Shown here in pieces: positions 1-64,000 of a DNA stretch of 64,000 bases. This DNA comes from Micrococcus cohnii (GTDB taxonomy: Bacteria > Actinomycetota > Actinomycetes > Actinomycetales > Micrococcaceae). The stretch spans positions 2,046,001 through 2,110,000 of the forward strand of contig NZ_JACHNA010000001.1 in the NCBI RefSeq assembly GCF_014205175.1. The letters run 5' to 3'. Numbering within the stretch: position 1 is the stretch's first letter; each line of letters opens with the position of its first letter. The notes below the pieces were generated by a model. The model made no database searches, was not told where the DNA came from, and saw nothing but the letters and a program-made list of their open reading frames with translations. A program made the position numbers and the translations under genes.

Positions 1-291
1 GGCGCGGGCTGGCTGGTGAGCACTCTGCTGCCGGGTACCCGCGCCGAGCAGCAGGCGGCCCAGCAGCTGCACGATCACTCAGGCCCGATCGTCGATGAGG
101 CCAAGAACATCGCGGGCCAGTTCCGCGATGACATGCAGCCTGCCGCACAGGAGGCCGTGGCGGCCGTGAAGGACCGCGCGAGTGACGGTGTTGACGCTGT
201 GACAGCGGACGGCGCGCAGAAGGCCGACGCACTGAAGGGCGAGGCCCAGCAGGCCGCCGGCGAGGTCCAGGGCGCTGCCCGACAGCACTGA
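1..291 (+). CDS. C-terminal part of a DUF3618-type protein (5' truncated)
   Basis: The reading frame is open from the first base of the window, so the gene starts upstream; the GTG at 16 is unlikely to be the true start. The visible 96 residues begin with the end of a hydrophobic segment (GAGWLVSTLLP) followed by a long Ala/Glu/Asp-rich, probably helical tail with AEQQAAQQL and repeated AA-Q/E heptad-like stretches. This matches the layout of actinobacterial DUF3618 proteins: a short acidic N-terminus, one membrane helix, then an amphipathic helical tail. Function is unknown; a cell-envelope role is inference from the membrane segment. It stops 184 nt before the next gene. Confidence 0.6.
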   Translation, partial: GAGWLVSTLLPGTRAEQQAAQQLHDHSGPIVDEAKNIAGQFRDDMQPAAQEAVAAVKDRASDGVDAVTADGAQKADALKGEAQQAAGEVQGAARQH

Positions 292-475
292 CCCGCGCCT
301 GACGTGCGCCGACGACGTGCGGCGCGCACCGCACGGGGGTGGGTACCCGACGTTCACGTGATGGCCGGGTGCCCGTCTCCTTCGCGTCGATGGGGCGTCA
401 CCGCGCCACGGGATACAGGGACGGGGCCCGGCTGGGCCCCGTTGTCCGCCCGACTCGCACTCGAGGAGCTCTGTC

Positions 476-1684
476 ATGCGCACCCCGTTCCCCCGCCGCG
501 CCGCCGCCCTGTCCGCGGCGGTCGCCGTCGCCGCCCCTGCCCTGTTCGCTCCGACCGCCCTCGCCGGCGGCGCTCCCACGCAGCCGACGCCGGAGGCTCC
601 GAAGGCCCCGTCCGTCGACGCCCCTGAGTCCGGCACCCCGGGCACCGGCATCGAGCGCCCCGAGGTCGTCGCGCACCGGGGCGCCTCCGGTTACCGCCCG
701 GAGCACACCCTCGCGGCCTACGAGCTGGCCGTCGAGCAGGGCGCCGACGTGATCGAGCCGGACCTGGTCTCGACGAAGGACGGTGTCCTCGTCGACCGGC
801 ACGAGAACGACATCACTGGAACCACCGACGTCGCCGAACGCCCCGAGTTCGCCGACCGCAAGAAGACCAAGGTCGTGGACGGCGTCGAGCAGACCGGCTG
901 GTTCACCGAGGACTTCACCCTCGACGAGCTGCTCACCCTGCGCGCCAAGGAGCGTTTGCCCGAGGTGCGGGGCGAGTCCGCCTCCTACGACGGCATGTAC
1001 CAGGTGCCGACCTTCGCCGCCGTGCTGATGCTGCGCGAGCGCCTCTCCGAGGAGACCGGCCGTGAGATCGGCATCATCCCGGAGATCAAGCACTCCACCT
1101 ACTTCGATGAGCAGGGCCTGTCGATGGAGGAGAAGGCCGTCGCACAGCTCGAGGTCATGGGCCTGAACACGGAGGACTCCGTCGCCACCGTCCAGTCCTT
1201 CGAGCTGGAGAACCTGCGCGAGCTGAACCACGAGCTCGGCCTGAAGGCGCCGACCGTGTTCCTGTCCTGGTACGAGGGCTTCCCGTACGACTCGACGGCC
1301 GCCGGCGATGAGGTCCGCGACTACGCCTGGTACGAGACGGAGGCCGGCATGCGGGAGATCAAGGCCGCCGGCGTCGACGTGCTCGGCCCGGAGCTGAGCC
1401 AGATCATCGAGAAGACCGAGGACGGCGCCGTGGGCGCTGAGACGTCGTTCGTGGACGACGCGCACCGCCTCGGCCTCGAGGTGGTGCCGTACACCTTCCG
1501 TGCCGAGAACCAGTTCCTGTACTCGGACTTCCAGTCCTCCGAGGACCCGAACGAGCACGGAGACATGGCCGGCCAGATTCGCCTGTTCCTGGATGCCGGC
1601 ATCGACGGGCTGTTCACCGATCAGCCGGACCTCGGCGTCGAGGCGGTCGACGGCTGGGTCGAGGACCAGAACCGCGGCCGCTGA
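476..1684 (+). CDS. glpQ: Secreted glycerophosphodiester phosphodiesterase
   Basis: Hydrolyses glycerophosphodiesters to glycerol 3-phosphate and an alcohol, outside the cytoplasm. The 402-residue protein begins with a Sec signal peptide (RR, hydrophobic stretch, then ALA about residue 30). The GDPD core starts with HRGASGYRPEHT near residue 67, followed by IEPD and the DRHEND metal/catalytic stretch. The C-terminal GLFTDQPD is also typical of the family. GAGGAG at 463-468 supports the ATG at 476. A 9-bp hairpin (421-429/434-442) lies in the leader, and a single GTTCACG at 352-358 resembles one PHO-box unit. Supply of phosphate from phospholipid or teichoic-acid glycerophosphodiesters is the expected role. 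A second, cytoplasmic-type paralogue lies at 32792. Confidence 0.9.
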   Translation: MRTPFPRRAAALSAAVAVAAPALFAPTALAGGAPTQPTPEAPKAPSVDAPESGTPGTGIERPEVVAHRGASGYRPEHTLAAYELAVEQGADVIEPDLVSTKDGVLVDRHENDITGTTDVAERPEFADRKKTKVVDGVEQTGWFTEDFTLDELLTLRAKERLPEVRGESASYDGMYQVPTFAAVLMLRERLSEETGREIGIIPEIKHSTYFDEQGLSMEEKAVAQLEVMGLNTEDSVATVQSFELENLRELNHELGLKAPTVFLSWYEGFPYDSTAAGDEVRDYAWYETEAGMREIKAAGVDVLGPELSQIIEKTEDGAVGAETSFVDDAHRLGLEVVPYTFRAENQFLYSDFQSSEDPNEHGDMAGQIRLFLDAGIDGLFTDQPDLGVEAVDGWVEDQNRGR

Positions 1685-1791
1685 GCGCCCGGCACCGTCC
1701 CGGCCTCGGGCCGGTCGACCCCTCCCGTCGACCGCCCGGGGCCGCGGTGTGAGAGGACGCGGGGCGCTCAGGGCCGTGGCGCACGCGGGCG

Positions 1792-1804
1792 TAGACTCTC
1801 GGGC
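1792..1804 (+). promoter_or_regulatory. Leaderless promoter of panC
   Basis: TAGACT at 1792-1797 ends 7 nt before the GTG at 1805 and no ribosome-binding site is present, so the transcript should start at or next to the start codon. Confidence 0.6.
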
Positions 1805-2833
1805 GTGAGCCGCTCAGAGACCTCCGCCGCGCCCGCTGGCACCGCTGCGCAGCCCGCCGACACCGACACCGCTGCGCCGTCCGCCGTCGACGAGTCCCGT
1901 TCCCCCTCCGGCCCTGTCCTGACGACGACGACGACGCGGTTCCGTGCCGCCCTGGCCGAGCGTCTGGCCGCCGTCCGAGCCGACCGGCAGGTCGAGGACG
2001 ACGCCGTCGCGACCGTGGGGTTCGTCCCGACGATGGGCGCCCTGCACGAGGGGCACGCCACGCTGGTGCGGCAGGCTCGAGCCGAGAACGACGTGGTGGC
2101 CGCGAGCGTGTTCGTGAACCCGCTGCAGTTCGGTGATCCGGCGGACCTGGAGAACTATCCGCGCACGCTGGAGGAGGACCTCGAGGTCCTCGCCGAGGCC
2201 GGCTGCGACGTGGTGTTCGCCCCGTCCGTGGAGCAGATGTACCCGGGCTACCCCGACGGGCCGATCGTGACGGTGTCCGCCGGGCGCATGGGCGAAGTGC
2301 TCGAGGGCGCCTCCCGTCCGGGCCACTTCGACGGGGTGTGCACCGTCGTCACGAAGCTGTGGAACCTGGCCGCCGCGGGGACAGCGGGCGCGCCGTTGCG
2401 CAGCTACTTCGGCCAGAAGGACGCGCAGCAGGTGTCCGTGCTGCGTCGTCTGGCCGCGGACCTGGACCTGCCGGTCGAGGTGCGTGCGGTGCCGATCGTG
2501 CGCTCACCGGAGGGCCTGGCCCTCTCGAGCCGCAACAGCCGCCTGGACGAGGCGGGCCGGCAGTCCGCGCTTGTGCTGCACCGGGCGCTGCGCTCACTGG
2601 CCGAGGCCGCCGAGAACGGCGAGGTCGTGGACGTCCAGGCGGCCCGGCAGATGATCGCCGAGGAGCCGGGCGTCACGCTTGACCACCTCGTCGTCGTGGA
2701 TCGCGAGACCCTCGAGGAGCTCGGCCCCGAGCTGCTCTGCCAGCCGCTGCGCCGGGAGGCGCTCGCCCTGGTCGCCGCCCATGTGCCCCCGGTGCGCCTG
2801 ATCGACAACATGGTGCTGCCGGCGGCCTCGTGA
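1805..2833 (+). CDS. panC: Pantothenate synthetase
   Basis: Joins pantoate and beta-alanine with ATP to make pantothenate, the precursor of coenzyme A. The 342-residue protein carries the HxGH-type nucleotide-binding motif (GALHEGH, H81 to H84), the PLQFG and FVGQK-type pantoate region ([10 protein letters not shown]) and the KMSKS-like LSSRNSRL. The family is normally 280-290 residues; the excess is a Thr/Ala/Pro-rich N-terminal extension of about 45-50 residues. The GTG start is supported by a leaderless -10 (TAGACT) and by the absence of any closer start with signals. The stop overlaps the start of the DNA glycosylase gene by 4 nt (GTGA), so the two are probably co-translated. Confidence 0.95.
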
Positions 2834-3576
2834 GCCAGGAGGAGTTGGCCGCGGCCTTCGACGCCCACCCGACGACGCTCGCCCCGCTGCTGCTCGGGTG
2901 CCGCCTGACCGTCGCGGTGGCCGGTCATGCGGACCTCACCGGCACGGAGGCGGGCCAGGCATCGGCCCCGGAGCCCGTGACGGTGCGGCTGACCGAGGTC
3001 GAGGCCTACGGGGATGAAGGCGAGGACCCCGGAGCGCATTCCTTCCGCGGGCGCACCGAGCGCAACGCCGCGCTGTTCGGCCCGACGCGGCACACCTACG
3101 TCTACCTGAACTACGGAATCCACCGCTGCGTGAATCTCGTGGCCCACGAACCGGGCCGGGCCGGCGGCGTCCTGCTGCGCGGCGCTGAGGTGCTCGACGG
3201 ACGGCCGACGGCCGTGTGCCGGCGCGGTCGCGACACCGGTCGTCGGCTGCTCTCCGGTCCGGGCAACCTCGGTCAGGGCCTCGGGATCACCCTGTCGATG
3301 GGGCATCTGCCGGTCGTCCTGGCCGAGCCGGGGGAAGACGTGCAGGACGCTCTCGTGCGGGCGCGAGGGGAGCTCTGGGCCGGAAGCGCGGCGCCGGCCG
3401 TCTTCGTCCTCGCGCCGCCCGCGGCGCCGCAGGAGCCCGAGCAGGCCCGCGTCCGCACGGGGCCGCGCGTCGGGGTCTCCGGCGAGGGCGGCTCGACTCG
3501 CTATCCGTGGCGGTTCTGGCTGGACGCGGAGCCGTCCGTCACGCGGTACCGGCCGGGCAGGAATGTGCCGGCATGA
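2830..3576 (+). CDS. mpg: DNA-3-methyladenine glycosylase (AAG/MPG family)
   Basis: Excises alkylated purines such as 3-methyladenine to start base-excision repair. The 248-residue protein has the AAG-family order: LLGCRL near the N-terminus, [20 protein letters not shown] (catalytic Glu and the following loop), [16 protein letters not shown], the LLRGAE strand and the [14 protein letters not shown] helix-loop. It starts with GTG overlapping the panC stop, so it is translationally coupled to panC; the pairing is not functionally obvious. Residues 200-215 ([15 protein letters not shown]) form a slightly longer linker before the conserved RVGVSGEG...PWRFW end. Confidence 0.92.
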
Positions 3577-3717
3577 TTCCGCAGCGCTGAGACGGAAATG
3601 CCGCAGGTTCGCAACATGGCCGATGCGGTTCGCTGCGGCAATGTTGCGACAGCGCGGTATTTCTCGTCAGACGCAGCCCCGCGCTCGCACGCTTGCCAGC
3701 GCGGCCCCGGGCGTGCG

Positions 3718-3729
3718 TACGGTGCCCCT
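3718..3729 (+). promoter_or_regulatory. Leaderless promoter of the SRPBCC gene
   Basis: TACGGT at 3718-3723 ends 6 nt before the ATG at 3730; a TTGCCA at 3693-3698 could be its -35. No Shine-Dalgarno sequence is present. Confidence 0.55.
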
Positions 3730-4209
3730 ATGGCTATGAACCAGACGCCCCAGGGCGAGACCAAGCAGACCGTGACCCGCACGATCGACGCGCCGGCGAA
3801 GGACATCTTCGACGTGCTGACGCTGCCGCAGCGTCACGAGGAGTTCGACGGCTCCGGCATGGTCCGCGCCGACGAGAAGTCCGACCGCATCCAGAAGGTC
3901 GGCGATGTGTTCACCATGAACATGCACGGCGACCACATGGGCGGCGACTATCAGACCGACAACCACGTCGTCGCCTATGACGAGAACAAGCTCGTCGGCT
4001 GGAAGACCGCGCCCGCCGGCACCCAGCCTCCGGGCTGGCAGTGGGTGTACCGCCTCGAGGACAACGGCGCGGGCTCGACCGACGTCACCTTGGAGTACGA
4101 CTGGTCCGACGTGACCGACCAGGACCTGCTCGCCAAGAACCTGTTCCCCCTGGTCAGCGAAGAGCAGATGGCCGAGTCGCTCGAGAAGCTGGCGGCCGCC
4201 GTCAACTGA
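3730..4209 (+). CDS. SRPBCC (START-like) domain protein
   Basis: A single SRPBCC fold of 159 residues: VTRTIDAPAKDIFDVLTLP is the usual first strand-helix segment, YDENKLVGWKTAP and TDVTLEYDW are later strands, and the C-terminal helix is EEQMAESLEKLAAAV. Such proteins bind lipids, polyketides or other hydrophobic ligands; the ligand here is unknown. The reading frame is open back to 3598, but the ATG at 3730 matches both the family start and the -10 six bases upstream. ATG 3736 is a second in-frame candidate. It is a single-gene unit, ending before a strong terminator hairpin. Confidence 0.85.
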   Translation: MAMNQTPQGETKQTVTRTIDAPAKDIFDVLTLPQRHEEFDGSGMVRADEKSDRIQKVGDVFTMNMHGDHMGGDYQTDNHVVAYDENKLVGWKTAPAGTQPPGWQWVYRLEDNGAGSTDVTLEYDWSDVTDQDLLAKNLFPLVSEEQMAESLEKLAAAVN

Positions 4210-4289
4210 CCGCCCGGCCCGGCAGAGCCTGGCCGGGTCGGACCGGACCGGTTCCTGACCCCGGCGGGCTCCGGCCCGGATGCCAGGGG

Positions 4290-4328
4290 CGCGAGGCCCG
4301 TCGGTCATCGTGACCGACGGGCCTCGCG
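4290..4328 (+). terminator. Intrinsic-type terminator hairpin
   Basis: A perfect 18-bp inverted repeat (4290-4307 with 4311-4328) and a 3-nt loop lies between the SRPBCC gene and pepO. It has no T-run, as is usual in this genome. Confidence 0.7.
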
Positions 4329-4343
4329 CGTGCCGTCACGGGC

Positions 4344-4431
4344 TAGAGTGCGCTCCAGGACACATCGTCGACCCATCGTCGCCCGCCTCGTCCGGCCCGA
4401 CGACGATCCCATCGATCGCGAAGGAGCGCGC
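4344..4431 (+). promoter_or_regulatory. Promoter and ribosome-binding site of pepO
   Basis: TAGAGT at 4344-4349 is a good -10. The leader is about 75 nt and ends with GAAGGAG six to seven bases before the ATG at 4432, one of the minority of genes here with a normal leader. Confidence 0.5.
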
Positions 4432-6528
4432 ATGACCACTCCGCAGACCCCGACTCCTCGGGAGGACCTCTACCGCCACGTCAACGGCGAATGGCTCGAC
4501 TCTCACTCGATCCCGGCCGATCAGGGCGCCTACGGCGCGTTCCTCGAGCTGCGAGACGCCGCGGAGCTCGCCGTCCGCCACCTGTGCGAGGATGCGCTGC
4601 GTGAGGTCGGCAGCGGCATGGATCCGGCGCAGGCGCGCATCGACGCCAGCGCCGGCGACCCGGCCGGGCACCAGCCCGCCGCCGAGGTACCCGAGGCGGA
4701 CGAGGCGCCCACCGTCTCCGGCCAGGAGCACGCCGATGACGCCCCCGCGGGGGACCGCCAGCAGATCCGGCGGCGCATCGCCTCGCTCTACGCGTCGTTC
4801 ATGGAGGAGGAGGTCGTCGAGGCCCGGGGCGTCGAGCCGATCGTCGGGGATCTGGCCGCGATCCAGGCGGTCTCCACCGTCGAGGAGCTGCTCGGCCTCT
4901 CCGGCGCCCTGCAGCGTCAGGGGGTTCCGGGCCTGATCAACACGGGCGCCCTGAACGACGCCGGGGACCCCGACCGCATGCTCCTGCACCTGCTGCAGGG
5001 CGGCCTTGGCCTGCCCGACGAGTCCTACTACCGGGACGAGGCCTACGCCGAGATCCTGGCCGAGTACACGGCGCACGTCGGCCGGTCCCTCGCGCTCGCC
5101 GGGGTCGGCGCGGACGGCGACGAGGCGGCCCGCATCGCCGAGGACGTCGTGGCCCTCGAGAAGCGCATCGCCGCGCACCACTGGGACGTCGTGCGCTCGC
5201 GCGATGCGGTCGCCCGATACAACCTGATGACCCGTGCTCAGCTCGACGAGCTGTTCCCGCACGCCGGGGCCTGGCTGGCCGGCGTCGGCGCGGACGGTTC
5301 CCGCGCGGACGAGGTCGTTGTGTGGCAGCCGGACTTCCTCTCCGGCATGCACGCGCTGCTGGCCGGGGAGGGCGCCGCGGCTCTGCAGACGTGGAAGCAC
5401 TGGCTCACGGTCCAGGTGATCCGTGCCTTCGCCCCGTATCTGCCGGAGGCGTTCGTGCAGGAGAACTTCTCCTTCTACGGCCGTCGGCTCGCGGGCACGG
5501 AGCAGGTCCGTCCCCGCTGGAAGCGCGCGGTCGCCTTCGTCAACGGCGCCGCGGGGGAGGACGTCGCGCAGCTGTACGTCGAGAGGCACTTCCCCGCGGG
5601 CCACCAGGCGGCGATGGGCCGGCTCGTCGAGCTGCTGATGGAGGCTTACCGCCGCTCGATCTCGACCCTGGACTGGATGGGCGAGGACACCCGTCAACGG
5701 GCGTTGGAGAAGCTCTCCATGTTCCGGCCGATGGTCGGGTTCCCCGTGAAGTGGACCGACTACTCGGACCTGGCGGTGGACCCGACGGACCTGGTCGGCA
5801 ATGCCCGCGAGGCCGCGCGCTTCGCGTGGGACTTCGACCTCGGGATGATCGAGCGGGGCCCGGACCCGGAGCTGTGGCACATGACGCCGCAGACCGTGAA
5901 CGCCTACTACTCACCACTGGAGAACGCGATCGTGTTCCCGGCCGCGATCCTGCAGCCCCCGTTCTTCGACCCTGAGCGCTCCATGGCGGCGAACCTCGGC
6001 GGGATCGGCTCGGTCATCGGCCATGAGATCGGCCACGGATTCGACGATCAGGGCTCGCGCTATGACGGTTCGGGTCGCCTCGAGAACTGGTGGACCGACG
6101 CCGACCGCGCCGCGTTCTCGGAGCGGACCGCGAAGCTCGTCGACCAGTACTCGGTGCTCTCCCCGGCCGAGGCGCCGGACCACCGCGTCAACGGCGAGTT
6201 CACCCTGGGGGAGAACATCGGCGACCTGGGTGGCCTGGGTATCGCCCACCGGGCGCTTGAGATCTGGCGAGAGGAGGCCGACGGGGGGTCCGCCGGCGGC
6301 GACGCGGCGGCGCAGGACCGGGAGTTCTTCGCCGCGTGGGCGGCGGTGTGGCGGCAGCTCACCCGCGCGGAGACGATGGTCACCCGCATCGCCTCGGACC
6401 CGCACTCGCCCAATGAGTTCCGCTGTAACCAGGTGGTGAAGAACCTGGACGCGTTCCACGCGGCGTTCGAGGTCACCAAGGACGACCCGATGTGGCTCGC
6501 ACCCGAGGAGCGCGTGCGGATCTGGTGA
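4432..6528 (+). CDS. pepO: M13-family zinc metallopeptidase
   Basis: A neprilysin/PepO-type zinc endopeptidase of 698 residues. NAYYSPLEN precedes the zinc motif HEIGHGFDD (H531, E532, H535) and GENIGDLGG supplies the third ligand Glu near residue 594 and the following Asp; FRCNQVVKNLDAFHAAF is the conserved C-terminal block. There is no signal peptide or membrane helix, so it should be cytoplasmic, as for many actinobacterial PepO proteins. Residues about 60-110 are an Ala/Asp/Glu/Pro-rich insertion that is unusual for the family. The frame opens upstream at 4330, but GAAGGAG and the start of the family homology (REDLYRHVNGEWL) fix the ATG at 4432. Confidence 0.93.
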   Translation: MTTPQTPTPREDLYRHVNGEWLDSHSIPADQGAYGAFLELRDAAELAVRHLCEDALREVGSGMDPAQARIDASAGDPAGHQPAAEVPEADEAPTVSGQEHADDAPAGDRQQIRRRIASLYASFMEEEVVEARGVEPIVGDLAAIQAVSTVEELLGLSGALQRQGVPGLINTGALNDAGDPDRMLLHLLQGGLGLPDESYYRDEAYAEILAEYTAHVGRSLALAGVGADGDEAARIAEDVVALEKRIAAHHWDVVRSRDAVARYNLMTRAQLDELFPHAGAWLAGVGADGSRADEVVVWQPDFLSGMHALLAGEGAAALQTWKHWLTVQVIRAFAPYLPEAFVQENFSFYGRRLAGTEQVRPRWKRAVAFVNGAAGEDVAQLYVERHFPAGHQAAMGRLVELLMEAYRRSISTLDWMGEDTRQRALEKLSMFRPMVGFPVKWTDYSDLAVDPTDLVGNAREAARFAWDFDLGMIERGPDPELWHMTPQTVNAYYSPLENAIVFPAAILQPPFFDPERSMAANLGGIGSVIGHEIGHGFDDQGSRYDGSGRLENWWTDADRAAFSERTAKLVDQYSVLSPAEAPDHRVNGEFTLGENIGDLGGLGIAHRALEIWREEADGGSAGGDAAAQDREFFAAWAAVWRQLTRAETMVTRIASDPHSPNEFRCNQVVKNLDAFHAAFEVTKDDPMWLAPEERVRIW

Positions 6529-6562
6529 TGCCGGCGGGGTGGTCGGGCCCCGCGAGCCGTGC

Positions 6563-7057
6563 TCAGGCGTCCGACTCCTCGCCGTGATCGTCCCCGGCCC
6601 GGGCGGCGCGTTCGGCGACGAACCGTTCGAGCAGCTCGGTCAGGCGTCGGATGTCGGCGGGGTCCCATGCGGCCAGGTCGCGGCGCAGCCCGCCCCCGGT
6701 CGGTCCCTCGCGCACGGCGGCCAGGCGCGCGGCGCCCTCGTCCGTGAGGCGCAGCAGCGTCTGGCGCCGATCGTGCGGGTCCGGGTCCCGGGCGATCAGG
6801 CCCTCCGTATCCAGATCTCGCAGCAGGCGGGAGACCTGTGCCCGGTCGACCGTCAGGGCCTCGGCCACCGCGGACGGCGTGATCGGCGCGGCGTGCGCGA
6901 TGGTCACGAACGCCTTCATGGCGGCGGCGGAGAAGCCGGGACTCAGCTGCCGTGCCTGCACGGCCAGCAGTCGGCGGTACTGGCGGGTCAGCGCCGAGAA
7001 GGCCGACTCGAGGCCGTGGATCGCGTCCTCGAGCTCCCCGGACCGAGTCGCGCTCAT
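6563..7057 (-). CDS. MarR-family transcriptional regulator
   Basis: A 164-residue winged-helix regulator. The helix-turn-helix runs through ITPSAVAEALTVDRAQVSRLLRDLDTEGL and the wing is RDPDPHDRRQTLLRLT, both classical for MarR. It starts with an ATG that overlaps the stop of the DHA2 transporter by 4 nt (ATGA), so regulator and exporter form one transcript and the regulator probably controls its own operon through the inverted repeats at 8730-8750. The frame is open much further upstream (to 7585) inside the transporter gene, but that is shadow reading frame. The inducing ligand cannot be told from sequence. Confidence 0.93.
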   Translation of the reverse strand: MSATRSGELEDAIHGLESAFSALTRQYRRLLAVQARQLSPGFSAAAMKAFVTIAHAAPITPSAVAEALTVDRAQVSRLLRDLDTEGLIARDPDPHDRRQTLLRLTDEGAARLAAVREGPTGGGLRRDLAAWDPADIRRLTELLERFVAERAARAGDDHGEESDA

Positions 7058-8721
7058 GCGTGCCGCCTCTCCGGATCGTCGCGGCGCTCCGTCCCGGTGG
7101 GAGCGGACCCCGGTGCGGATGACTCGGCGCGCAGCTCTTCGCCAGAACGCTGGCCGAGGCTGACGTTCGGCAGGAACAGGATCGCCAGGAGCGAGACGAC
7201 GGCCAGCGGCACCGTGATGAGAAACGCCTGCGAGATGCTCTGCGCGTAGACGTCCTCGACGATCACGCGCAGCGGCTCGGGCATCGCCGCGACGGCCGGC
7301 AGCGTCCCGCTCTGCAGGGATTCGGCCCAGCGCGGTCCGTCGGCGCCCAGGGAGGCCAGCGCCCGCCTCAGATCGCCGGCGCGCTCGGTCATGCCGGTGC
7401 CGACGGTCGTCGCGACGGCCGCGCCCATCGCGGAGACGCCCGCGGTGCCGCCGAGGGAGCGGAAGAAGGTGACAGCCGAGCTCGCGACGCCCAGGTGCTG
7501 GGGGGCGACGGCGTTCTGCACGACGAGCACGAGGTTCTGCATGGTCGATCCCATGCCGACGCCCACGAGGGCCATGTAGAGGCACACGAGCGCGAAGGGC
7601 GTGTCGTAGTGCAGTGTGCTCAGCAGTGCGGTGCCGGCGATCAGGCTGACGGCGCCGCCGACCAGGTACGGCTTCCAGGAGCCGTGTTTCGTGATGCGTC
7701 TGCCGACGAGAGTGGAGGTGATCAGGAACCCGGCCATCAGGGGGATCGTCATCAGGCCGGCGTGCGTCGGGGTCGCCCCGCGCGCCAGCTGCATGTACTG
7801 GGCGAGGTAGACGGAGGAGCCGAACATCGCGACCCCCACGGCGATCGAGGCGATGACCGCGAGGGTGACGGTGCGGTCAGCGAACAGGTGCAGCGGCAGT
7901 AGCGGTTCGGGGTGCCGACGCTCGACCACGACGAACAGGACGGCCGCCGCGAGCGCCCCGCCGAGCATCCAGGCGGTCGTCGGGCTGAGCCAGTCGTACT
8001 CGGTGCCCGCGTTCGTGATCCACAGCAGCACCAGGGAGGTGGCGACGGCCAGCAGCAGGATGCCGAGCACGTCGATGTGGGCCCGGCGCGGCTGCATCGG
8101 CGCCAGGCGCAGGGTGCGCTGCACCATCACCAGGGCGATGAGTGCGAAGGGCACGGACACGAGGAAGTTCCACCGCCAGCCGAACGCATCGGTGATGAGG
8201 CCGCCGGCCAGCGGGCCGCCGACGGTCGCGACGGCCATGACCGCCCCGAACAACCCCATGTAGCGACCACGTTCGCGCGGGCTCATCAGGTCGGCCATGA
8301 TCACCTGGCTCAGGGCGATCATGCCGCCGCCGAACAGGCCCTGGAACACGCGGCAGCAGATGAGGAACTCCGGACTGTGGGAGAAGCCGGCGCTCGCGGA
8401 GGCGAGCACGAAGCCGACGATCGCGATCTGGAACAGCAGCTTGCGGTCGAACAGGTCGGCGAGCTTGCCCCAGATCGGGGTTGCGATCGCCGTCGAGAGC
8501 AGCATGGCGGTGACCACCCAGGTGTAGGAGGCCTGCGTGCCGCCGATGTCGTGGACGATCACGGGCAGGGACGTCGAGACGACGGTGTTGGCGATCATCG
8601 AGACGAACATGCCCAGCAGCAGCCCGGTGAGCGAACGGAGGATGCGCCGGTGGCGCTGCTGAGCATCCTCGGTCGGGTGGACGACCGGTACGGACGCGGT
8701 CTGGGGGACGACGACGGGCAT
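7054..8721 (-). CDS. DHA2-type MFS drug/proton exporter (14 TM)
   Basis: A 555-residue major facilitator with 14 predicted hydrophobic segments, the size and layout of DHA2 (EmrB/QacA-type) exporters. Visible motifs are GKLADLFDRKLLF (motif A after TM2), the RVFQGLFGGGMIA stretch of TM4, and LFGAVMAVATVGGPLAGGLITDAFGWRWNF (split over TM5, motif C). It probably exports hydrophobic or cationic toxic compounds by proton antiport. It is the first gene of an operon with the MarR regulator. The ATG at 8721 has AAGGAAG just upstream, behind a promoter with overlapping palindromes. Confidence 0.93.
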   Translation of the reverse strand: MPVVVPQTASVPVVHPTEDAQQRHRRILRSLTGLLLGMFVSMIANTVVSTSLPVIVHDIGGTQASYTWVVTAMLLSTAIATPIWGKLADLFDRKLLFQIAIVGFVLASASAGFSHSPEFLICCRVFQGLFGGGMIALSQVIMADLMSPRERGRYMGLFGAVMAVATVGGPLAGGLITDAFGWRWNFLVSVPFALIALVMVQRTLRLAPMQPRRAHIDVLGILLLAVATSLVLLWITNAGTEYDWLSPTTAWMLGGALAAAVLFVVVERRHPEPLLPLHLFADRTVTLAVIASIAVGVAMFGSSVYLAQYMQLARGATPTHAGLMTIPLMAGFLITSTLVGRRITKHGSWKPYLVGGAVSLIAGTALLSTLHYDTPFALVCLYMALVGVGMGSTMQNLVLVVQNAVAPQHLGVASSAVTFFRSLGGTAGVSAMGAAVATTVGTGMTERAGDLRRALASLGADGPRWAESLQSGTLPAVAAMPEPLRVIVEDVYAQSISQAFLITVPLAVVSLLAILFLPNVSLGQRSGEELRAESSAPGSAPTGTERRDDPERRHA

Positions 8722-8729
8722 GTGCTTCC

Positions 8730-8750
8730 TTGACTCGGGTCAATGATTGA
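8730..8750 (-). promoter_or_regulatory. Putative MarR operator of the exporter operon
   Basis: Two overlapping inverted repeats lie in the leader: TTGAC-TCGG-GTCAA (8730-8743) and TCAAT-G-ATTGA (8740-8750). They sit just downstream of the expected transcription start, between the -10 and the exporter start codon, where a MarR repressor would block transcription. Assignment to the adjacent MarR gene is inference. Confidence 0.5.
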
Positions 8751-8759
8751 TGGCGAGCA

Positions 8760-8767
8760 ACTATAGT
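8760..8767. promoter_or_regulatory. Symmetric -10 element between divergent genes
   Basis: ACTATAGT is its own reverse complement and gives a TATAGT -10 on both strands. On the minus strand it is 39 nt before the exporter start. The plus-strand gene has its own leaderless -10 at 8820. Confidence 0.5.
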
Positions 8768-8819
8768 CTCGCCAGGGTCGCCCCACCACCCTTATGACGG
8801 CAGTCACGCCTGCGCCGGT

Positions 8820-8832
8820 TAGGCTGGACGAC
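8820..8832 (+). promoter_or_regulatory. Leaderless promoter of the D-2-hydroxyacid dehydrogenase
   Basis: TAGGCT at 8820-8825 ends 7 nt before the ATG at 8833. It fixes this ATG over the longer in-frame start at 8794. Confidence 0.6.
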
Positions 8833-9807
8833 ATGACTGCGCGCTTCCTTCAGATGATCGACCTGCCCGAGCCCGGCGCCTCGATGCTTGCCGAGGCCGG
8901 TCACGTCACCCGCGCCGACGAGGTCGTCGGCCGCGACCTCGCCGAGCTCACCTGCTCCGGTGACTATGACGTCGTCGTGTGCGCCCTGGACCAGCGCTTC
9001 GACGCCGAGCTGCTGGCTGAGGCGAAGCTCGCGGGCATCGCCAACTACGCGGTCGGGTACAACAACATCGACATCGCGGCGGCCGAGCGGGCCGGAATCC
9101 TCGTCGGCAACACCCCGGACGTGCTGACCGGCGCGACCGCGGACATCGCCCTGCTGCTGATCCTCGGGGTCACCCGCCGCGCCGTCGAGGGGGAGGCCAT
9201 GATGCGTGAAGGCCGATTCACCGGCTGGCGTTCGGACCTGCTCGTCGGCAAGGACGTCGCCGGCGCCACCCTCGGCCTGGCCGGGTTCGGCCGCATCGGC
9301 CGCGCCGTCGCCGAGCGCGCCCTGGCCTTCGGCATGGAGGTGATCTTCGCCCCGCGCCCGCCGGCCCACCGTGAGGTCTCCGACGAGGAGCTCGGCGCGC
9401 TCGCCGGTCGGGTGCGCCAGGTCCGCTGGGAGGAGCTCGTCGAGCACTCCGATGTGCTGTCTCTGCACGTCCCGCTCACTGACGCCACCCACCACCTCGT
9501 CGACGCCGACGTGCTGGCCCGCATGAAGGACGATGCGGTGCTGATCAACACCGCGCGCGGCCCCGTCGTGGACGAGTCGGCGCTGGTGACGGCGCTGCGC
9601 GAGGGGCGGCTGTTCGGCGCCGGCTTCGACGTCTACGAGCATGAGCCGGCCATGGCGCCGGGCCTGGCGGAGCTGCCGAACGTCATGGTGCTGCCGCATC
9701 TGGGCTCCGCGACCCGCGACACCCGCGCCGCGATGGCGGAGCTGACGGCCCGCAACGCGATCGCGATGGCCACCGGGGCGCCGGTCCCCGCGCGTGTCAC
9801 GGCCTGA
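8833..9807 (+). CDS. NAD(P)-dependent D-2-hydroxyacid dehydrogenase
   Basis: Reduces a 2-oxoacid such as glyoxylate or hydroxypyruvate to the D-2-hydroxyacid, or the reverse. In 324 residues it shows the expected order: the N-terminal catalytic half-domain ending in YAVGYNNIDIAAAERAGI, the nucleotide motif LAGFGRIGRAVAERA (about 150-165), NTARGPVVDESAL with the substrate-binding Arg, the Glu of YEHEPAM, and the catalytic His in LPHLGSATRDTR. The glyoxylate/hydroxypyruvate reductase subgroup fits best, but the substrate is not settled. It is a single-gene unit with a leaderless promoter, divergent from the exporter operon. Confidence 0.9.
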   Translation: MTARFLQMIDLPEPGASMLAEAGHVTRADEVVGRDLAELTCSGDYDVVVCALDQRFDAELLAEAKLAGIANYAVGYNNIDIAAAERAGILVGNTPDVLTGATADIALLLILGVTRRAVEGEAMMREGRFTGWRSDLLVGKDVAGATLGLAGFGRIGRAVAERALAFGMEVIFAPRPPAHREVSDEELGALAGRVRQVRWEELVEHSDVLSLHVPLTDATHHLVDADVLARMKDDAVLINTARGPVVDESALVTALREGRLFGAGFDVYEHEPAMAPGLAELPNVMVLPHLGSATRDTRAAMAELTARNAIAMATGAPVPARVTA

Positions 9808-9840
9808 AGCCTCCGGCGGCGCCCGGCGGTCCCGACGGCC

Positions 9841-9854
9841 TAGAATCGGGGACC
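9841..9854 (+). promoter_or_regulatory. Leaderless promoter of lysS
   Basis: TAGAAT at 9841-9846 ends 8 nt before the GTG at 9855, without a ribosome-binding site. Confidence 0.6.
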
Positions 9855-11378
9855 GTGACCTCCCAGAATCCCGCTTCGCAGCCCGAGTCCACCGTCGACC
9901 ATCACGATCAGCAGGCCGTGCGCGCCGCCAAGCGCGAGGCGCTGATCGCCGCCGGGGGCGAGGCCTACCCGGTGCGGGTCGAGCGCTCCCACTCGCTCGC
10001 GCAGGTGCGCGCCGAGTTCCCGGACCTCGAGCCCGGTGCCGAGACCGGCGTCACCGTGAGCGTGACCGGGCGCGTCGTCTTCCTGCGCAACACCGGCAAG
10101 CTGTGCTTCGCGACGCTTCAGGAGGGCGGCGAGGACGGCGAGGGAGTGCGCCTGCAGGTGATGGTGTCTCTGGCCAATGTCGGCGAGGATCAGCTGGCGC
10201 AGTGGAAGAGCGTCGTCGACCTCGGCGACCACCTCGCGGTGACGGGCGAGGTCATCGCCTCGCGTCGCGGTGAGCTGTCCGTCATGGCCTCGTCCTGGAC
10301 GATGGCCTCGAAGGCGCTGCGCCCGCTGCCGGTGTTGCACGCGGACCTCAACGAGCAGACGCGCGTCCGCCAGCGCTACGCAGACCTGATCGTGCGTGAC
10401 GAAGCCCGCGAGATGGTCTACCGCCGCGCGAAGATCACCGCCGCCGTGCGCCGCACCCTCGAGGGTCACGGCTACGTGGAGGTCGAGACGCCCATGCTGC
10501 AACTCGTGCACGGCGGTGCGCAGGCCCGGCCGTTCGAGACCCATCTGAACGCCTTCGACCAGGACATGACCCTGCGCATCGCGACCGAGCTGTACCTGAA
10601 GCGCGCCGTCGTCGGCGGCATCGACCGCGTGTACGAGCTGGGCCGGGTGTTCCGCAACGAGGGCGTCGACTCGACGCACTCGCCCGAGTTCACGACCCTC
10701 GAGTCCTATGAGGCGTGGGCGGACATGTACGTCATGGCCGAGCGCATGAAGGAGATCATCCTGAACGCGGCCGACGCGATCGGTGCGGGGCGGCGGATCG
10801 AGACCGAGGACGGCGTCATCGACCTCGACGGCGACTGGGCCTGGGTCGAGGTGTACCCGGGCCTGTCCGAGGCCGTCGGTCAGGAGATCACGCCCCAGAC
10901 CGACGCGGAGACGCTGCGCGGGATCGCCGAGCGCCACGAGGTGAAGATCGACCCCGCCTGGGACGCCGAGAAGCTCGTCATCGAGCTGTTCGGCGAGATC
11001 GTCGAGCCGACGCTGATGAACCCGACCTTCGTGTACAACTACCCGCCGGCCGCGCAGCCGCTGGCGCGTGCGCACCGTGAGAAGCCGGGCGTCATCGAGG
11101 CGTGGGACCTGATCATCGGCGGAATGGAGCGCGGCACCGCGTTCTCCGAGCTGATCGATCCGGTCGTGCAGCGCGAGCGTTTGACCGCGCAGTCGCGTGC
11201 GGCGGCCGCGGGCGACGACGAGGCCATGCAGCTGGACGAGGACTTCCTGCGGGCCCTGGAGTACGGCGCGCCGCCGATGGGCGGCATCGGCCTGGGCATC
11301 GACCGGCTGGTCATGCTCTTCACCGGCGCCGGCATCCGCGAGACCATCCTGTTCCCGCTGCTTAAGCCGGAGGCCTGA
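9855..11378 (+). CDS. lysS: Lysyl-tRNA synthetase, class II
   Basis: Charges tRNA-Lys with lysine. The 507-residue protein has the anticodon-binding OB fold (GVTVSVTGRVVFLRNTGKLCF) followed by the class II core: motif 1 region VRRTLEGHGYVEVETP, motif 2 RVFRNEGVDSTHSPEFT (about residues 265-282) and motif 3 GIGLGIDRLVMLF (about 477-489). Length is normal. A 72-residue membrane protein begins 5 nt after the stop, so the two probably share a transcript. The tRNA it serves is encoded at 27578. Confidence 0.97.
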   Translation: MTSQNPASQPESTVDHHDQQAVRAAKREALIAAGGEAYPVRVERSHSLAQVRAEFPDLEPGAETGVTVSVTGRVVFLRNTGKLCFATLQEGGEDGEGVRLQVMVSLANVGEDQLAQWKSVVDLGDHLAVTGEVIASRRGELSVMASSWTMASKALRPLPVLHADLNEQTRVRQRYADLIVRDEAREMVYRRAKITAAVRRTLEGHGYVEVETPMLQLVHGGAQARPFETHLNAFDQDMTLRIATELYLKRAVVGGIDRVYELGRVFRNEGVDSTHSPEFTTLESYEAWADMYVMAERMKEIILNAADAIGAGRRIETEDGVIDLDGDWAWVEVYPGLSEAVGQEITPQTDAETLRGIAERHEVKIDPAWDAEKLVIELFGEIVEPTLMNPTFVYNYPPAAQPLARAHREKPGVIEAWDLIIGGMERGTAFSELIDPVVQRERLTAQSRAAAAGDDEAMQLDEDFLRALEYGAPPMGGIGLGIDRLVMLFTGAGIRETILFPLLKPEA

Positions 11379-11382
11379 GGCC

Positions 11383-11601
11383 ATGGACGCGTTCTGGGAG
11401 TACTTCTCCGTCCTCGCGCCGTCGATCGGTCTGGCCCTGATCTTCTGGCTGGTCATGCGCTCGTTGTTCCGTGCGGACACGGGAGAGCGTGAGGCGCAGA
11501 ACCGGCGCCTGACCGGCGAGGACGACCGTGCCGCCCGGGAAGAGCGTGAAGCGCGGGAATGGGCTCGCGCTCGAGGCGACAAAGCCGGCCACGGAGAGTG
11601 A
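11383..11601 (+). CDS. Small single-pass membrane protein
   Basis: A 72-residue protein starting with ATG 5 nt after the lysS stop; GGAGG upstream lies within the end of lysS. Residues about 5-27 are one hydrophobic helix (YFSVLAPSIGLALIFWLVMR) and the rest is a highly charged Arg/Glu/Asp tail likely to be helical and cytoplasmic. Its position directly behind lysS suggests co-expression. No function can be assigned. Confidence 0.7.
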   Translation: MDAFWEYFSVLAPSIGLALIFWLVMRSLFRADTGEREAQNRRLTGEDDRAAREEREAREWARARGDKAGHGE

Positions 11602-11626
11602 ACTCCGCTCCGGCCGATCGGACATG

Positions 11627-11780
11627 CCTTTTTACCGCATTTGCATACCTGGGTTATTCTTAGTTGTGGTTTACGCTCACATAATGGTGAACGTGGAGCC
11701 GACAGCGTGAAACGAAAAGTTCCGGGCGTGCGTGGCGCGAGAATCCGGACGGCATGAATGCGGAAAGGCAGACGAACATC
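11627..11780 (+). promoter_or_regulatory. AT-rich leader and promoter of lsr2
   Basis: The stretch 11627-11686 is about 60% A+T, far above its surroundings. It contains TTCTTA (11657-11662) and CATAAT (11680-11685) at 17-bp spacing as a possible promoter. Because Lsr2 binds AT-rich DNA, this is a natural site for autoregulation (inference). Confidence 0.45.
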
Positions 11781-12083
11781 GTGGCTCAGAAGGTGGAAGT
11801 GGTTCTCGTCGACGATCTGGATGGCTCGGCCGCCAAGGAGACGGTGATGTTCGCCCTGGACGGCCGGCACTACGAGGTGGACCTGTCGGAGGAGAACGCC
11901 AAGCAGTTGCGCGACTTCCTCAAGCCGTACATGAAGAAGGGCCGTGCGGTGGCCCCGCCCTCGCCGAAGGCCGAGGCCGCGGAGATCCGCAAGTGGGCCG
12001 CCGAGAATGGCTATGAGGTCTCGGCGCGTGGCCGTCTGCACCGTGACGTCGTCGAGGCCTACCGCAACTCGCGACGCAAGTGA
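11781..12083 (+). CDS. lsr2: Lsr2 family nucleoid-associated protein
   Basis: A 100-residue H-NS-like protein that bridges DNA and silences AT-rich, often acquired, genes. The N-terminal dimerisation domain reads AQKVEVVLVDDLDGS...TVMFALDGRHYEVDLS, and the C-terminal DNA-binding domain holds the AT-hook-like RGR in VSARGRLHRDVVEAYR. I chose GTG 11781 because family members begin with MAQKV; ATG 11754 would add nine residues without homology. AAAGG at 11763-11767 is a distant ribosome-binding site. The gene is followed by a stem-loop and then clpC, a neighbourhood common in Actinobacteria. Confidence 0.95.
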   Translation: MAQKVEVVLVDDLDGSAAKETVMFALDGRHYEVDLSEENAKQLRDFLKPYMKKGRAVAPPSPKAEAAEIRKWAAENGYEVSARGRLHRDVVEAYRNSRRK

Positions 12084-12148
12084 CGCCGTCCCTCGTGCTC
12101 GTCCGAGTGCGGGGAACGGGCCGGTTCGGTGCGCCGAGGCGCACGGGA

Positions 12149-12191
12149 CAGGGCGGCTGACTCGCTTCACCCTGTGGCGAACAGCCGCCCT
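12149..12191 (+). terminator. Stem-loop after lsr2
   Basis: AGGGCGGCTG (12150-12159) pairs with CAGCCGCCCT (12182-12191) around a 22-nt loop between lsr2 and clpC. It is a weak terminator candidate. Confidence 0.4.
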
Positions 12192-12210
12192 TCGGCGTGC
12201 CCGGGGTGCG

Positions 12211-12246
12211 TAGGCTCGGGGCCGAACGTCAGCCAAGGAGTGTGCC
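12211..12246 (+). promoter_or_regulatory. Promoter and ribosome-binding site of clpC
   Basis: TAGGCT at 12211-12216 is the -10 and AAGGAG at 12235-12240 is the ribosome-binding site for the ATG at 12247. No HAIR or CIRCE-type heat-shock operator is evident next to it. Confidence 0.5.
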
Positions 12247-14775
12247 ATGTTTGAGAGATTCACCGACCGTGCCCGGCGGGTGGTGGTGCTCGCGCAGGAA
12301 GAGGCGCGGATGCTCAACCACAGCTACATCGGCACCGAGCACATCCTGCTCGGGCTGATCCACGAGGGCGAGGGCGTCGCCGCGAAGGCGCTCGAGTCCA
12401 TGGACATCTCCCTCGCCGCCGTGCGGGAGAAGGTCCAGGAGGACATCGGCCAGGGCCAGCAGAACCCGCCCGGCCACATCCCCTTCACCCCGCGCGCCAA
12501 GAAGGTGCTCGAGCTGTCACTGCGTGAGGCGCTGCAGCTCGGCCACAACTACATCGGCACCGAGCACATCCTGCTCGGTCTGATTCGCGAGGGTGAGGGC
12601 GTCGCCGCGCAGGTGCTGGTGAAGCTCGGCGCGGACCTGAACCGGGTGCGTCAGACCGTCATCCAGCTGCTCTCGGGCTACCAGGGGAGCGGGTCCGGCG
12701 GCAAGGAGACCGCGGGCGTCGGCGCGGGCCCCTCCGGCGGTTCCGACGGCCAGAACGCCGGTTCGGTCGTGCTCGACCAGTTCGGGCGCAACCTGACCGC
12801 CGCCGCCAATGAGGGGCAGCTCGACCCCGTGATCGGCCGCGCGGAGGAGATGGAGCGCGTCATGCAGGTGCTCTCCCGCCGGACGAAGAACAACCCCGTG
12901 CTCATCGGCGAGCCCGGTGTGGGCAAGACCGCCGTCGTCGAGGGGCTCGCTCAGGCGATCCATCACGGCGACGTGCCGGAGCCGCTCAAGGACAAGCAGC
13001 TCTACTCGCTCGACCTCGGCTCGCTCGTGGCCGGTTCGCGCTACCGCGGCGACTTCGAGGAGCGCCTGAAGAAGGTGCTCAAGGAGGTCCGCACGCGCGG
13101 CGACATCATCCTGTTCATCGACGAGATCCACACGCTCGTCGGTGCCGGCGCTGCCGAGGGCGCGATCGATGCGGCGAACATCCTCAAGCCGATGCTCGCC
13201 CGTGGTGAGCTGCAGACGATCGGCGCGACCACGCTCGACGAGTACCGCAAGAACATCGAGAAGGATGCGGCCCTCGAACGCCGCTTCCAGCCGATCCAGG
13301 TGAACGAGCCGTCCGTCGAGGACGCGACCGAGATCCTGCGCGGCCTGCGCGACCGGTACGAGGCCCACCACAAGGTGTCGATCACCGACGGTGCCCTGCA
13401 CGCGGCGGCGTCGATGGCCAGCCGCTACATCTCCGACCGCTTCCTGCCGGATAAGGCGATCGACCTGATCGACGAGGCCGGCGCGCGCCTGCGGATCCGC
13501 CGCATGACCGTGCCGCCGGAGATCAAGGCGTACGAGGAGCGGATCGCGGAGGTCCGGACCAAGAAGGAGGCCGCGATCGACGGCCAGGACTTCGAGGCCG
13601 CCGCCGCCTTCCGCGACCAGGAGAAGCAGCTCGAGGACGAGCGACGCGAGAAGGAGGACGCCTGGCGCACCGGAGCCGACTCCGACGTCGCCACCGTCGA
13701 CGAGGACCTGATCGCCGAGGTGCTGTCCAAGTCCACCGGCATTCCGGTGTTCAAGCTCTCCGAGGAGGAGACCGACCGGCTCAAGAACATGGAGGCGGAG
13801 CTGCACCAGCGCGTCATCGGGCAGGACGAGGCCATCACATCCCTCTCCCGCGCCATCCGGCGCACCCGTGCGGGCCTCAAGGACCCGAAGCGCCCGTCGG
13901 GGTCGTTCATCTTCGCCGGCCCCACGGGCGTTGGCAAGACGGAGCTGGCCAAGTCCCTCGCGGAGTTCCTCTTCGGCGAGGAGGACGCGCTCATCACCCT
14001 GGACATGTCCGAGTTCCAGGAGAAGCACACGGTCTCGCGCCTGTTCGGCGCCCCTCCCGGCTACGTCGGCTACGAGGAGGGCGGCCAGCTCACCGAGAAG
14101 GTGCGCCGGCGTCCGTTCTCCGTCGTGCTGTTCGACGAGGTCGAGAAGGCCCATGCGGACCTGTTCAACTCGCTGCTGCAGATCCTTGAGGACGGTCGCC
14201 TGACCGACTCGCAGGGTCGCGTCGTGGACTTCAAGAACACCGTCATCATCATGACGACGAACCTGGGCACCAAGGACATCTCCAAGGGCGTCATGACGGG
14301 CTTCGGGTCGACGACGAACGAATCGTCGAGCTACGAGCGCATGAAGGGCAAGGTCCGTGAGGAGCTGCGCCAGCACTTCCGGCCGGAGTTCCTGAACCGC
14401 GTGGACGACGTGATCGTGTTCCCGCAGCTGCAGAAGCGCGAGATCGTGGAGATCGTGGACCTGTTCATCGCGCGCCTGAGCGAGCGGCTCGCCGAGCAGG
14501 AGCTGTCGATCGAGCTCACGGACGCGGCCAAGGACCTGCTGGCCGAGCGCGGCTACGACCCGGCCATGGGCGCTCGGCCCCTGCGCCGCACCATTCAGCA
14601 GATGCTGGAGGACCAGCTCTCCGAGAAGATCCTCTTCGGGGAGATCCCGGCCGGCTCGCTGATCTCGGTCGACGTGACCGGTGAGGGGGCGGACGCCGAG
14701 CTGACGTTCTCCTTCTCGGGAGGCACCGAGCAGCTGGAGGGAACGCCGATGGCCGAGCTCGAGTCGGGCGAGTGA
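12247..14775 (+). CDS. clpC: ATP-dependent Clp protease ATP-binding subunit ClpC
   Basis: A class I AAA+ unfoldase that feeds substrates to ClpP. The 842 residues hold two Clp-N repeats (both with [13 protein letters not shown]-type motifs, residues 1-145), a Gly/Ser linker, AAA module 1 with GEPGVGKT near 221, a middle domain with a UVR segment ([18 protein letters not shown]) that marks ClpC rather than ClpB, AAA module 2 with GPTGVGKT near 558 and DEVEKAH, and the C-terminal D2-small domain. The C-terminal AELESGE tail is unremarkable. The gene is complete and probably monocistronic. Confidence 0.98.
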
Positions 14776-14853
14776 TCCCCCGCTGACCTGGGGCGACCAC
14801 GCGCTGTGCTGAGAGCGAAGCGCCAGGGGTGGTCCCTGCCGTCGGGATGCGCC

Positions 14854-14969
14854 TACCCTGGGGCCAGTTGCCGTGAGGCGGCTGCGGAACGGAATCGGCC
14901 ACGGGCCGGCTCCGGGCCGTGGCCGCCGCCGGTGAACTGACCGTCCCCGAGACACGAAGGAGAATCCTC
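14854..14969 (+). promoter_or_regulatory. Promoter and strong ribosome-binding site of the small peptide gene
   Basis: TACCCT at 14854-14859 is a plausible -10. GAAGGAGAA at 14955-14963 is one of the strongest ribosome-binding sites in the window, ending 6 nt before the ATG at 14970. Confidence 0.5.
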
Positions 14970-15131
14970 ATGGACATGAACAAGATCGGCGATATGGCCA
15001 ACCAGCACTCGGACAAGATCGACGACGCCCAGGAGCAGCACGGCGACAAGCTGGGCCAGCACTCCGACAAGATCAACAAGGGCATCGACGCCGCGCAGGA
15101 TCACTTCTCCAAGGACGACGAGCAGAAGTGA
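14970..15131 (+). CDS. Small MT0933-like (antitoxin-type) protein
   Basis: A 53-residue, highly charged, probably helical peptide with three copies of a short unit (QHSDKI, QHGDKL, QHSDKI) and the ending KGIDAAQDHFSKDD. This composition and the HxDK repeats resemble the MT0933/Rv0909 antitoxin-like family. In Mycobacterium the partner toxin of Rv0909 is an SRPBCC-type protein; no such gene is adjacent here, the nearest SRPBCC gene being 11 kb away at 3730. It could equally be a stress-induced small protein of unknown role. A strong ribosome-binding site argues that it is translated. Confidence 0.65.
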   Translation: MDMNKIGDMANQHSDKIDDAQEQHGDKLGQHSDKINKGIDAAQDHFSKDDEQK

Positions 15132-15180
15132 CCCACGGCGCGGCACCGTCCGCGCAGATGTGACGCTCACGCGCGTCACG

Positions 15181-15226
15181 AGAGCCCCCGCACCGAGCTG
15201 TTCACGCAGCCCGGTGCGGGGGCTCT
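15181..15226 (+). terminator. Long perfect stem-loop after the small peptide gene
   Basis: A 15-bp perfect inverted repeat (15181-15195 with 15212-15226) with a 16-nt loop, upstream of the argA-type promoter. It is a likely terminator without a T-run. Confidence 0.6.
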
Positions 15227-15234
15227 GGCGTGCC

Positions 15235-15247
15235 TACACTGGTGCGC
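15235..15247 (+). promoter_or_regulatory. Leaderless promoter of the N-acetylglutamate synthase gene
   Basis: TACACT at 15235-15240 ends 7 nt before the ATG at 15248, immediately behind the preceding terminator stem. Confidence 0.6.
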
Positions 15248-15757
15248 ATGAGCTCCGACGTGGTCCTGCGCCCGGCCCGCACGCGTGACGTCGCGGCGAT
15301 CCAGGCCCTCGTGCAACCCCTGGCCGAGCGTCGGGTGCTGCTGCAGAAGGAGAAGGTGGCCTATTACGAGGCCATCCAGGAGTTCGTCGTCGCCGAGGAC
15401 CGCGCAGGCACACTGCTGGGCTTCGGGGCCCTGCATGTGATGTGGGAGGACATCGCCGAGGTGCGCACCCTGGCCGTGTCCGAGGCGGCACGCGGGCGCG
15501 GTGTGGGGCACCGGCTGCTGCAGGAGCTGCTGGAGCAGGCGCGCCGGCTGGGCGTGGCCCGCGTGTTCTGCCTGACCTTCGAGGTCGACTTCTTTCAGGC
15601 CCACGGCTTCGAGGTGATGGCCGATCAGTCCGCGGTGGACCCGAACGTCTACGCCGAGCTGCTGCGCTCGACCGACGAGGGCGTCGCGGAATTCCTCGAC
15701 CTCGCCCGGGTCAAACCGAACACCCTCGGCAACACCCGCATGATCCTCACGCTCTGA
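15248..15757 (+). CDS. argA: N-acetylglutamate synthase, short GNAT type
   Basis: Transfers acetyl from acetyl-CoA to glutamate, the first step of arginine synthesis. The 169-residue protein is a single GNAT domain with the acetyl-CoA loop AARGRGVGHRLL and follows the short actinobacterial (Rv2747) type: QEFVVAE near the start, GFGALHVMWEDIAEVRTLAV, VFCLTFEVDFFQAHGF, and the diagnostic ending GVAEFLDLARVKPNTLGNTRMIL. It is much shorter than E. coli ArgA, which carries an amino-acid kinase domain. It stands alone, with its own leaderless promoter. Confidence 0.9.
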   Translation: MSSDVVLRPARTRDVAAIQALVQPLAERRVLLQKEKVAYYEAIQEFVVAEDRAGTLLGFGALHVMWEDIAEVRTLAVSEAARGRGVGHRLLQELLEQARRLGVARVFCLTFEVDFFQAHGFEVMADQSAVDPNVYAELLRSTDEGVAEFLDLARVKPNTLGNTRMILTL

Positions 15758-15792
15758 GCCGGTCCCGGCGTCGCCGCCTGTGAGCCGGCCCC

Positions 15793-16719
15793 TCACCGAG
15801 GGAACGTCAAGCGCCCGTCCTGGTCAGTGAGCAGCCCGTCGTCCAGCAGCCCCGCGAGGGCGCGATCCCACTGGGCGGGAGCCGGGCGATGCGAGCCGAG
15901 CCGTCCGGTCTTCGCGACCGCCGCGGCCAGGCCTTCCCGATCAACCGAGCCGTCGGCGCGCACCGCGGCCATGATCGCGCCGCGCACCTGCCGGTCCGTC
16001 CCCGCCCAGGCCTGCCGCCGCGCCGGCGTCTGTGCCGCGGGGGAGCCGGCGGCCCGCCACGCGCAGCGCTCTCGCAGCGGGCAGTGGTCGCACCGCGGCG
16101 CACGCGCAGTGCACACGAGGGCGCCCAGCTCCATGACGGCCGCGTTCCACCGGTTCGCGCGGTCGGTCCGCGCGGGCATGAGCGCCTGAGCCAGGCGCAT
16201 CTCCGCACGGGTCAGGGAGGCTCCGGGCAGGCCGATGCCCGTGACGGCGCGGGCGATCACGCGCCGGACGTTGGTGTCGACGACCGTCTCGGGGATGCCG
16301 AACGCGAAGCTGGCCACCGCCGCGGCCGTGTACTCTCCGATGCCCGGCAGGGCACGCAGCGCCTGCGGGTCGGCGGGGACCTGCCCGTCGTGCCGGTCCA
16401 CGATGGCCTGTGCGGCCTCCTTGAGGCGCAGGGCGCGGCGGGGGTAGCCCAGCCGGTCCCACGCGGTGAGGACCTCGGCGGTGTCCGCGGCCGCGAGGTC
16501 GGCCGGGGCGGGCCAGCGCGCGAGCCAGGCGCGCCAGCGCGGCAGTACCCGGACGACCGGGGTTTGCTGGAGCATGATCTCCGAGACCAGCACGCCCCAG
16601 GCGGAGCACCGCGGAGACCGCCACGGCAGATCGCGCGCGTGGACGTCGAACCAGGCCAGCACGGGCTCGTGCAGGTCGGTGTGCCGGTCTACGGCGGTCA
16701 CATCGTCGGCTGCGGGCAT
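15793..16719 (-). CDS. mutY: A/G-specific adenine glycosylase
   Basis: Removes adenine mispaired with 8-oxoguanine. In 308 residues it shows EIMLQQTPVVRVLPRW (catalytic Glu in the first helix), the helix-hairpin-helix LPGIGEYTAAAVASFAFG followed by VVDTNV with the catalytic Asp, and the four-cysteine [4Fe-4S] motif C-x6-C-x2-C-x5-C (CTARAPRCDHCPLRERC). The C-terminus is short, about 80 residues, so the MutT-like domain is reduced; that is common in Actinobacteria. The frame is open to 17190, but the leaderless -10 fixes ATG 16719. It shares a 43-bp divergent promoter region with the gene at 16763. Confidence 0.95.
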   Translation of the reverse strand: MPAADDVTAVDRHTDLHEPVLAWFDVHARDLPWRSPRCSAWGVLVSEIMLQQTPVVRVLPRWRAWLARWPAPADLAAADTAEVLTAWDRLGYPRRALRLKEAAQAIVDRHDGQVPADPQALRALPGIGEYTAAAVASFAFGIPETVVDTNVRRVIARAVTGIGLPGASLTRAEMRLAQALMPARTDRANRWNAAVMELGALVCTARAPRCDHCPLRERCAWRAAGSPAAQTPARRQAWAGTDRQVRGAIMAAVRADGSVDREGLAAAVAKTGRLGSHRPAPAQWDRALAGLLDDGLLTDQDGRLTFPR

Positions 16720-16732
16720 GGCCTCCACTGTA
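16720..16732 (-). promoter_or_regulatory. Leaderless promoter of mutY
   Basis: On the minus strand TACAGT (16732 to 16727) ends 7 nt before the ATG at 16719. Confidence 0.6.
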
Positions 16733-16749
16733 GAGGCGGGCCGGAACCC

Positions 16750-16762
16750 TACCCTGGATCCC
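16750..16762 (+). promoter_or_regulatory. Leaderless promoter of the membrane-anchored protein gene
   Basis: TACCCT at 16750-16755 ends 7 nt before the ATG at 16763. Its -10 is only 17 bp from the divergent mutY -10. Confidence 0.55.
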
Positions 16763-17563
16763 ATGCCTTCCCCGCAGCGTCCCGGTCGTCGCGCTCCCGT
16801 GTCCCCCGCCGTGTACCGGCGGCGTCGCCTCGTCGTGGGCACGGCGGCGCTGCTCGTCCTGGCACTGCTGGTGTGGGGCGGCGTGGCCGTTGCGGGGCTG
16901 ATCGGCCGGGCCCTCGCGCCTGAGCCGCAAGCCGGCGGCAGCGCCCCGGCCGGCGCGTCGGCGCCCTCGAGCACGGCGGAATCCTCCGGCGAGACGTCCG
17001 AGGGTCCCGAGAGCTCCGAGGCAGCCGCCGAGCAGACCGACGCATCCGCAGACAAGGACGAGCGCGGCGAGGGCGAGGACCGGAAGACGCCCGCGGAGGA
17101 CGCCTCCTCACCGAGCCCGACGCCGACGCCGTCGATCGACGCGCCGCCGTGCGAGTCCTCGGACATCCGACTGACCGCGGCCACCGACAAGCCGGTCTAT
17201 GCGCGAGGCGAGAAGCCGGAGCTGGCGTTGCGCGTGATGAACCTCTCCTCGAAGCCGTGCACGGTGAACGTGGGGACGAAGGCGCAGCGCTTCGAGGTGA
17301 AGGACAAGGACGGGGAGCGGGTGCTCTCGACGCGCATCTGTCAGAAGGGCGCGGAGGACCAGGACATGGTGCTCGTGCCGCACGACGAGCAGACCGCCCT
17401 GTTCGAGTGGGACCGGCGGCACTCGGCGACCCGGGAGTGCACTAAGCGGGGCAAGGTGGCCGAGTCCGGCTCGTACCGTCTGACGGTCTCACTCGGTGAG
17501 CACACCTCCCAGCCCGTGGCCTTCCGCCTGACCTCGGATGAGAAGGCCGGCGAGGACGACTGA
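16763..17563 (+). CDS. Membrane-anchored extracytoplasmic protein, unknown function
   Basis: A 266-residue protein with an Arg-rich start (RRRR), one transmembrane helix at about residues 24-48 (LVVGTAALLVLALLVWGGVAVA), an extended Ser/Glu/Ala/Pro/Asp-rich linker to about residue 130, and a folded domain of about 130 residues containing four cysteines and a probable beta-sandwich pattern (DKPVYARGEKPELALRVMNLSSKPCTVNVG). The layout is that of a cell-surface domain held away from the membrane by a low-complexity spacer. I recognise no specific family. Divergent from mutY and convergent with radA. Confidence 0.75.
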   Translation: MPSPQRPGRRAPVSPAVYRRRRLVVGTAALLVLALLVWGGVAVAGLIGRALAPEPQAGGSAPAGASAPSSTAESSGETSEGPESSEAAAEQTDASADKDERGEGEDRKTPAEDASSPSPTPTPSIDAPPCESSDIRLTAATDKPVYARGEKPELALRVMNLSSKPCTVNVGTKAQRFEVKDKDGERVLSTRICQKGAEDQDMVLVPHDEQTALFEWDRRHSATRECTKRGKVAESGSYRLTVSLGEHTSQPVAFRLTSDEKAGEDD

Positions 17564-17605
17564 ACCGGCGGCGGCCGCCAGGGCCGGTGCGGACGGTGGT
17601 CGGGT

Positions 17606-19000
17606 CTAGCGGGTCCAGGTCGGGATGGTCCCGAGGGCCTCGGAGAGGGTGCTGACCTCGGCCACCGTGAACCCGGCCGGGATCTGCCCGAGCGGTTCGG
17701 GCGAGCGGGGCACCAGGGCGCGGGTGAAGCCGAGTCGGGCGGCCTCGCGCACGCGGCGACCGATCCCGGGCACCGGACGCACCTCCCCGGCCAGGCCGAG
17801 CTCGCCGACGGCGATCATGCCCGCGGGGACGGGGGCCCCGAGCTTGGCCGAGGCCACGGCCACGGCGACGGCGAGGTCCGAAGCGGGCTCGGCCAGGCGC
17901 ACGCCGCCGACGGTGGCGACGTAGCAGTCGTCCTGCGCGAGGGCGAAGCGGGCGCGGCGTTGCAGCACGGCCATGAGCATGTGGACGCGGGCGGCGTCCA
18001 CGCCCGAGACGGTGCGACGCGGGCTCCCTCCGGCCGAGGGGGTCAGCAGGGACTGCACCTCGGCCACCAGGGGTCTTCGCCCCTCGAGGGTCACCGTCAC
18101 GCAGGTGCCCTCGACCGGGTCCTGGGTTCCGGAGAGGAACAGGCCGGAGGGATCGTCGAGGGATTCGATGCCGTCCTCGCGCAGGTCGAAGCAGCCGACC
18201 TCGTCGGTGGGGCCGAAACGGTTCTTCACGGCGCGCACCAAGCGCAGACGTGAGTGCCGGTCTCCCTCGAACTGGCAGACGACGTCCACGAGATGCTCGA
18301 GCAGGCGGGGCCCGGCGATCGTGCCGTCCTTGGTGACGTGTCCCACGAGGATCGTCGTGATGCCCTTCTCCTTGGCCGTGCGGATCAGGCTGGCCGCGAC
18401 CTCGCGCACCTGGGTGACGCCGCCGGGGACACCGTCCACCTCGGCGGACTGCAGCGTCTGCACCGAGTCGACGATGACGAGCGAGGGCTCGATCCGCTCG
18501 ATCTGACCGAGCGCGCGGGCGAGGTCGGTCTCCGCGGCGAGGTGCAGGCTCGGGGCGAGCGCGTCGATCCGGTCACCGCGGGCGCGCACCTGCGCGGCCG
18601 ACTCCTCACCGGTGACATACAGCACGGGGCGCGACTCGCCCTGCCCCCGTGCGGTCTGCGCGGCGACGTCGAGCAGCAGGGTGGACTTGCCGATGCCCGG
18701 TTCGCCGGCGAGGAGGATGACCGCCCCGGGCACGAGGCCGCCGCCGAGCACGCGGTCGAGTTCGCGCACTCCCGTGGTGCGGAACGAGGCCGCAGAGGCG
18801 TCCACGTCGGCGATCACCGGGGCCGGCTGGGCGACGGTCGAGGCCTTCGTGCGTCCCGTCGTGGCCCCGCCGGAGGCCTCCTCGACGGTGCCCCAGGCCT
18901 GGCACTCCCCGCAGCGACCCACCCATTTCACGGTGGTCCAGCCGCATTCGGAGCACACGTAGCCGGGGGATCTTCCGCGCGAGGACGTCGTTCGAGCCAT
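17606..19000 (-). CDS. radA: DNA repair protein RadA
   Basis: A RecA-like ATPase that promotes branch migration during recombinational repair. The 464 residues show a C4 zinc finger (C16, C19, C30, C33), Walker A GEPGIGKST (about 99-107), the RadA-specific KNRFG motif, and the C-terminal Lon-like P domain (SPRRTVSGVD...AVAVASAKLGAPVPAG). Length matches the family (about 455-465). A longer in-frame GTG at 19009 exists, but the -10 places the transcript start at ATG 19000, where the family begins (MARTTS). Confidence 0.96.
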   Translation of the reverse strand: MARTTSSRGRSPGYVCSECGWTTVKWVGRCGECQAWGTVEEASGGATTGRTKASTVAQPAPVIADVDASAASFRTTGVRELDRVLGGGLVPGAVILLAGEPGIGKSTLLLDVAAQTARGQGESRPVLYVTGEESAAQVRARGDRIDALAPSLHLAAETDLARALGQIERIEPSLVIVDSVQTLQSAEVDGVPGGVTQVREVAASLIRTAKEKGITTILVGHVTKDGTIAGPRLLEHLVDVVCQFEGDRHSRLRLVRAVKNRFGPTDEVGCFDLREDGIESLDDPSGLFLSGTQDPVEGTCVTVTLEGRRPLVAEVQSLLTPSAGGSPRRTVSGVDAARVHMLMAVLQRRARFALAQDDCYVATVGGVRLAEPASDLAVAVAVASAKLGAPVPAGMIAVGELGLAGEVRPVPGIGRRVREAARLGFTRALVPRSPEPLGQIPAGFTVAEVSTLSEALGTIPTWTR

Positions 19001-19013
19001 AGGGCCCACTGTA
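19001..19013 (-). promoter_or_regulatory. Leaderless promoter of radA
   Basis: Minus-strand TACAGT (19013 to 19008) ends 7 nt before the ATG at 19000. It is the same hexamer and spacing as mutY, another repair gene. Confidence 0.6.
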
Positions 19014-19068
19014 GGGCTGCGGCGGAGACGCTAAGGCCCGCCCCTGTGCCGTGGGCGGCGTCCTGCCG

Positions 19069-20238
19069 TCAGAGCGCGGGCAGGCAGGCGACCGCGTCCT
19101 CGTGGCGGGCGCCGGTGGCCTCCATAAGATCGACGATCATCGGGCGCAGCAGCATGATGAGGGCCTCCCCATGCACCGAGCCGCCGCCGAGGCGGGCGGG
19201 GTCCAGGCGAGCGGCCGCCGCGCCCAGGGCGTCGCGGGCGCCGGCGAGGGCCTGGTGGCGCCCCGCCGCGCCCGGCTCGCCCAGCGAGCGGTGGAGCACC
19301 TCCACGGCGTCCGCGGCCTCGTCGAACCAGGCGGCGAGCCGCTCGGTCGCGTCGTCGTCGAGTCTTGCGTGGTCGATCAGGCTGACGACGCGCCGCGCCA
19401 CGATCCGCAGCGACCGCACCGCCAGGTCAGAGCGGTCGACCGCGGTGCCCACATCGCGAATGTACTCCCGGCGGCGGCGCTCGATGGGGGAGTAGCGAGT
19501 GACCTCGCGGGACTGCTTGAGCTCACCGCGCAGGTCGTCGATGACGGCCTGGGTGCCGCGACTGGAGACGAGGGCCATCCAGGCCGTGCGGGACTCGTTC
19601 TCGCGCAGGGCGGTCGAGAGGTCGCGCAGCACCGAGACCATCGGTGAGTACAGAGAACGCAGTCCGTGCAGGGCGCCGCGTCGCGTGTCGTGCGGCGTCA
19701 GGAAGGTGACCAGCAGGGCGAAGCAGACCCCGACGACGGCGTCGGCGCTGCGGGAGAACGGCCCGTCCGCGGAAGAAGGGAGAAGCACGACCAGCACGGA
19801 CTGCAGGGACATCTGCGTCGTGAAGATGGCTCCGGGGTCCAGGAACCGCGCGATCATCAGGGAGACGAAGAGCACCACGACCGCTTGCCACATACCGCGG
19901 CCCAGCGTGAGCATGAGCAGATCGCCGATCAGGATCCCCAGGGTGCATCCGACGGACACCTCGATCACGCGACGCATGCGCGGGCCGCGGGTGAATCCGA
20001 GGGCCACGAGCAGCGCGGTCGCGGCGAAGAGCGGCTCGGCGTGACCGAGCACGGCCTGGGCGAACCAGAAAGCGCCGACGGCGGCCAGCGCGGTCACCGC
20101 GGCCTGGCCGACGGACTGGCTGGCGCGGCGCAGGCCGGCGCGCCAGCGGCGACGCAGAAACGTCGTGATTCGGTCCCTGACGGGCTGTGACGCCACGTGG
20201 GGCACCGTTCCCGTGGCGGTGGAGAGGCGTTCTTCCAT
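19069..20238 (-). CDS. FUSC/aromatic acid exporter-like membrane protein
   Basis: A 389-residue protein whose first 190 residues form about six hydrophobic helices after a basic segment (RRRWRAGLRRASQ), and whose second half is a soluble, mostly helical domain with DRSDLAVRSLRIVARRVV. This fits the FUSC/ArAE (aromatic acid exporter) group; substrate unknown. TLGRGMWQAVVVLFVSLMIARF and QMSLQSVLVVLLP are typical membrane-core segments. Leaderless promoter; the gene is divergent from pstS, separated by 227 nt that hold the PHO-box-like array. Confidence 0.8.
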   Translation of the reverse strand: MEERLSTATGTVPHVASQPVRDRITTFLRRRWRAGLRRASQSVGQAAVTALAAVGAFWFAQAVLGHAEPLFAATALLVALGFTRGPRMRRVIEVSVGCTLGILIGDLLMLTLGRGMWQAVVVLFVSLMIARFLDPGAIFTTQMSLQSVLVVLLPSSADGPFSRSADAVVGVCFALLVTFLTPHDTRRGALHGLRSLYSPMVSVLRDLSTALRENESRTAWMALVSSRGTQAVIDDLRGELKQSREVTRYSPIERRRREYIRDVGTAVDRSDLAVRSLRIVARRVVSLIDHARLDDDATERLAAWFDEAADAVEVLHRSLGEPGAAGRHQALAGARDALGAAAARLDPARLGGGSVHGEALIMLLRPMIVDLMEATGARHEDAVACLPAL

Positions 20239-20251
20239 GAGACTCAGCGTA
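20239..20251 (-). promoter_or_regulatory. Leaderless promoter of the FUSC-type gene
   Basis: Minus-strand TACGCT (20251 to 20246) ends 7 nt before the ATG at 20238. Confidence 0.55.
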
Positions 20252-20283
20252 AGCGGAGCCCCGATTCGCGCAGGAAGTGTCCT

Positions 20284-20338
20284 GTGTCACCTCTGTGACA
20301 CCCCCATCGACTCTGTGTTTACCGTGTGTTCACACTCT
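20284..20338 (+). promoter_or_regulatory. Putative PHO-box array upstream of pstS
   Basis: Five consecutive 11-bp units in register: GTGTCACCTCT (20284), GTGACACCCCC (20295), ATCGACTCTGT (20306), GTTTACCGTGT (20317) and GTTCACACTCT (20328). Units 4 and 5, and more weakly 1 and 2, match the GTTCACC-type direct repeats bound by PhoP in Actinobacteria. The last unit would overlap the -35 of a promoter with CATATG at 20353-20358. This predicts phosphate-starvation induction of pstSCAB. Confidence 0.6.
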
Positions 20339-20355
20339 TCGGCCCGGAGGTTCAT

Positions 20356-20469
20356 ATGTCGCACGTACCGTCTTTCGAGTGCGGCGACCGCCGGGCACCG
20401 TCTCCAGTGGGCGGCCGCGCGCACCACACGCAGTCATCACCACCTCTTCGAAAGGGGCACCTTCCATGA
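20356..20469 (+). CDS. Possible leader peptide ORF overlapping the pstS start
   Basis: A 37-codon ORF (ATG 20356) is preceded by GGAGG at 20346-20350 with 5-nt spacing and ends in a TGA that overlaps the pstS ATG as ATGA. That geometry is what translational coupling would use. Against it: codon use is not clearly biased to G/C in third positions, the peptide (MSHVPSFECGDRR...) is not recognisable, and a transcript starting from the CATATG -10 would begin downstream of its ribosome-binding site. A TACCGT at 20320-20325 could give a longer transcript that includes it. Confidence 0.3.
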   Translation: MSHVPSFECGDRRAPSPVGGRAHHTQSSPPLRKGHLP

Positions 20470-21560
20470 AGGCTTTCCGCGTCGGCCGCTCTGCCGCACT
20501 CCTCTCTGTTGCCGCCCTGGCCCTGACCGCCTGCTCCTCCGCCGACAACGGCGGTGGCAACGGCGGCGAGAACGGCGGCGGCAACTCCAACGCCTCGGGC
20601 ACTCTCACCGGCGGCGGCGCCTCGTCGCAGGAGGCGGCCATGACCGCCTGGAAGGACGGCGTGAAGTCGGTCGCCTCCGACCTCACCGTCCAGTACTCGC
20701 CGGACGGCTCGGGCGCCGGCCGTGAGGGCTTCCTCGACGGTCAGTTCTCCTTCGCCGGCTCCGACGCCGCCATGGACGAGGAGGAGCTGGAGAAGTCCAA
20801 GGAGGTCTGCGGCGACAAGGGCGCGTTCCACGTGCCGGCCTACATCTCCCCGATCGCCATCGCCTACAACCTCGAGGGCGTCGAGGGCATCAAGATGGAC
20901 GCCGAGACCATCGCGAAGGTCTTCTCGGGCGAGATCAAGAAGTGGAACGACGAGCAGATCCAGAAGCAGAACGAGGGCCTCGAGCTGCCGGACAAGGACA
21001 TTACCGTCGTCCACCGCTCGGACGACTCGGGCACCACCGAGAACTTCACCGCCTACCTCACCGAGGCCGCGGGCGACGCCTGGAAGTACGACGAGGTCGA
21101 GGTGTGGCCGGGGGAGATCACCGCCGAGTCCGCCCAGGGCACCAAGGGCGTCGTGGGCCTGGCCTCCGACACGGACGGCGCGATCACCTACACCGACGCC
21201 TCCGCTGCCGGTGATCTGAACACCGTGCACGTGGGCGTGGGCGAGGAGTACGTCGAGTACTCCTCCGAGGCCGCCGCGGCCGTGGTCGACAAGTCCGAGC
21301 AGAACGAGGACGGCTCGATCAAGCTCGACCGCGCCACCGAGGAGGAGGGCGTCTACCCGGTTGTGCTGGTCTCCTACCACATCTACTGCAACGAGTACCA
21401 GGACCAGAAGACCGCCGACCAGGTCAAGGCCTTCGCTGAGTACGTCGTCTCCGAGGACGGCCAGAAGACCGCCGAGGAGAGCGCGGGCAACGCCCCGATC
21501 TCCGAGGACACCCGCAAGGCCGCCCAGGAGCGCATCAAGAAGATCTCCGCCCAGGGCTGA
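20466..21560 (+). CDS. pstS: Phosphate ABC transporter substrate-binding lipoprotein
   Basis: Binds inorganic phosphate outside the membrane and delivers it to PstCA. The 364-residue precursor has a lipobox (LTAC, C23), a Gly/Asn-rich linker, and phosphate-binding stretches GAGREGFLDGQFSFAGSDAAM and HRSDDSGTTENFTAYL, the latter holding the conserved SGTT loop. AAAGGGG at 20452-20458 supports the ATG. It heads a pstS-pstC-pstA-pstB operon in the usual order behind a putative PHO array. Confidence 0.96.
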   Translation: MKAFRVGRSAALLSVAALALTACSSADNGGGNGGENGGGNSNASGTLTGGGASSQEAAMTAWKDGVKSVASDLTVQYSPDGSGAGREGFLDGQFSFAGSDAAMDEEELEKSKEVCGDKGAFHVPAYISPIAIAYNLEGVEGIKMDAETIAKVFSGEIKKWNDEQIQKQNEGLELPDKDITVVHRSDDSGTTENFTAYLTEAAGDAWKYDEVEVWPGEITAESAQGTKGVVGLASDTDGAITYTDASAAGDLNTVHVGVGEEYVEYSSEAAAAVVDKSEQNEDGSIKLDRATEEEGVYPVVLVSYHIYCNEYQDQKTADQVKAFAEYVVSEDGQKTAEESAGNAPISEDTRKAAQERIKKISAQG

Positions 21561-21710
21561 TCCGGGCCCATTCGGCAGTGCTGCGCTCCAGCCGTCGGTC
21601 CCGCCTCGAGCGGGATCGACGGCTGACGTGCCGAAAGGGGCCGCCGCGGTCCAAGCGTCGTCGTTGTCCGTGCACACCGCAGTCCAGTGAAGGAAACTGA
21701 GGAAAGCATC

Positions 21711-22679
21711 GTGTCTTCCACCCCCGCTGAGTCGGCCGCCCCGCGGTCCTCGAACCTGAAGTCCTCTCGCGGCGGCGCCGCCGGGGACAAAGTCTTCTCC
21801 GCGCTCTCCCTGGGCGCGGGCATCCTGATCCTGCTCGTCCTCGCGTTCGTGGCGCTCTTCCTCGTCAGCGAGTCCTTGCCGGCGCTCATGCCAGAGGCGT
21901 TCGGGGAGGAACTGAAGTCAGCCGACTCCTTCTTCGACTACGTGTGGCCGCTGATGGCCGGCACGCTGATGGCCGCGATCATCGCGATCCTGTTGGCCAC
22001 GCCGGTGGCGGTGGGCGTGGCGCTGTTCATCTCCCACTACGCGCCGCCGAGGATCGCGCAGCCGGTCGGCTACGTGATCGATCTGCTCGCGGCGATTCCC
22101 TCCGTCGTCTACGGCGTGTGGGGCTGGCTGACGCTCGCGCCGATGATGGTGCCGATCTACTCGTGGCTGCATGAGTACCTGGGCTTCATCCCGTTCTTCG
22201 GCGGCTCGGTCACGACCACGGGTCGCACGCTGATGACCTCGGGCGTCGTTCTAGCGGTGATGATCCTGCCGATCATCACCGCCATGTGCCGAGAGATCTT
22301 CACGCAGACGCCGAAGCTGCATGAGGAGGCCGCGCTCGGTCTCGGTGCCACGCGCTGGGAGATGATCAAGATGACCGTCTTCCCGTTCGCCCGCGCCGGC
22401 ATCATCTCCTCGATCATGCTCGGCCTCGGCCGTGCGCTCGGCGAGACCATGGCCGTGACCATGGTGCTCTCCCCGGGCGCCTTCAACTGGTCGCTGGTCC
22501 AGTCCGGCGCCAACGCCACTATTCCCTCGGAGATCGCGCTCAACTTCCCGGAGGCCTACGGCATCCGGCTCAATGAGCTGATCGCCGCCGGCCTCATGCT
22601 GTTCGTGATCACCCTGATCGTGAACATGGTGGCTCGCTGGATCGTCAATAAGCACAAGGAATTCTCGGGGGCCAACTGA
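21711..22679 (+). CDS. pstC: Phosphate ABC transporter permease PstC
   Basis: First of the two permease subunits for phosphate import. The 322-residue protein has six transmembrane helices and the binding-protein-dependent permease EAA loop (EEAALGLGATRWEMIKMTVFP shortened from about residues 207-227). TIPSEIALNFPEA near the C-terminus is typical of PstC. GAGGAAAG five bases upstream favours GTG 21711 over the in-frame GTG at 21687. Its stop overlaps the pstA start by one base (TGATG). Confidence 0.95.
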   Translation: MSSTPAESAAPRSSNLKSSRGGAAGDKVFSALSLGAGILILLVLAFVALFLVSESLPALMPEAFGEELKSADSFFDYVWPLMAGTLMAAIIAILLATPVAVGVALFISHYAPPRIAQPVGYVIDLLAAIPSVVYGVWGWLTLAPMMVPIYSWLHEYLGFIPFFGGSVTTTGRTLMTSGVVLAVMILPIITAMCREIFTQTPKLHEEAALGLGATRWEMIKMTVFPFARAGIISSIMLGLGRALGETMAVTMVLSPGAFNWSLVQSGANATIPSEIALNFPEAYGIRLNELIAAGLMLFVITLIVNMVARWIVNKHKEFSGAN

Positions 22680-23860
22680 TGAGCACTGCATCGAACACGA
22701 CTCCCTCGCGGGAGAACACGGCGGCCACGCCGCAGCACAACTCGCTGACCGGTGGCCGAAAGCCCGGCTGGGTGTGGATGGCCGTCCTGGCCGGGGCCCT
22801 CGTCGTCGGCGTCCTCCTGACGTTGCTGCTGGGCGGCTTCAGCATCGCCGGCACGGTCATCATCGCCGCGATCGTCTTCGTGGCGGGCATGTTCATCGTG
22901 GACATGGTCATGGAGAACCGTCGCCGTGCGACGGACAACCTGTGGAAGCACCTCGTGTGGGGCGCGTTCCTGCTGGCGCTCGTGCCGCTGGTCTCCGTGC
23001 TCTGGTCGGTCATCGCCACAGGCCTGCCGACGCTCGTGAGGCAGCCGCAGGTCATGGCCTATGACATGGCCGGCGTGACCGGCGTGGACGACGCGGACTA
23101 CGCCGACGCCGGCAACCCTGCCGGGGGCCTGGCCGGCGGCTTCGTGCACGCCCTGATCGGCACCGTGCTGATCACGCTGATCGCGACGGTGATCTCCGTG
23201 CCGATCGGTCTGCTGACCTCGATCTACCTCGTCGAGTACGGCCGCGACGGCTGGTTCTCCCGCGCCATCATCTTCTTCGTGGACGTCATGACGGGCATCC
23301 CGTCCATCGTGGCCGGACTGTTCGCCTTCGCCGCGATGCAGCAGATCCTCGAACTGGTCATGGGCCCCGGCCCGGCGGCCCTGCAGTCCGTCCGCATGGG
23401 CTTCACCGCGGCCATCGCGCTGAGCGTGCTGATGATCCCGGTCGTGGTCCGCTCGACGGAGGAGATGCTCCGCGTCGTCCCGAACGAGCTGCGCGAGGGC
23501 TCCTATGCGCTGGGCGTGCGCAAGTGGCGCACCATCTCGAAGGTCGTGCTGCCCACCGCGATCTCTGGCATCGCCTCGGGCATCACCCTGGCGATCGCCC
23601 GCGTGGCCGGTGAGACCGCCCCGATCCTGGTGACCGCCGGTTTCGCCGCCGCGATCAACACGAACCCGTTCTCCGAGTGGATGACCGCACTGCCGGTGTT
23701 CATCTACCGTCAGCTGGTGTCACCGACCTCTCCCGCCACGGGCGATCCGTCGCTGCAGCGCGCGTGGGCCGCGGCGTTCGTGCTCATCGTCATCGTGATG
23801 AGCCTGAACCTGCTCTCCCGCATCATCGCCAAGTCCTTCGCACCCAAGACCGGCCGGTGA
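22679..23860 (+). CDS. pstA: Phosphate ABC transporter permease PstA
   Basis: Second permease subunit for phosphate import. At 393 residues it is longer than the usual 280-300 because of an N-terminal part with two or three extra hydrophobic segments, a form common in Actinobacteria. The core carries PIGLLTSIYLVEYG, DVMTGIPSIVAGLFAF and the EAA loop NELREGSYALGVRKWRT, then ARVAGETAPILVTAG. It begins at an ATG overlapping the pstC stop, so the two permeases are translationally coupled. Confidence 0.95.
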   Translation: MSTASNTTPSRENTAATPQHNSLTGGRKPGWVWMAVLAGALVVGVLLTLLLGGFSIAGTVIIAAIVFVAGMFIVDMVMENRRRATDNLWKHLVWGAFLLALVPLVSVLWSVIATGLPTLVRQPQVMAYDMAGVTGVDDADYADAGNPAGGLAGGFVHALIGTVLITLIATVISVPIGLLTSIYLVEYGRDGWFSRAIIFFVDVMTGIPSIVAGLFAFAAMQQILELVMGPGPAALQSVRMGFTAAIALSVLMIPVVVRSTEEMLRVVPNELREGSYALGVRKWRTISKVVLPTAISGIASGITLAIARVAGETAPILVTAGFAAAINTNPFSEWMTALPVFIYRQLVSPTSPATGDPSLQRAWAAAFVLIVIVMSLNLLSRIIAKSFAPKTGR

Positions 23861-23956
23861 CCGGGACGTGGCCGGCGCTCCCCGCGCCGGCCACGTCCAG
23901 TCCAGCTCTCCCAGACTCCCGCTTCGCCAAGCGATCCCGTAAAGGAAACTGCACTC

Positions 23957-24736
<780 letters not shown>

Positions 24737-24773
24737 TCCTGGAGGCGTCCTGGTCAGCGCGGACGCGACACCA

Positions 24774-24813
24774 CCGGCCCCGTCCTCCGACCCCGGTCGG
24801 AGAGCGGGGCCGG
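24774..24813. terminator. Bidirectional terminator between pstB and the Pit gene
   Basis: A compound stem: 9 bp (24774-24782 with 24805-24813), a small internal loop, then 8 bp (24785-24792 with 24795-24802) around a 2-nt loop. It lies between convergent transcription units. Confidence 0.65.
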
Positions 24814-24846
24814 CCTGTGTGCCGGGCCGCCTCCGAGGCCGACGGC

Positions 24847-25905
24847 TCAGGTGAACGCGAGGGCGAGCCCGGTGAGCCCGAACGCGGCGCCCAGACACAC
24901 GGCCGGCGTGGCCAGCCACCACCCGGCGACGCGGAACACCTGCCCCCACCGCACGGAATGGAAACGCTGGTCCTGGCCCGCCCCGACGGTCGAGGCGACG
25001 GTGGTGTGCGTGCTGGAGATCGGCACGTGCAGCAGGATCGACCCGAAGAACAGCCACCCCGCGGCGGATGCCGAGGCGACGGCGGCTCGCAGCGGGTCGA
25101 GGGAGACCAGGCGCTCGGTCATGGTGCGGCCGATGCGCCAGGACCCGCCGAGGAACCCGAACGCGGAACACACGGCGAAGGCCAGCAGTGGCGCCCAGAC
25201 GACGGTTTCGTCCAGGGGCAGATCGGACGGCACATCGTGGTGCAGCGAGTCGGCGGCAAGCACCGCGGTCCCCCAGAGCAGGCCGATCCGCTGCCCAGAC
25301 TGGATGCCGTGCCCGAACGCTGTGGCCGAGCTGGCGATGGAGAGGCTGATGCGTGCCCGCCGCTGCACCCGCACAGTGGAACCGGTGCTGCCCAGCCGCA
25401 CGATCGGCGGCACGAGCAGACGGGCGCTGAGCAGGGCGAGCACGGGGGTCAGGAGAAGCCCGAACACCAGCTGTTCGCGCATCTGCGGCCCCATCGACGC
25501 AGGGTCGCCGACGCCCGCGCTCACGTGCGCCGCGAAGCTCGCTCCCCACAGGCCGGCCAGCATCGCGTGGGTCGTGGAGCCGGGCACGCGCCGCCACCAC
25601 AACAGCAGGCCCCAGAGCGCGGCCACGAGGACCCCGACCGTCAGGACCAGAAGGCCGACGACGCCGTGGCCGTGGGCCTGGAAGAAGAACCGGACGTTGT
25701 AGGTGAGCAGCACGGTGCCCACGATGACCCCCAGCAAGTTCATCAGGGCGGCGGTCTGCACGGCGATGCGCGGGGTGAGCGCCCGGAACCGGGCGGCCAG
25801 GGCGACGGCGTTGGGGGCGTCGGTGAACGCGGTGACCAGACTCAGTGCGCAGACGACGAGGAACGCGGCGCCGAGACCGAGCGCCGAGCCGAGGTCGGCG
25901 GGCAT
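24847..25905 (-). CDS. pit: Inorganic phosphate transporter, Pit family
   Basis: Low-affinity phosphate importer of 352 residues with about ten hydrophobic helices. The paired PiT signature is visible: FTDAPNAVALAARFRAL near the N-terminus and SSTHTTVASTVGAGQDQRFHSVRW near the C-terminus. Its start ATG overlaps the stop of the DUF47 gene by one base, the usual arrangement in which the PhoU-like protein controls or stabilises the Pit transporter. It is convergent with pstSCAB, so high- and low-affinity phosphate uptake sit side by side. Confidence 0.93.
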   Translation of the reverse strand: MPADLGSALGLGAAFLVVCALSLVTAFTDAPNAVALAARFRALTPRIAVQTAALMNLLGVIVGTVLLTYNVRFFFQAHGHGVVGLLVLTVGVLVAALWGLLLWWRRVPGSTTHAMLAGLWGASFAAHVSAGVGDPASMGPQMREQLVFGLLLTPVLALLSARLLVPPIVRLGSTGSTVRVQRRARISLSIASSATAFGHGIQSGQRIGLLWGTAVLAADSLHHDVPSDLPLDETVVWAPLLAFAVCSAFGFLGGSWRIGRTMTERLVSLDPLRAAVASASAAGWLFFGSILLHVPISSTHTTVASTVGAGQDQRFHSVRWGQVFRVAGWWLATPAVCLGAAFGLTGLALAFT

Positions 25906-26534
25906 CACGACTCGCGCACCAGCACGGCCCCGAGGTGCACGTTCACCTCGTGCAGCGCCTGCATGGCGGCCTCGATCGCCCAAGCGATCTCGCGCTGCCG
26001 GTTGAAGTCCCGCTGGAGCAGATCGTCGCCGAGGGACGCGAGCCACTCCATGAGCACCCGGTCGGTGCGCCGGGAGGCGCGCAGCAGCTGCATCCAGGTC
26101 TCCTCGAGCGTGTCGAGGTCGCGCAGCTGCGCGGGCACGCGGCCCAGCAGATCCGCTTGCATGCTGATCGTCTCGAGCAGGTCCAGCGCCGGCTGGGGGA
26201 GCGAGTCGAATCGGCCGTGGTGCACCAGCAGTCCGCTGCCGACGACGCGCTGGACCGCCGTGTGGACGCCGGCGGCCAGCACGTAGAGGTCCTGGCGCGG
26301 CAACGGGGTCACATAGGAGCTGCGCAGGGCCGTCAGGAACGACATGAGCGAGGCCGTGGCGTCGGCGTCGAGATCGGTGAGCTCGCGTTCGGCGGCGTCG
26401 AGGGAGGCGCCGGTCGAGGCCGGCGTCTGTGCGACGACCCGGACGCACCGGCTGAGTGCGTCGGAGAGGGCGACCATATGCCGCAGGGCGGGGGTGTCGC
26501 GGGTGGTCAGCCACGGGGTGCGCTGCGTGCTCAC
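25905..26534 (-). CDS. PhoU-like DUF47 family protein
   Basis: A 209-residue, almost wholly helical protein. The helical bundle includes LTDLDADATASLMSFLTALRSSYVTPLPRQDLYVLA, with the PxxRQDLY stretch typical of DUF47 (Pit accessory/PhoU-like) proteins. It starts with GTG and its TGA overlaps the Pit start codon, so translation is coupled. The inferred role is modulation of Pit activity; metal binding, as in PhoU, is possible but not shown here. Confidence 0.85.
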   Translation of the reverse strand: MSTQRTPWLTTRDTPALRHMVALSDALSRCVRVVAQTPASTGASLDAAERELTDLDADATASLMSFLTALRSSYVTPLPRQDLYVLAAGVHTAVQRVVGSGLLVHHGRFDSLPQPALDLLETISMQADLLGRVPAQLRDLDTLEETWMQLLRASRRTDRVLMEWLASLGDDLLQRDFNRQREIAWAIEAAMQALHEVNVHLGAVLVRES

Positions 26535-26729
26535 GCGGGTCGGCCTCTCTGGGTTCGTGACGGCGGTGCCTCGTGCCGGCGGCGCGGCGTGCGCGAGGCA
26601 GGAGGGCGGCGTCGACGCGGTGAACGGGATCGAGTGTGATGCCGGGCCGGGAACGCCTCTCGGCGGAAGGCCGCTCGCAGCGGCAGAATGTTGGAGCCCG
26701 GGGTTACCAGCGGCCCGGCACCACAGGAT

Positions 26730-27404
26730 CTAGTCTAACGAGCCGTCCCGCCAGGCTCGACCGGCCTGCTCGAGGTGCTCGGCGGTGCTGAGCAGCCGCT
26801 CCGCCTGGACGGTCAGCCGTCGAGCGCGATCGGGGGAGGCGGCCTCGAGCCCCTCGGCGTGGTGCACCTGACCCAGCGCGACGACGCGGGCGTAGGCGGC
26901 GGCTCGCGTGAGGGCGGCGTCGAGGTCCGACCGATAGGCGCCGGTGAGCACGGTGGTGGTCATGCGGGCGAGCTCGGCGGGGCCGGGCGGCTCCACCACG
27001 CCGGCGACGGCCCGGGAGACCTGCGCCTCGCGTCCGGCTCGGAACCAGGCGGCCCAGCGTTCGCCGTCACGCAGCGTGGCCTCGTGCAGGGCGTAGAGCC
27101 GCCACAGCGCGCCGGCCAGGGAGACCGGCGGGGCGTCGGACCACAGCTCGGCGAGGGTGTCGATGCCGACCTCCTGGACGAGCCCGACCAGGCGGGCGAC
27201 GACCTCCGGGTCCTCGTGGTCGCGGCCGCCGGCGACGAGCGCGTGGGCCAGCCGGGACGCGGCGGCGGCGACCTCCTGGGGGTCCTGCCCGCCGGCGAAG
27301 CGGGCAAGCTCGTCGGGGGTGGAGACGCGGGGACGGTGGTGGCGGTGCAGGCCGGCCGCCGTGGAGCTGGCGCCGCGACCGGCGGCAGAGCGGTGGACGG
27401 CCAT
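26730..27404 (-). CDS. Conserved hypothetical helical protein
   Basis: A 224-residue protein with an Arg/His-rich start and a long Ala/Leu/Glu helical body. Recurrent features are DPEVVARLVGLVQEVGIDTLAELW, SLAGALWRLYALHEATLR and a C-terminal AERLLSTAEHLEQAGRAWRDGSLD. GGAAGGAG seven bases before the ATG supports the start. I believe homologues are widespread in Micrococcales but no biochemical function is known to me. It lies just before tRNA-Lys on the opposite strand. Confidence 0.75.
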   Translation of the reverse strand: MAVHRSAAGRGASSTAAGLHRHHRPRVSTPDELARFAGGQDPQEVAAAASRLAHALVAGGRDHEDPEVVARLVGLVQEVGIDTLAELWSDAPPVSLAGALWRLYALHEATLRDGERWAAWFRAGREAQVSRAVAGVVEPPGPAELARMTTTVLTGAYRSDLDAALTRAAAYARVVALGQVHHAEGLEAASPDRARRLTVQAERLLSTAEHLEQAGRAWRDGSLD

Positions 27405-27540
27405 GATGCGCTCCTTCCGGACGTGCTGCTGACGGGTGCGCAGCGCACCCTATCGCGAGCGCGCGGGCCGGCGATGAGGGGCGGAGCGGGCCTCGAGAGC
27501 GCAGGCCCTGCACGCGGCCGGGGCCGGGCTCTGCCTGCGG

Positions 27541-27577
27541 TAGAATCACCGTGCTTCGCGACATGAGCGTGGAGCAC
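27541..27577 (+). promoter_or_regulatory. Promoter of tRNA-Lys
   Basis: TAGAAT at 27541-27546 is a good -10 for the tRNA gene, placing the transcript start about 25 nt before the mature 5' end. Confidence 0.5.
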
Positions 27578-27650
27578 GGGCCTTTAGCTCAGCTGGCAGA
27601 GCATCGGACTTTTAATCCGCCGGTCGCGGGTTCGATCCCCGCAGGGCCCA
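27578..27650 (+). tRNA. tRNA-Lys (anticodon TTT)
   Basis: A 73-nt cloverleaf with acceptor stem GGGCCTT/AGGGCCC (one G-U pair), D arm AGCTCAGCTGGCAGAGC, anticodon loop CTTTTAA giving TTT, and T arm GCGGG-TTCGATC-CCCGC. The discriminator is A and CCA is not encoded. Confidence 0.97.
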
Positions 27651-27747
27651 CCCTCGCGCATCGTCGCTGCCGCGGGAAACCCGGCGAGGCGCCGCCTTCG
27701 CTGACTCAGCGCCTCGTAGACAGGCCGGGCCGTCAGGCGGTGCCGGC

Positions 27748-29078
27748 CTACTCTCCGAGCACCCGGCGCGTGTAGTCGTTGGCGAACACGCGCTCGGGGT
27801 CGACGCGGTCTCGCTGGGCCACGACGTCTGCGAAACGCGGATACGCCTCGGCGGCCCAGGCGGCGTCGACGCGGTTCATCTTCCCCCAGTGCGGGCGTCC
27901 GCCCAAGCTCAGGAACAGCTCCTCGCCCGCCCGGAAGTACTCCTCCGGGTCGACGCTGCGGTACTGGTGGATCGCGAAATACACGCTGTCGCGACCGTGG
28001 GCGGTCGAGAGCCACACGTCGTCCGCCGAGGCCGTGCGCACCTCGAACGGGAACCCGACGGTTCGTCCCGCCGCGGCCAGGTCGTGGTGGATCCGGCGCA
28101 GCCCCTCGAACGCCTCCTCGAAGCGCTCGAGCGGCAGCGCGTACTCGGTCTCCCAGAACGGCACGGTGCGGTTCGCCACGAACACGCGATGCGAGACGTC
28201 GGTGTACTCGCGCCGATCGGCCAGCAGGTTCGCCAATCGGCTGAGTGCGGGGACGGCCGCCGGCCAGCGTCCGCCGACGCGGCATGACAGATCGAAGGCC
28301 CGGTTCGCCAGCAGCTCGTCCATGACGTGGGTCCGCAGCCGGGGCAGGGGGTCGATGCCGGAGGCCAGCGGCAGGCGGGTGTTCGTCTTGGTCAGGGCGG
28401 CATCCGTTCCCGGGAATCAGTAGAACTCGTGGTGGTCGTTGTCCCGGGAGCGCTGGACGAACTCAGCGACGACCCGGTCGATCGGCTCGGAGCGCTCCGC
28501 GGCGTGCAGCAGAAACGACGGCACGGTCTGCAGCTCGACCTCGGTGATCACACCGAGGGCGCCCAGGCTGACGCGGGCCGCAGCGAACAGCTCCGGCTCG
28601 TGCGCAGCGTCGACCCACCGGAGGTTTCCGTCGGCGGTCAGCAGCCGCAGGGCGGTGACCATGGCGGAGTATCCGGTAAACCCCAGGCCCGTTCCGTGCG
28701 TCGAGGTGCTCAGCGCCCCGCCGAGCGTCTGCTGATCGATGTCGCCCATATTGGCCAGGGCCAGGCCATGGGCGGCCAGAGCGGGGCCCAGAGCATGTAG
28801 CGGGGTGCCCGCGCGCACCCGCACGCGTCGGGTGTCGGGGTCCACGGCCGTGAGGCCGTGCAGGGCGCCGAGGTCCACCTGCACGCCGTCGGTCGCGGCG
28901 ATGTCACTGAAGGAATGCGCTGCGCCGATCGGCTTGACACTCCGGTGGTTCCGGGCCGGTCGGCCACGATGTCGCGGAGCTGTTCCTCGGTCTCGGGTCG
29001 GACCATCTGCCACGGCGTCCAGGAGGCGGTGCGTGACCAGGTGGTGACGGTCCCGGACGTGGTGGTGCGACGGTTCAT
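27748..29078 (-). pseudogene. Broken FAD-linked oxidase (D-arabinono-1,4-lactone/alditol oxidase type)
   Basis: Three aligned pieces together give a nearly full-length (about 440-residue) FAD-linked oxidase. Piece 1 starts at ATG 29078 and ends RDIVADRPGTT; the sequence then resumes in another frame with HRSVKPIGAAHSFSDIAATDG, best explained by loss of one base in a G/C run near 28951-28960. Piece 2 runs through NMGDIDQQTLGGALSTSTHGTG, the FAD-binding region, to a TGA at 28417-28419 that sits where relatives have Trp (HHEFY-W-FPGTD). Piece 3 continues in the same frame to 27748 with HWGKMN and DPERVFANDYTRRVLG. The start overlaps the stop of the deaminase gene (ATGA), so the operon is intact apart from the two lesions. 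Sequencing error at both sites is less likely than decay. Confidence 0.85.
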
Positions 29079-30421
29079 TGGAATGCCTTGCCTTCTCCTC
29101 GGTACGTGGGCCAGAGGTCGACGATCGCGTCCTCGGTCGCGGAGTACACCGCGACGACGGTGGCCCGCTCGGCAGGCTCACCTCCCTTGGCATGCCGGAA
29201 GAACACGGGGTCGCCGAGGGATAGGGAGTCCGTTGCCGTGCCCAGCAGTGGGGTCTGCACCTCGCCGGCGCCTTCGCTGCACGAGTATCGCAGGCCTTCG
29301 GGCCACACGACGGCCGGGGCACGGTCCGGGCCGCACACCCCGGATGCGGCCCAGCCGCCCCCGGCGACGGTGACCACGCCGGGGCCGGGGCGCCGGGCGA
29401 CCGGGCAGACGAAGAACGAGGCCGGGTTGGGGCGGAAGGTGCGGTATCCATCGAACAGTGCCGGTCCCATCAGCCCGGAGCCGGCGCCGATCTCGGTGAT
29501 GCAGTCGTGGGTGGTCGTGGCGTCGATGGATCCGGTGCCGCCGCCGTTGACGAACTCCAGTCGGCTGCCGGCGGCCTCGACCACCTCGCGGACGGCCTCG
29601 ACCGCCGCGGTCCGGCGGGAGCGCAGCTCGCGCAGGGAGGCGCGCTTGACCGCCTGCACGACCCCCGACTTCGCGAACCCCTGAGCGCGGGCGAGCAGGG
29701 TGCTCGGCTGGGAGGGTTTGTCGGCCACGCCCGCCACCTGCGCTTCATAGGCCATCAGTCCGACGAGTGCGCAGCCGGGTGTGCCCGTGATGGTCCGGGC
29801 CAGCGTGGCGGCGTCCGCCGGGGTGCGCGTGGGCGAGCGCAGGGCGCCCAAATGCAGGCGCGGATGGGGTCGCCAGCCGGCGTCGAGCTCGAGGCACAGG
29901 CGCAGCGGGGGAAGCCCGTCGGCCTCCAGGCCGGAGCGTCCGCCCAGGCCGGCTCGGTGGCCGATGTCGCTCAGCAAGGACAGGTGCTCGGCGCTGTCCA
30001 CCATCAGGGTGATGCGTTCGCGCGCCGGGGCCGAGCGCAGCATCTGTGTCAGTGCGTGCTCGTCGACGCAGGGGTAGGCGACCAGGACGTTCCGGTGCTC
30101 CCGGGCCGATTCGGTCGCGCGGGACTCGGCGTGCGTGGAGTCGTCGGCGCCGGAGAGCCACAGGGCCTCGGCGAGGGTGAACGCCATGATGTGACGGAAG
30201 CCCGGCATCGTCAGCGCCGCGTCGATCCCGCGGCGGATGCGGACGGATTTGGTGGCCAGGCGGATCGGGGTGCCGTCAGCGCGCTGCGCCATCGACCGGG
30301 CGTTGGCGGTGAACGCGTCGAGGTCGAGCAGGCCGAGGGGGGCCTGGCGGTCGCGGGCGGGCAGCGCGGCCAGCGCGTCCGCGTACCGCTCGTACGGCGG
30401 TGCGGGCGGAGTCGTCGTCAT
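29075..30421 (-). CDS. Amino acid deaminase/aldolase (PLP, alanine racemase-like fold)
   Basis: A fold-type III PLP enzyme of 448 residues related to D-threonine aldolase, D-serine dehydratase and alanine racemase N-terminal domains. The PLP lysine is in RLATKSVRIR (about K58). A glycine-rich phosphate loop is suggested by FVNGGGTGSID and the C-terminal beta domain contains TVAGGGWAASG. The substrate is unknown. It is translationally coupled (ATGA) to the following FAD-linked oxidase gene, a pairing I recall from other actinobacteria; here the oxidase is broken while this gene is open. GGAGG lies about nine bases before the ATG, and TAGTAT (30474 to 30469, minus) is a possible -10. Confidence 0.82.
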   Translation of the reverse strand: MTTTPPAPPYERYADALAALPARDRQAPLGLLDLDAFTANARSMAQRADGTPIRLATKSVRIRRGIDAALTMPGFRHIMAFTLAEALWLSGADDSTHAESRATESAREHRNVLVAYPCVDEHALTQMLRSAPARERITLMVDSAEHLSLLSDIGHRAGLGGRSGLEADGLPPLRLCLELDAGWRPHPRLHLGALRSPTRTPADAATLARTITGTPGCALVGLMAYEAQVAGVADKPSQPSTLLARAQGFAKSGVVQAVKRASLRELRSRRTAAVEAVREVVEAAGSRLEFVNGGGTGSIDATTTHDCITEIGAGSGLMGPALFDGYRTFRPNPASFFVCPVARRPGPGVVTVAGGGWAASGVCGPDRAPAVVWPEGLRYSCSEGAGEVQTPLLGTATDSLSLGDPVFFRHAKGGEPAERATVVAVYSATEDAIVDLWPTYRGEGKAFQ

Positions 30422-30548
30422 GGTCTGAGCCCTCCGGGGGTCGTCGAGGGGGCCGAAAGGCGGTTCACATACTAATCACATCATGGACGTGCCGTCTCGT
30501 CAGGAGGCTCGGCGCGGCTCAGCCCTGCAGTCGTCCCGGCCCGCTGGT

Positions 30549-30561
30549 TAGTGTGGCCGCC
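30549..30561 (+). promoter_or_regulatory. Leaderless promoter of the gene at 30562
   Basis: TAGTGT at 30549-30554 ends 7 nt before the ATG at 30562 and rejects the longer in-frame start at 30400. Confidence 0.55.
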
Positions 30562-31398
30562 ATGGCTAAGAACTCCTTCCTCGGCCGCATGGCCGGCGAC
30601 AAGGCACTGAACATGGCGCTCAAGAACGCCTTCGACGACGAGGGGAACCCCACCGACTCGTTCCAGAAGACGGTGCTGCGCGCGATGAAGCTGCAGCGGC
30701 CGCTCGTCGTGGCGAACCTGCGGCGCCTGCACGAGAACCACCCGGACGAGTCGCCCGCCCAGCTGGCCGACCGACTGAGCGATCAGTACCTGAACACCGT
30801 CACCGGGGCCGGCGCCGCCGTCGGCGGCACCGCGATCATCCCCGGCATCGGCACGATCGCGGCGCTGGGCCTGTCCGGGGTGGCCGTCATCGGTTTCCTC
30901 GAGGCCACCGCCCTGTACGCGCAGTCCATCGCCGAGCTGCACGGCATCACGACCGAGGATCCGCAGCGCGCCGAGGCCCTCGTCATGGCCGTGATGCTCG
31001 GCGAGGACGGCCGCAAGATGCTCAAGGAGTTCGCCGGCTCGCAGCGCGGCGGCGCCGCGGCGTCGCTGGGCGGTCCCGGTGCGCTGAACGCGCTGACGGC
31101 CACCGGCGGCGGCATGTCCGACATGGTCATGAACCAGCTGAAGAAGAAGTTCATGCGCAAGGTGCTCGTCCGCCAGGGGGCGGGCTTGTTCGGCCGCGCC
31201 GTGCCGTTCGGCGTGGGTGCCGTGATCGGCGGTGTCGGGAACCGCTCGATGGGCAAGTCCGTGATCGCCTCGGCGCAGAACCTGTTCGGGCCCGTGCCGC
31301 AGACGCTGCCCGGCGACGTCGTCGAGACCAAGGACGAACGTGAGCAGGCCGAGGCGGCGCGCGAGCTCGAGCAGAAGGGCCTCGGCCCGGACGCCTGA
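30562..31398 (+). CDS. Conserved hypothetical protein with glycine-rich hydrophobic core
   Basis: A 278-residue protein with a soluble helical start, a Gly/Ala-rich hydrophobic hairpin at about residues 80-125 (GAGAAVGGTAIIPGIGTIAALG then SGVAVIGFLEATALYAQSIAELHG), a charged middle and a second Gly-rich segment (GLFGRAVPFGVGAVIGGVGN). The arrangement is reminiscent of EcsC-like or other glycine-zipper membrane-associated proteins, but I cannot assign a family with certainty. It stands alone, leaderless, convergent with the DUF445 gene. Confidence 0.75.
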   Translation: MAKNSFLGRMAGDKALNMALKNAFDDEGNPTDSFQKTVLRAMKLQRPLVVANLRRLHENHPDESPAQLADRLSDQYLNTVTGAGAAVGGTAIIPGIGTIAALGLSGVAVIGFLEATALYAQSIAELHGITTEDPQRAEALVMAVMLGEDGRKMLKEFAGSQRGGAAASLGGPGALNALTATGGGMSDMVMNQLKKKFMRKVLVRQGAGLFGRAVPFGVGAVIGGVGNRSMGKSVIASAQNLFGPVPQTLPGDVVETKDEREQAEAARELEQKGLGPDA

Positions 31399-31405
31399 GG
31401 CCAGG

Positions 31406-32689
31406 TCAGAGCAGCAGGGTCGCGAGCGTGTGGATGGTCAGCCCGGCCAGCGCCCCGACCACCGAGCCGTTGATGCGGATGAACTGCAGGTCACGGCCCA
31501 CGAGCAGCTCCAGGGTGCGAGCCGTCTGCTCGCCGTCCCAGCGGTGGACCGTCTCCTCGATGACCCCGGTCAGCTCGGGCCCGTATTCGGCCAGGGCGTA
31601 GGCGGCCGCCGCTCGTGCGTAGCCGTCGACGCGCTCGCGCAGCGGCGCCTCGTGTTGCAGGCGCCCGCCCAGGTCCATGATCGCCGCGACCAGCGCCTGA
31701 TGCAGGTCCGAGCGCGGATCCTCGAGTGAGGCAAGCAACGAGCGGCTCAGGCTGGTCCAGGCCTGCCCGGCCCAGCCGCGCACGCGTTCGTCCTCGAACA
31801 GGCCGCGTTTGAGCCGTTCGACGGTGCCGCGGGTGACCGGGTCCGTGCGCATCCGCTGCGCGAGCTCGGCGAGCCACGCATCGATCGAGCGCCGGGCCTC
31901 GTGCGAGCGGTCCGTCCGGACGCCCGCCAGGTACTTGAGGGCCTCGGCATGCAGGCGCTCGGCCAGCAGCTTGTCCACGATCTCGGGGCTCCACTCGGGG
32001 GAGCGACGCCGGACGGTCTCGACGAACACCTCCGGGTGCTCGGCGATCCAGTCACCCGTGTGCGCCACGAGCATGTCGACGACCTTCTCGTGGTGACGGG
32101 CCCCGACGACGTCCTCGAGCGCGCGGGCGAGGGTCGGGGACCAGTCCGGCTCGACCATGTGGCGCTGCATCAGCTGGGTCAGCAGCGCCTGGATGACCTC
32201 GTCGTCGGCGGCGTCCAGGGCGCTGCGGGCCGCGACGGCGACCTGCCCCGCCGCCCGCTCGGCGTTGTCTCGACGGGCGAGCCAGCGACCGGCCGGGGCG
32301 GCGACCTGCAGGCCCGAGACCTTCTCGCGCGCGACGTCCGAGTCCAGGAAGTTCTCCTGCACGAACTCACGCAGCGCCTGGCCGAGCTGGTCCTTCTTCC
32401 TCGGGATGAGCGCGGTGTGCGGCACCGGCACCCCGGCGGGGTGGCGGAACAGGGCCGTCACGGCGAACCAGTCCGCGAGGGCGCCCACCATGCCGCCCTC
32501 CGCGGCCGCGCGCACGTAGGACAGCCACGGGTGCTGCTCCTGCAGGGCGAACGCCACGACGAACACCGCCGCGAGCGCAACGAGCAGCCCCGTGGCGACC
32601 GCCTTCATCCTCCGCAGCCCGGCGGCGCGGGCGGTCGAGGCGGGGGAGAAGGCGCTCAGGTCTGCGGGGGTGGTGCGCTGGCCGGCCAT
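31406..32689 (-). CDS. DUF445 family membrane protein
   Basis: A 427-residue member of DUF445: an N-terminal hydrophobic helix (TGLLVALAAVFVVAFAL), the hallmark AAEGGMVGALADWFAVTALFRHP, then PHTALIPRKKDQLGQALREFVQENFL, a long soluble helical region, and a C-terminal hydrophobic end (INGSVVGALAGLTIHTLATLL). The family is widespread and of unknown function. GGAAGGAG just upstream supports the ATG at 32689. It ends 7 nt from the convergent gene, with no room for a separate terminator. Confidence 0.9.
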   Translation of the reverse strand: MAGQRTTPADLSAFSPASTARAAGLRRMKAVATGLLVALAAVFVVAFALQEQHPWLSYVRAAAEGGMVGALADWFAVTALFRHPAGVPVPHTALIPRKKDQLGQALREFVQENFLDSDVAREKVSGLQVAAPAGRWLARRDNAERAAGQVAVAARSALDAADDEVIQALLTQLMQRHMVEPDWSPTLARALEDVVGARHHEKVVDMLVAHTGDWIAEHPEVFVETVRRRSPEWSPEIVDKLLAERLHAEALKYLAGVRTDRSHEARRSIDAWLAELAQRMRTDPVTRGTVERLKRGLFEDERVRGWAGQAWTSLSRSLLASLEDPRSDLHQALVAAIMDLGGRLQHEAPLRERVDGYARAAAAYALAEYGPELTGVIEETVHRWDGEQTARTLELLVGRDLQFIRINGSVVGALAGLTIHTLATLLL

Positions 32690-32778
32690 GCGCGCTCCTT
32701 CCGTCGTGGTCCCGAAATGGTCGTCTCCAGTTAACCAGCGCGTCCACGTGCGGTGGATCCGCGCACATCAGTGGCTCC

Positions 32779-32791
32779 TAGCCTCGAGGCC
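32779..32791 (+). promoter_or_regulatory. Leaderless promoter of the second glycerophosphodiesterase
   Basis: TAGCCT at 32779-32784 ends 7 nt before the ATG at 32792. Confidence 0.55.
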
Positions 32792-33688
32792 ATGACGCCG
32801 CTCGTGATCGCCCATCGGGGCGCGTCCGCCGACCACGCCGAGCACACGAGAGCCGCCTATCTGCGTGCCCTGGACGACGGGGCCGACGGGCTCGAATGCG
32901 ATGTCCAGCTGACCCGGGACAAACAGGTCGTCTGCTGGCACGACCCGACCGTCGACCGCACCTCCGACGGCTCAGGCGCCGTCTCCGACCACACCCTCGC
33001 GCAGCTGCGTCGGCTCAACGTGCACGGCTGGCACCCCGGCGGCGTGCCGACCGAGTACGGGGCCCCGCGCGAGCAGATGCTTACTCTGGCCGAGCTGCTG
33101 CGGATCGCCCTCGACGCCGGTCGGCCGCTGCGCCTGGCCGTCGAGCTGAAGCACCCGAGCCCGTTCGGGCACGAGCTCGAAGAGAAGACGATGCGGGAGC
33201 TCGCGTTCGCCGGCTGGGACCCCGAGACCGGGCTGATGGGGCAGGTGCAGGTCTCGCTCATGAGCTTCCATGCCGAGGCGCTGCGGTACCTGGCCCCGCT
33301 GACGGGGCCGGACCCGTTGTGCCCGCTGATCGACCTGATGCCGACCGGCACGGACTCCCGTCTGGCGCGCGGACCGGTGAGCCGGGCCGCCGTGCGCGCC
33401 GCCATGCGGATGTCCCTGGCGGAGTCGGAACGTCTCGTGTGGACGGGGCAGGCACAGCTGGCCGGCCCGTCGGTCGCGTACATGCGGGCGCATCTGGCCG
33501 ACGCGAAGGCGTGGCTCGCGGCGGGGCGGAGGCTGCGGGTGTGGACCGCCGATCAGGAGCGTGATGTGGCGTTCCTGGCGGCGCACGGCGTCCAGGAGAT
33601 CACGACGAACCGGCCGGCGGCGGTGCGGCGGGCGCTCGAGGCCGGGCAGCAGGGCGCACACGGCGTCGTGTCGCGCGTTACACTCTGA
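32792..33688 (+). CDS. Glycerophosphodiester phosphodiesterase family protein, cytoplasmic
   Basis: A 298-residue GDPD without signal peptide. The active-site elements are HRGASADHAEHT at residues 7-18, LECDVQ with the metal-binding acidic pair, and WHDPTVDRTSDGSG with the second His. Further blocks AVELKHPSPFG and AHGVQEITTNRPA are typical. Compared with the secreted paralogue at 476 it is smaller and begins directly with the catalytic barrel, so it probably acts on internal glycerophosphodiesters. Confidence 0.9.
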   Translation: MTPLVIAHRGASADHAEHTRAAYLRALDDGADGLECDVQLTRDKQVVCWHDPTVDRTSDGSGAVSDHTLAQLRRLNVHGWHPGGVPTEYGAPREQMLTLAELLRIALDAGRPLRLAVELKHPSPFGHELEEKTMRELAFAGWDPETGLMGQVQVSLMSFHAEALRYLAPLTGPDPLCPLIDLMPTGTDSRLARGPVSRAAVRAAMRMSLAESERLVWTGQAQLAGPSVAYMRAHLADAKAWLAAGRRLRVWTADQERDVAFLAAHGVQEITTNRPAAVRRALEAGQQGAHGVVSRVTL

Positions 33689-33773
33689 CGCCGGCCGTCC
33701 CCGAGCCGTGACCCGTCTGCGGGTGGTCCTCAGGACGGCGCCCCGTCCCGCACCGCATCCGTGAGGTCCACTC

Positions 33774-35135
33774 ATGTCATCGACCCCCTCGCCCGGGCGC
33801 TCGCCGGGCCCTCAGCCGATCCACAATCCGGACATCGTCGGCTTCACACAGGCCGAGATCGACGCGACGCCCGTCCGGCCGAAGTGGAATTCGCTCGGCC
33901 CCGGCATCGTCGCGGCCGCCACGGGTGTCGGCGCCGCTGACCTGGTCGCCACCCTCACCGCCGGGTCCCGCTATGGCTATGCCCTGATGTGGGCGGTCGT
34001 GCTCGGCGTGCTGTTCAAGATCGTGCTGGTGGAGGGCGTCGGTCGCTACTTCCTGGCCACCGGCAAGACGATCCTGCAGGGGTGGCGCACACTCGGCTCC
34101 TGGACCTCCTGGTACTTCGGCGCGTACATCCTGATCTGGGGCGTGGTGTACGGCGCCACCGCGATGTCCTCGACGGCGCTGCCGCTGGCCGCGCTGTTCC
34201 CGGGCGTCGACGTCACGCTGTTCGCGATCGCAGCGGGGCTGCTCGGCCTCGCGCTCGTCTGGCTCGACCGCTACCGGCTCATCGAGACGCTCATGATGGT
34301 GCTGATCGGCGTCATGTTCGTCACCGTGCTGCTCTCCGCCGTGCTGACCGCCCCGAACCTCGGCGAGATCCTGGCCGGACTCGTCCCGCGCATCCCCTCG
34401 GGCGACCCCGAGGTCATGTTCTACGTGCTGGGCCTGGCCGGCGGCGTCGGCGGCACCATCACGCTCGCCGCCTACGGCTACTGGCTGCGCGCGAAGGGCT
34501 GGAACGTGCCGAAGTACATGACGGTGATGCGCTTCGACAACACCACCAGCTACATCCTGACCGGCATCTTCGTGATCGCGACGATGATTATGGGCGTCGA
34601 GCTGCTCAATTCTGCGGGCGTCGCGATCTCGAAGGGCGACAAGGGCCTGCTTGATGTCGGCGAGGTCCTCGCGCAGCGGTACGGCCAGGCGTGGGCCACG
34701 GTGTTCCTGGTGGGCTTCTTCGCCGCGTCGTTCTCCTCCCTGCTGGGCGTGTGGCACGGCGTCTCGCTGATGTTCGCGGACTTCTGGACGAACGTCCGCC
34801 GCCCCGCCGACGAGCTCGACCAGGACGATGCGCCGTCGCTGTCGTCGCGGCCCGGGCGGTTCTTCCTGCTGTGGCTGACGATCCCGCCGATGGCGCTGCT
34901 GTTCCTGGACAAGCCGATCTTCCTGATCCTGCTCTACGGCACGCTCGGCGCCCTGTTCATGCCGTTCCTGGCCATCACGCTGCTCGTGCTGAACAACCGG
35001 CGCTCCATGCCGGAGCGGTTCCGGAACCGCCTGGTGCACAACGTGCTGCTGGGCATCACGACGCTGGTGTTCCTCGTGCTCGGCGTGAGCGAGCTGGCGA
35101 AGGCGCTCGCGCCGCTGTTCGGCGGGAGTGCCTGA
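33774..35135 (+). CDS. Divergent Nramp-family transporter
   Basis: A 453-residue protein with about eleven hydrophobic helices and the general Nramp plan (LGPGIVAAATGVGAADLVATLTAGSRYGYALMW at the start, shortened here to about residues 42-74). Canonical Nramp proteins have DPGN in TM1 and MPHN in TM6 as metal ligands; here TM1 reads GVGAADLVA and the TM6 region reads GGTITLAAYGYW, so both motifs are missing. A divalent metal is therefore only one possible substrate; Nramp-related magnesium or other transporters are alternatives. GAGG upstream weakly supports the ATG. Confidence 0.82.
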   Translation: MSSTPSPGRSPGPQPIHNPDIVGFTQAEIDATPVRPKWNSLGPGIVAAATGVGAADLVATLTAGSRYGYALMWAVVLGVLFKIVLVEGVGRYFLATGKTILQGWRTLGSWTSWYFGAYILIWGVVYGATAMSSTALPLAALFPGVDVTLFAIAAGLLGLALVWLDRYRLIETLMMVLIGVMFVTVLLSAVLTAPNLGEILAGLVPRIPSGDPEVMFYVLGLAGGVGGTITLAAYGYWLRAKGWNVPKYMTVMRFDNTTSYILTGIFVIATMIMGVELLNSAGVAISKGDKGLLDVGEVLAQRYGQAWATVFLVGFFAASFSSLLGVWHGVSLMFADFWTNVRRPADELDQDDAPSLSSRPGRFFLLWLTIPPMALLFLDKPIFLILLYGTLGALFMPFLAITLLVLNNRRSMPERFRNRLVHNVLLGITTLVFLVLGVSELAKALAPLFGGSA

Positions 35136-35183
35136 GCGGCCTCAGGGCATCCTGGGCGGGACGACATCCCGGGCGGGACGGGG

Positions 35184-35195
35184 CACACTGGAGCC
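35184..35195 (+). promoter_or_regulatory. Leaderless promoter of the thiamine-binding-type gene
   Basis: CACACT at 35184-35189 ends 6 nt before the ATG at 35196; it lacks the first T of the consensus, so it is weaker than the others. Confidence 0.4.
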
Positions 35196-35552
35196 ATGAT
35201 CGTCGCCTTCTCCGTCGCCCCGTCCGGCGCACCCGCAGATCCGTCTCTGGTGAGCGCTGAGGACGCCGCCTCTGCCTCTGTTCATCAGGCGGTCGCCGAG
35301 GCCGTCGCGATCGTGCGCGCCTCCGGCCTGCCGCACCGCACCTCGTCGATGTTCACCGAGATCGAGGGGGAGTGGGACGAGGTCATGGCCGTCGTCAAGG
35401 ACGCCACCGAGGCGGTCGGTCGCTACGGCTCCCGCGTCTCACTCGTGCTCAAGGCCGACATCCGCCCCGGCCACACGGGCGAACTCGACGGCAAGCTCGA
35501 GCGTCTCGAAGCGGCGCTCGGTCAGAGTCGTGACGGTGCGGGCGAGGCCTGA
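35196..35552 (+). CDS. Thiamine-binding (MTH1187/YkoF-type) protein
   Basis: A 118-residue ferredoxin-like alpha/beta protein. MIVAFSVAPSG starts strand 1, VAEAVAIVRASGLPHRTSSMFTEIEGEWDEVMAVVKDA is the helix-strand-helix core, and VSLVLKADIRPGHTGELDGKLERLEA ends the fold, matching the Thiamine_BP/MTH1187 family. Such proteins bind thiamine or related hydroxymethylpyrimidines in a tetramer; thiamine binding here is inference. The stop lies just before, or overlaps, the next gene depending on its start. Confidence 0.8.
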   Translation: MIVAFSVAPSGAPADPSLVSAEDAASASVHQAVAEAVAIVRASGLPHRTSSMFTEIEGEWDEVMAVVKDATEAVGRYGSRVSLVLKADIRPGHTGELDGKLERLEAALGQSRDGAGEA

Positions 35553-35559
35553 GCCGCCC

Positions 35560-36426
35560 ATGCCCGCCGACGAGGTCATCGCTCCCGGCGTCTTCCCGAT
35601 CAGCTCCGGCACCGCGGAGATCCTCCCCGACCCGTGGGAGCCGGGCACGTGGCTGCTCAAGGTCAACGGCGTCGAGTCCTCCCAGCTCAACCCGGACACC
35701 CCCGAGCGCATGGGCTTTGAGTACATGCGCTGGGCCGCGGCGGTCGTCTCCCACCGCTTCGCCCCCGACGTCGACCGGCTGCGCGTGCTGCATCTGGGCG
35801 GCGCCGGCTGCACGTTCGCCCGGTGGATCACGCACGCCTACCCGCAGGCACATCAGCTGGCCGTCGAGCTCGACGCGGGCCTGGCCGAGCTCGCCCGCAC
35901 CCGCTTCGGGCTGCCGCGCGCCCCGCAGCTGAAGATCCGGGTCGGCGAGGCGGGTCAGGTGCTCGCCTCGCTCCGCCCGGACACCCGTGAGGTCGTCGTC
36001 CGTGACGTGTTCGCGCCCGCCTCGCCGGAGCCCGACGCCCCGCACGTCACGCCCGAGCACCTGACGGGTCTCGAGGCGGCGCGGGCCGCGGCCGACGTGC
36101 TCGTCGACGGCGGCGTGTACCTGCTCAACATCGGCGCCGGCCCGGGGCTGGCGTCACTGCGCGCCGAGCTGGCCGCGCTCACGGAGACCTTCGCCCACGT
36201 GGAGGTCATGGCCGATCCGCCGATGCTCAAGGGCCGCCGCCGCGGCAACGTGATCGCCGCGGCCTCGGCGGGGCCGCTCGTGCTCGAGCACCTGGGCGGG
36301 CGTGCCGGGCTCGCCCGCGCCCTGCGTTCGGACGCGCTGCCGGCCACGCTGCTCGAGGACGTGCCGCGGTTCGTGGCGGGCGCCCGCCCGTCGACCGCGC
36401 CCCTCGTCGCACGGGCCGGGAACTAG
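35560..36426 (+). CDS. Spermidine synthase-like methyltransferase-fold protein
   Basis: A Rossmann-type protein with the spermidine synthase layout: an N-terminal beta part (VFPISSGTAEILPDPWEPGTWLLKVNG), RMGFEYMRWAAAV, the nucleotide motif LHLGGAGCTFARWI, LAVELDAGLAELAR with the acidic ligand, and VVVRDVFAPA. Actinobacterial members of this group are often annotated as fused-domain spermidine synthase-like proteins; true polyamine synthesis is not established. Two starts are possible: GTG 35530, overlapping the previous gene, and ATG 35560, seven bases after its stop. I chose the ATG because homology begins soon after it. Confidence 0.82.
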   Translation: MPADEVIAPGVFPISSGTAEILPDPWEPGTWLLKVNGVESSQLNPDTPERMGFEYMRWAAAVVSHRFAPDVDRLRVLHLGGAGCTFARWITHAYPQAHQLAVELDAGLAELARTRFGLPRAPQLKIRVGEAGQVLASLRPDTREVVVRDVFAPASPEPDAPHVTPEHLTGLEAARAAADVLVDGGVYLLNIGAGPGLASLRAELAALTETFAHVEVMADPPMLKGRRRGNVIAAASAGPLVLEHLGGRAGLARALRSDALPATLLEDVPRFVAGARPSTAPLVARAGN

Positions 36427-36437
36427 ACGCAGATCAC

Positions 36438-36501
36438 TAGACTGAGACGTGCCGAATCACCGGTCGACGACGATCGGCGGCCACACCCGCAGGAGGTTCC
36501 C
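36438..36501 (+). promoter_or_regulatory. Promoter and ribosome-binding site of the universal stress protein gene
   Basis: TAGACT at 36438-36443 is the -10. The leader of about 50 nt ends with AGGAGG a few bases before the ATG at 36502. Confidence 0.5.
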
Positions 36502-37530
36502 ATGACCGACCAGCAGCCCCGGACCACCGACCGCGACCAGGCCGCCGCAGCCGAGACTGTCGCCCCCGCCCAGGGGCCCGTCGCTCCGCTCGAGGAGTTC
36601 GGCGTCCTCGTTGGCGTCGACGGCTCCGACCAGTCGATCTCGGCGGCCCGCTGGGCCCAGCGTGAGGCCCGTGCCCGTCAGGTCCCCCTGACGCTCGTCA
36701 CCGCCTACACCGTCCCCGCCTTCTGGGGGTACGCGGCCGACGTGGGCGGGACGCTCACCGATGACACGGCCCTGCGCGACGGCGTGCGCCAGATGCTCGA
36801 CTCCGTGGCGGCCCAGCTCGATGACGAGGGGCCGGCCCCGACCCTGCGCATCGAGACCGGCGACGCGGCCGGTGTGCTCGTCGACCTCTCCCGCCAGGCC
36901 GAGCTGCTCGTCTCCGGGGCTCGAGGCCGTGGCGGCTTCCTCGGCCGTCTGCTTGGCTCGGTCTCCTCGGCCCTGCCGGGTCACGCGCACTGCCCGGTCG
37001 CGATCATCCCGGCCGGCGAGGACGCCTCCCGCGCCGAGGCCGGCACGCCCGTCGTCGTCGGCGTGGACGGCTCGGAGCAGGGCCGTGCCGCCGCACTCGT
37101 CGCCGCCCATGAGGCGCGGCTGCGCGGCGCCGACCTGCGTGTGCTCGCCGTGCTGCCGCCGGTGTCCCCGTCGAACGCGTGGCTCACGGTGTCCGTCGAC
37201 GACCAGGCGGTGCAGGACGAGCTGCGTACGCGGCTCGACCAGGGCGTCGCCTGGCTGCGCGATGAGTTCCCGGACCTCGCCGTCACGGGCGAGCTGCGTT
37301 CCGGCTCCCCGGTCGAGCTGCTGGCCCAGCACACCGAGACCGCGCGGCTGACGGTCGTCGGCACCCGCGGCCTCGGCGGTTTCGCCGGCGCGCTGCTCGG
37401 TTCGACCAGCCAGGGCGTCGCGGTGCACGCCAAGGGCCCGCTCATGGTGGTGCCGTACCGCGAGGATGTGCGCCTGGGCAACCGCGGGAAGTACGGCCCG
37501 CTGCCGGGGCGGGGCGGCGCCGAGGGCTGA
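36502..37530 (+). CDS. Tandem universal stress protein
   Basis: A 342-residue protein with an acidic N-terminal tail and two UspA domains (about residues 33-170 and 180-320). Each has the ATP-binding G-x2-G-x9-G-S/T motif: GARGRGGFLGRLLGSVS and GTRGLGGFAGALLGSTS, so both should bind ATP as in tandem mycobacterial Usps. Starts read EEFGVLVGVDGSDQS and TPVVVGVDGSEQG. Expected to respond to stationary phase or hypoxia, which is inference from the family. Confidence 0.95.
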   Translation: MTDQQPRTTDRDQAAAAETVAPAQGPVAPLEEFGVLVGVDGSDQSISAARWAQREARARQVPLTLVTAYTVPAFWGYAADVGGTLTDDTALRDGVRQMLDSVAAQLDDEGPAPTLRIETGDAAGVLVDLSRQAELLVSGARGRGGFLGRLLGSVSSALPGHAHCPVAIIPAGEDASRAEAGTPVVVGVDGSEQGRAAALVAAHEARLRGADLRVLAVLPPVSPSNAWLTVSVDDQAVQDELRTRLDQGVAWLRDEFPDLAVTGELRSGSPVELLAQHTETARLTVVGTRGLGGFAGALLGSTSQGVAVHAKGPLMVVPYREDVRLGNRGKYGPLPGRGGAEG

Positions 37531-37551
37531 GGCCGCCGGGCGCGGCGGCGT

Positions 37552-37968
37552 TCAGCCCCAGCCGAGCTCGTGCAGGCGCTGCTCGTCGACGCCGAAGAAG
37601 TGTCCGACCTCGTGCATCACCGTCACGACGATCTCGTGCTCCAGCTCGGTGCGGCTCGCGCAGTGCCGGGTGAGCGGGCCGCGGAAGATCATGATCCGGT
37701 CCGGCAGCTGGAACGCCGCCTCGGCCCGCTCGGTGGGGGCGTAGCCGTCGAACAGGCCGAACAGCTCGGTGTCCGGGTCCTCCCACGGCTCGGGCTCGTA
37801 CTCGTCCTCGACCAGGACGACGACGTTCGTCAGCAGCGACGCGAGCTCGTCCGGGATGCGGCGCAGGGCGGCGTCGACGGCGTCGTCGAACTCGGCCTCG
37901 CTCATCCAGGCCAGCGGCGCGCGCGAGGCGTCCTCGTCGGGGCCGGGTGCGGGCGTCGGGGCGGACAT
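37552..37968 (-). CDS. Small zincin-like metallopeptidase family protein
   Basis: A 138-residue cytoplasmic protein with the zinc-protease signature VMHEVGHFFGVDEQRL (HExxH at about residues 119-123 with a downstream acidic residue) and DRIMIFRGPLTRHCASRTELEHEIVVTV before it. This is the minigluzincin-like metallopeptidase family common in Actinobacteria; no substrate is known. AGGAGGAG four to five bases upstream supports the ATG at 37968. Confidence 0.88.
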   Translation of the reverse strand: MSAPTPAPGPDEDASRAPLAWMSEAEFDDAVDAALRRIPDELASLLTNVVVLVEDEYEPEPWEDPDTELFGLFDGYAPTERAEAAFQLPDRIMIFRGPLTRHCASRTELEHEIVVTVMHEVGHFFGVDEQRLHELGWG

Positions 37969-38011
37969 GCTCCTCCTGCGGGCCGGGTTGCGGGGCGATC
38001 GCGGCTCACTC

Positions 38012-38049
38012 TAGACTTCACTGGTCCACGTGTGCACGCATGAGGGCAG
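38012..38049 (+). promoter_or_regulatory. Promoter of tRNA-Glu
   Basis: TAGACT at 38012-38017 is a good -10 upstream of the tRNA-Glu gene. Confidence 0.45.
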
Positions 38050-38122
<73 letters not shown>

Positions 38123-38205
38123 CGAGTCGCACGACGCCCGTCGCGGTCGGATCGGCATGATGCAGATCACCGCAGGTCGACTTTGTGAGGCTCCGGGGAC
38201 TCTGG

Positions 38206-38248
38206 TAGAGTTTCCACTCGTTGCGAAAGCGACAGAATAAGAGAATAT
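38206..38248 (+). promoter_or_regulatory. Promoter of tRNA-Asp
   Basis: TAGAGT at 38206-38211, with TTTGTG at 38182-38187 as a possible -35, lies in the 126-nt gap between tRNA-Glu and tRNA-Asp. Confidence 0.45.
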
Positions 38249-38322
38249 GGCCCTGTAGCGCAGTTGGTTAGCGCGCCGCCCTGTCACGGCGGAGGTCGCG
38301 GGTTCAAGTCCCGTCAGGGTCG
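38249..38322 (+). tRNA. tRNA-Asp (anticodon GTC)
   Basis: A 74-nt cloverleaf: acceptor GGCCCTG/CAGGGTC with one G-U pair, anticodon loop CTGTCAC giving GTC, T loop TTCAAGT, discriminator G, no encoded CCA. Confidence 0.97.
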
Positions 38323-38381
38323 CTCGGATGTTCCGACTCCGGAATTCCGGTGCCGGATGTCCCGGTGACGCAATGTCATCA

Positions 38382-38454
38382 GGCTCTGTAGCTCAGTTGG
38401 TAGAGCGTTCGACTGAAAATCGAAAGGTCACCGGATCGACGCCGGTCGGAGCCA
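38382..38454 (+). tRNA. tRNA-Phe (anticodon GAA)
   Basis: A 73-nt cloverleaf: acceptor GGCTCTG/CGGAGCC, anticodon loop CTGAAAA giving GAA, T stem ACCGG/CCGGT. The T loop is ATCGACG, so the usual T54 is A. Discriminator A, no encoded CCA. Confidence 0.96.
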
Positions 38455-38462
38455 CGGCATCA

Positions 38463-38492
38463 CAAGGCCCCTCGCATCGGCGAGGGGCCTTG
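38463..38492 (+). terminator. Terminator of the tRNA cluster
   Basis: A perfect 13-bp stem (38463-38475 with 38480-38492) and 4-nt loop begins 8 nt after tRNA-Phe. Confidence 0.75.
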
Positions 38493-38597
38493 TCGCGTCT
38501 GAGGCCCACGCGAGCCCGGTGCGAGGCAGTCCCCCTTTTCCTATGAGTTTGCGCATAATCGGGACCTCAGAGATGCACAAGGATGGCGTCGAGCCCC

Positions 38598-38610
38598 TAC
38601 CGTGGGGTAA
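38598..38610 (+). promoter_or_regulatory. Leaderless promoter of the BCCT transporter
   Basis: TACCGT at 38598-38603 ends 7 nt before the ATG at 38611. Confidence 0.6.
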
Positions 38611-40473
38611 ATGACCGCATCACCACCTTCGACAGACTCGCACTCAACCGACACGACACCCACGTCGACCCCGTCCCCGAAGCGTCTGCTGGACCCCCAG
38701 GTGTTCTGGCCCTCGGCCGTGATCATCCTGGTGTTCGTGGGCCTGACCCTCATGAACCCCAAGGGCATGGAGGCCGGAATCGGCGCCGTGCAGACCGCGA
38801 TCATCTCGAACTTCTCGTGGTGGTACGCGCTCGTCGCGCTCTTCTTCGTCTTCTTCTGCATCTACCTCGGCTTTTCCCGCAAGGGCAGCATCACCATGGG
38901 CGACCCCGACGAGAAGCCCGAGTTCGATCTGATGTCCTGGTTCGCGCTGCTCTTCGCGGCCGGCATGGGCATCGGTCTGGTCTTCTACGGCATGACCGAG
39001 CCGCTGATGCACTACAACTCCCCGCGCCCAGACCTGAGCGCGGAGAACCCCTCGCAGGGTGAGATCTCCCAGTCCGCGCTGGCCACCACGTTCATGCACT
39101 GGGGCCTGCAGCCGTGGGCCATCTACGCGGTGGTCGGCATCGCCGTCGGCCTGGCCATCCACCGTCGCGGCCGCCCGCTGGCCATGCGCTGGGCGTTCGA
39201 GCCGCTGATCGGCGAGAAGGCGACCCGCGGCGTGTGGGGCGCCATCATCGACAACATCGCGCTGATCGGCACGGTCTTCGGCGTCGCCACCTCCCTGGGC
39301 CTCGGCGTCACGCAGATGGCCGCGGGTCTGCGTTCCCTCGGCGTCGTGCCGGAGGAGTCCGCCTGGCTTGAGTACGTGATGATCGCGGCCGTGACCTGCG
39401 TCGTGCTCTACACCGTTGTCTCCGGCGTCGAGAAGGGCATGAAGTGGCTGTCGAACTTCAACCTGATCCTCGCCGCCGGCCTGCTGCTGTTCATCGCGAT
39501 CGTCGGCCCGACCACCTTCATTCTGAAGGAGACGGTCCAGTCGTTCGGCGCCTACATGCAGAACTACCTCAGCTCCTCGCTCAACGTCTCCGCCTTCTAC
39601 GGTGAGGAGGGCGATACCTGGCAGGGCTCGTGGAGCGCCTTCTACTGGGGCTGGTGGATGTCCTGGACTCCGTTCGTCGGCATCTTCATCGCGCGTATCT
39701 CCCGCGGCCGCACGGTCCGCCACTTCATCATGGGCGTGCTCGCCGTCCCGACGCTGATCTCCGTGCTGTGGTTCGGCGTGCTCGGCGGCACCGCCATGTA
39801 CTACGAGACCGTCAAACCGGCCGGCTACAGCTCGGTCGTCGGCGAGGACGGGACCATCGACGCGAACGCCGCGCTGTTCCAGGTGATGGAGCAGATGCCC
39901 GGCGGCGTGATCCTCGTGGTCGGCGCGATCATCCTCTCGGCGGTCTTCTTCGTCACCTCCTCGGACTCCGGCTCGCTCGTGATGGGCATGCTGGCCTCCG
40001 GTGGTGACCCGGAGCCGCGCCACATCGTGCGCATCGTCTTCGCGATCGCCACCGCGCTGCTCTCGGCGGCGCTGCTGGCCGCCGGCGGCCTGTCGGCGAT
40101 CCAGACGCTCGCGATCACGATCGGCCTGCCGTTCAGCATCCTGATGCTCATGATGTGCGCGGCGACGCTGCGCACTCTCGCGTACTCGGTGGCCCGTGTG
40201 GAAGCGGTGCGCCGCCAGGCGCAGCTGGCCTCGATCAAGACGCACCTGGGCCTCGAGACCGACGACAAGGTCGTCAACGCCGGTCCGGTGGCGGCGCACG
40301 AGTGGTGGGCGTCGCTGAGCCGGGACCACCAGCAGAAGATCGCCCAGATGGCCTCCCCGGGGGCCGATGATCAGATCTTCCCGCATGGTCACACCGGCGA
40401 GCAGCCCGTGACTCCCACTAACGGTTCGGCGCCCTCCGAGGGCCCGAGCCGGGGCGGCAGCTCCGCGCTCTGA
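38611..40473 (+). CDS. BCCT-family betaine/choline/carnitine transporter
   Basis: Imports a quaternary ammonium compatible solute or its precursor by sodium or proton symport. The 620 residues hold 12 hydrophobic helices with the family signatures GMGIGLVFYGMTEPLMHY (TM3) and GWWMSWTPFVGIFIARISRGRTVR (TM8; aromatic binding box). GMGIG rather than other TM3 variants suggests a sodium-coupled betaine-type carrier, which is inference. The cytoplasmic C-terminus is long (about 90 residues), the kind of tail that senses osmotic stress in BetP. It ends in front of a bidirectional terminator. Confidence 0.94.
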   Translation: MTASPPSTDSHSTDTTPTSTPSPKRLLDPQVFWPSAVIILVFVGLTLMNPKGMEAGIGAVQTAIISNFSWWYALVALFFVFFCIYLGFSRKGSITMGDPDEKPEFDLMSWFALLFAAGMGIGLVFYGMTEPLMHYNSPRPDLSAENPSQGEISQSALATTFMHWGLQPWAIYAVVGIAVGLAIHRRGRPLAMRWAFEPLIGEKATRGVWGAIIDNIALIGTVFGVATSLGLGVTQMAAGLRSLGVVPEESAWLEYVMIAAVTCVVLYTVVSGVEKGMKWLSNFNLILAAGLLLFIAIVGPTTFILKETVQSFGAYMQNYLSSSLNVSAFYGEEGDTWQGSWSAFYWGWWMSWTPFVGIFIARISRGRTVRHFIMGVLAVPTLISVLWFGVLGGTAMYYETVKPAGYSSVVGEDGTIDANAALFQVMEQMPGGVILVVGAIILSAVFFVTSSDSGSLVMGMLASGGDPEPRHIVRIVFAIATALLSAALLAAGGLSAIQTLAITIGLPFSILMLMMCAATLRTLAYSVARVEAVRRQAQLASIKTHLGLETDDKVVNAGPVAAHEWWASLSRDHQQKIAQMASPGADDQIFPHGHTGEQPVTPTNGSAPSEGPSRGGSSAL

Positions 40474-40525
40474 TCCACGGCGGGCTCGCCACGTCGCCCG
40501 TGGCGGGCCCGCCCACTGACACCAG

Positions 40526-40567
40526 ACGGCCCGGCCGTCTCCCTCGCGGGGGAGGCGGCCGGGCCGT
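40526..40567. terminator. Bidirectional terminator between BCCT and APC genes
   Basis: An 18-bp stem (40526-40543 with 40550-40567, one G-T pair) around a 6-nt loop separates the convergent BCCT and permease genes. Confidence 0.7.
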
Positions 40568-40605
40568 TGTGCGTGGGACGGCCGGCGCGAGACCGGCCGC
40601 GGTCC

Positions 40606-42045
40606 TCAGGGCTGCGGCAGCCGCCCGGTCCGAGCGTGGCGCAGCGAGTGACGGCGGGCGCCGACAACCCACACGAGCGTCAGCAGCGCCACCCATACCA
40701 GCCCGATGGCCAGGGCCTGTCGGCTCTCGGGAAGCCACGCGAGCACGCCCACGACGAACGCCACGAACGCCAGGGTCGCCCACGTGGCCGCCGTGCCGCC
40801 GGGCATCGCGAACGCTCCCGGCCGCTCTCCGGCGGCCGTCATGGCCCGGCGCATGCCCAGGTGTGAGAGCAGGATCATCGTCCAGGTCCACACCACGGAG
40901 AACGTGGCGATCTGAGCCACCGTGACGAACGCGTCCTCGGCCACCGTGTTCACCACCGCGCCCACGACCATGACGCCCACGACGACCAGCAGCGACGCCC
41001 AGGGGACGCCGCGTGAGCTCACGCGCGTGAACACGCGCGGCGCCTGCCCGTCCTGGGCGAGGGAGTAGAGCAGCCGCCCCATCGAGTAGGTGCAGCCGTT
41101 GACGGCGGAGACGGCGGCCGTGAGGACCACGAAGTTCAGCAGGTGGGCGGCGAAGGGCACGCCCAGCTGGCCGAAGATCTGCACGAAGGGCGAGGAGTCG
41201 AGCTCGATCCGGTCCCACGGCACCAGCGACATGGTCACGGCCAATGTGCCCACGTAGAACAGCAGGATGCGCACGGGAACCGAGTTGATCGCCTTCGGGA
41301 TCGCCCCCGAGGGGTCCTTGGCCTCGCCGGCGGTGATGCCGATCGTCTCGATGCCGCCGAAGGAGAACACGACGATCGACAGGGCCGCGAGCATGCCGGC
41401 CGCCCCGGTCGGGAACAGGCCGCCGTGCGCCACAAGATTCTGCGGCCCGGTCGGAGCGCCGGGCTCGTAGCTCACGCCCATGAGCATCAGCGCGATGCCA
41501 CCGCCGATCATCGCCAGCACCGCGACGACCTTGACGATCGAGAGCCAGAACTCGAGCTCGCCGTAGCGGCCGACGCGGGCGATGTTGATGCCCGCGATGA
41601 AGCAGATGACCGCCGCGATCCACACCCAAGCGGGGGTGCCGGGATACCAGAACTGCATGTAGAGAGCCGCCGCGGTGATGTCCGCGATGATGACGATCGC
41701 CAGCTCGAACACGAACGACCAGCCCGTCAGGAAGCCGGCGAACGGGCCCAGGTAGCGGAATGCGTAGGCCGAGAACGAGCCGGAGACCGGCTCGCGCACG
41801 GCCATCTCGCCCAGGGCGCGCATCACGAAGAACACGGCGGCGCCCGCGGCGAGGTAGGCCAACAGCACGCCCGGGCCGGCCGCCGTGATGGCGGCGGAGG
41901 AGCCCAGGAACAGGCCCGTGCCGATCGCTGAGCCCAGCGCGATGAAGATGATGTGCCGGGTGCTCAGCTCCCGCTGCAGGCCCGGGCCGTGGGCGTCACC
42001 GGTCGTGCGGGCCGCCTCGGAGGCGGCGGTGCGCGAGCCGCTCAT
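40606..42045 (-). CDS. Amino acid permease (APC superfamily)
   Basis: A 479-residue permease with twelve hydrophobic helices. TM1 reads IIFIALGSAIGTGLFLGSSAAI, the classical AAT-type signature, followed by MRALGEMAVREPVSGSFSAYA in TM3 and FSFGGIETIGITAGEAKDP in TM6. It imports a neutral, aromatic or basic amino acid by proton symport; the exact substrate is unknown. Its ATG overlaps the stop of the GH13 glucosidase by 4 nt (ATGA), so it is translationally coupled to a carbohydrate enzyme, an unusual pairing. The frame is open to 42504 but only as a shadow. Confidence 0.92.
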   Translation of the reverse strand: MSGSRTAASEAARTTGDAHGPGLQRELSTRHIIFIALGSAIGTGLFLGSSAAITAAGPGVLLAYLAAGAAVFFVMRALGEMAVREPVSGSFSAYAFRYLGPFAGFLTGWSFVFELAIVIIADITAAALYMQFWYPGTPAWVWIAAVICFIAGINIARVGRYGELEFWLSIVKVVAVLAMIGGGIALMLMGVSYEPGAPTGPQNLVAHGGLFPTGAAGMLAALSIVVFSFGGIETIGITAGEAKDPSGAIPKAINSVPVRILLFYVGTLAVTMSLVPWDRIELDSSPFVQIFGQLGVPFAAHLLNFVVLTAAVSAVNGCTYSMGRLLYSLAQDGQAPRVFTRVSSRGVPWASLLVVVGVMVVGAVVNTVAEDAFVTVAQIATFSVVWTWTMILLSHLGMRRAMTAAGERPGAFAMPGGTAATWATLAFVAFVVGVLAWLPESRQALAIGLVWVALLTLVWVVGARRHSLRHARTGRLPQP

Positions 42046-43925
42046 GCGTCCGGGCCCAGCAGGAACCAGCCGGCCGTGTCGGCGGCCAGGGCGCCGTCGA
42101 CGAGGGCCTCGGACGCCTCGACCGAGAGCACGGTGCGCTCGACGCCCTCGGGCGGTGCGACCGGGTCCGGGCCCAGATTGGCCATGACGAGCACGGTGCG
42201 CTCGGCGCCGGATCCACCCGCACCGTCGGGACGGGCACCGTCGACGGTCACGGTGAACGCGAGCACGCCGTTCTCGGGGGCGTGCTGCTCGGCCCAGGCG
42301 AACCGGCCGCCGCCCATGCCCAGCTCGCCGCGGATGCCCAGCAGCGTCCGATACAGCTCGAACGTCGATCCGGGCACATCCACCTGGCGGTCCGCCGCGT
42401 ACCGGGTGTAGGACTCCGGGGCGGGCAGCCACGGGGTGCCGGGCTCGCCGTCGGCCGCCGTGTTGTTCACCGCGAAGCCCAGGCCCGGGGCCTGCGAGTC
42501 CCACGGCATCGGGATGCGGCAGCCGTCGCGGCCGGGCTCCTCCCCGTTCGTGCGGAAGAAGTACGGGTCCGTGCGGTGCTCGTCGGCCAGCGTCGTGTGC
42601 TCGGGCAGGGCCAACTCGTCACCCTGGTAGATGTACGCCGAGCCCGGCAGAGCCAGCTCGAGCATCGCGGAGGCGCGGGCGCGGCGCAGACCGATGGCCT
42701 CGTCGGGCTGCTCGTCGTGCGCCTGGATGCCGGCCGGGTAGCTCGACGGGTCCGCCAGGCCGTAGCGGGAGGCGTGGCGGACCGTGTCGTGGTTGGAGAG
42801 CACCCACGTGTTCGGGGCTCCCACGCGGCCGGCGTGCTCGTAGGAACGCTCGATCGCGCTCGCCAGCGACGGCGCGTTCCACCCGGCCATCAGGTAGGTG
42901 AAGTTGAACGTCTGGTGCATCTCGTCCGGGCGGACGTAGCGGAACATGCGGGACAGGGGCGCGACCCAGGCCTCGGCGACCATCATCGGCTCGTGGTCGT
43001 AGGAGTCGAGCAGACGGCGCCAGGCCCGGTAGATCTCGTGCACCCCGTCCTGGTCGATGAACGGCATCTCCGGCTCGAATGTGTCCGGGTCGAAGTCCGG
43101 GTCCTCGTCCTGGCCGGCGTCGGTGACCATGCCCATGCGGGTGACCTCGGCGTCCGGCAGGCCCTGCTTCTTGACCATGCCGTGGGCGACGTCGATGCGG
43201 AATCCGTCCACGCCACGGTCCAGCCAGAAGCGCAGGACGGACTCGAACTCGTCGTGGACCTCGGGGTTCTCCCAGTTCAGATCCGGCTGCGTCGAGTCGA
43301 ACAGGTGCAGGTACCACTGGCCGTCGGTGCCGTCGGGCTCGACCACGCGGGTCCAGGCGCGCCCGCCGAACGTCGACTCCCAGTTGTTCGGGGGCAGTTC
43401 ACCGTGCTCGCCGCGGCCGTCACGGAAGTGGTAGCGGGCGCGCTCGGGCGAGCCGGGGGCGGCCTTGAGGGCCTCCTGGAACCAGGCGTGCTCCGAGGAG
43501 GTGTGGTTGGGGACCATGTCCACGATCACGCGGATCCCGGCCTCGTGGGCGGTGGCGATCAGCTCGTCGGCGTCCTCGAGGGTGCCGAAGCGCGGGTCGA
43601 TCCGCCGGTAGTCCGAGACGTCGTAGCCGGCGTCGTTCTGCGGGGACGCGTAGAAGGGGGAGAGCCAGATCGCGTCGACGCCGAGGCGCCGCAGGTAGGG
43701 GATGCGGGCGGTGACGCCGGGCAAATCGCCCATGCCGTCGCCGTCGCCGTCGGCGAAGCTGCGCGGATACACCTGGTAGATCACCGCGTCGGCCCACCAA
43801 GGGGTGCTCGGGCGGTTGCGGGCCTCCGACGGGGGAGTGCTCGGGCGGCCGGTCGGGGCGTCAGCCGAGGTGGTGGCGGCTGCGGCGGCGTCGGTGGGGC
43901 GCGAGGCGGAGCGCGGAGAAGTCAT
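42042..43925 (-). CDS. Alpha-glucosidase, glycoside hydrolase family 13
   Basis: Hydrolyses short alpha-glucosides such as maltose or isomaltose inside the cell. The 627 residues show the GH13 regions in order: DMVPNHTS (region I), GFRIDVAHG with the catalytic nucleophile Asp (II), MVAEAWV with the acid/base Glu (III) and VLSNHDTVRHASR (IV), in a barrel beginning WWADAVIYQVYPRSFADGDGDG. A Ser/Thr/Ala-rich N-terminal extension of about 40 residues is not a signal peptide. Leaderless promoter; the stop overlaps the permease start. Confidence 0.94.
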   Translation of the reverse strand: MTSPRSASRPTDAAAAATTSADAPTGRPSTPPSEARNRPSTPWWADAVIYQVYPRSFADGDGDGMGDLPGVTARIPYLRRLGVDAIWLSPFYASPQNDAGYDVSDYRRIDPRFGTLEDADELIATAHEAGIRVIVDMVPNHTSSEHAWFQEALKAAPGSPERARYHFRDGRGEHGELPPNNWESTFGGRAWTRVVEPDGTDGQWYLHLFDSTQPDLNWENPEVHDEFESVLRFWLDRGVDGFRIDVAHGMVKKQGLPDAEVTRMGMVTDAGQDEDPDFDPDTFEPEMPFIDQDGVHEIYRAWRRLLDSYDHEPMMVAEAWVAPLSRMFRYVRPDEMHQTFNFTYLMAGWNAPSLASAIERSYEHAGRVGAPNTWVLSNHDTVRHASRYGLADPSSYPAGIQAHDEQPDEAIGLRRARASAMLELALPGSAYIYQGDELALPEHTTLADEHRTDPYFFRTNGEEPGRDGCRIPMPWDSQAPGLGFAVNNTAADGEPGTPWLPAPESYTRYAADRQVDVPGSTFELYRTLLGIRGELGMGGGRFAWAEQHAPENGVLAFTVTVDGARPDGAGGSGAERTVLVMANLGPDPVAPPEGVERTVLSVEASEALVDGALAADTAGWFLLGPDA

Positions 43926-43938
43926 GGGGACAAGCCTA
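43926..43938 (-). promoter_or_regulatory. Leaderless promoter of the glucosidase-permease operon
   Basis: Minus-strand TAGGCT (43938 to 43933) ends 7 nt before the ATG at 43925. Confidence 0.55.
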
Positions 43939-44019
43939 CGGCGGGGCGCTGGCGGGTGAGGCGGAGCCGGGACGCGTGCTGACATGTGAGATGCGCCGGG
44001 GCGCCGCGCGCTCGCCCGG

Positions 44020-45345
44020 TCAGCCTCGGGAGACCTCCGGCAGACGCAGGCCCAGCACGACGCCGAGCGTGCCGAGCCCGGCGAGGAGCAGCAGCGCCCA
44101 CACGACGTCGACGGCCGCGACGGCGGCGCTCGCCCCGCCGACGAGCAGCAGGACGACGCCCATCGTCGTGTTGGACACGGCCGTGTACACGGTGCGGCGG
44201 TCGCCGGAGGCCATGTCCACGAGGTAGGTCTTCCGGCCCACGCGCACACCGGTGTGGATCAGGGTCAGCAGGAAGTACGCGCTCACGAGCGCGAGTGCGC
44301 CCGGCCCGGAGGCGCCGTCGACGCCCGCCAAGCGGGTGAGGACGACGACCGCGACGATCACGGCGGACGCGGAGGCCGCCCCGAGCGCCATGAGCCGACG
44401 GGACGAACGGTCCGCGAGGCGCCCGAACATGCGGCCGCCGAGCAGCGCCGCGATGCCGGAGGCCAGCACGTAGCCGCCCAGGCCGGAGAGCCCGTCGGCG
44501 CCGGCCTGCAGGCTGAGCGTCACGATGAACGGCGGGCTGAGCGAGGAGACGAGCAGCAGGGATCGGACGGTGACGAAGTGCCGGAACCCGCGGTCGTCGC
44601 GCAGCAGCGCCCACGAGCGGGCGAGGGCCCCGGGGGAGTCGGCGTCGGCCTCACCGGCCTCGTCCGGGGTGTCGTCGGGCTCGCGGACCTGCGCGGACAA
44701 CACCGCGGAGGCGGTCCAGGCGAGGGCACCGGCGGCGAGCAGCCAGGCGAGCGTCCCGGCGTCGAGGCGATCGTCGCCGAGCAGGCGGATCCCGACGCCG
44801 AGGGTGACGGCCACCAGCCCGGCCGCCATCGTGGCCAGGCCGGTGATCTGGCCGCGCTCGCCCTTGGGGATGGTGCGGCCCTGCACGTCCTTCGAGGCGA
44901 TGGAGCACAGGCATCGGCCCAGCGAGAACACGGCGAGGGCGGTCAGGATCGTCACTCCGGCGGCAAGCCCGTGCCCGAGGGTCGCGACGCCGGTCATGAC
45001 CGCGACGCACGCGGCCTGCACGAGCGCGCCGGCCGCGAACACGAGGCTGCGGCGGCGGGCCCGCACGACGAGCGGGGTGAGGAACGCCTGCGGGAGCATC
45101 GAGCCGGACTCGCGGATCGGCACGAGCAGTCCGACCAGGGCGGGCGGCACCCCGAGGGCCGCGAACAGCCAGGGCAGCACGGTGGAGGCGTTCACGGTCT
45201 GGTCGCCGGCGGACTGCAGGCCCTGAGCGCCGACGAGGCGCAGCCCGTTCGCGGGCAGATCGGCGCGGACCTGCGGCGACAGGCCCTGCTCGGAGGCGCG
45301 GTCCCGCTTCACGACGGCGGAGTACAGCGTGTCGGCGATGCTCAC
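44020..45345 (-). CDS. MFS transporter
   Basis: A 441-residue major facilitator with about 12 hydrophobic helices and a charged central loop (REPDDTPDEAGEADADSP) between the two halves. GRMFGRLADRSSRRLMALG is the motif A loop of the second half, and KGERGQITGLATMAAGLVAV is a TM5-like segment. Substrate unknown. The frame begins at 45384, but a TACCGT -10 six bases before GTG 45345 indicates the shorter start (V-SIADTLYSAVVKRD). Confidence 0.85.
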   Translation of the reverse strand: MSIADTLYSAVVKRDRASEQGLSPQVRADLPANGLRLVGAQGLQSAGDQTVNASTVLPWLFAALGVPPALVGLLVPIRESGSMLPQAFLTPLVVRARRRSLVFAAGALVQAACVAVMTGVATLGHGLAAGVTILTALAVFSLGRCLCSIASKDVQGRTIPKGERGQITGLATMAAGLVAVTLGVGIRLLGDDRLDAGTLAWLLAAGALAWTASAVLSAQVREPDDTPDEAGEADADSPGALARSWALLRDDRGFRHFVTVRSLLLVSSLSPPFIVTLSLQAGADGLSGLGGYVLASGIAALLGGRMFGRLADRSSRRLMALGAASASAVIVAVVVLTRLAGVDGASGPGALALVSAYFLLTLIHTGVRVGRKTYLVDMASGDRRTVYTAVSNTTMGVVLLLVGGASAAVAAVDVVWALLLLAGLGTLGVVLGLRLPEVSRG

Positions 45346-45357
45346 CCGACCACGGTA
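45346..45357 (-). promoter_or_regulatory. Leaderless promoter of the MFS gene
   Basis: Minus-strand TACCGT (45357 to 45352) ends 6 nt before the GTG at 45345. Confidence 0.5.
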
Positions 45358-45416
45358 GTCCCGGCGCGGCGGGTCTTCGTGCACAGGGTGGGACGGTGAG
45401 GCTGGGTGCGGACCCC

Positions 45417-45428
45417 CAGAATGGAGGG
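45417..45428 (+). promoter_or_regulatory. Leaderless promoter of the nitroreductase gene
   Basis: CAGAAT at 45417-45422 ends 6 nt before the ATG at 45429. The intervening GGAGGG is too close to act as a normal ribosome-binding site. Confidence 0.45.
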
Positions 45429-46007
45429 ATGAAGAACTTCGACGACCCCGTGCTCGATGCCATGGCGTCCCGCCGATCCGTGTCCAAGGTGGGGCCGCGC
45501 ACGCCCTCCGACGAGGAGCTGGCGCAGTTGCTGGCTGCCGTGACCCCCGTGGCGGACCACAAGGCGCTGCGTCCCTGGCGGCTGGTGCTGCTGCGCGGCG
45601 AAGACCGGCGGGTGCTCGGCGAGGCGCTCGACGCGGCGGCCGGGGTTGAGCGAGGGCCCGGGGAGATGAACCCGAAGCCGTGCCGCGCGGAGCTGCTGAT
45701 CGCCGTGGTGGCGCGGGGGATTGAGCACGAGAAGGTGCCGGTGTGGGAGCAGCACGCCACGGCGGCTGGCGCCGCGCACCTGCTGGAGCTGGCCCTGTGG
45801 CAGGCGGGCTGGGGCGTCATGTGGCGCTCGGGCATGCACGCGAACGCCCCGCAGGTGCGGGCAGCGCACGGGGTCCGGGACGACGAGCTGCTGATGGGGT
45901 GGCTGTACGTCGGCGACGTTGACCCGGCCCTGCGCGAGCGGATGGGGGCCTCGAGCAAGCCGCCACTGGATCCGGCGCCGTTCCTCGGGCGGTTCCCGCG
46001 GTCCTGA
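45429..46007 (+). CDS. Nitroreductase family protein
   Basis: An FMN-dependent oxidoreductase of 192 residues. DAMASRRSVSKVGPRTPSDEELAQLL is the typical start with the FMN-binding SRRS-like stretch; ALRPWRLVLLRG and a C-terminal LLELALWQAGWGVMWRSG...LLMGWLYVGDV complete the fold. It reduces nitro compounds, quinones or flavins; the physiological substrate is unknown. Divergent from the MFS gene across 83 nt. Confidence 0.9.
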   Translation: MKNFDDPVLDAMASRRSVSKVGPRTPSDEELAQLLAAVTPVADHKALRPWRLVLLRGEDRRVLGEALDAAAGVERGPGEMNPKPCRAELLIAVVARGIEHEKVPVWEQHATAAGAAHLLELALWQAGWGVMWRSGMHANAPQVRAAHGVRDDELLMGWLYVGDVDPALRERMGASSKPPLDPAPFLGRFPRS

Positions 46008-46061
46008 CGGCATCTGGCGGGGTGGCGGGGCGCACGAGCCCGGTCGGCCCGGAAATGGCGG

Positions 46062-46104
46062 TTGCCCACTGACTGTGTGTCGATACACTGGGTGTATTGA
46101 TACA
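46062..46104 (+). promoter_or_regulatory. Promoter with GntR-type operators
   Basis: TTGCCC (46062-46067) and TACACT (46084-46089) at 16-bp spacing form a promoter. Over it lie the inverted repeat ATACAC-TGG-GTGTAT (46083-46097) and TGTAT-TG-ATACA (46093-46104), and a direct repeat of GTGTnnnGATACA-like 13-mers. These are plausible binding sites for the GntR protein encoded at the end of the operon. Confidence 0.5.
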
Positions 46105-46154
46105 GAGTGGTCGCGAGTCGCCTCGACGGCCGCACCGGATGTTGGAGGGACACC

Positions 46155-47114
46155 ATGAGCGACATCGTCACCTGGGCGATCATCGGCGCGGGCATCGTGC
46201 TGGCCAGCAACGACGGCGGGTTCACGAGCTCCGGTTGTGTCGCAGCGCAGGAGAAGTTCCTGCACAAGCAGGGCCTGCCCGTCACCCCTCGTGTGCGGGG
46301 CGTGGTCCGTCAGCGGCTGGAGTCTCGAGGCAGCGCCGCGCAGAAGTTGGGCGGTGCGGGGCTCGTGGCCGGACTGGGGGCGGCGAGCGTCGCTCAGATG
46401 CTAGGGCATGGCAATCTGACAGTGTTCCTCATGCTCGCGTGCCTGACGGTCGGGCTCTCTGCCGGGACCGTCATCGGGAGCGAACGCCTGGCGGCGGACC
46501 CCGATCCTCAGGGGCCGCGGGTGGCGCGGACTCGCGAGGTCACCGTGGCGGACTACCTCACGCGAGCCGAGAGGGCCGCCGTGTGGGTCTCCGCCGGGTG
46601 CGTCGTCGTGTCGGCCGGGATCGCGGCGGTTGTGGGCTCGCTGTCACCGGCGGCTCCGGAGGTCCTCGCCTTCGTGGGGCTGTGTGTCCTCGCCGTCGTC
46701 TCTCTCGGTGCGATGACCGGGTGCGCCGTCGCAGCGTGTCGAGTGGTGCGCAGGCCGCAGCGGGCGGCGTCGGACCTCCACCTGGCCTGGGACGACGCGA
46801 TACGCACCGGCGCCGTCCGTGAGCTGAACGACCTGGCCGTGATCATCGCCCTCGTCGCTGTGCTGGCTCTGCATCTCACGGCCGCCGAGTGGGTGATGGC
46901 TCCGGAGGTCCGGGTGCAGGGAATGGACCTCACGGCGATCCTCGGTGCGACGGCGGGTATCGCCGGGTTGGTGTGCTGGATTCTGACGGCCGCCGTCTGG
47001 CTTCCCGGGCGGCTGACCGACAATCCGTCCCGCGCGAACCTGTGGGCGGGGCGCGACTTCACCACAGGGGACGACGGCACCGAGCCGGCGGAGGCCGCCC
47101 GTGCTGCGCGTTGA
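46155..47114 (+). CDS. Multi-pass membrane protein in a GntR operon
   Basis: A 319-residue protein with six or seven hydrophobic segments: an N-terminal helix (DIVTWAIIGAGIVLASNDGGF), a pair around residues 75-105, a pair around 140-195, and another pair around 230-285. The loops are Arg-rich with no enzyme motif. GGAGGG six bases upstream supports the ATG. The downstream YtrA-type GntR regulator overlaps its 3' end by 14 nt. YtrA-type regulators usually accompany ABC transporters, but none is present here. Function unknown. Confidence 0.78.
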   Translation: MSDIVTWAIIGAGIVLASNDGGFTSSGCVAAQEKFLHKQGLPVTPRVRGVVRQRLESRGSAAQKLGGAGLVAGLGAASVAQMLGHGNLTVFLMLACLTVGLSAGTVIGSERLAADPDPQGPRVARTREVTVADYLTRAERAAVWVSAGCVVVSAGIAAVVGSLSPAAPEVLAFVGLCVLAVVSLGAMTGCAVAACRVVRRPQRAASDLHLAWDDAIRTGAVRELNDLAVIIALVAVLALHLTAAEWVMAPEVRVQGMDLTAILGATAGIAGLVCWILTAAVWLPGRLTDNPSRANLWAGRDFTTGDDGTEPAEAARAAR

Positions 47115-47460
47115 TCCCGGGTCGCCGACGCCGCCGTTCGAGCAGGTGCGCGCACAGCTGGCGGAGCAGGTCCGCAGCGGTGAGCTCGACCCGGGCACGC
47201 GTCTGCCCGCGGTGCGGCGCCTCGCCGGGGACCTCGGTATCTCGCCCGGGACGGTCGCCCGCGCTTACCGGGAGCTGGAGCAGGCCGGGCTCGTGACGAC
47301 GTCGCGTCGTGGTGGGACGGTCGTCGCGGACGACGCTCGGGCCGGTGTCGCCGGTCCGGCCGCCGACCTCGCGCGCGAGTCCGTGGCCCGGCTGCGGGGC
47401 ATGGGCCTCGACGACGCCTCGATCCTGCAGGCCGTGCGCCGAGCGCTCGCCGAGGGATGA
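47101..47460 (+). CDS. GntR-family (YtrA subgroup) regulator
   Basis: A 119-residue regulator with one winged-helix domain (PPFEQVRAQLAEQVRSGELDPGTRLPAVRRLAGDLGISPGTVARAYRELEQAGL, about residues 12-65) and a wing RRGGTVV, followed by only about 40 helical residues. The short C-terminal part without an effector domain is typical of the YtrA subgroup. It overlaps the membrane protein gene by 14 nt and probably represses the operon through the repeats near 46083. Confidence 0.92.
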   Translation: MLRVDPGSPTPPFEQVRAQLAEQVRSGELDPGTRLPAVRRLAGDLGISPGTVARAYRELEQAGLVTTSRRGGTVVADDARAGVAGPAADLARESVARLRGMGLDDASILQAVRRALAEG

Positions 47461-47492
47461 GGTCGGCGCCCCAGCGCCCCTCACCCCCTGGC

Positions 47493-47549
47493 TGCGTGGT
47501 CACTTTCTGCCGGAATTCCGCCGAAACAGCGGCAGAAAATGACCACGCA
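47493..47549. repeat. Long imperfect palindrome between convergent genes (terminator or REP-like)
   Basis: 19-nt arms (47493-47511 and 47531-47549) match in 18 of 19 positions. The 19-nt loop holds a second palindrome, CGGAATTCCG (47511-47520). It sits exactly between the GntR operon and the convergent gene at 47597, so it can terminate both. Its length and high symmetry also resemble repetitive extragenic palindromes. Confidence 0.7.
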
Positions 47550-47596
47550 ACCGGGAAGAGGCGGGAGCGGGAGGCCGGCCTGCTCTGCGCTGGTCG

Positions 47597-48418
47597 TCAG
47601 CTCGCCCGGGCCCGCATCCCGACCTCGCCCCAGCGGCGGTGCAGCCGGTCCAGGGCGACGGCCGCGGTCGCGTCGTCGCCGGTGTCGAGGCTGTCGACGA
47701 GGGTCCACACGTCGAACGGGGTCTCATCCGGCCACACCCAGCGGGTCAGCCGCCCATAGTCGACCTCGAGGATCGCGTCCCGCCCGAAGCCCTGCAGCCA
47801 CCCCACCAGCTCGGTGACCTCCTGCGCGAGGTCTGAGCCCGCCGCCGTCTCGGCGAGGATCTTTTCCGCCTTCCACAGCTGCGCCAGCGCCGAGGGCAGA
47901 GGCACCGTGCGCCGGGCGGACTCGCCGTCAGCGACCGGCCCCGGCTGCTCCTCCGGGTCGAACAACAGCGCCCATGAGTGCGGAAGGCTCCACGAGGACG
48001 CCCGCGTGCGCAGGCGCTCGCCCGCCGCACCATCCGCGACGACCGACGCCTCACCGACACCGCGGGCGCGCTCGTTCCGGGCGATCGCGTCGGCGGGCAC
48101 GAGCGCGTCGAACACCTCCGGCTCGAGCAGCTCCTTCAGCTCGAGTGCCGCCCACGCGGCCCGGTCGGCCAGCTGGTCCGGGCAGAAGTGCGGCCCGCCG
48201 TCGTACCCGTGCAGCACGCGGATCAGGTCCGGCTGCCCGGTGGGCGGGAACGGGTCCGCCGAGCGGCGGGTCACCCGCTCGAGGGTGCGGGCGTCGGCCT
48301 GGCGGTCGAGGTCGTCTCGCTTGAGCGCCGCAGCCCAGGCCAGCCGGGTCTGCAGGCGCTCGCCGAACGCGTCTGCGGGCTCGAACACCCGCAGGTGCGC
48401 GACGGCGTCGAGGGTCAT
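47597..48418 (-). CDS. Conserved hypothetical protein downstream of xth
   Basis: A 273-residue soluble protein beginning MTLDAVAHLRVFEPADAF. Recognisable stretches are HGYDGGPHFCPDQLADRAAWAALELKEL, SSWSLPHSWALLFDPEE, VPLPSALAQLWKAEKILAE and the aromatic VDYGRLTRWVWPDETPFDVW. No catalytic or DNA-binding motif is evident. I regard it as a conserved actinobacterial protein of unknown function. It starts one base after the xth stop (TGAGATG), so it is co-transcribed with the exonuclease. Confidence 0.8.
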   Translation of the reverse strand: MTLDAVAHLRVFEPADAFGERLQTRLAWAAALKRDDLDRQADARTLERVTRRSADPFPPTGQPDLIRVLHGYDGGPHFCPDQLADRAAWAALELKELLEPEVFDALVPADAIARNERARGVGEASVVADGAAGERLRTRASSWSLPHSWALLFDPEEQPGPVADGESARRTVPLPSALAQLWKAEKILAETAAGSDLAQEVTELVGWLQGFGRDAILEVDYGRLTRWVWPDETPFDVWTLVDSLDTGDDATAAVALDRLHRRWGEVGMRARAS

Positions 48419-48419
48419 C

Positions 48420-49244
48420 TCAGCCGACCTCGACGACGACCGGCGCATGGTCTGAGGCGCCCTTGCCCTTGCGCTCCTCGCGGTCGATCCACGCGTCGGA
48501 CACGGCATCAGCCAGGGCGGGCGAGCACAGCTGGAAGTCGATGCGCATGCCCTTCTTCTTGGGGAACGCGAGGCCCTTGTAGTCCCAGTACGTGTAGACG
48601 CCCGGGCCGGGCTGCCGGGGCCGCACGACGTCCACCAGCCCAGCCTCGGTGAACGCTCGGAACGCGGCCCGCTCCGGCTCGGAGACGTGGGTGAGGCCCT
48701 CGTCGAGGAAGAACTGCATGTCCCAGACGTCCTCGTCCTGCGGGGCCACGTTGAAGTCCCCGACGAGCGCCAGGTGTGTGTCCGGCCGCTCCGCGAGGCG
48801 CTGCGCCGTCAGCTCCCGGAGCTGCTCGAGCCAGCGCAGCTTGTAGTCCATGTGCTCGTCGTCGAGGGCGCGGCCGTTGGGCACGTACAGGCTCCACAGG
48901 CGCACCGGCTCGACGCCCTCGGCCTCCCCGCCGACGGTCGCACCGATCGCGCGGGCCTCCTCGTGGGGGTCCTTGCCGCCCTTGCCGAAGTGCGGCTGCC
49001 CCTCGAAGCCGCGCTGCACGTCCTCGAGGCCCACGCGCGAGGCGATCGCGACGCCGTTCCACTGCGAGAAGCCGTAGTGGGCGACCTCGTAGCCGGCGCG
49101 CTCGAACACCTCCCACGGGAAGTTCTCGTCCTTGCACTTGGTCTCCTGCACGGCCAGCACGTCGACGTCGTGGCGGTCGAGGAAGGCCTCGACGCGGTCG
49201 GCGCGGGCGCGCAGGGAGTTCACGTTCCAGGTGGCGATCTTCAC
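48420..49244 (-). CDS. xth: Exodeoxyribonuclease III
   Basis: A 274-residue AP endonuclease/3'-5' exonuclease for base-excision repair. Motifs: NVNSLRAR (metal site), LAVQETKC with the catalytic Glu, GDFNVAP with the Asp/Asn pair, YWDYKG and RIDFQLCS, and the catalytic His in SDHAPVVVEV. GTG start with a TAGGCT -10 six bases upstream (leaderless). It lies downstream of nadE, separated by 111 nt. Confidence 0.96.
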   Translation of the reverse strand: MKIATWNVNSLRARADRVEAFLDRHDVDVLAVQETKCKDENFPWEVFERAGYEVAHYGFSQWNGVAIASRVGLEDVQRGFEGQPHFGKGGKDPHEEARAIGATVGGEAEGVEPVRLWSLYVPNGRALDDEHMDYKLRWLEQLRELTAQRLAERPDTHLALVGDFNVAPQDEDVWDMQFFLDEGLTHVSEPERAAFRAFTEAGLVDVVRPRQPGPGVYTYWDYKGLAFPKKKGMRIDFQLCSPALADAVSDAWIDREERKGKGASDHAPVVVEVG

Positions 49245-49256
49245 CGGCTCAGCCTA
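49245..49256 (-). promoter_or_regulatory. Leaderless promoter of xth
   Basis: Minus-strand TAGGCT (49256 to 49251) ends 6 nt before the GTG at 49244. Confidence 0.55.
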
Positions 49257-49355
49257 ACGAAGGTCGTGTACGGACCTCTCGGGTCCGTGCGAACGACGAG
49301 GACCAGCCGAGCGCGAACCGCAGGACGGCCCGGCGGGTCTCATGCTCCCGACGAC

Positions 49356-50273
49356 TCACCGCCACCACGCCTCGCGCGGCCCCACCGGCGTCGTGCGCTT
49401 GTGGCGGGTGCGCAGCCAGATCGCCTCGATCTTCTCGGCCACCTCCGCGGGCACCTCGCGGCCCTCGAGGTAGTCGTCGATGTCGTCGTAGCGCAGGCCC
49501 AGCTCGTCCTCGTCGGTGCGGCCGGGCTGCCCGTCGAGCAGGTCGGCCGTCGGGACCTTCTGCCACAGGTGCTCGGGGGCGCCCAGGGAGCGCGCGACGT
49601 CCCGCACCTGCCGCTTGTTCAGCCCGGCCAGGGGCAGCACGTCCGCGCCGCCGTCGCCGAACTTCGTGAAGAACCCGGTGACGGACTCCGCCGCGTGGTC
49701 CGTGCCGATCACGAGCCGGCCGTGCTCGCCGGCCAGGGCGTACTGCGCGGTCATGCGCAGCCGGGCCTTCACATTGCCCTTGTTGACATCGCCGATCTGC
49801 CGGCCCGTGGCCTCCTCGAACGCGGCGGCCAGCCCGTCGGTGCCCTCGGCGATGTTCAGGGTCAGCTGCTCGTCGGCGCCGACGAACTGCATGGCCGCCG
49901 TCGCGTCCGCCTCGTCGGCCTGCGCCCGGTAGGGCAGGCGCACGGCCGTGAACAGGGGGTTCTCCCGGCTCGGCGACGGCGTCGTCTCCCGCGTCGGCCG
50001 CGGCATGTGCCCGGGGTCGATCGGTCCGCGGTGGCCCATCACGACGGCGTCGGTCAGGCCCGAGCGTGCGCGAACCCGCTCGACGGCCAGCTGCGCGAGG
50101 CGCCCAGCCGCGGTCGAGTCCACGCCACCGGAGATGCCCAGCACGAACCCGGCGGCGCCCGTGGCCTCGAGATAGTCGGCGAGGAACGCCACCCGTTCCT
50201 CGACCTCGGCCGGCGCGTAGACGCTCGGTTTCACGCCCAGCTCGTCGATGATCGTCCTCTGCAGATCGCGCAT
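49356..50273 (-). CDS. nadE: Ammonia-dependent NAD synthetase
   Basis: Amidates deamido-NAD to NAD. The 305 residues contain the PP-loop SGGVDS (48-53), a second region GDVNKGNVKARLRMTAQYALAG, VIGTDHAAESVTGFFTKFGDGGADVLPLAGL and the C-terminal YDDIDDYLEGR. Length slightly exceeds the 270-275 residues usual for this type because of an insertion at about residues 75-105 rich in Gly/His/Pro/Thr (MGHRGPIDPGHMPRPTRETT). It is divergent from pyrE with only 34 bp between start codons. Confidence 0.95.
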   Translation of the reverse strand: MRDLQRTIIDELGVKPSVYAPAEVEERVAFLADYLEATGAAGFVLGISGGVDSTAAGRLAQLAVERVRARSGLTDAVVMGHRGPIDPGHMPRPTRETTPSPSRENPLFTAVRLPYRAQADEADATAAMQFVGADEQLTLNIAEGTDGLAAAFEEATGRQIGDVNKGNVKARLRMTAQYALAGEHGRLVIGTDHAAESVTGFFTKFGDGGADVLPLAGLNKRQVRDVARSLGAPEHLWQKVPTADLLDGQPGRTDEDELGLRYDDIDDYLEGREVPAEVAEKIEAIWLRTRHKRTTPVGPREAWWR

Positions 50274-50285
50274 GGGCTCAGCCTA
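50274..50285 (-). promoter_or_regulatory. Leaderless promoter of nadE
   Basis: Minus-strand TAGGCT (50285 to 50280) ends 6 nt before the ATG at 50273. Confidence 0.6.
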
Positions 50286-50294
50286 CGCACCGCC

Positions 50295-50307
50295 TACGAT
50301 TGACCCC
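50295..50307 (+). promoter_or_regulatory. Leaderless promoter of pyrE
   Basis: TACGAT at 50295-50300 ends 7 nt before the ATG at 50308, and is 9 bp from the divergent nadE -10. Confidence 0.6.
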
Positions 50308-50901
50308 ATGACTGACGCCATGAGCCAGACCCCCGCCGAGCCCACCGCCGAGCAGGACCGCGCGCGCCTCAAGGAGCTCATCACCGAGCTCGCCGTCGTG
50401 CACGGCCGCGTCACCCTCTCCTCCGGCAAGGAGGCTGACTACTACGTGGACCTGCGCCGCGTCACCCTGCACCACGAGGCCGCGCCGCTGATCGGCCGCG
50501 TCATGCTGCGCCTGCTCGCGGACAACGGCGTCGACTTCGAGACGATGGGCGGCCTGACCATGGGTGCCGACCCCGTGGCCACCGCGATGATGCACCAGGC
50601 CGGGGCGCAGGGCCGCGCGCTCGACGCGTTCGTGGTCCGCAAGGCGCAGAAGTCCTACGGCATGGGCCGGCAGGTCGAGGGCCCGGGCGTCGAGGGTCGG
50701 AAGGTCGTCGTGCTCGAGGACACCTCCACCACCGGCGGCTCCGCGCTCACCGCCGTCGAGGGCGTGCGCAAGGCCGGCGGTCAGGTGCAGGCCGTGGCCG
50801 TGATCGTCGACCGGGACACCGGCGCCGCCGAGCGCGTCGCCGAGGAGGCCGGCGTGTCCTACCTGTACGCCTTCGGCAAGGAGGAGCTCGGCCTGGCCTG
50901 A
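50308..50901 (+). CDS. pyrE: Orotate phosphoribosyltransferase
   Basis: Makes orotidine 5'-phosphate from orotate and PRPP in pyrimidine synthesis. The 197 residues have SSGKEADYYVDLRRVTL near the start, GGLTMGADPVATAM, and the PRPP loop VVVLEDTSTTGGSAL (about 132-146). Start ATG 50308 follows the TACGAT -10. It is separated from the rest of the pyr genes, standing alone between nadE and corA. Confidence 0.96.
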   Translation: MTDAMSQTPAEPTAEQDRARLKELITELAVVHGRVTLSSGKEADYYVDLRRVTLHHEAAPLIGRVMLRLLADNGVDFETMGGLTMGADPVATAMMHQAGAQGRALDAFVVRKAQKSYGMGRQVEGPGVEGRKVVVLEDTSTTGGSALTAVEGVRKAGGQVQAVAVIVDRDTGAAERVAEEAGVSYLYAFGKEELGLA

Positions 50902-50915
50902 GCCCGCCGGCGTCC

Positions 50916-51992
50916 TCAGAGCCAGTCGGCCCGCTTGAACAGCACGTACAGCACGACGGCGATGCTCACCATGAGCCCGAGGGCGAACGGGTAGCCGAAG
51001 ACCCAGTGCAGCTCGGGCATCTGATCGAAGTTCATGCCGTAGATCGAGCCGATCAGCTGCGGCGCGAAGATGATCGCCGCCCACGAGGAGATCCGCTTGG
51101 TCTGCTCGTTCTGCACGATCGACTGCTCCGCCAGACGCTTGGAGGCCAGCGTCGAGTCCAGCTCGAGGGCGCTGTGCAGCATCGACCGCATCGCGGTCAC
51201 GCGCTCGGTGATCTGCACGGCGTGGTCATGCACGTCACGCAGCCGGCGCAGGTTCTCCACGTGGACGGCCGCCTCGCCGTCGTCGTCGGGCACATCCTCC
51301 TCGTGGAAGTCCTCGTCGGCCGGGTCGATGTCGACGTGCTCGCGCAGCCGGGAGCGGGCGTCCCCCTGCAGCTGCTCGACCATGCTCGGCAGGGCGCCGA
51401 TCGCGTGCTGGAAGTTCAGCACCTCGCGGGAGAGCTCGTAGATGCGGCGCGAGACCGAGTCGTCCCCGGCGAAGATCTGGTCCTCGATCTCGCGAATGTC
51501 CTGCTCGAGTCCGTCGGCGACGGGGAAGTAGTCGTCGACCACCCGGTCGAGGATCTCGAAGGCCACCTGCCACGGGCCCTGGGCGAGCTGGTCCGCGTTC
51601 CGCGTCTCGAGGTCGTGACGGATGGTCGCGAGGTCCGGTTCTTCGGCGTGGCGCACCGTGACCGCGTAATGCTCGCCCGTGAACACGTCGAGTTCGCCGA
51701 ATTCGACCGTCTCGGTCTCGTCGATGTAGCGGGCGGGGCGCAACACCATGAACCAGCCCTCGCCGTAGCGCTCGAGCTTGGCGCGTTCGCCGCCGGCGAG
51801 GGCGTCCTCGACCGCCAGCTCGTGCAGCTGCAGCTCGTCGGCGACGGCCTGCAGCTCATGCTCGTCCGGGCGATAGAGGCCGAGCCAGGCCATGCCGCCG
51901 ACGCGCTCGCACGCCTGCCACGTGTCGGTGAGGGTGGTGGGGGCGAGGACGCGGCGGCCGTCCACGTACACGGCGTTGTCGATGATCGTCAC
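50916..51992 (-). CDS. corA: CorA-family magnesium/cobalt transporter
   Basis: A 358-residue pentameric channel subunit with a large acidic cytoplasmic domain and two C-terminal transmembrane helices. The pore motif GMN occurs in SIYGMNFDQMPELHW between them, and TKRISSWAAIIFAPQLIGSIYG is TM1. Magnesium is the usual substrate. Start GTG 51992 follows a CAGAAT -10 by six bases. It is convergent with pyrE, 14 nt apart. Confidence 0.95.
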   Translation of the reverse strand: MTIIDNAVYVDGRRVLAPTTLTDTWQACERVGGMAWLGLYRPDEHELQAVADELQLHELAVEDALAGGERAKLERYGEGWFMVLRPARYIDETETVEFGELDVFTGEHYAVTVRHAEEPDLATIRHDLETRNADQLAQGPWQVAFEILDRVVDDYFPVADGLEQDIREIEDQIFAGDDSVSRRIYELSREVLNFQHAIGALPSMVEQLQGDARSRLREHVDIDPADEDFHEEDVPDDDGEAAVHVENLRRLRDVHDHAVQITERVTAMRSMLHSALELDSTLASKRLAEQSIVQNEQTKRISSWAAIIFAPQLIGSIYGMNFDQMPELHWVFGYPFALGLMVSIAVVLYVLFKRADWL

Positions 51993-52004
51993 CGCACCAT
52001 TCTG
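51993..52004 (-). promoter_or_regulatory. Leaderless promoter of corA
   Basis: Minus-strand CAGAAT (52004 to 51999) ends 6 nt before the GTG at 51992. Confidence 0.45.
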
Positions 52005-52035
52005 ACGGACGGTCCGCGGTGGCGAGGGCGCGGCG

Positions 52036-52048
52036 TACGGTTGTCGGC
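52036..52048 (+). promoter_or_regulatory. Leaderless promoter of the membrane protein-trmH pair
   Basis: TACGGT at 52036-52041 ends 7 nt before the ATG at 52049. Confidence 0.55.
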
Positions 52049-52426
52049 ATGAAGAACACCACTGGGAAGAACGCCCCGACCGCGTCCGTCACCCGTGACG
52101 GCATGACCTGGCTGCCGGCCCGCGCCGTGCACTCGGCGCCGGTGACCGCCTTCGGCCTGATCGGCGGCTACCTGACCGCCCGCGAAACCGGCGTCCGTCC
52201 GCTCGGCGGCATCGTGCTGGCCGCCGCCGGCGTCTACGCCGGACGCACGTGGGCCGCGACCGCCGGGGCCGGCACCACCGCCGCGCTGACCGCGCTGTAC
52301 CTGGGCGGCTTCGGCGCCTCCCACCCGCTGGCCAAGAAGATCGGCGCCTGGCCGGCGGTGCTCTCGGTGACGGGCGTGGCCGCCGGCGCCGCGTGGGCCC
52401 TGGTGGACCGCCGCAACGACGCGTGA
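52049..52426 (+). CDS. Small Gly/Ala-rich membrane protein
   Basis: A 125-residue protein with three or four hydrophobic segments (SAPVTAFGLIGGYLTA, LGGIVLAAAGVYAG, AALTALYLGGFGASH, PAVLSVTGVAAGAAWAL). No motif is recognised. Its stop overlaps the GTG of the TrmH-type gene (GTGA), so they are translationally coupled. Function unknown. Confidence 0.75.
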   Translation: MKNTTGKNAPTASVTRDGMTWLPARAVHSAPVTAFGLIGGYLTARETGVRPLGGIVLAAAGVYAGRTWAATAGAGTTAALTALYLGGFGASHPLAKKIGAWPAVLSVTGVAAGAAWALVDRRNDA

Positions 52427-53106
52427 GCGAGTTCGACTCCACCTCATCGGACGGTCCTGACGGCGCCGCCTCGGCGGGCGGCCCGGCCGAGGCGGGAGCG
52501 GAAGGGCGTCCGGTCGGGGTAGGCCCGTGGCAGGGGCCGTGGCCCGACGACCCCCGCTACGACCCGGATCTGTTGCGCGAGGGCGACCGCCGCAACGTGC
52601 TCGATGAGTACCGCTACTGGTCGGTCGAGGCGATCGTCGCGGACCTGGACGCCCGACGGCACCCGCTGCACGTGGCGATCGAGAACTGGCAGCACGACAT
52701 GAACATCGGCACGGTGGTGCGCACGGCGAACGCGTTCAACGTCGCCGGCGTGCACATCATCGGACGGCGCCGTTGGAACCGACGCGGTGCGATGGTCACC
52801 GACCGCTACCTGCACGTGCACCACCACGAGTCTGCCGAGGCGTTCCTCGCGTGGGCGGCGGCCGAGGCGCTGCCGGTGTTCGGCGTGGACCTGTTTCCGG
52901 ACTCAGCGCCTCTGGAGACGTTCGAGCTGCCGCGGGCGTGCGCCCTCGTGTTCGGCCAGGAGGGGCCGGGGCTGTCCGAGCAGATCCGCGACGGCGCCGA
53001 GGCCACCCTGTCGATCGCGCAGTTCGGCTCCACCCGCTCGATCAACGCGGGCGTGGCTGCCGGCATCGCGATGCATGCGTGGGTGCGTCGGCACGCGGAG
53101 GTGTGA
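52423..53106 (+). CDS. SpoU/TrmH-family RNA 2'-O-methyltransferase
   Basis: A SPOUT-fold methyltransferase of 227 residues, after an acidic, low-complexity N-terminus of about 45 residues. The three TrmH motifs are present: NIGTVVRTANAFNVAGVHIIG (motif 1), ACALVFGQEGPGLS (motif 2) and LSIAQFGSTRSINAGVAAGIAMHAW (motif 3, shown in two parts about residues 190-215). It modifies tRNA or rRNA ribose; the exact target is unknown. GTG start overlaps the preceding stop. Confidence 0.92.
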   Translation: MSEFDSTSSDGPDGAASAGGPAEAGAEGRPVGVGPWQGPWPDDPRYDPDLLREGDRRNVLDEYRYWSVEAIVADLDARRHPLHVAIENWQHDMNIGTVVRTANAFNVAGVHIIGRRRWNRRGAMVTDRYLHVHHHESAEAFLAWAAAEALPVFGVDLFPDSAPLETFELPRACALVFGQEGPGLSEQIRDGAEATLSIAQFGSTRSINAGVAAGIAMHAWVRRHAEV

Positions 53107-53129
53107 GCGTGGCAGCGCTCGGAGACGGC

Positions 53130-53160
53130 ACGGAGCCCCGCAGTGACTGCGGGGCTCCGT
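53130..53160. terminator. Bidirectional terminator
   Basis: A perfect 14-bp stem (53130-53143 with 53147-53160) and 3-nt loop between the convergent trmH-type gene and the lipoprotein gene. Confidence 0.75.
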
Positions 53161-53198
53161 CCGAGTGAGAGGACCGGCGGCACGGGCCAGCCCGTGGG

Positions 53199-54566
53199 TC
53201 AGGAGTCGTCCGACTCCGAGGCCGACCCCGACTCGTCGGACTCGGACTTCTCCGCCGACGCAGACTCCTCCGGCTCCTCGGATGCGGACGCCTCGGCGGA
53301 CTCCGTCTCCGAGCCCTCCGCCTCGTCCGAGCCCTCCGCCTCGTCCGAGTCCTTCGTCTCCGTCGAGCCCTCGGACTTTTCGGAGTCCCCCGCCTCGCTG
53401 TCCTCGCCGAGCTCGCCGGAGATGGTCAGAGGCACGGTGACATCCTTGAGCGACTTGTTCTTCTCCGTGGAGATCTGGATCTGCACGTCGAGCTGCAGCT
53501 CGGCCTCCTCGGTGTCGGCCGGCACCTCGAACCACACGCGGTCCTCGAAGGCTCGCGGGTAGCCGTGCGGCTCCTCCTCCCAGCGCGCCGTGGTCCCGTC
53601 CTCGAATTCGAGGACGGCCTGCGTGCTGTCATAGAAGATGTCGTCCGGCTCGGTCGCGCTGATGTCCAGGCCAAGGAACACCTTGCCCTTGCCGGGCCAG
53701 CCGTGCTCCGGGTGCGCCGGCAGGACGACGCCGCCGTCGACCTCGCCGCTGACGGTCGTGGCGGAGTGCCGCTCGTGTTCGGCCGTGACCTCCCACGTCG
53801 ACGGGTCGCCGACCTCCACCTCGGTGCCGCGCTCGTAGATCTCCTCGACGTCCGAATGCGTCCGCGACCCGTCCACGAGGGAGAGCTCCTGGCTCACGGA
53901 GTCCTGCTCGATCTCGAAGGTCACGTCCTCCGGCTCGGCATCGGCGTCAGCCGAGACCACGACTGCCTTCGTGTCGCCCACCTGGATATCGGGCAACGAC
54001 ATGCCCTCGATTGGATTGCCGTCCGTCCGGTAGCCCGTGGTGATCTCGGGGGCGTCGGCGTTGCCGTCGTAGTCATGGCGGGGGTCGTCTGCCGTGAGCA
54101 CAGCGACGTAGAACGCTTCGCCCTCGGCGGCCTTCACCTGCTCGGCGTACTCCTGGGTGCCGCCACCGACCTGCTCGGCCAGGTCCTTCGGCAGGGCCTC
54201 GGTCTTCGCGACCTGCTCCACGGTGTACTGCGCGCCGAAGACCTCCACGAGGTTGTCTTTGGACTTCTCGACGTCCTCGAGGTCGAGCTCGTCCGGGATG
54301 CCGCTCAGCTCTGCCGCGACCTCGGGTTCCAGTTCCTCGATCAGCTCCGGCTCTTCCGACTCGGAGGCGTCCGACGCCGCGCCGGCGGACTGGGAGCCGC
54401 CCTCGGCGCCGGGCTCCGACGACGAGCCCTGCCGTTCCTGTTCCTGCTTCTGACCGTCATCGGCGGCCTTCTCCTCCTCGGCGGAGCCGCAGGCGGTCAG
54501 GGTCAGGGCGGAGGCCATCGCCATCGCGGCGAGGGACCGGGTCGTGGTGTGACGAGAGATGGGCAT
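53199..54566 (-). CDS. Lipoprotein with acidic Ser/Glu C-terminal tail
   Basis: A 455-residue secreted lipoprotein: signal peptide ending in LTAC (C26), an acidic Gln/Ser/Glu linker, a structured region of about 290 residues (EVFGAQYTVEQVAKTEALP, KAAEGEAFYVAVLTADDP, a beta-rich part with GYPRAFEDRVWFEVPADTEEAELQLDVQI), and a tail of about 65 residues composed almost only of Glu, Ser, Asp and Ala. The tail could span the wall or bind cations. No family is recognised. GGAGA upstream supports ATG 54566. Confidence 0.8.
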   Translation of the reverse strand: MPISRHTTTRSLAAMAMASALTLTACGSAEEEKAADDGQKQEQERQGSSSEPGAEGGSQSAGAASDASESEEPELIEELEPEVAAELSGIPDELDLEDVEKSKDNLVEVFGAQYTVEQVAKTEALPKDLAEQVGGGTQEYAEQVKAAEGEAFYVAVLTADDPRHDYDGNADAPEITTGYRTDGNPIEGMSLPDIQVGDTKAVVVSADADAEPEDVTFEIEQDSVSQELSLVDGSRTHSDVEEIYERGTEVEVGDPSTWEVTAEHERHSATTVSGEVDGGVVLPAHPEHGWPGKGKVFLGLDISATEPDDIFYDSTQAVLEFEDGTTARWEEEPHGYPRAFEDRVWFEVPADTEEAELQLDVQIQISTEKNKSLKDVTVPLTISGELGEDSEAGDSEKSEGSTETKDSDEAEGSDEAEGSETESAEASASEEPEESASAEKSESDESGSASESDDS

Positions 54567-54757
54567 GGATGTCTCCGATGGTGGGTGATGACGAAGGAAC
54601 CGCGTCTGCATTCGGCGTGACGCGGCACTCAGCATGCTTGCAGATAATTCGCTGAATTCTCAAATACTGCACGCAGTGTTCATGCGTTGTTCCGGGCAGC
54701 GAGCCCCCGCCGTCGCCCGGTCCTGTCGCGGCCCTGACCCGGCCCCCGCCGCGCGGC

Positions 54758-54833
54758 TAGGATGACGCCCGACGGTCCGCGTGCATCCCTGCGGTCCGCA
54801 GTTCGCCCAGTCGACGACGCCTAGGAGCAGAGC
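54758..54833 (+). promoter_or_regulatory. Promoter and ribosome-binding site of fba
   Basis: TAGGAT at 54758-54763 is the -10; TAGGAG lies six bases before the ATG at 54834. The 267-nt divergent region also holds the inverted repeat ACTGC-AC-GCAGT (54666-54677), of unknown role. Confidence 0.5.
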
Positions 54834-55856
54834 ATGCCCATCGCAACCCCGGACACGTACGCGCAGATGATCGACGCCGCGAAGAACGGCTCGTTCGCCT
54901 TTCCGGCCATCAACGTCACCAGCTCCCAGACCCTGAACGCGGCGATCCGCGGCTTCGCCGAGGCCGGCTCCGACGGCATCATCCAGGTCTCCACCGGCGG
55001 CGCCGCCTACTTCTCCGGATCCTCGGTCAAGGACATGGTCACCGGTTCGCTCGCGATGGCCGGGTTCGCCCGCGAAGTCGCCAAGAACTACGACGTGACC
55101 ATCGCTCTGCACACCGACCACTGCCCGAAGGACAAGCTCGAGGGCTTCGTCATGCCGCTGCTCGAGGCCTCGGCCGCCGAGGTGAAGGCCGGGCGCGACC
55201 CGATCTTCCACTCGCACATGTGGGACGGCTCCGCCGAGACCCTCGAAGAGAACCTGCGCATCGGCGAGGACCTGCTGGCCCGCACCAAGGCGAACAAGCA
55301 GATCCTCGAGGTCGAGATCGGCGTCGTCGGCGGCGAGGAGGACGGCGTCGCCAACGAGATCAACGACAAGCTCTACACCTCGGTCGACGACGGCCTGGCC
55401 ACCGTCGAGGCCCTGGGCACCGGCGAGAACGGCCGGTACATGACGGCGCTGACCTTCGGCAACGTGCACGGGGTGTACAAGCCGGGCAACGTGAAGCTGC
55501 GCCCGGAGATCCTCGAGGAGATCCAGACCGCCGTCGGCCAGAAACTCGGCAAGGACCGTCCGTTCGACCTCGTGTTCCACGGCGGTTCCGGCTCCACCGC
55601 TCAGGAGATCGCCGACGCCGTGCGGTACGGCGTCGTGAAGATGAACGTGGACACCGACACCCAGTACGCGTTCACCCGCCCGGTCGCCGCGCACATGTTC
55701 CAGAACTACGACGGCGTCCTGAAGGTCGACGGCGAGGTCGGCAACAAGAAGCAGTACGACCCGCGCGTGTGGGGCGCCAAGGCCGAGGAGGCCATGGCCG
55801 ACCGCGTCCGCCAGGCGTGCGAGGCCCTCAACTCGGCCGGCAAGTCGATCCGTTGA
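54834..55856 (+). CDS. fba: Class II fructose-bisphosphate aldolase
   Basis: Zinc-dependent cleavage of fructose 1,6-bisphosphate to the two triose phosphates in glycolysis. The 340 residues show NVTSSQTLNAAIRGFAEAGSDGIIQVS, ALHTDHCPKDKL with the zinc-ligand His, FGNVHGVYKPGNVKL with further ligands, and the phosphate-binding HGGSGSTAQE and MNVDTDTQYAFTRP. Length is normal. The next small ORF begins at or just after its stop. Confidence 0.97.
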   Translation: MPIATPDTYAQMIDAAKNGSFAFPAINVTSSQTLNAAIRGFAEAGSDGIIQVSTGGAAYFSGSSVKDMVTGSLAMAGFAREVAKNYDVTIALHTDHCPKDKLEGFVMPLLEASAAEVKAGRDPIFHSHMWDGSAETLEENLRIGEDLLARTKANKQILEVEIGVVGGEEDGVANEINDKLYTSVDDGLATVEALGTGENGRYMTALTFGNVHGVYKPGNVKLRPEILEEIQTAVGQKLGKDRPFDLVFHGGSGSTAQEIADAVRYGVVKMNVDTDTQYAFTRPVAAHMFQNYDGVLKVDGEVGNKKQYDPRVWGAKAEEAMADRVRQACEALNSAGKSIR

Positions 55857-55861
55857 TCGGT

Positions 55862-56212
55862 GTGGGCGGCGCCGAGGGCCTCGTCGGCGGGGCCTGGGGC
55901 ACGCACATCGTGGCGGACGATGAGCTGGACGGGATCTCGCAGGTCGGCGACCTGGCAGAGATGGCCTGGGTCGGCGACGTGGCGATCATCGCGGTCCTCG
56001 CGTTCACGGCGATCGCGATCGTGATGATCGTCTTCGGCGCGCGGGCGCTGTCCGGGCGTCGGCGCCTCAAGCAGGTCGAGGCAGAGCGGGACGAGGCCAC
56101 GCGCCGCGCCGACGCGCTGCAGGTGCGCGTCGACCAGCTCGAACGGCGCCTGGACCGGCGCGCCGACCGGCAGCTCGCGGCCGAAGAGTTCGACCGGGAA
56201 CTGAACGGCTGA
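55862..56212 (+). CDS. Small membrane protein with coiled-coil tail
   Basis: A 116-residue product from GTG 55862 (TTG 55853 and ATG 55961 are other in-frame starts). One hydrophobic helix (VAIIAVLAFTAIAIVMIVFGARAL) is followed by a charged coiled-coil tail (KQVEAERDEATRRADALQVRVDQLERRLDRR) about residues 70-100. The first 30 residues are weak and the shorter ATG start would remove most of them. It may be co-transcribed with fba. No function recognised. Confidence 0.55.
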   Translation: MGGAEGLVGGAWGTHIVADDELDGISQVGDLAEMAWVGDVAIIAVLAFTAIAIVMIVFGARALSGRRRLKQVEAERDEATRRADALQVRVDQLERRLDRRADRQLAAEEFDRELNG

Positions 56213-56243
56213 CCGGCGCGACGCTGGCGGGCTGACGGAACAC

Positions 56244-56275
56244 GAAGGGCGGCCCCCGATCGGGGACCGCCCTTC
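56244..56275. terminator. Bidirectional terminator
   Basis: A stem of 9 bp plus 5 bp separated by one mismatch (56244-56258 with 56261-56275) around a 2-nt loop, between the fba unit and the convergent lipoprotein gene. Confidence 0.7.
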
Positions 56276-56300
56276 TGCGTGACTCAGGAGTGTGCTCGGC

Positions 56301-57407
56301 TCACTCGGAGCCGGACTCCTCGGCATCTTCCGACGGGCGCGGCGGCATGCCGGGCGCGACCGGGCCGGGGGCTCCCTCGGGGCGATCGAGCATCGACTGG
56401 TCGTTGAGGTCGTCCGGATCCGACTTGCCCGCGGGGACCTTCTTGGCCTCCTCGAGGGTCTTCTCGTCCATCTGGTAGTCCATGAACACCGGCGACGAGG
56501 TGCTGATGACCTCGCGCACCTTCTTCGGGTCCTTCAGCATCGTGTCGGCCAGGTGGTCGCGGGCCTCGGTGACGATCGTCGTGCTGTCCTTGACCGGCGA
56601 GTTCTTCACCGACTCCAGGCCTTCGTTGGCGTCTCCGTAGCCCTCCATCGCGCCGAGAGTGATCAGGACCATCTGGGTGCCCTCGTCGTTGCACTGCCAG
56701 GCGGTGCGCTGCGGCAGCAGCGGGGCGCCGTCCTGACCACCGATCATGCCGGGGCGCAGCAGTGCCATGAGCCCCTTGCCGGTCTTCGGGTCCCACGAGT
56801 ACTCGTCGGCCTCGACCGGGGCCTCTTCCGAGCACCAGTCGAGCTTCTTGCCGTCGCGGTTGTGCTGGTAGGTCACCATCGCGCTCGGCATCCCGGGGGC
56901 ACGGTCCTGAAAGGTGCTGTACGAGCACGACATGAACTCGTGGCTGACGTCGCGCGAGGCGAACAGCTGGGTGATCTCGAGCGAGTTCGCGTTCGGGATG
57001 TGGGTGGCGATCGCGTCGAGGGTGCCCTGGTCGAGGACGTCGGTGGAGCAGTCCTGCACGGAGACCGTGTCGTTGCGGCTCGAGGCGATACGCACCCAGT
57101 TCCCGTCAGCGGCGCCGTCCTTCACGCCCGGGCCCTTCGTCTCGAGGGCCTCACGCGGCTGCGGGCGCCGGGAGCCCTCGGAGGACTGGGCGGCGAACGA
57201 CTCGGCGGCGACGGAGGCGGCAGACTCCTGCGGGTCCTGCGGCTCGTCCGAGGACGTCTGCGCGGAGCTCGACGACGGGGCGGCGGACGCCTGGCCCTCG
57301 CCCCCGTCCTCGCCCGATCCGGCGCACCCGGAGAGCACGAGGGCCAGCGCGGCCATGCCGACGGGCAGGGCGTGCAGCCGGCGCGCGGCGTTCGGGGTGG
57401 GGGCCAT
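56301..57407 (-). CDS. Lipoprotein of unknown function
   Basis: A 368-residue secreted lipoprotein: signal peptide ending LSGC (C28), a Ser/Glu/Ala/Gln spacer to about residue 85, and a folded domain with three cysteines (VQDCSTDVLDQGTLDAIA, FMSCSYSTFQDRAPG, DWCSEEAPVE) plus AWQCNDEGTQMVLITLG, which could make two disulphides. C-terminus is proline/glutamate-rich. AAAGGAG seven bases before the ATG supports the start. No known family. Confidence 0.8.
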   Translation of the reverse strand: MAPTPNAARRLHALPVGMAALALVLSGCAGSGEDGGEGQASAAPSSSSAQTSSDEPQDPQESAASVAAESFAAQSSEGSRRPQPREALETKGPGVKDGAADGNWVRIASSRNDTVSVQDCSTDVLDQGTLDAIATHIPNANSLEITQLFASRDVSHEFMSCSYSTFQDRAPGMPSAMVTYQHNRDGKKLDWCSEEAPVEADEYSWDPKTGKGLMALLRPGMIGGQDGAPLLPQRTAWQCNDEGTQMVLITLGAMEGYGDANEGLESVKNSPVKDSTTIVTEARDHLADTMLKDPKKVREVISTSSPVFMDYQMDEKTLEEAKKVPAGKSDPDDLNDQSMLDRPEGAPGPVAPGMPPRPSEDAEESGSE

Positions 57408-57571
57408 GGGCAAGCTCCTTTGAGGGGGTCGTGACCGCGCGCGCTGGGACGCGCGCAGGTTTCCACGGTACCGGAGAGACCTGAGCGGACACTGGCGCCG
57501 ACGTGCAAGAGTGATCTGTTTCAACCCCGGATGGCCCCGGTGCCGGGCGATGCCGTGGTCGGGCCCGTCGC

Positions 57572-57697
57572 TAGACTGCCAAAGGCATGCCGGGCCCGTC
57601 GACGCGAGACCCAGGCGGCATGGCTGCGCCGTCGACCCGGCACGGCGCGGACGATCCGGAACAATAGATCCGGAACACTATGCGAAGGAGCACGACG
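57572..57697 (+). promoter_or_regulatory. Promoter and ribosome-binding site of the DUF3151 gene
   Basis: TAGACT at 57572-57577 is a good -10, and GAAGGAG at 57684-57690 lies seven bases before the ATG at 57698. The leader would be about 110 nt. Confidence 0.45.
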
Positions 57698-58129
57698 ATG
57701 GCTGAGTCCCTGATCGGCAAGAACCTGATGGAGCCCGCTCCGACCCTGCTGCCGGAGGAGCCTGAGGTGCAGGCCCGCCTCGACGCCGGCGATCTGCCGG
57801 AGGACGTCGTGCCGGTGGCCCCCGAGTCGTCGCTCGTGTGGGCGCTCATGGCCGAAGACGCGTGGAAGGAGGGCCGCACGGTCGACTCCTACGCCTACGC
57901 CCGCGTCGGCTACCACCGCGGCCTGGACGCGCTGCGCAAGGCGGGCTGGCGCGGCGCGGGGCCCGTCCCGTACGCGCACGAGCCGAACCGCGGCTTCCTG
58001 CGGGCCCTGTACGCTCTGGGCCGGGCGGCGGCGGGCATCGGCGAGTCCGATGAGGTCCAGCGCATCCGCACGTTCCTGGACGACTCCGACCCGACGGCCG
58101 CCGCGGCCATCGAGGCCTCGCAGGGCTGA
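57698..58129 (+). CDS. DUF3151 family protein
   Basis: A 143-residue soluble protein of the actinobacterial DUF3151 family, with the signature ESSLVWALMAEDAWKEGRTVDSYAYARVGYHRGLDALRKAGWRGAGPVPY (about residues 43-93, partly TPR-like helices) and GFLRALYALGRAAAGIGESDE. The family is usually found near fba, as here. Function unknown; perhaps linked to central metabolism by neighbourhood only. Confidence 0.9.
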   Translation: MAESLIGKNLMEPAPTLLPEEPEVQARLDAGDLPEDVVPVAPESSLVWALMAEDAWKEGRTVDSYAYARVGYHRGLDALRKAGWRGAGPVPYAHEPNRGFLRALYALGRAAAGIGESDEVQRIRTFLDDSDPTAAAAIEASQG

Positions 58130-58168
58130 GCGCCCCGCACGACGGGCGACGCGGTCGGAGCGGCGAGC

Positions 58169-58810
58169 ATGGCGAAGCTGTACTTCCGGTACGGGGCCAT
58201 GAACTCCGGCAAGTCCACGGGGTTGCTGCAGGCCGCGTTCAACTACGAGGAGCGCGGCCAGCGGGTGCTGCTGGCCAAGCCCGAGCTGGACACCAAGGGG
58301 GAGCGCCAGATCCTGTCCCGGCTGGGGGTGAGCCGCGAGGTCGACTTCCTCGTACCCGCGGGCGCGGACGTCGTCGCCCTGTTCCGGCGGCATGCGTCGG
58401 GGGACGACCCGGACGCCCTCGTCGGGCACGTCGACGCCCCATCCGTGGCGTGCCTGCTGGTGGACGAGGCGCAGTTCCTGGAGCCGGAGCAGGTGGACGG
58501 TCTGCTGAGGATCGCAGTGGAGGAGGGGGTGCCGGTGCTGGCCTACGGGATCCGGACGGACTTCCGCACGCGGTCGTTCCCCGGGTCGGCGCGGCTGCTG
58601 GAGCTGGCGCACACCCTCGAGGAGCTCAAGACGATCTGCCGGTGCGGACGCAAGGCCGTGTTCAACACGCGCAAGGTCGTGGACCCGGTGACGCGGACCG
58701 AGCGGTTCGTGTTCGACGGCGACCAGGTGGCGATCGACGGCGTCGAGGTGACCTACGAGTCGCTGTGCGCGGCGTGCTACCTCGAGGAGTCCGACGGCCG
58801 GCTGGGCTGA
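58169..58810 (+). CDS. tdk: Thymidine kinase
   Basis: Phosphorylates thymidine for salvage. The 213 residues carry the P-loop GAMNSGKS (9-16), the DEAQF Walker B stretch, the lasso region GIRTDFRTRSFPGSARLLELA, and a zinc site with CRCGRKAVF and CAACYLEE. Length is near the family maximum. It starts 39 nt after the DUF3151 stop without a clear ribosome-binding site. Its last 34 nt overlap the 3' end of the convergent lipoprotein gene. Confidence 0.95.
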   Translation: MAKLYFRYGAMNSGKSTGLLQAAFNYEERGQRVLLAKPELDTKGERQILSRLGVSREVDFLVPAGADVVALFRRHASGDDPDALVGHVDAPSVACLLVDEAQFLEPEQVDGLLRIAVEEGVPVLAYGIRTDFRTRSFPGSARLLELAHTLEELKTICRCGRKAVFNTRKVVDPVTRTERFVFDGDQVAIDGVEVTYESLCAACYLEESDGRLG

Positions 58811-59502
58811 GTGTCGGCCGAGTCGGTGCGGGCGGTGGGCGTGGCCACAGGGGTCGCGGTGCCGTCGGCGCGAGCCTTTCTTTCGGCCTCGACGTCGTAT
58901 TTCCCGGCGTCGGCATCGCTGCCGGCGTAGCCGGGGTCGAGGGGTGAGCGGGCCATCTGGTGACCTTCGGGGTTTTTCTGACACGGGGAGGTCATGGTGA
59001 TGGCGACGTAGTTCTCGCCATATTCATCCGTGTGCGAGACGCGCAAGCGATACCCCCCCTCGTGTGATGTGGCTTGAAGCAACGTCCGGAAAGGTTCGCC
59101 CGTGACCCCCTGACTGGTGAGTTCTCCATGCCAATTGTTGCCTAACAACGCGCTAGCGAGGTCGCGGGCCATCTCGTCGGCTTGTTCGTCGGATTCGACG
59201 TCGAGCGAGGTGTAGGCCTCCCACTGGGTGACCTTCGCCTGAGCCTCAGGGTCGGCGTTGGTCGTGCAGCCGACTTCGGCGAGGCGTTCGATTCGGCGTG
59301 TTCCCAGGGCGTCGGCGGCGGCGGTGACCTGCTCTTCGAGGAAATTTCGCGAGTCATTGGATTCACTCATGCGTTCTTCTGTCGTTGAGTTAACTGCTTC
59401 CTTTGGTGACTCACTTGGGGGTGATTCAATTCCACATGACGCTGTCATCAAGGCGAGGGAGGCGAGTGGGGTGTAGAATAATGCCCGCATTAGATATTTC
59501 AT
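58777..59502 (-). CDS. AT-richer lipoprotein gene, unknown function
   Basis: A 241-residue lipoprotein with signal peptide and lipobox TASC (C23), an acidic Ser/Glu start to the mature part (STTEERMSESNDSRNFLEEQVTAAAD), VDVE-type region SLDVESDEQADEMARDLASALLG, a probable C-terminal beta part (GEPFRTLLQ, YGENYVAITMTSPCQ), and a Thr/Ser/Ala/Pro-rich tail. Codon use and base composition (about half A+T in 59340-59520) differ from every other gene in the window, suggesting a recent arrival. A TAGAGT -10 (59517 to 59512, minus) lies nine bases upstream of the ATG. It overlaps tdk tail to tail by 34 nt. Confidence 0.75.
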   Translation of the reverse strand: MKYLMRALFYTPLASLALMTASCGIESPPSESPKEAVNSTTEERMSESNDSRNFLEEQVTAAADALGTRRIERLAEVGCTTNADPEAQAKVTQWEAYTSLDVESDEQADEMARDLASALLGNNWHGELTSQGVTGEPFRTLLQATSHEGGYRLRVSHTDEYGENYVAITMTSPCQKNPEGHQMARSPLDPGYAGSDADAGKYDVEAERKARADGTATPVATPTARTDSADTQPSRPSDSSR

Positions 59503-59517
59503 TCTATATTCACTCTA
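59503..59517 (-). promoter_or_regulatory. Promoter of the AT-richer lipoprotein gene
   Basis: Minus-strand TAGAGT (59517 to 59512) ends 9 nt before the ATG at 59502, so the leader would be at most a couple of bases. Confidence 0.45.
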
Positions 59518-59953
59518 TCCAGGTGCTTAGCGGGGAGAGATCCGTGCCTGTGATACCCACAGTGTCGGCATGAAGGTCAGGCAGAACATCGACAGGTGGA
59601 ATGCTCACGTCAGCTCGAGCGTTTCGGACACGCGGGCGGTGCTGGCCTCGGCACCGTGCGCGGCTGTCCTCCATCGATTCGCCAGCCGTCAGGCTGCCGG
59701 CGCGTGCTTCACGGACGTCCCATGGGACGATCTCGACCCGGACTACAGCTCATCCTCTCTCCCCGCCCTCCCGCAGGCCGCAGGGTGCTCCACTTTCCAG
59801 GTTTGGGGTCACATTACCGTTGCCCACGATCTCGGGCCGGGTCAAAGGTCCCGAGGTGCTCCAGCCGTGTTCGTGGCCGCGCAGATGTCGGTCCGCTGCG
59901 CGGGCAAGCGGCATTCACGCCCGATGTCATGCCGACGGGCGCTCTGACCTCGG
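59518..59953. other. Long intergenic stretch with no convincing gene
   Basis: The 463 bases between the lipoprotein start and the sixA-type start hold no recognisable gene. One plus-strand ORF (59570-59947, 125 codons, starting MKVRQNIDRW) has moderate third-position G+C in its first 60 codons but AGG and other rare codons, no ribosome-binding site, and no family likeness, so it may be chance or a relic. Base composition shifts here from AT-rich to normal. Confidence 0.4.
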
Positions 59954-59965
59954 CATGATGGACCC
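59954..59965 (+). promoter_or_regulatory. Leaderless promoter of the SixA-type phosphatase
   Basis: CATGAT at 59954-59959 ends 6 nt before the ATG at 59966; it is a weaker match than most. Confidence 0.4.
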
Positions 59966-60496
59966 ATGCCCTCTCCTGTGTCGACGTCGTCGCCCGGACC
60001 GCGCACCCTCATCGTCATGCGCCACGCCAAGTCCGACTGGTCCGTCCCCGTCGAGGACCGCCTGCGCCCGCTGAACAGGCGAGGCCGCCGCCAGGCCGCG
60101 GAGGCTGGAGGCTGGCTCGCCGCGCACGCTGGGCAGATCGGCCTCGCCGTCGTCTCCCCGGCGGTGCGCGCCGCCGACGCGTGGCGTCTGGCTGCCGCCG
60201 AACTGCCCGCGCCGCCGCCCGAGCGCGTCGATGAGCGCGCCTACACCGACGACGGCGAGGATCTGCTCGCGATCGTCCGGGGGCTGGATTGGGCGGCGAC
60301 CGAGGGTGGCGTCGGGCGGGGAGGCGCCGTCGTGCTGGTCAGTCACAGTCCCGCTTGCGCGGAGCTGGTCGAACTGCTCACGGGCGAGGTGATCGAGATG
60401 AAGACCTCCGGGCTCGCCGTTCTGGAGCTCGAGCCGGACGGGCCGGCGCGTGGCCGGCTCGTGACGAGCGGGCGCCCGCCGACCGCCCCTTACTGA
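59966..60496 (+). CDS. SixA-type histidine phosphatase
   Basis: A 176-residue phosphoglycerate-mutase-fold phosphatase with the RHG-like motif LIVMRHAKSDW (catalytic His) near residues 15-25, PLNRRGRRQAAEAGGWLA, VVSPAVRAADAW, and the second catalytic His in VVLVSHSPACAELVELL. It acts as a phosphohistidine phosphatase of SixA type or on a small phosphoester; the partner is unknown. Its TGA stop (60494-60496) forms part of the biotin operator. Confidence 0.9.
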   Translation: MPSPVSTSSPGPRTLIVMRHAKSDWSVPVEDRLRPLNRRGRRQAAEAGGWLAAHAGQIGLAVVSPAVRAADAWRLAAAELPAPPPERVDERAYTDDGEDLLAIVRGLDWAATEGGVGRGGAVVLVSHSPACAELVELLTGEVIEMKTSGLAVLELEPDGPARGRLVTSGRPPTAPY

Positions 60497-60522
60497 ACAC
60501 CGTTCAGGAACTCTGTTAGGGT
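60493..60522 (+). promoter_or_regulatory. BioQ-type operator and promoter of bioBAF
   Basis: TGAAC-ACC-GTTCA (60494-60506) is a perfect inverted repeat matching the BioQ (TetR-family) biotin operator TGAAC-N3-GTTAC/GTTCA of Actinobacteria. It overlaps a promoter formed by CTGAAC (60493-60498) and TAGGGT (60517-60522). The first bases are the sixA-type stop codon. Biotin-dependent repression is expected. Confidence 0.65.
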
Positions 60523-60586
60523 GCTGGCCATCACACGCGCCGCACCCCACGTCGGCGCGTCCGCTCACGACAGGACGAGGCCCGCC

Positions 60587-61804
60587 ATGACCGCCACCCA
60601 GGACGCTCCGCACACCAGCCCGCAGCCCGCCGCGCCGGCCGCACCGCTCGACGTCGAGGCGCTCGTCGACCGCATTGACGCGGGCCACCGCCTCACCGCA
60701 GACGAGGCCGTCGCCGTCCTGGGCGCCCCGGACGCGGACACCTTTCGCATCGTCGCCGCCGCCTCCCGCCTGCGGGAGAAGCACTTCGGACGCACCGTGA
60801 AGGTCAACTACCTCGTCTCCCTCAAGACCGGCCTGTGCCCCGAGAACTGCACCTACTGCTCCCAGCGCCTCGGCACCGCCGCCGAGATCCTGAAGTACAC
60901 CTGGCTCAAGCCCGAGGAGGCCGTGAAGCAGGCGAGCATGGGCATCGCCGGCGGCGCCTCCCGCGTGTGCATGGTCGCCTCCGGCACCGGCCCCACGGAT
61001 CGCGACGTCGACCGCGTGACCGGCATGATCGACCAGCTCAAGGAGCAGCACCCCGACGTCGAGGTCTGCGCGTGCCTGGGCGAGCTCAAGGACGGCCAGG
61101 CGGAGAAGCTCAAGGCCGCCGGCGTGGACGCCTACAACCACAACATCAACACGGCCGAGTCCCACTACGAGTCCATCTGCACCTCGCACACCTACCAGAG
61201 TCGCGTGGACACAGTGCAGCGCGCCGGTGCAGCCGGCCTGTCCTCCTGCTCCGGCCTGATCGCCGGCATGGGCGAATCCGACGAGCAGCTCGTGGAGGCC
61301 GTGTTCGCGCTGCGGGACCTGGACTCGGACTCGATCCCGGTGAACTTCCTCATGCCCTTCGACGGCACCCCGCTCGAGGGCCACTGGGAGCTCACCCCGC
61401 TGCAGTGCTTGCGGATCCTGGCCATGGTGCGCCTGGCCTGCCCGGACAAGGAGCTGCGGATCGCCGGCGGCCGCGAGATGCACCTGCGCTCCCTGCAGTC
61501 CGTGGGCCTGCAGGTGGCCAACTCGATCTTCCTGGGCGACTACCTCACCTCCGAGGGCCAGGACGCCGAGGCAGACCTGCAGATGATCGCCGACGCCGGC
61601 TACACGGTGCTCGGCGCGGAGAAGCGTGAGCAGGCCGCCGACAGCGGGGCCGAGCCGGGCGGCTGCTGCGGCGGTTCGACGGCCGCCTGCGGCGACGCCG
61701 CGGATGAGGCCGGCGTTGACGCCTCAGCCGAGGGGCGTGCTTCGGCCACGAAGCCCGAGCTGCGCCGTCGCGGCGCCGGCACCGCCGAGCCGGCCAACGC
61801 CTGA
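60587..61804 (+). CDS. bioB: Biotin synthase
   Basis: Radical-SAM insertion of sulfur into dethiobiotin, the last step of biotin synthesis. The 405 residues contain the SAM cluster motif CPENCTYC (C84, C88, C91), [15 protein letters not shown], and the [2Fe-2S] arginine/cysteine region [25 protein letters not shown]-terminal extension of about 60 residues with [11 protein letters not shown] is typical of actinobacterial BioB. GGACGAGG before ATG 60587 is the ribosome-binding site; the start in the leader at 60521 is discarded. Confidence 0.97.
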
Positions 61805-61812
61805 GCGCCACC

Positions 61813-63210
61813 GTGTCCACCGCCCCGCTCCCCGCTGCGCACTCTCGCGCCGGATCTGCCTCCGTCGGCACCCTGCTCGACCGCGACGCCGCACACCTGT
61901 GGCACCCCTACGGGGCCGCCGGCGCCCGACAGCTCTACACGGTGACCGGGGCCCGCGGCGTCCGCCTCGACCTGACCGGCCCCGACGGCGACCGCCACGT
62001 GGCGATCGACGCGATGGCCTCGTGGTGGTCCGTCGTCCACGGGCACGGCCACCCGGCGCTCGTCGACGCCCTCACCCGGCAGGCGCAGGCATTCCCGCAC
62101 GTCATGTTCGGCGGGCTCACCCACGCACCCGCCGTCGAGCTGGCCGAGCGACTCCTCGCCCACACCCCCGATGCGCTCGAACACGTCTTTCTTGCGGACT
62201 CGGGGTCGGTGTCCGTCGAGGTGGCCCTCAAGCTCGCCCTGCAGTTCCAGGCGACCCTCGGGCGCACCGGCCGACGGCAGTTCCTGACGGTGCGCGGCGG
62301 CTACCACGGGGACACCGCCGCGCCGATGGGCGTGTGCGACCCGGTCGACGGCATGCACGCCGCGTTCACCTCGCTCGTCGCCCAGCATCTGTTCCTGCCG
62401 CGTCCGCCCGCCGCGCGGTGGGTTCTGGACGCCGATACGTCCGCTGGCCGGTGGGAGGCCGACGAGGCCGCGCTGACCGCGTGGGAGGAGCAGGCCCGGG
62501 CGTTCGCGGCCGAGCACGCCGACGAGGTCGCCGGAGTGATCCTCGAGCCCGTCCTGCAGGGCGCCGGCGGCATGTACGCCTACCACCCGCGCTGCCTGCG
62601 CCTGCTGCGGCAGCTGTGCGATGAGCACGGCTGGCTGCTGATCGCCGACGAGATCGCCACCGGATTCGGCCGCACCGGCCGCTGGCTGGCCTGCGACTGG
62701 GCCGAGGTCGTCCCCGACGTGCTGTGCCTCGGCAAGGCCCTGACCGGCGGCACCATGACCGGCGCCGCCATGCTGTGCACCGCCGAGGTCGCTCGGACCG
62801 TCTCCCGCACCGACCACGGCATGCCCGGCGCCCTGCTGCACGGGCCCACGTTCATGGGCAACCCGCTCATGTGCGCCGTCGCCTCCGCGTCCCTGGATCT
62901 GCTCACCGACCCCGCGACCGGCTGGCACACGCAGGTGCCGCGCATCGAGGCCGGGCTGCGCGCCGGGCTCACGGTGGCCGCCGAACTGCCGGCCGTGCGC
63001 GAGGTGCGCGTGCTCGGGGCCGTCGGCGTCGTCGAGCTGGACCGCCCCGTCGACGTCGAGCCGATCACCCGGGCCGCCGTCGCCCGCGGCGCATGGGTGC
63101 GCCCGTTCCGGAGCCTGGTCTACGTGATGCCGCCCTACGTCAGCACCGACGAGGACGTCGCGACGATCTGCGCCGCCGTGACCGGGGCGATCGCGGAGGT
63201 GTACGGATGA
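61813..63210 (+). CDS. bioA: Adenosylmethionine-8-amino-7-oxononanoate transaminase
   Basis: PLP enzyme that makes 7,8-diaminopelargonate using SAM as amino donor. The 465 residues begin DRDAAHLWHPYGAA, the hallmark of BioA, and continue with AMASWWSVVHGHGHP, GYHGDT, LLIADEIATGFGRTG, and the PLP lysine in CLGKALTGG (K308). GTG start nine bases after bioB, no clear ribosome-binding site. It overlaps bioF by 4 nt (ATGA). Confidence 0.96.
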   Translation: MSTAPLPAAHSRAGSASVGTLLDRDAAHLWHPYGAAGARQLYTVTGARGVRLDLTGPDGDRHVAIDAMASWWSVVHGHGHPALVDALTRQAQAFPHVMFGGLTHAPAVELAERLLAHTPDALEHVFLADSGSVSVEVALKLALQFQATLGRTGRRQFLTVRGGYHGDTAAPMGVCDPVDGMHAAFTSLVAQHLFLPRPPAARWVLDADTSAGRWEADEAALTAWEEQARAFAAEHADEVAGVILEPVLQGAGGMYAYHPRCLRLLRQLCDEHGWLLIADEIATGFGRTGRWLACDWAEVVPDVLCLGKALTGGTMTGAAMLCTAEVARTVSRTDHGMPGALLHGPTFMGNPLMCAVASASLDLLTDPATGWHTQVPRIEAGLRAGLTVAAELPAVREVRVLGAVGVVELDRPVDVEPITRAAVARGAWVRPFRSLVYVMPPYVSTDEDVATICAAVTGAIAEVYG

Positions 63211-64000
63211 CCGGCACCTGGGACGCCTGGCTCGACACCCGCGCCCGCGTCCGAGAGCGGCGGGGCCTGACGCGTACGGCAGGCCCCGCCCCCGGTGCGC
63301 CGCAGCCATCGGCTGCCCCGATCGACCTCGCCTCCAACGACTACCTCGGCCTCGCCCGGCACCCCCGCGTCCGGGAGGCGGCGGCGCGGGCCGCCGTCGA
63401 CCACGGCGTGGGTGCCGGAGCCTCGCGCGTCGTGACCGGCACCCACCCCCTGCACGTGGAGCTCGAACGGGAGGTCGCCGCGCTGGCCGGGGCCTCCATC
63501 GCCCTGGTGTTCTCCTCCGGCTACACCGCGAACCTCGGCGTGCTCGGGGCCATCGGCGGGCCCCGCAGCGCCGTCGTGCTGGACGAGCACGCCCACGCCT
63601 CCCTGCGGGACGGTGCCGCGCTCTCCGGCGCCGAGGTCCACGAGGCGCCGCACGGCCACCTGCCCGCCCTCGGCGAGCAGCTCACCCGACTGCGCGCCGC
63701 GGACCCCGGCAGACGCCTGGCCGTCGTGGTGGAGTCCGTGTACTCCGTGCTCGGCGACGCCGCGGATCTGCGCGCGCTCGGTGACCTCTGCGCCGAGCAC
63801 GACGCGCTGCTCGTGGTGGACGAGGCCCACAGCCTCGGCACCGTGCCTGAGGGCTCCTGCGCCGCGGCGGCCGGACTCTGGCGCGCCGAGCACCCCGGGG
63901 GCGGCACCACTGCGCCCGTGATCCTGACCGCCACCCTCTCCAAGGCGCTCGGCGCCCAGGGCGGAGTCGCGCTCTTCGGCGGAGATCCGACCCGTGCCGC
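63207..64000 (+). CDS. bioF: 8-amino-7-oxononanoate synthase (3' truncated by window end)
   Basis: PLP enzyme that condenses pimeloyl-ACP or -CoA with alanine to start the biotin ring pathway. The visible 264 residues carry DLASNDYLGLARHP, GASRVVTGTHPLHVELE, VVVESVYSVLGDAADL, VVDEAHSLG and the PLP lysine in SKALGAQGG (K246); about 100-120 residues of the C-terminus lie outside. Its ATG overlaps the bioA stop, so bioB-bioA-bioF form one coupled operon under the operator at 60494. Confidence 0.95.
   Translation, partial: MTGTWDAWLDTRARVRERRGLTRTAGPAPGAPQPSAAPIDLASNDYLGLARHPRVREAAARAAVDHGVGAGASRVVTGTHPLHVELEREVAALAGASIALVFSSGYTANLGVLGAIGGPRSAVVLDEHAHASLRDGAALSGAEVHEAPHGHLPALGEQLTRLRAADPGRRLAVVVESVYSVLGDAADLRALGDLCAEHDALLVVDEAHSLGTVPEGSCAAAAGLWRAEHPGGGTTAPVILTATLSKALGAQGGVALFGGDPTRA

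Follow-up and report, generated by a model that had tools for sequence, protein, structure and literature searches.

Probable recent inactivation of an FAD-linked oxidase gene in Micrococcus cohnii, within a two-gene unit that is broken or missing in most genomes of the genus surveyed

The window analysed here is a 64,000-nucleotide stretch (positions 2,046,001-2,110,000) of the 2.28-Mb one-contig genome of Micrococcus cohnii (G000). On its reverse strand it carries the remains of an FAD-linked ALO-type oxidase gene (27748-29078) and an open partner gene (29075-30421), which encodes a putative fold-III PLP enzyme of the D-threonine aldolase / D-hydroxyaspartate dehydratase type. The oxidase remains, which were delimited from the list of open reading frames, a profile match and alignments, are spread over three open reading frames, one in the start frame (28710-29078) and two in a second frame (28417-29451 and 27748-28323). 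The oxidase start overlaps the partner stop as ATGA (29075-29078, reverse strand), as a sequence-only reading of this DNA had noted, and ATGA or GTGA was also found by eye at the same junction in six other genomes of the genus (G002, G005, G007, G008, G009 and G010). A tRNA-Lys (TTT) gene on the forward strand, at 27578-27652 after conversion from the reversed region, forms a boundary of the operon. Between the partner and the next gene there is a short gap (30421-30565), and a divergent alpha/beta-hydrolase-like gene, which in G003 is next to the start of the operon and in G004 and G006 next to the tRNA, was not seen here. The genome itself is the smallest of the 11 same-genus genomes (the others are 2.5-2.7 Mb, rounded), a size that fits genome reduction.

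From its ATG, the oxidase follows the family frame for about 38 residues, changes frame at about 28939-28970, meets an in-frame TGA at 28419-28417 and continues to 27748. A frame-aware alignment with the oxidase of G009 covered residues 1-449 of 450 in 441 columns at 63% identity, and showed a single lost base, a TGA opposite W228 and a seven-codon gap near residue 10, while G001 as the reference placed the shift at 28964 and the stop at 28419. The stretch of the reverse strand that has lost one base (28939-28970, within which the exact base is not assignable) was bounded by eye between the last match in the start frame and the GTC codon at 28936-28938; it includes 28955, near which a one-base deletion had been proposed, and the shift does not lie within a long homopolymer. 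As for the TGA (28417-28419, reverse strand), which had been placed where the family has Trp, the same column in 23 other sequences holds 22 TGG codons, one GTG and no stop, the TGG sequences including G002, which was counted as broken and whose start frame is itself shifted there. Alignment with orthologues, a check proposed beforehand, showed none that shares the stop as a natural C-terminus. The frame is interrupted relative to intact orthologues, as in a bacterial pseudogene, and the claim that two lesions interrupt a single oxidase frame is borne out.

With the stop read through, the oxidase matched TIGR01679 (bact_FAD_ox) at 362 bits, well beyond chance and above the curated cut-off of 292 though the match begins only at profile position 33, and Pfam ALO (PF04030) at 213.5 bits over positions 1-258 of 258, with a further match to FAD_binding_4 (PF01565). 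The window copy is therefore a broken member of the TIGR01679/ALO family, which passes the cut-off with one TGA inside its frame and a frameshift. In M. tuberculosis, Rv1771 was reported as an L-gulono-gamma-lactone dehydrogenase, according to an excerpt of PMC11505616 that cites Wolucka and Communi (2006). The G000 genome holds a single TIGR01679 match at E <= 1e-3, with no second copy of the oxidase at that threshold. Among actinobacterial oxidases, Rv1771 would belong, like the window gene, to the ALO type in a broad sense.

The nearest solved structures to the oxidase by sequence are the alditol oxidases AldO (2vfr, S. coelicolor) and AldOAb (8ot8). The active-site set of alditol oxidases, as given in AldOAb numbering in an excerpt of PMC10771423, comprises His45, Ser103, His118, Gln295, Glu327, Arg329, His350 and Lys382. 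Five of the eight residues named in that excerpt, namely the FAD-linking His45 (retained here as the His codon at 28915-28917, reverse strand), His118, Glu327, Arg329 and Lys382, align with identical residues in the window oxidase, whereas Ser103, Gln295 and His350 are aligned with Asp, Glu and Ala, respectively, a His standing two residues further in the last case. Because these three residues are unmatched as aligned, the oxidase cannot be assigned to an alditol substrate, and its substrate was probably other than that of AldO or AldOAb. The earlier description of an alditol/aldonolactone-type oxidase in three parts is accordingly kept for one oxidase running across the open reading frames, but 'alditol' is too narrow. 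The oxidase keeps the FAD-linking His (in AHSF here and in GHSF in the other 23 sequences), the THG motif before the TGA and the HWGK motif after it, and the residues aligned with Glu327, Arg329 and Lys382 of AldOAb all lie downstream of the TGA.

The partner gene is open over 448 amino acids and aligns at full length to whole homologues, and it carries three changes at 81 invariant sites (zero to four in the other sequences), an analysis that used 12 of the 80 loci of the more distant set. Its product matched Ala_racemase_N above the Pfam cut-off, and its predicted fold resembled those of D-threonine aldolase (4v15, 7dib), beta-hydroxyaspartate aldolase (6qkb) and D-threo-3-hydroxyaspartate dehydratase (3wqc), with a Foldseek probability of 1.00, TM scores of 0.61-0.68 on query length and about 16-22% identity; a weak sequence match to 4v15 was also found. 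As well, Lys58, which may be the PLP lysine, is invariant in 10 sequences (an alignment that used 9 of the 80 more distant loci), and the model combines the fold-III barrel and the beta domain that characterize D-threonine-aldolase-like enzymes with this candidate PLP lysine. The partner is thus a putative PLP enzyme of the D-threonine-aldolase/hydroxyaspartate-dehydratase type, although it falls far under the cut-off of the BhcC equivalog (29 vs 690 bits). The upstream gene had been read as an open PLP deaminase, of which the PLP enzyme and the open frame stand, while 'deaminase' gives way to the type suggested by the fold. Compared with the G009 protein, the partner has extra segments of 13, 2, 4, 1 and 11 residues, the first of them in the region of residues 97-103, which are modelled with low confidence.

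The sequence of the oxidase suggests that it probably died recently relative to the length of its branch, because its catalytic motifs are kept and its changes at conserved sites do not exceed the range that intact relatives span. Of 58 sites that do not vary among 21 whole sequences, one is changed in the broken copy, compared with zero to three for whole sequences left out in turn (16 of the 80 more distant loci were taken in), which agrees with the recent loss suggested by the sequence-only reading. At sites invariant within the genus, G000 differs at 25 of 198, close to G005 (25/223) and G010 (31/229); the lower values of G001 (7/205), G007 (9/207) and G009 (12/210) come from genomes with nearer relatives in the set. 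In GC3 the oxidase (0.897) sits at the bottom of the range of eight other window genes (0.897-0.942) without falling below it.

The window was also compared with G001 for lesions of the same kind, in 37 comparisons with spans totalling 44,656 bases (more than 40% identity over more than 70 residues). Two open reading frames of G001, one on the strand opposite the oxidase and one that contains the deaminase, were replaced by the two proteins themselves, and a third, antisense to pstB, was left out as well. Six comparisons gave events flanked by similarity on either side, of which one is the oxidase TGA and the other five were rejected as coding-frame lesions on inspection, since they reflect antisense open reading frames (two), overlaid tRNA genes (one) and open reading frames reaching upstream of the start (two). 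A run of tRNA-Glu, tRNA-Asp and tRNA-Phe at 38050-38455 on the forward strand was the source of the false signal from tRNA genes. The automatic support rule, which asks for 30 or more columns on each side, flagged the TGA and not the shift, upstream of which there are only 27 residues, 12 of them identical.

Seven genes flanking the operon were checked in ten relatives, and one of 67 usable comparisons had an internal frame lesion or a deletion of at least 10 codons (GDPD of G002), compared with 6 of the 16 operon genes present in these relatives that are broken. The 67 remained from 69 after PiT of G006 (cut by the stretch end) and pstB of G010 (poor match) were set aside. Shifts within the first 20 residues (DUF445 and GDPD of G001, GDPD of G004, G007 and G008), a shift near the C-terminus (h30400 of G009) and insertions of 10-16 codons (GDPD and h30400 of G006, GDPD of G007 and G008) were not counted as internal lesions, and the names GDPD, PiT, pstB, phoU, DUF445, h26730 and h30400 are labels given by resemblance or position rather than by family search.

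The gene pair occurs widely across the family. Literature searches found no paper on it as a pair; searches at record level on the pair, on Rv1771/Rv1769, which we suppose to be its M. tuberculosis homologues, and on gene loss in Micrococcus returned nothing on the operon. Of 395 family genomes, an oxidase match at E <= 1e-40 was obtained in 201 (above the cut-off in 148), and among the matches listed only that of G000 has an internal stop. The partner was found at E <= 1e-30 in 100 of the 395 genomes, and in 94 of these it immediately precedes an oxidase on the same strand, within 150 bases; the remaining six are G001 (189 bases), four genomes in which the two genes lie head to head at a distance of about 1.2 kb, and G054. 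The association runs one way only: the partner is nearly always beside the oxidase, and many genomes have an oxidase match but no partner. In the more distant set, a partner match was present anywhere in the stretch at 35 of 80 loci. In G054, which is outside the genus, a partner fragment with an in-frame TAG (C8:102599-103078) lies 1.3 kb from a full-length oxidase.

Within the genus, G000 and ten other genomes were searched (n=11), and both genes are whole in four of them (G001, G005, G009 and G010), whereas the pair is broken or gone in the other seven, that is, in G000 and in six of the ten relatives. An N-terminal shift in the oxidase of G001 was considered as a lesion and read instead as a different N-terminus, in-frame GTG codons standing upstream. 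In G000 the oxidase alone is broken and the partner is whole, while in G007 and G008 the oxidase is whole and the partner has an identical in-frame 53-codon deletion, which an alignment put in place of the frameshifted deaminase that two separate matches had suggested. This deletion corresponds to about residues 125-180 of the window protein and, judged by eye on the model, would remove two strands of the barrel together with one to three helices, whole or partial, which would be expected to kill the enzyme. In G003, a deletion fuses about the first 130 partner codons to about oxidase codon 125, and a frameshift and two more deletions, of 18 and 20 codons, are also present. In G002, losses of one base and 11 bases put about 21 codons around the Trp of the oxidase out of frame, and the partner has lost 11 bases close to its start. 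No pair was found in G004 and G006, whose flanks are in place; in G006 an 86-base match remains, which takes in the beginning of the divergent neighbour and the spacer as far as the partner start.

On a tree of the seven flanking proteins (without GDPD of G002, PiT of G006 and pstB of G010; G006 also lacks pstB in this tree), these states require at least six separate events, in G000, G007/G008, G002, G003, G004 and G006. G002 and G003 group together with a support of 92 and have no lesion in common. By parsimony, G004 and G006 have lost the pair rather than lacked it originally, since their tree neighbours have it at the same place. The event in G002 is the weakest of the six and its lesions may be assembly errors, because another frameshift occurs nearby in a GDPD-like gene; that neighbour (L054, reversed region about 3219-3940) points to either further pseudogenes or assembly errors in G002.

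Taken with the lesions themselves, these comparisons make it very probable that the oxidase gene of the window has truly been inactivated, and recently, and that it belongs to a two-gene unit (PLP enzyme, then FAD oxidase) repeatedly lost in Micrococcus. As predicted from the sequence, a working oxidase would not be made, because the product from the oxidase start would consist of about 38 native residues followed by out-of-frame sequence, and any internal restart would hit the TGA at 28419 before most of the substrate domain. The main alternative is that the gene is intact in the cell, with errors of sequencing or assembly behind one lesion or both. Loss of one base is a frequent assembly fault and the rest of the oxidase shows little decay; however, errors of two types, an indel and a substitution, would be needed in one gene when the 37 window comparisons revealed no other coding-frame lesion, the shift stands outside long homopolymers, and related genomes show other kinds of breaks in this unit. 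We regard errors as unlikely, because of the window-wide control and the genus survey.

Expression by recoding, through frameshifting and TGA read-through, or as split proteins is far less probable still: the second frame is open from 29451 to 28417 and an internal start could yield an FAD-domain fragment, but two separate recoding events would be required, none of the 23 compared sequences has the TGA, and the residues aligned with the catalytic Glu, Arg and Lys all come after it. Retention of an N-terminal or half fragment for a new function, to which the little-diverged conserved sites might point, is the least likely reading of all, as motifs are kept on both sides of the TGA, as expected for recent death, and no compared sequence stops there.

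As a probably genuine pseudogene, the G000 oxidase taken alone is ordinary gene decay in a known family, and it is also one instance of the repeated genus-wide loss of the operon. It resembles ordinary operon pseudogenes under relaxed selection in its frameshift and nonsense lesion and in the deletion of the operon in related species, and differs from them in that either partner may break, with at least six events in 11 genomes of one genus. The unit may have become dispensable, hence the gene hit would differ between lineages. The suggestion that a pathway lost its oxidation step may hold, but the partner is assigned to a type of PLP enzyme rather than to one substrate and so gives the pathway no name; a plausible role of the pair would be to degrade an unusual hydroxy-amino acid and, coupled to this, to oxidize a sugar-like product.

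More tentatively, the pair could be a niche liability or a free passenger that is lost convergently, with either partner going first and the survivor still whole in G000 and in G007/G008; we hold this as a possibility with the balance against it. If it were true, the two enzymes would have separable roles even though the partner nearly always occurs with the oxidase in the family. Independently of this reading, the related species make up a natural deletion series, some with both genes, some with one whole gene and some with none, in which the role of the pair could be tested through metabolites and growth.

Finally, a ~6.3-kb element with an integrase-like gene (named by resemblance) adjoins the tRNA-Lys gene in G006 (L073, G006:C1:222000-238000, reversed region about 7728-14083), and on its far side, at the place that the oxidase operon takes up in other species, at least 30 bases of the tRNA 3' end are repeated. 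This element was considered as the cause of the operon loss and is not favoured; the operon was probably already gone before the element entered, because the second copy of the tRNA 3' end (7728) is only ~100 bases from the last operon-side match.
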